DNA from: an uncultured Flammeovirgaceae bacterium
Lineage (GTDB): Bacteria > Bacteroidota > Bacteroidia > Cytophagales > Cyclobacteriaceae
DNA length: 10,406 bases
Reading direction: 5' to 3'
NCBI GenBank assembly: GCA_946886805.1
Contig: CAMPJM010000106.1
Span: 1-10,406, forward strand
The position numbers and the translations under genes were made by a program. Under the pieces are notes generated by a model that saw only the letters and a list, made by a program, of their open reading frames with translations, was not told the DNA's origin and did no database searches. Positions 1-10,406 of this stretch are shown in pieces; the stretch's first letter is position 1; the number at the start of each line of letters is the position of its first letter.

Positions 1-76
1 TGCTAACCTATGGGGATTCCGGTTTGCCAGTCTTGGATATTTATTCCGCTTTGCTCCATAAATTCCGGAATGACGA
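1..76. repeat. Right part of a dispersed inverted-end repeat, cut by the window edge
   Basis: This is the right-hand portion of the repeat family also found at 292-497, 513-676 and 4067-4324. It holds the shared blocks GCTAACCTATGGGGATTCCGG, TCCGCTTTGCTCCATAAATTCC and the end motif GGAATGACGA at 67-76. Like the copy at 4067-4324, it keeps the stretch that resembles CCAGTCTCGGATATTT (here CCAGTCTTGGATATTT), which is missing at 292-497. No coding capacity is seen. The left part lies outside the window. Confidence 0.8.
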
Positions 77-291
77 TAAGTTTTTAAAGTCTTAGACACC
101 CTTTAGCCCTTATAAGATTTCGTCTTTCAATTTTAGATTTATCTCACCCTTAACATTTTTCTGTCCCTCGGGCCGGTCTCGTTTATGAATTGAAACCCGA
201 CTTGATCCGCACAAATTCACAAACTGGGTCGGAAAGTAAACTTTGTGGGAGGGTTAATCAGGCTTATAATTAGGTGTAGTCTTCTTCGCTA
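77..291. other. Non-coding stretch between repeat copies, nothing recognised
   Basis: About 215 bp of AT-rich sequence between two repeat copies. I see no convincing reading frame, RNA gene or promoter. A short GGCCGGTCTCG at about 173-183 recalls the CCGAGACCGG block of the repeats in opposite orientation, so part of it may be decayed repeat DNA. Confidence 0.4.
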
Positions 292-497
292 TCGTCATTC
301 CTTACGCAGCGCAGCGAAGATAAGCGCCAAAGGCATCCCTCTGGGGGAATCCCTTCAAATAGGAACGAAATAGTGTTCGTGAGTATCGATAGGTCAACAT
401 CCGGAGAGTTCCTGTCGCCGGCTTAGGAGTTCACTGCTAACCAATGGGGGATTCCGGATATTTACTCCGCTTTGCTTCATAAATTCCGGAATGACGA
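292..497. repeat. Dispersed foldback (MITE-like) repeat, near-complete copy 1
   Basis: A unit of 206 bp starting TCGTCATTCC (292-301) and ending in its reverse complement GGAATGACGA (488-497). Further in, the left arm carries a GAAGAT...GGGGGAATCCC stretch and the right arm carries GGGGGATTCCGG, so the ends form an imperfect long inverted repeat. The centre includes ACGAAATAGTGTTCGTGA and the TTCACTGCTAACC block. No protein is encoded. Repeats beginning with a GTCATTCC-like motif followed by GCGCAGCGAAG-like sequence are common in many bacterial genomes. A non-autonomous mobile element is my inference. Confidence 0.8.
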
Positions 498-512
498 GTC
501 TTTTTTACTGTA

Positions 513-676
513 TCGTCATTCATAACGAAGCGCAGAGAAGATCCGAGACCGGCAAAAAGGAATCCCCTGAAATAGCAACGAGATAGTGTTCGTGAACAGG
601 AAAGTAGATTTTCGGCTAGCTGAGTGCTCCATTTCTGTCCGCTCAAGTTCACTGCTAACCTATGGGGATTCCGGAT
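513..676. repeat. Dispersed foldback repeat, copy 2, right end missing
   Basis: This copy starts TCGTCATTC (513-521) and carries GATCCGAGACCGGCAAAAAG and GGAATCCCC, then ACGAGATAGTGTTCGTGA as in copy 1, and finally TTCACTGCTAACCTATGGGG and ATTCCGGAT. The sequence then departs from the family at about 676, where the right arm should continue to GGAATGACGA. The break lies about 140 bp before the acyltransferase start, so it may mark a recombination or insertion boundary. Confidence 0.78.
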
Positions 677-815
677 CATCCGCACCATTGCCACCTATAG
701 GAGAAACAAAGGGTAAAAGAATTAAATAAAAAGATGTCTCCACCAGATGCTCTTTTGTATATTTAGAAATTACACTGAAAAAGAAAAATAAATGCAGGGA
801 GATAGTACCTGTTAA

Positions 816-1949
816 ATGAAAAGAATTAACATGATAGAATCGAGTACGACTATACCAAGTGTGGACATTCTGACAACTAAAAAGCATTTTACGGTTCTTG
901 ATGGGCTAAGGGGCGTTGCAGCCTTTGGGATAGTTATTTTTCATTTTATGGAGTGGACTTTTACGGACATTACCAAAAATTTTATTGGCCATGGCTTTTT
1001 AGCTGTGGACTTCTTTTTCTGTCTTTCGGGATTCGTGATAGGATACGCTTATGATGACCGGATTGGAAAAATTGGCATTCTAGAATTTTTTAAATCCAGG
1101 TTAATAAGACTGCATCCATTAGTTATTTTAGGTTCTATATTAGGATTAATAGCTTTTATTTTCGATCCTTTTGCCAGCTATTGGTCGTCATATTCCGCAA
1201 GCGATCTTGCAAAAATGTTTCTTTGTTCCGCTTTTCTTATCCCCTATCCAGTGGTAGAAGAGCGTGCATTTAACTTGTTCAGTCTCAATGCTCCATCCTG
1301 GACGTTGTTTTGGGAATATATGGCTAACATCTTCTATGCTGTCGTTCTTATAAGAATTAGCCGCTATAGCCTGTATATATTAGCCGTATTTGCTGCTGTA
1401 GTGCTTGCTTATGTGAGCTATAGCGCAGGAAATTTATTGGGCGGATGGGATGTTAACACTTTTTGGCATGGTGGCGCACGTATTTTATACTCCTTCGTAG
1501 CGGGCTTAGTTATTTATAGATCCAATTGGATTATTAGAAATAATATTGGTTTTATTGGCTTGAGTATATTGTTGTCCTTGGCTTTGTTAATGCCATTTTT
1601 CAGTTGGAATTGGCTGGCAGAGCTGATTGTGGTAATGCTTTATTTTCCCTTGATAGTTTCGCTCGGAGCAGGAACCACCGTGTCCCCGCGATTGAATAAG
1701 CTATGCAAATTTTCCGGTAATATATCGTATCCGCTGTACATGACCCACTACGCTGTCATATGGATCTTTGGAAACTACTATGTTATTAATAAACCGGACA
1801 CCGCTACCCTCACGATGCTTGTTGTTATTGGATCATTTTTACTGGTGGGAGTTGCACACCTGGTTATGGTATTTTATGACATACCCTTGCGAAAATATTT
1901 ACATAATAAGCGAATTTCAAGTAGGACTGAATTCCGAAAGAGAGAGTAG
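816..1949 (+). CDS. Acyltransferase family 3 membrane protein (OafA/YrhL type)
   Basis: A predicted integral membrane O-acyltransferase of 377 aa, the usual length for a stand-alone Acyl_transf_3 protein. The N-terminus has the family signature: LDGLRGVAAFGIVIFHF with Arg32 and His43 (the conserved R-x10-H pattern, His being the likely catalytic residue), then DFFFCLSGFVIG (65-76) and FFKSRLIRLHPL (91-102). About ten hydrophobic segments follow, ending in a basic cytoplasmic-like tail. Members transfer acetyl or other acyl groups to surface polysaccharides, O-antigen, peptidoglycan or small molecules. The substrate cannot be told here because no glycan biosynthesis genes are adjacent. ATG 816 is preceded by AGGGAGA about 13 bp upstream, which is rather far; ATG 831 is an alternative that loses only five residues. 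It may share transcription with the next gene, but 134 bp separate them. Confidence 0.9.
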   Translation: MKRINMIESSTTIPSVDILTTKKHFTVLDGLRGVAAFGIVIFHFMEWTFTDITKNFIGHGFLAVDFFFCLSGFVIGYAYDDRIGKIGILEFFKSRLIRLHPLVILGSILGLIAFIFDPFASYWSSYSASDLAKMFLCSAFLIPYPVVEERAFNLFSLNAPSWTLFWEYMANIFYAVVLIRISRYSLYILAVFAAVVLAYVSYSAGNLLGGWDVNTFWHGGARILYSFVAGLVIYRSNWIIRNNIGFIGLSILLSLALLMPFFSWNWLAELIVVMLYFPLIVSLGAGTTVSPRLNKLCKFSGNISYPLYMTHYAVIWIFGNYYVINKPDTATLTMLVVIGSFLLVGVAHLVMVFYDIPLRKYLHNKRISSRTEFRKRE

Positions 1950-2083
1950 ACAAATTGCCCAATTTTACAAGCCCTAAAAGGCGATTTCCCTGGTGTTGAA
2001 GGGATGTGCATCGCCCGCATAAAAAGCATTTAAAAACTAAAATTTTATGCAATATTTTCATTTTCAATTTCTAACTTTGATCA

Positions 2084-3979
2084 ATGAAGCGTATTTACCA
2101 ACTTAGAATAGAACTCAGCGAGAGCAATCCGAAAGTCTGGCGCAGGATCCAGGTACCAGGTGACACATCATTTTCTGAACTTCATGATATCATCCAGCTT
2201 TCCATGGGTTGGGAGAATGATCACCTGTATGAGTTCACCGTAAAAAAAATCAGAGTTTATGATTTTCAAGATGTCTTTGATGACGGCTCAAACCCCTTGG
2301 AAAGGGACAGCATGGATACATTTCTGGACGATTTGGTGAAAAGAGTTAACACCAAATTCACCTATGTTTATGATTTTGGCGACAACTGGGAGCATGTAAT
2401 TCAGGTGGAAAAAATTCTGCCGGAAGAAGAAAACACAACCTATCCAGTTTGCCTTGAGGGCGAGCGTGCATGCCCACAGGAAGATTGCGGAGGTATCTGG
2501 CGTTATCAAAATATCCTCAGAATCTTGGATGATAAGGACGATCCGGAATACGATGAAATTACTGAATGGGTCGGTGAAGATTGGGATCCTGATATTTTTG
2601 ATTGTGACCAGACTAACGCCCGTTTGCAAAATTATGCGGAACAGTGGGAAGATATTTACAAGGAAACCGAGGAATTGATTGATGGTTTAGAAGGGGAAGA
2701 TTCGGAGTTTGACGATCTGGATGATGATTTTTATGGCGCAGATGAAGATAATGACGCTTACAGCTATGATGACTTAAAGAAGTTCTCCACTCCGGAAGAT
2801 GTGCTCCGCAACGAATATGAGCGTTCAAGCATGGAGGAATGGATAGAAGATGCACTGGAGGAAGAGGGAGAAATAGAAAATGACACCTACCAGCGGTTAC
2901 GCGATTCTGGCCACGATGACCAGAGAGCTAAAGATCTGATTCTGCAAGCATTATCCATAGAATATTTTTACGATCTGAAATTTGGAACCGACCACCTGAA
3001 TGATCGTTATGAGTACAACCTCCAACGCCTTCCCGAGACCCCGCAGGAAATACCCAGGCTGAAAGATGCATTGGATATACTTAGTAATTGTGTGAAAGGT
3101 ATCCCTTTTTCAGCCATAGAATACTTGCAAAACGACTCATCAGAAGAGGCTACTTCAGAAATCATAGACGAACTGAGAAACCATTCCGATCATCAGTACT
3201 GCTGGGAAGATTGCACCTTCGCCCCTTTTTGGTTTTCGCTTGCCGCAGAAGGCCACCTCTGCGAAGCCTTGATTGATCCTGTGATCCAGTTATACGAGGA
3301 AAATCCAAATGAAACGGACTGGCTGTTTGAACAGGGACAGTATCTGATTGGGAAACTGGCTCAGAGGTACCCGGACCTGACGGCACAGAAGTTACTGGAT
3401 GCGATGGAAAAGGATGCTGCAAAAAATACAAAAACCAGTATATTTTACCTGTTTGACGCCTTCTACTTTTGTGATCCTGCGCAATACAAGTCACGTTTGC
3501 TTGCACTTCTCGAACGTGACGACCTTTCATGGTTTGAACCGCTGGCTGCCACTGTCGCTAATCTGCACATCGCAGAAGCACTTCCTGTATTGGAAAGAAA
3601 ATTAGAAAAACTGCAGGCAAAGCCAGAGAAAGATCTAAGGCGCCATAGGTCTCTTATAGAAGTAGAGGAAGCAATTCAAATCCTTAAGGGCGAGATAGTA
3701 CTTGATCCGGACACTGTAATGCCTCTCAGTCTGACACGTGAAATATCCTGGCAAGAGGAAGTCAAACGAAAGGAAAAAGATTTTTATGAAAACGAAGGCC
3801 GCGGCGATGATTTCAGATTTCAGAATCTTCTTGATCAGTTTCCTGCAAGGTCAAAGGAACGGCCGCTATTTTCGACCATGAAACCCTATGTTAAAGAAGA
3901 AAAACCTGGACGAAATGAACCTTGCCATTGTGGAAGTGGCAAGAAATATAAAAAATGTTGTATGGATAAAGACGGGTAG
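2084..3979 (+). CDS. PRiA4b ORF3-like domain protein with C-terminal SEC-C zinc motif
   Basis: A soluble protein of 631 aa in three parts. Residues 1 to about 180 match the PRiA4b ORF-3-like family (also named IS1096 TnpR passenger family): PKVWRRIQVPGDTSFSELHD (16-35), MGWENDHLYEF (41-51), YVYDFGDNWEH (94-104), and CLEGERACPQEDCGG (123-137) followed by a WDPDIFD segment. A very acidic linker follows (about 190-230). The central 270-600 region is helical and HEAT-like by eye and may relate to DUF1186-type proteins, which is a weak assignment. The C-terminus is a SEC-C motif, PCHCGSGKKYKKCC, with Cys614, Cys616, Cys625 and Cys626 placed to bind zinc as in the SecA tail. The function of the PRiA4b domain is not established. 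The gene stands alone between the acyltransferase and the repeat cluster. ATG 2084 is supported because the domain begins within a few residues of it. Confidence 0.9.
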   Translation: MKRIYQLRIELSESNPKVWRRIQVPGDTSFSELHDIIQLSMGWENDHLYEFTVKKIRVYDFQDVFDDGSNPLERDSMDTFLDDLVKRVNTKFTYVYDFGDNWEHVIQVEKILPEEENTTYPVCLEGERACPQEDCGGIWRYQNILRILDDKDDPEYDEITEWVGEDWDPDIFDCDQTNARLQNYAEQWEDIYKETEELIDGLEGEDSEFDDLDDDFYGADEDNDAYSYDDLKKFSTPEDVLRNEYERSSMEEWIEDALEEEGEIENDTYQRLRDSGHDDQRAKDLILQALSIEYFYDLKFGTDHLNDRYEYNLQRLPETPQEIPRLKDALDILSNCVKGIPFSAIEYLQNDSSEEATSEIIDELRNHSDHQYCWEDCTFAPFWFSLAAEGHLCEALIDPVIQLYEENPNETDWLFEQGQYLIGKLAQRYPDLTAQKLLDAMEKDAAKNTKTSIFYLFDAFYFCDPAQYKSRLLALLERDDLSWFEPLAATVANLHIAEALPVLERKLEKLQAKPEKDLRRHRSLIEVEEAIQILKGEIVLDPDTVMPLSLTREISWQEEVKRKEKDFYENEGRGDDFRFQNLLDQFPARSKERPLFSTMKPYVKEEKPGRNEPCHCGSGKKYKKCCMDKDG

Positions 3980-4030
3980 TGCATCGCAGCGGGGAAAGAA
4001 TTTTCTAGGATAGTTATGTAATAATGATAG

Positions 4031-4052
4031 CGAACCTATGGGGGAATGACGA
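4031..4052. repeat. Short end fragment of the dispersed repeat
   Basis: CGAACCTATGGGGGAATGACGA joins the AACCTATGGGG block of the repeat directly to its end motif GGAATGACGA; the usual intervening sequence of about 50 bp is missing. The same AACCTATGGGG occurs at 657-667, where copy 2 breaks off. It lies 51 bp after the SEC-C gene and 14 bp before the next repeat copy. Confidence 0.65.
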
Positions 4053-4066
4053 GTACTTTTTCATTA

Positions 4067-4324
4067 TCGTCATTCCTTACGCAGCGTAGCGGAGATCCGA
4101 GACCGGCGAAAAGGAATCCCCTCAAACAGGGACGTAATAGTAATCGCTAGCAGAAATTTAAGCTTTCCTTTGGCTGAATGCTTCAACTCCTCATCAATAA
4201 GTTCACTGCTAACCTATGGATTCCGGCCTTCCAGTCTCGGATATTTACTCCTCTTTGCTCCATAAATTCCGCGCCACCCCGAAGTTATCCCTATGGGAAA
4301 GACATCCCTATGGGGGAATGACGG
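4067..4324. repeat. Dispersed foldback repeat, copy 3, with internal extra sequence
   Basis: Starts TCGTCATTCC (4067-4076) and ends GGAATGACGG (4315-4324). The left block GATCCGAGACCGGCGAAAAG, with GGAATCCCC after it, is nearly identical to copy 2, and the right block TTCACTGCTAACCTATGGAT is shared with copies 1 and 2. GATCCGAGACCGG on the left and CCGG...TCTCGGATA on the right are inverted, so the element can fold back. Near the right end there is extra sequence containing ATCCCTATGGG twice (4287-4297 and 4304-4314). The amidoligase start is 88 bp downstream, so its promoter probably lies between the repeat and the gene or inside the repeat. Confidence 0.78.
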
Positions 4325-4412
4325 TCACATTTTAAGGGGGTCCTAACTCTAGGGGCCGAAAGCTCATCCATAATTTAGGAAACCTCTTTTTGTTTTTCAG
4401 GTTGAATAGAGG

Positions 4413-5423
4413 ATGACATTTAATTATCCTCCCATATTAAACACCAAAGACGGCTCGGTCAGACGAGTCGGATTTGAGATCGAATTTGCCGAAGTAAGTC
4501 TTGATCAGGTTGCTAATTCTATAATAGGGCTTTATGGGGGCTCAATACAAGTATATAATAAATTTTATCAAAAAATTACCAATACATCTCTGGGTGATTT
4601 TTCCTTGCAGATTGATGCACGGGTACTTACAGAAAAATCATATGAAAAGATATGGAATAAGGCCGGCTTAAGACCTGAAGAATTAACCTCGAGAAGAAGA
4701 AATATAAACAAAAATCTTGAAAATACCCTCGATTCAATTGCCTCTTTAGTAGTGCCTTATGAAATAAGCACTCCCCCTGTCCCAATAGATGAACTGCCCA
4801 GATTGGAACCGCTGCGGAATGCCCTTTTCCAAATAAAAGCGAAAGGTACCTCCTCCTCATTTTTATATGCATTTGCTACTCATATTAATCCTGAACTTCC
4901 CGTTTGTGATACAAAAACTATTTTGTCTTATACGCGTGCATTTTTGCTTTTATACCATTGGCTATCTGAAAAATCAGCGGTAAATATTACTAGGAAACTA
5001 ACTGCTTTTATAAATCCCTTTCCCGACGAATATTTTTCTTTGGTGCTTGATCAAAACTATAACCCGACATTTGAGAAGTTTGCCAACGACTATTATTTCT
5101 TCAATCCGGACAGAAATAGGCCATTGGATTTATATCCGGTTTTGGCATTTATAGACAAAGATAAAGTAGATACATTTAATGATTTGGGTAAAGTCAGCGC
5201 AAGGCCCACATTGCATTACAGAGTCCCAAATAGTTTGATTGATGACCCTACATGGTCTCTTGCAAAGGAGTGGAATTTGTGGGTAATGGTAGAGCAGTTG
5301 GCGAATTCTCCTACTGATATTGAAAATTTAAGCAGGGAATATTTAATGTTAAGAAAAGATACCGTGATCCGTTTTAAAAGGAAATGGATAAACAAAATTG
5401 AAACCTGGATGGATGCCAAATAA
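4413..5423 (+). CDS. Amidoligase family protein (glutamine-synthetase-like fold)
   Basis: A predicted ATP-dependent amide-bond-forming enzyme of 336 aa from the amidoligase family (Amidoligase_2 type, COOH-NH2 ligase superfamily). RRVGFEIEF (17-25) opens the fold, with Glu22 and Glu24 as the expected metal/ATP ligands. SLGDFSLQIDARVL (59-72) matches the second strand pair. YEISTPPVPIDELPRL (116-131) corresponds to the E-x-(V/S)-(S/T)-P-P motif, and YAFATHINPELP (152-163) to the conserved His-containing strand. No signal peptide or membrane segment is seen. Family members are predicted to ligate an amino acid or amine to a carboxylate and are known from comparative genomics to sit beside glutamine-amidotransferase-like genes, as here. 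The acceptor and donor are unknown. ATG 4413 is forced because an in-frame TAG lies two codons upstream. The purine-rich AGAGG touches the ATG, too close for a normal ribosome binding site. The gene overlaps the next by 11 bp. Confidence 0.9.
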   Translation: MTFNYPPILNTKDGSVRRVGFEIEFAEVSLDQVANSIIGLYGGSIQVYNKFYQKITNTSLGDFSLQIDARVLTEKSYEKIWNKAGLRPEELTSRRRNINKNLENTLDSIASLVVPYEISTPPVPIDELPRLEPLRNALFQIKAKGTSSSFLYAFATHINPELPVCDTKTILSYTRAFLLLYHWLSEKSAVNITRKLTAFINPFPDEYFSLVLDQNYNPTFEKFANDYYFFNPDRNRPLDLYPVLAFIDKDKVDTFNDLGKVSARPTLHYRVPNSLIDDPTWSLAKEWNLWVMVEQLANSPTDIENLSREYLMLRKDTVIRFKRKWINKIETWMDAK

Positions 5424-6249
5424 TAAAAAACCACGTATTGGAGTAACAGGGCCCGACAAAGGAGGAAATGCGGCGTGGATTTTTACAGGATTGTCCATAT
5501 TTCTTGCAGGCGGAATCCCTGTCAGGGTAAGGCCTTCAAACCCGAAATCTATTGACAAACTTCAGGGTTTGGTTATAGGAGGTGGAGCTGATATTGATCC
5601 TGAAGCCTATGAAAATGAAAATTTTTTCGACTCTTATTTGAAGGAAACTTTACAAAATAAGAAAAGGAGCTTTAAAAGTAGGATCAAAAGCTTTATTAAA
5701 TTTCTGATATACCCTATAATATTCCTCATAAGGAAAATACTAAGTCGCAAAGGTAAATTCCTTGATAAGGAAAGAGACGTCTTAGAATTTAGTCTGGTAA
5801 ATCAGGCGGTAGTCAAAGAACTGCCTTTGTTGGGGATCTGTAGGGGTGCCCAGCTCCTAAATGTGTATTTCAAGGGAGATTTGTATGATGATATTAGCTC
5901 ATTTTATCAGGAAGAGTCAATAAGAGAAAGCATATTTCCTGTGAAAAAAGTTTTTTTGAAGTCAAGAAGCAAATTAGCCAGATTAATAGGAGTCGACGAG
6001 CTATATGTAAATGCACTTCATCATCAGGCTGTAAAACAAGTTGGAGAAGGTATTGAGGTTGTTGCTGAGGAGCCTAACGGCGTGGTTCAGGCTATAGAAT
6101 CGTCTCAACATAATTTTATTATAGGTGTTCAATGGCATCCTGAATACCTTATAACAAAATCTATTCACAGAAAAATATTTCGAGGACTTATCCAAAACGC
6201 TAAAACACCGGGTGCTTTGGCTACATTTGCTTCCGCACCAAATAATTAA
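5413..6249 (+). CDS. Class I glutamine amidotransferase, gamma-glutamyl-GABA hydrolase (PuuD) type, with basic/hydrophobic insertion
   Basis: A predicted gamma-glutamyl hydrolase or amidotransferase of the Peptidase_C26/PuuD group, 278 aa from ATG 5413. It shows PRIGVTGP (7-14), GLVIGGGADIDPEAY (52-66), the nucleophile elbow LLGICRGAQLLN with Cys143, the substrate motif NALHHQAV (200-207), and IIGVQWHPEYL with His242 and Glu244 completing the Cys-His-Glu triad. Between DPEAY and the helix DKERDVLEFSL there is an extra segment of about 45 residues (71-116) with twelve Lys/Arg in 83-115 and a hydrophobic centre FIKFLIYPIIFLI (94-106). This looks like an amphipathic or membrane-contacting helix. 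A TTG at 5398 in the same frame would add five residues; ATG 5413 is preferred because MPNNKKPRIGVTG starts directly at the fold. Overlap with the amidoligase (11 bp, different frame) implies coupled translation and a shared role. Hydrolysing a gamma-glutamyl product or feeding ammonia are both possible. Confidence 0.9.
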   Translation: MPNNKKPRIGVTGPDKGGNAAWIFTGLSIFLAGGIPVRVRPSNPKSIDKLQGLVIGGGADIDPEAYENENFFDSYLKETLQNKKRSFKSRIKSFIKFLIYPIIFLIRKILSRKGKFLDKERDVLEFSLVNQAVVKELPLLGICRGAQLLNVYFKGDLYDDISSFYQEESIRESIFPVKKVFLKSRSKLARLIGVDELYVNALHHQAVKQVGEGIEVVAEEPNGVVQAIESSQHNFIIGVQWHPEYLITKSIHRKIFRGLIQNAKTPGALATFASAPNN

Positions 6250-6303
6250 TGCGGCTTTACAAATTGAGGATTAATAATTCTCATTTCATAAAGCCGCATT
6301 TTT
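6248..6303 (+). terminator. Rho-independent terminator after the amidoligase operon
   Basis: Perfect 12-bp arms AATGCGGCTTTA (6248-6259) and TAAAGCCGCATT (6289-6300) are followed by a T run that ends at 6303. The loop can itself pair (TGAGGATT with AATTCTCA), giving one long hairpin. The stem begins inside the stop codon of the amidotransferase gene. The T run favours + strand termination. On the - strand the hairpin lies downstream of the OmpA gene, but its T tract there is poor, so two-way action is possible but unproven. Confidence 0.85.
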
Positions 6304-6342
6304 AACAAGCTATTTATAGCTCGAAAGTATTTAATTCACGTC

Positions 6343-8667
6343 TTATTTAAAGATAACTTCTAACTCAACCCTTCTGTTCGCTTTTCTTCCCTCTTTCGTT
6401 GCATTATCCGCCACGGGATGGTCTGGCCCCAATCCCTCTACTATAAATCTTTCTTCGCCAAGTCCCTGAGCAATAAGGAAATCAGCAACAGCTTGCGCCC
6501 TTTCCTTTGACAATCTCACGTTGGTAGTTCTATTGCCAACATTGTCAGTATGCCCTACAATATGCAGTTTCCAATCGGGTTTCAACTTTAGTAAATTGGC
6601 CAATTCGACCATAGAAGTATAAGATGACAAAGCGATTTTAGCTTTGCCAGACTCAAATTCCAGATTGGTAAATGCTGTGTTCAAAATCTCTTGCTCTTCC
6701 TCCTTTATTTCAGGACAACCCTTATTTTCAACAACGCCCGGAATTAATACACATTCATCGTTAAGGTCTATTACACCGTCTCCATCTGAATCTGTGTAAG
6801 GGCAACCAAGATTTTCGGTTGGCCCGGAAAGCTCAGGACATTTATCTTCATTATCAAAAATACCATCACCGTCACTATCAGGACAACCATTTTTAGCTAC
6901 CGATCCAGGAAGGTCAGGACATAAATCCTCGCTATCAATTACAGTATCGCCATCTTTATCAGGGCAGCCTTGATGTTCTAAAGTTCCAGCTACATCCGGA
7001 CATGAATCTTCGCTGTCCTGGATTCCATCGCCGTCTGTATCGGGACAGCCTTTGAAACCTGCCAGACCTGCTACTTCGGGACATAGATCGTCTTTATCTA
7101 TGATACCATCGGCATCCGCATCCGGACAGCCTTGCAATTCAATTAGCCCGGGAACATCTGCACAAGCATCTTCGCTGTCCTGTACCCCATCAGCATCACG
7201 ATCAGGGCATCCTTTGAATTCCCAAACACCTGGCACTTTTCGACAAACATCTTTTCTATTGGATACTCCGTCTTTATCCTTATCTCTCTTCTTATGATAA
7301 GGCAATCCAAATCTCGCTGCTACATGGAAATCAAAGCTTTTAGGATCTTTACCAAAAGCGAAATTGCTTAGGACATCACGAGAACCAAGAACAATATTAC
7401 CTATTCTCAAAGAAACCCCTGAATTAAGATTTGCGAATTTATCGTACGACACAGGTAGTGCTAATCCGAAGGTTTTTCCTTCTATTCTCGGGGTTAAAGC
7501 CAAGGTACTTATATACCTACTCTTCTCTTTATCAGAAGCACCTCCCCGTAATGCAAGTTGTGAGGTAAGGTTCAGGTAAAACCCTCCGGCAACATGATAA
7601 TCCAATTCTCCTAAAAGTCTGGTAGGAAGGCCCATTTTGTAAGAACCACCTCTTTTGAAATCGAAATACTCTTCAAAAATTTCGTCTATATCGCCCTCTA
7701 ATTCATTAATATCCAGATCGTCTAAATTTCCAGTAATTCGACCACTTTCGTTATTTCTATTGTATTTTATCCCTCCAATATCTAAAATTGAGAAGCCAAC
7801 CTTAAGTTTATATTTATTTTTATCCCTTCTGATCAGGCTGTCTTTCCCATCCATTTCATATCTGTATTTTTCAATATTGGGCCTGTATTCATAAACAACA
7901 CCCAAATCTAATCCCAAGCCTAAATTTTGGAAGGGCTTATAATCAAATTCCTCATCCTCGATCGATATATTATCAGAAAAGCCAGTCTCAACATCAATGT
8001 TTGCTACCTCAACTCTATCATCAGTAAGTCCTGAGAATCGCAGATCGGAAATATAAGTATATCCTGATGCGAATCCGGTCAACAATTTAACAGTTCCACC
8101 TACCTTTAGAAATTTCGTACCCTTATCAAATACTACCCTTCCGTAGGTGAGGCCGAGTTCTCCCCATGCATGAGTTTGAACATACATATTGCTCAAATCA
8201 AAAGAATCATTAGGGTCAATTACGAACTCATCTTCCTCAGATATTTTATCCAACAAATCTGCCGATGCAGCACTGAAGCCATCAAAGTTGCTCACTGCCC
8301 GCATCCTTAAGGTAATCGCCATGGCGTGTTTTGGGCTTAAGGTCAGCATAAAAGAAAGAGGCGCATAACTATCTGTAGATAAATACCCGCCCTTGTCACT
8401 TCCATTGGTATTTCGGATAAACCTATCAGATTCGAAATCAAATTTCTTGAAATCTGCTGCGGGAATAGCATAGTAATTATTGCTAAAATAGGAACTAACC
8501 CCTATAATGTTCATTTGGAATTTATACCGGCTATCTACTATAGACGCAGGTTGAAAGCTTATACCCTGAACACCTGCATAGTTACTGGAATGTAGTCCCA
8601 GCCAATCCTGCGCAGCCAGATCATTCAAAGTGATAAGACATACAATCAATAAGTAAATTTTTTTCAT
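6343..8667 (-). CDS. OmpA-family outer-membrane protein with DUF5723-like domain and thrombospondin type 3 repeats
   Basis: A 774-aa envelope protein. Residues 1-19 form a signal peptide (MKKIYLLIVCLITLNDLAA, probable cleavage before Gln20). Residues about 20-455 are rich in beta-strand-like alternation and resemble the Bacteroidota DUF5723 group (LHSSNYAGVQGISFQPASI near the start), probably an outer-membrane barrel; this name is from memory and less sure. Residues 462-652 hold seven thrombospondin type 3 calcium-binding repeats. Residues about 655-774 are an OmpA C-terminal domain: GHTDNVGNR with Asp708 and LSKERA with Arg723, the pair that binds diaminopimelate in peptidoglycan, and NRRVELEVIF at the end. 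The protein should therefore connect the outer membrane to the cell wall. It is transcribed alone, divergent from yraN and convergent with the amidoligase operon. ATG 8667 is fixed by the signal peptide. Confidence 0.92.
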   Translation of the reverse strand: MKKIYLLIVCLITLNDLAAQDWLGLHSSNYAGVQGISFQPASIVDSRYKFQMNIIGVSSYFSNNYYAIPAADFKKFDFESDRFIRNTNGSDKGGYLSTDSYAPLSFMLTLSPKHAMAITLRMRAVSNFDGFSAASADLLDKISEEDEFVIDPNDSFDLSNMYVQTHAWGELGLTYGRVVFDKGTKFLKVGGTVKLLTGFASGYTYISDLRFSGLTDDRVEVANIDVETGFSDNISIEDEEFDYKPFQNLGLGLDLGVVYEYRPNIEKYRYEMDGKDSLIRRDKNKYKLKVGFSILDIGGIKYNRNNESGRITGNLDDLDINELEGDIDEIFEEYFDFKRGGSYKMGLPTRLLGELDYHVAGGFYLNLTSQLALRGGASDKEKSRYISTLALTPRIEGKTFGLALPVSYDKFANLNSGVSLRIGNIVLGSRDVLSNFAFGKDPKSFDFHVAARFGLPYHKKRDKDKDGVSNRKDVCRKVPGVWEFKGCPDRDADGVQDSEDACADVPGLIELQGCPDADADGIIDKDDLCPEVAGLAGFKGCPDTDGDGIQDSEDSCPDVAGTLEHQGCPDKDGDTVIDSEDLCPDLPGSVAKNGCPDSDGDGIFDNEDKCPELSGPTENLGCPYTDSDGDGVIDLNDECVLIPGVVENKGCPEIKEEEQEILNTAFTNLEFESGKAKIALSSYTSMVELANLLKLKPDWKLHIVGHTDNVGNRTTNVRLSKERAQAVADFLIAQGLGEERFIVEGLGPDHPVADNATKEGRKANRRVELEVIFK
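6712..7284 (-). repeat. Seven thrombospondin type 3 repeats coded within the OmpA-family gene
   Basis: An in-frame array coding for units of about 27 residues with the pattern D-x-D-x-D-G ... D ... D-x-C ... P/A-G ... G-C-P. The first unit begins DKDKDGVSN and lacks a preceding Cys-Pro. The fifth reads DKDGDTVID, with Thr where the loop Gly is usual. The sixth-to-seventh junction has CPYTDSDGDG with extra residues. Such arrays bind calcium and form a rigid spacer between the barrel and the peptidoglycan-binding domain. Confidence 0.88.
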
Positions 8668-8813
8668 CTAAAACGCTTATATTAACAATTTTTTAAGTTA
8701 AAATATTCGAGTGCTGGCTTTGGGGAAAATGCATCTCTTCTTCTATAATAAGGAGCAGTCAATGGTCACTCCAAATTTTTTCTTTCTTAGTATCAGTGTT
8801 TGTTCTAAAAGAG

Positions 8814-8833
8814 AATTATAATTTATTATAATT
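8814..8833. promoter_or_regulatory. AT-only 20-bp palindrome between divergent genes, possible operator
   Basis: AATTATAAT, TT, ATTATAATT: perfect 9-bp arms with a 2-bp spacer, lying between the divergent OmpA-family and yraN starts (147 bp from the first, 122 bp from the second). It could be a dimeric-regulator site. An AT-only palindrome in AT-rich DNA can also arise by chance, and I found no convincing TTTG / TAnnTTTG promoter pair beside it on either strand. Confidence 0.3.
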
Positions 8834-8954
8834 GTACAAATATCAATTTTACCTTTTCAAAGGACTTCGAATAATTCTTGGCAATATCACATTATTCTAT
8901 TTTCTTTTTTTGTGATTATATTATTAAAGAATACAATGTAATTTTTCAGAAAAA

Positions 8955-9305
8955 ATGGCAGCCAATAAAATAACAGGGGATCGTGGGGAACAAATTGCCG
9001 TCGATTATATTCAGAAAAAGGGGTACGAGGTTCTAAAGAGAAACTATAGGTATAAAAGAGCGGAAATTGATATCATCGCCAAAGCAAACAATTTGTTAGT
9101 CTTTTTTGAGGTAAAAACCAGGTATGGTCTTCACTTTGGATATCCGGAAGAAGCTGTAGATGAAAAGAAGGCCGAAATGGTTATTATGGCGGCTAATAAT
9201 TTTATCTATGAAACAGAGTGGGAATCTGAAATAAGATTTGATATAATTGCGGTTTCTTTAGATCAGGAGTTAAAAATCGATCATTTTGAAGATGCTTTTT
9301 TTTGA
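8955..9305 (+). CDS. yraN: YraN/UPF0102 family nuclease-like protein
   Basis: A 116-aa protein of the UPF0102 (YraN) family, full length for the group. It has GDRGEQIAVDYIQKKGYEVL (8-27), RNYRYKRAEIDIIA with Glu37 and Asp39, VFFEVKTRYG with Glu52 and Lys54, the FGYPEEAV segment, and RFDIIAVS near the end. Asp39 followed by Glu52-Val-Lys54 is the restriction-endonuclease-like PD-(D/E)xK arrangement. The family is widespread, its cellular role is poorly defined, and DNA metabolism is inferred from the fold. ATG 8955 is two codons before the conserved start region; the upstream purines (AGAAAAA) are a weak ribosome site. The gene ends in a run of eight T that codes for the last Phe residues, and its stop codon abuts the stop of the convergent hydrolase gene. 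Confidence 0.93.
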   Translation: MAANKITGDRGEQIAVDYIQKKGYEVLKRNYRYKRAEIDIIAKANNLLVFFEVKTRYGLHFGYPEEAVDEKKAEMVIMAANNFIYETEWESEIRFDIIAVSLDQELKIDHFEDAFF

Positions 9306-10094
9306 TTAGCTTTTTATGAACTCTGTTACTCCTTTGTATAGCTGGCTGTCTTTTTTTTGAAATTGCGTAATCATCTCTTGGTGCGATTTTCCTGGTGCCT
9401 CATAGAATATTACCTCATCGTTTACTTTCTTAAGCTTTTCTGCAAAATATTTATTGTCGGCCAAAAGCATGGGATAAGATCTGCTGCCGACCATTATAAA
9501 GAAGGGAATTTTACGGTTAGTTATAAAATTTAAAGGGGAAGCAGATTTCCAAATCTCCGGGTCTTTTGTAAAAATCTTCTCTATATGGCTCAAAAATTCA
9601 TTTCCATGCTTTTTGATCATATGGCCGATATTCAGTCCAAAAGCATCTATCAGCAAAACTTTTGCAATCTTATTGGCTATTCCAACTTTGTTAAAATAAT
9701 CATTGTTCAACGCTACTAAGGCACCAAGATGACCACCTGCAGAATGTCCGCTAATAGTGATTTTGTCGGGATTTCCGCCATACAAATGGGCGTTTTCGGC
9801 AACCCATTTAACTGCTTTGGCACAGTCAAGCGCCATCTTTTGAAAGTTGACCGAATCTCCTAATCGATAATTAACATTGATGGTCATTATGCCATAATGT
9901 GCCATATTTCTCCCCAGCACAGCGTACGGGTCTTTGTTGCCATACATCCACGTTCCGCCATGAATAAATATCAAAATAGGGAAGTTTGAATTCCCGTTTC
10001 CTTCAATCGGAAAGAAAAGATCTAAGAGGTGCCTTGTATTATCGAATTCAGGATCCTTTTCAGGGACATATTTTATATCTAATACTTCTGCCAC
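9306..10094 (-). CDS. Alpha/beta hydrolase, esterase/lipase (BD-FAE-like), GTG start
   Basis: A cytoplasmic alpha/beta hydrolase of 262 aa. ILIFIHGGTWMYGNK (40-54) holds the HGG-x-W oxyanion-hole motif of the hormone-sensitive-lipase/feruloyl-esterase-like group. ISGHSAGGH (114-122) contains the nucleophile Ser118, and APGKSHQEMI contains the catalytic His238. The acid is normally the Asp in a G-x-x-D motif of IPFFIMVG-x-x-D type; here the text is VGSRSYP, with Ser206 where Asp is expected, so the triad may be incomplete or use Asp213. The start is GTG 10094, because an in-frame TAG lies immediately upstream and the next Met is inside the domain. No ribosome site is visible. No signal peptide is present. 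The substrate is unknown, probably a short-chain ester. Confidence 0.85.
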   Translation of the reverse strand: MAEVLDIKYVPEKDPEFDNTRHLLDLFFPIEGNGNSNFPILIFIHGGTWMYGNKDPYAVLGRNMAHYGIMTINVNYRLGDSVNFQKMALDCAKAVKWVAENAHLYGGNPDKITISGHSAGGHLGALVALNNDYFNKVGIANKIAKVLLIDAFGLNIGHMIKKHGNEFLSHIEKIFTKDPEIWKSASPLNFITNRKIPFFIMVGSRSYPMLLADNKYFAEKLKKVNDEVIFYEAPGKSHQEMITQFQKKDSQLYKGVTEFIKS

Positions 10095-10258
10095 CTATGA
10101 GATTTTAATTGGACCCGTATAGTTCGGTTGCTTTAAACTTAGTCTATTCAAATTTCGCACATTATTTTAACGCAGTTTTGAGGTGCATAAGCTTTCTCAC
10201 GGTTATTAAAAGGGAGATATTGTCTTCTATTTCGGAAAATCTCAAAACTCCTGCCCCA
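10095..10258. other. Intergenic stretch, no gene recognised
   Basis: Upstream of the hydrolase gene. I find no believable reading frame on either strand (the longest + frame begins with TTG and has no recognisable motif) and no clear promoter. Whatever starts hydrolase transcription should lie here or in the palindromes to the right. Confidence 0.4.
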
Positions 10259-10278
10259 GACCCGCCAGCTGGCGGGTC
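10259..10278. repeat. GC-rich perfect palindrome (REP-like)
   Basis: GACCCGCCAG followed directly by its reverse complement CTGGCGGGTC: a 20-bp perfect palindrome, 16 of 20 bases G or C, in strongly AT-rich surroundings. No T run follows on either strand, so it is not a standard terminator. Its isolation, GC content and the second inverted repeat 5 bp to the right resemble paired REP (BIME-like) elements. Confidence 0.6.
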
Positions 10279-10282
10279 AAAT

Positions 10283-10310
10283 ATAGCCATGGGTTTTAAC
10301 CCGTGGTTAT
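10283..10310. repeat. Second imperfect inverted repeat beside the GC-rich palindrome
   Basis: ATAGCCATGGGTT, TT, AACCCGTGGTTAT: 13-bp arms that pair throughout if two G-T pairs are allowed. It lies 4 bp after the GC-rich palindrome, and the two together look like one repetitive intergenic element. No T run follows. Confidence 0.55.
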
Positions 10311-10350
10311 TGAAATGGCAGGATGCTGCAAAACATAAATTAGTTCAGTT

Positions 10351-10390
10351 AAAAACAAAAATTCCCGGAAAATGTTAGTTCCCGGGAATT
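10351..10390 (-). terminator. Rho-independent terminator for a gene beyond the right edge
   Basis: Arms AATTCCCGG (10360-10368) and CCGGGAATT (10382-10390) enclose a 13-nt loop. On the - strand the stem is followed by TTTTTGTTTTT (complement of 10351-10361), a good T tract; on the + strand no T run follows. It therefore ends transcription that comes from the right, from a gene whose 3' end must be close to or just outside the window edge. Confidence 0.75.
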
Positions 10391-10406
10391 AAATGTATAA
10401 AAGAAA

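Follow-up and report, generated by a model that had tools for sequence, protein, structure and literature searches.

A near-constant gene pair of Bacteroidota for an amidoligase and a predicted hydrolase, with a clade-wide hydrolase insertion and a possible link to the membrane

Genes and features of the window

The window, by which we mean the whole stretch of 10,406 nucleotides analysed, contains two overlapping genes for a predicted amidoligase and a PuuD/SpuA-like hydrolase, together with five other large open reading frames (Table 1). Domain searches of those five revealed no ATP-grasp, carrier or transporter domain, in agreement with the first-pass annotation, which had described the locus as lacking all three. 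The 631-residue protein combines an N-terminal PRiA4_ORF3 domain, a long acidic middle part and a C-terminal SEC-C motif, and its PADLOC matches are confined to the C-terminal end; no PADLOC model fits the amidoligase or the amidotransferase-like protein. The convergent gene that follows the pair encodes DUF5723, TSP_3 repeats and an OmpA domain, and related genes lie convergent beside the pair in several Rufibacter genomes as well. We considered this gene as an operon member and rejected it: it shares no operon with the pair, and its relatives formed a cluster in 11 of 81 records.

A dispersed intergenic repeat was also observed, with several imperfect copies in positions 1-680 and about 4010-4340, the ends GGAATGACG and CGTCATTCC, and internal inverted arms. 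The repeat has a MITE-like look and its copies flank the two genes at 816-3979; the copies at 503-631 and 4057-4185 agree at 74%, and others lie at 14-67, 435-488 and 4218-4271. An Rfam search of the window, repeat included, gave no match at the gathering threshold, and a tRNA search of the window found none.

Table 1. Features of the window and of the amidoligase-hydrolase pair
Feature	Position	Strand	Basis or remark
Acyltransferase	816-1949		ORF and domain search
PRiA4_ORF3/SEC-C protein, 631 aa	2084-3979		ORF and domain search
Amidoligase_2 (PF12224), predicted GS-fold carboxylate-amine ligase, 336 aa	4413..5423	+	
GhExE motif, Glu22 and Glu24	4476..4484	+	predicted strand 18-26
HxN motif, His157 and Asn159	4881..4889	+	predicted strand 156-161
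Overlap of the two reading frames, 11 bp	5413..5423	+	sequence
PuuD/SpuA-like class I amidotransferase-family hydrolase (Peptidase_C26), 278 aa	5413..6249	+	
Insertion region, residues 71-118, net charge +10	5623..5766	+	alignment and model
Helix 87-110 within the insertion	5671-5742	+	low-confidence model
Catalytic Cys143 codon	5839..5841	+	118/119 homologues
Catalytic His242 and Glu244 codons	6136..6144	+	118/119 homologues each
Intrinsic terminator hairpin, then short T run	6248..6300	+	folding
DUF5723/OmpA protein	6343-8667	convergent with the pair	ORF and domain search
UPF0102, then esterase-like protein	beyond the DUF5723/OmpA gene		

The amidoligase and its predicted active site

The first gene of the pair matches PF12224 with 193.2 bits (cut-off 22) over profile positions 3-245 of 245, and it contains the motifs GFEIEF, YEISTPP and ATHINPEL from which the first-pass annotation had recognised an amidoligase. 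By its sequence the protein is a full-length Amidoligase_2 of the carboxylate-amine ligase superfamily, with a predicted ATP-dependent amide-forming activity. The glutamates of the GhExE motif, Glu22 and Glu24, we take by superfamily precedent to be the metal/ATP site; glutamate is conserved at these positions in 114 of the 115 homologues, and the one other row has a gap; G20, E22 and E24 of the motif G20 F21 E22 I23 E24 are invariant in alignments A1 and A3. D68, just past predicted strand 63-67, and E117, inside strand 116-119, are likewise each present in 114 of 115 homologues, with a gap in the other row. In the HxN motif the first position is H in 95 and Q in 20 homologues and N is present in all 115, which fits the [HDQ]x[NH] pattern of core strand 4. 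The segment H268 Y R270 V P N273 looks like a mixture of Ex[RK]x2D and [QH]x4D, the two patterns of core strand 6, to which it was assigned by eye.

In the predicted structure Glu22, Glu24 and His157 lie on GS-like core strands (18-26 and 156-161), as expected of the GS fold that had been proposed for this protein. Comparison of the amidoligase profile with six glutamine synthetases gave a probability of 0.1%, so the link to glutamine synthetase rests on the predicted fold and the motifs; against PDB sequences the profile found nothing at E values up to 1. The GhExE motif is defined in PMC2588565, where GatB, GatE and PafA are members of the same ligase superfamily.

The hydrolase partner, the overlap and the terminator

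The second reading frame is open from a TTG at 5398, and its likely start is the ATG at 5413, which yields 278 residues and an end at 6249. With this ATG the 11-bp overlap given by the first-pass annotation is exact. Among 119 homologous pairs, 98 have a possible start of the second frame ahead of the point where the first one ends, by a nearest-start rule that is biased toward short distances; the ORF tables take the first start after a stop, and distances derived from them are biased too.

The partner matches PF07722 (Peptidase_C26) with 144.6 bits (cut-off 20.5), and its nearest solved structures are of the PuuD/SpuA type. The model of this GATase is mediocre, with a mean pLDDT of 72.6 (47-57 for the other four models). 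C143, H242 and E244 are each conserved in all aligned homologues except one row, which is a gap, and thus the Cys-His-Glu site had rightly been called intact. Two specific assignments were tried and rejected by NCBIfam scores, namely the PuuD equivalog, gamma-glutamyl-GABA hydrolase (73.1, cut-off 266), and gamma-glutamyl-CDP-amidate hydrolase (46.9, cut-off 250). The strong terminator said to close the unit was borne out by folding: the hairpin reaches -24.9 kcal/mol (z -7.3), and none of 200 shuffles was as stable. A simple terminator scan missed it because that scan allows loops of 3-8 nt only.

Conservation of the pairing

A profile of 26 amidoligases identified 130 relatives in GTDB genomes, and the 80 best of them make up the locus set. 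In 78 of these best 80 of 130 the next gene downstream, on the same strand, is the partner, a pairing far beyond chance that bears out the first-pass description of a self-contained two-gene system. In the two exceptions (L026 and L032) the partner is found elsewhere in the genome, with no amidoligase within 3.8 kb around it. Analysis of an independent draw of 296 Bacteroidota genomes revealed 28 matches to PF12224, 27 of them full-length, and the partner adjoins 26 of the 27. The partner profile gave 26 genomes at 278 bits or more and a next best score of 123 bits; these 26 are all among the 27 amidoligase genomes and none among the 269 others (Fisher p 1.9e-36, ignoring kinship). In 274 gammaproteobacterial genomes, 17 hold 18 PF12224 matches, 15 with the partner.

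The combined set comprises 128 records, in 127 of which the profile found an amidoligase; at 65% identity they form 61 sequence groups. Some genomes of the locus sets are shared with the 80-locus set (for example L146 and L034), an overlap eased by the sequence groups and by removal of identical rows. A single partner cluster is downstream and co-directional in 117 of the 127 loci and 54 of the 61 groups. Two loci, L054 and L167, fall outside this cluster, yet the profile found their partner, and eight of the 127 are without a partner found (L026, L032, L131, L132, L133, L135, L161 and L176). Plasmids gave 11 amidoligase matches, and among the seven viewed the partner gene is present in three and absent in four; tblastn with four partner proteins found none at these four plasmid loci. 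These four plasmid loci, L161 and L176 are examples of amidoligases that have no neighbouring partner. One amidoligase frame, in Rufibacter roseus (L056, about 8001-9004), is split in two in the assembly. The pair is a real unit and is obligate in the sampled Bacteroidota.

A clade-specific insertion in the hydrolase

In the hydrolase of the window, the segment that separates the GGGADIDP loop from the helix preceding the catalytic Cys has about 40 additional residues. The length of this segment is 49-64 residues in 82 of 119 partners, and the remaining 37 have 4-17. The insertion was modelled, with low confidence, as containing one 24-residue helix. Its charge in the window protein is +10 over 48 residues, and among the homologues the mean charge of its last 35 residues is +4.3, compared with +0.6 per 35 residues elsewhere. 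Aliphatic and aromatic residues are abundant in the insertion, which often contains a proline with a basic turn after it. Its hydrophobicity does not exceed that of the remaining protein (the mean of the best 15-residue Kyte-Doolittle values is 1.46 vs 1.49), and helix 87-110 has no significant hydrophobic moment, with 6.9% of shuffles as high.

On a partner tree built without the insertion columns the insertion state changes once, with a support of 93, while the same state of the partner placed on the amidoligase tree needs three changes, not one; both trees are quick searches with long branches. The window probably belongs to a Bacteroidota genome, and the row nearest to it is Rhodocytophaga on both trees. 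Among the hosts of insertion-bearing partners are Bacteroidota, Balneolales, Bdellovibrionales, Desulfobacteraceae, Polyangiaceae and Acidobacteria, and L167, L173 and L174 from the gammaproteobacterial draw have the insertion as well. The insertion is an ancient mark of its clade, and the amidoligases of this clade have a longer segment 68-115 (mean 43.7 residues vs 36.2). The basic, hydrophobic inserted helix may rest in or on the inner membrane and hold the hydrolase there.

VTT genes and other neighbours

A small gene with a VTT domain (assigned by Pfam for three representatives) comes next in 24 insertion-free loci from 12 sequence groups, always downstream and co-directional. It stands beside 24 of the 37 insertion-free partners and none of the 82 insertion-bearing ones, when L054, whose cut contig shows part of the insertion, is counted as insertion-free and L078, whose VTT domain is inside a longer ORF, as VTT-less; with both moved, none of 83 insertion-bearing and 25 of 36 insertion-free partners have it. 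With a single change of the insertion state on the partner tree, the reading of this exclusion as many independent events was rejected. The pattern is a single tree split and hence one contrast. It fits, short of proof, a hydrolase step at the membrane, reached through the hydrolase's own helix or through a partner.

Several other neighbours were considered as further components and set aside. A gamma-glutamyltransferase occurs in 13 of the best 80 loci, all of which belong to one of the 61 sequence groups. The gamma-glutamyltranspeptidase gene of these Pontibacter, Telluribacter and Botryobacter loci (L014, L016, L017, L020-L022, L024, L025, L027-L029, L031 and L032; PF01019 in the representative L032) is divergent and lies just upstream of the amidoligase. 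Membrane proteins of the bPH_2 type were rejected as a general partner: they were seen only in four Balneolales loci (L044, L046, L050 and L053; Pfam for L050), where two of them are downstream of the pair. An AI-2E transporter gene is directly upstream in nine loci of one gammaproteobacterial group and at least 0.9 kb off in four loci elsewhere, and it was not retained. In L057, L062, L064, L067, L068 and L072-L075, all gammaproteobacterial, the order AI-2E transporter, amidoligase, GATase, VTT and YaeQ looks operon-like; YaeQ and DUF1451 are neighbours in gammaproteobacterial loci only.

An aldehyde dehydrogenase-like ORF cluster, represented by the annotated aldehyde dehydrogenase gene of L130, is found in 7 of 127 loci and 5 of 61 groups. 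It lies 0.15 to 4.7 kb away, and in four loci (L130, L150, L140 and L145) its distance from the amidoligase is no more than 1.5 kb; being mostly not adjacent, it was rejected as a sign of a Puu pathway. Members of an ABC ATPase-like family are found in 30 loci from 12 groups at mixed positions, with 10 of 33 ORFs within 2.5 kb. Both are large families, and for this reason we read these neighbours as background. One locus, L130, on plasmid pSC52_3 of Rhodobacteraceae SC52, looks like an amine-use pathway: the aldehyde dehydrogenase gene is 149 bp upstream of the pair and is preceded by a gene for the substrate-binding protein of an amino acid ABC transporter, an arrangement that recalls Puu-type amine use.

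Phage and viral relatives

Relatives of a more distant amidoligase are carried by 101 phage records. Among six phage regions viewed, an AIG2/GGACT gamma-glutamyl cyclotransferase gene is next to the amidoligase or one small gene away in three, one region has a class II GATase gene, and in two no partner domain was seen (two neighbours tested in L223 and four in L224). A GATase_6 gene lies near the amidoligase of L162. The window amidoligase itself had no tblastn match in 50,697 phage records, and none of 10 pattern matches in viral contigs was a relative by tblastn. Class I amidotransferases, class II amidotransferases and AIG2 enzymes do not share a fold, and the activity that best fits all three kinds of partner is gamma-glutamyl removal. 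This argument from partner exchange draws, by inference, on distant phage ligase subfamilies.

Possible function of the pair

We favour, with somewhat less than even confidence, the view that the two genes encode a dedicated gamma-glutamyl on/off pair, with release at the membrane face in the clade of the window. The GS-fold amidoligase would activate a carboxylate with ATP, most likely the gamma-carboxylate of glutamate, and join it to an amine; the PuuD-like Cys hydrolase would later free the gamma-glutamyl group; and in the window clade the basic hydrophobic helix would put this release step at the face of the inner membrane. Our best guess for the amine is a membrane-linked or polycationic substrate. 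A ligase and a hydrolase of one bond in the same cytoplasm would be a futile cycle unless parted in space or time. The first-pass annotation had suggested that one enzyme makes an amide and the other cleaves it or feeds its synthesis, and this is supported in part: the pairing, the predicted folds and the conserved active-site residues were found, as was the insertion, and from them we infer the two reactions, the membrane binding and the substrate. An extended form, in which a soluble ligase caps the amine and the hydrolase uncaps it at the bilayer, through a basic helix (in-plane or re-entrant) in one clade and a VTT (DedA-type) protein in the other, is quite unlikely as a whole. If true, it would imply a gamma-glutamyl-linked lipid, envelope component or polycation so far unrecognised in Bacteroidota and several other phyla.

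The tight overlap and the obligate pairing are equally expected from a glutaminase-synthetase complex, in which the C26 protein would feed ammonia to the amidoligase for the conversion of a carboxylate to a carboxamide. We judge this somewhat unlikely, and still a serious rival. The fixed gene order, overlap and 1:1 pairing suit a stoichiometric complex, class I and class II amidotransferase partners both suit ammonia donors, glutamine synthetase itself uses ammonia, and GatB/GatE belong to the same superfamily (PMC2588565). Ammonia supply is, however, a poor match to the cyclotransferase partner of the phage amidoligases, and because gamma-glutamyl removal fits all three kinds of partner we rank the on/off pair above it. 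Synthesis of a glutathione-like gamma-glutamyl or non-ribosomal peptide, trimmed or recycled by the thiol hydrolase, was predicted in PMC2588565, and the divergent gamma-glutamyltranspeptidase would take part in it in some Pontibacter relatives. We regard this as decidedly unlikely, since those loci form a single sequence group, no dedicated biosynthetic gene stays beside the pair across groups, and the ABC ATPase-like neighbours are scattered as expected of a large paralogous family. A reversible tagging of proteins or of the envelope, similar to Pup/Dop, where the ligase would add glutamate or a peptide tail and the thiol peptidase remove it, seems very improbable. It could draw on PafA in the same superfamily, on the peptidase annotation of the thiol enzyme and on the membrane-linked features, but no conserved small tag-like ORF was found beside the pair among ORFs of at least 70 aa, a size below which a shorter tag could escape, and the part of PMC2588565 covered gives none for this amidoligase family either.

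The insertion can be read in another manner that is compatible with any of these functions, as a docking arm for the amidoligase or an active-site lid and not a membrane anchor. We consider this possible, although it is not what we would first expect. Its site between the GGGADIDP loop and the helix that precedes the catalytic Cys, the longer 68-115 segment of the amidoligases of the same clade and the low confidence of the model are in its favour, whereas the strong positive charge, the clustering of aliphatic and aromatic residues and the VTT membrane gene often found beside insertion-free relatives argue for the membrane. Returning to the on/off pair, the clade-wide insertion points to the membrane, and together with the obligate pairing and the phage partner exchange it makes a precise test of a predicted family. 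If confirmed, both a reaction and a cellular location could be assigned to a family spread across several phyla, and its product would best be sought in extracts of lipids or polyamines.

Comparison with known systems

The pairing itself is already known, and the window pair belongs to this kind. In 2008 Iyer, Burroughs and Aravind (PMC2588565) described an amidoligase family with GATase-like and AIG2-family partners, so that the link mentioned by the first-pass annotation was indeed in print. The ligase family is the same by description and the neighbour, a thiol peptidase, of the same kind as in the window; the neighbourhoods are given for proteobacteria, Bacteroidetes are absent from the main text, and the portion covered mentions no insertion or VTT gene for this amidoligase family (PMC2588565). 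The two genes are adjacent and co-directional, the arrangement expected of a pair of the 2008 kind. That ligase family is presumably Pfam Amidoligase_2. In the open-access literature searched, a scope that leaves subscription papers outside, we found neither the insertion nor the VTT neighbour described, and likewise no account of the near-perfect co-occurrence across genomes or of the membrane reading, and the papers searched report no product of the Amidoligase_2 family, a predicted enzyme since 2008.

The pair resembles PuuA and PuuD (and SpuA) in joining a GS-like gamma-glutamyl ligase to a gamma-glutamyl hydrolase of the class I amidotransferase fold. It differs in that its ligase is of another family, its hydrolase has the added insertion, and no oxidase, dehydrogenase or transporter genes accompany it in the window. 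According to PMC9397018, PuuA/PuuD is a precedent of a gamma-glutamyl ligase/hydrolase pathway, and so is Streptomyces GlnA4 with a gamma-glutamylglycine amidohydrolase, a step that was inferred there. EgtA and EgtC of ergothioneine synthesis likewise place a gamma-glutamylcysteine synthase and a glutamine amidohydrolase in one pathway, with other operon genes and a known product, unlike the window pair. EgtC removes a gamma-glutamyl group and has the class II amidotransferase fold. GatB/GatE with amidases and MurT-GatD are also a ligase with an amidohydrolase partner, which supplies ammonia; they are likened to the pair in this composition, and in the pair the partner may or may not supply ammonia. 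The phage systems have partners of other Pfam families, and their ligases are beyond the reach of a tblastn search with the window protein; like the pair they hold a ligase of the same Pfam family near a gamma-glutamyl-cleaving or amidotransferase gene.
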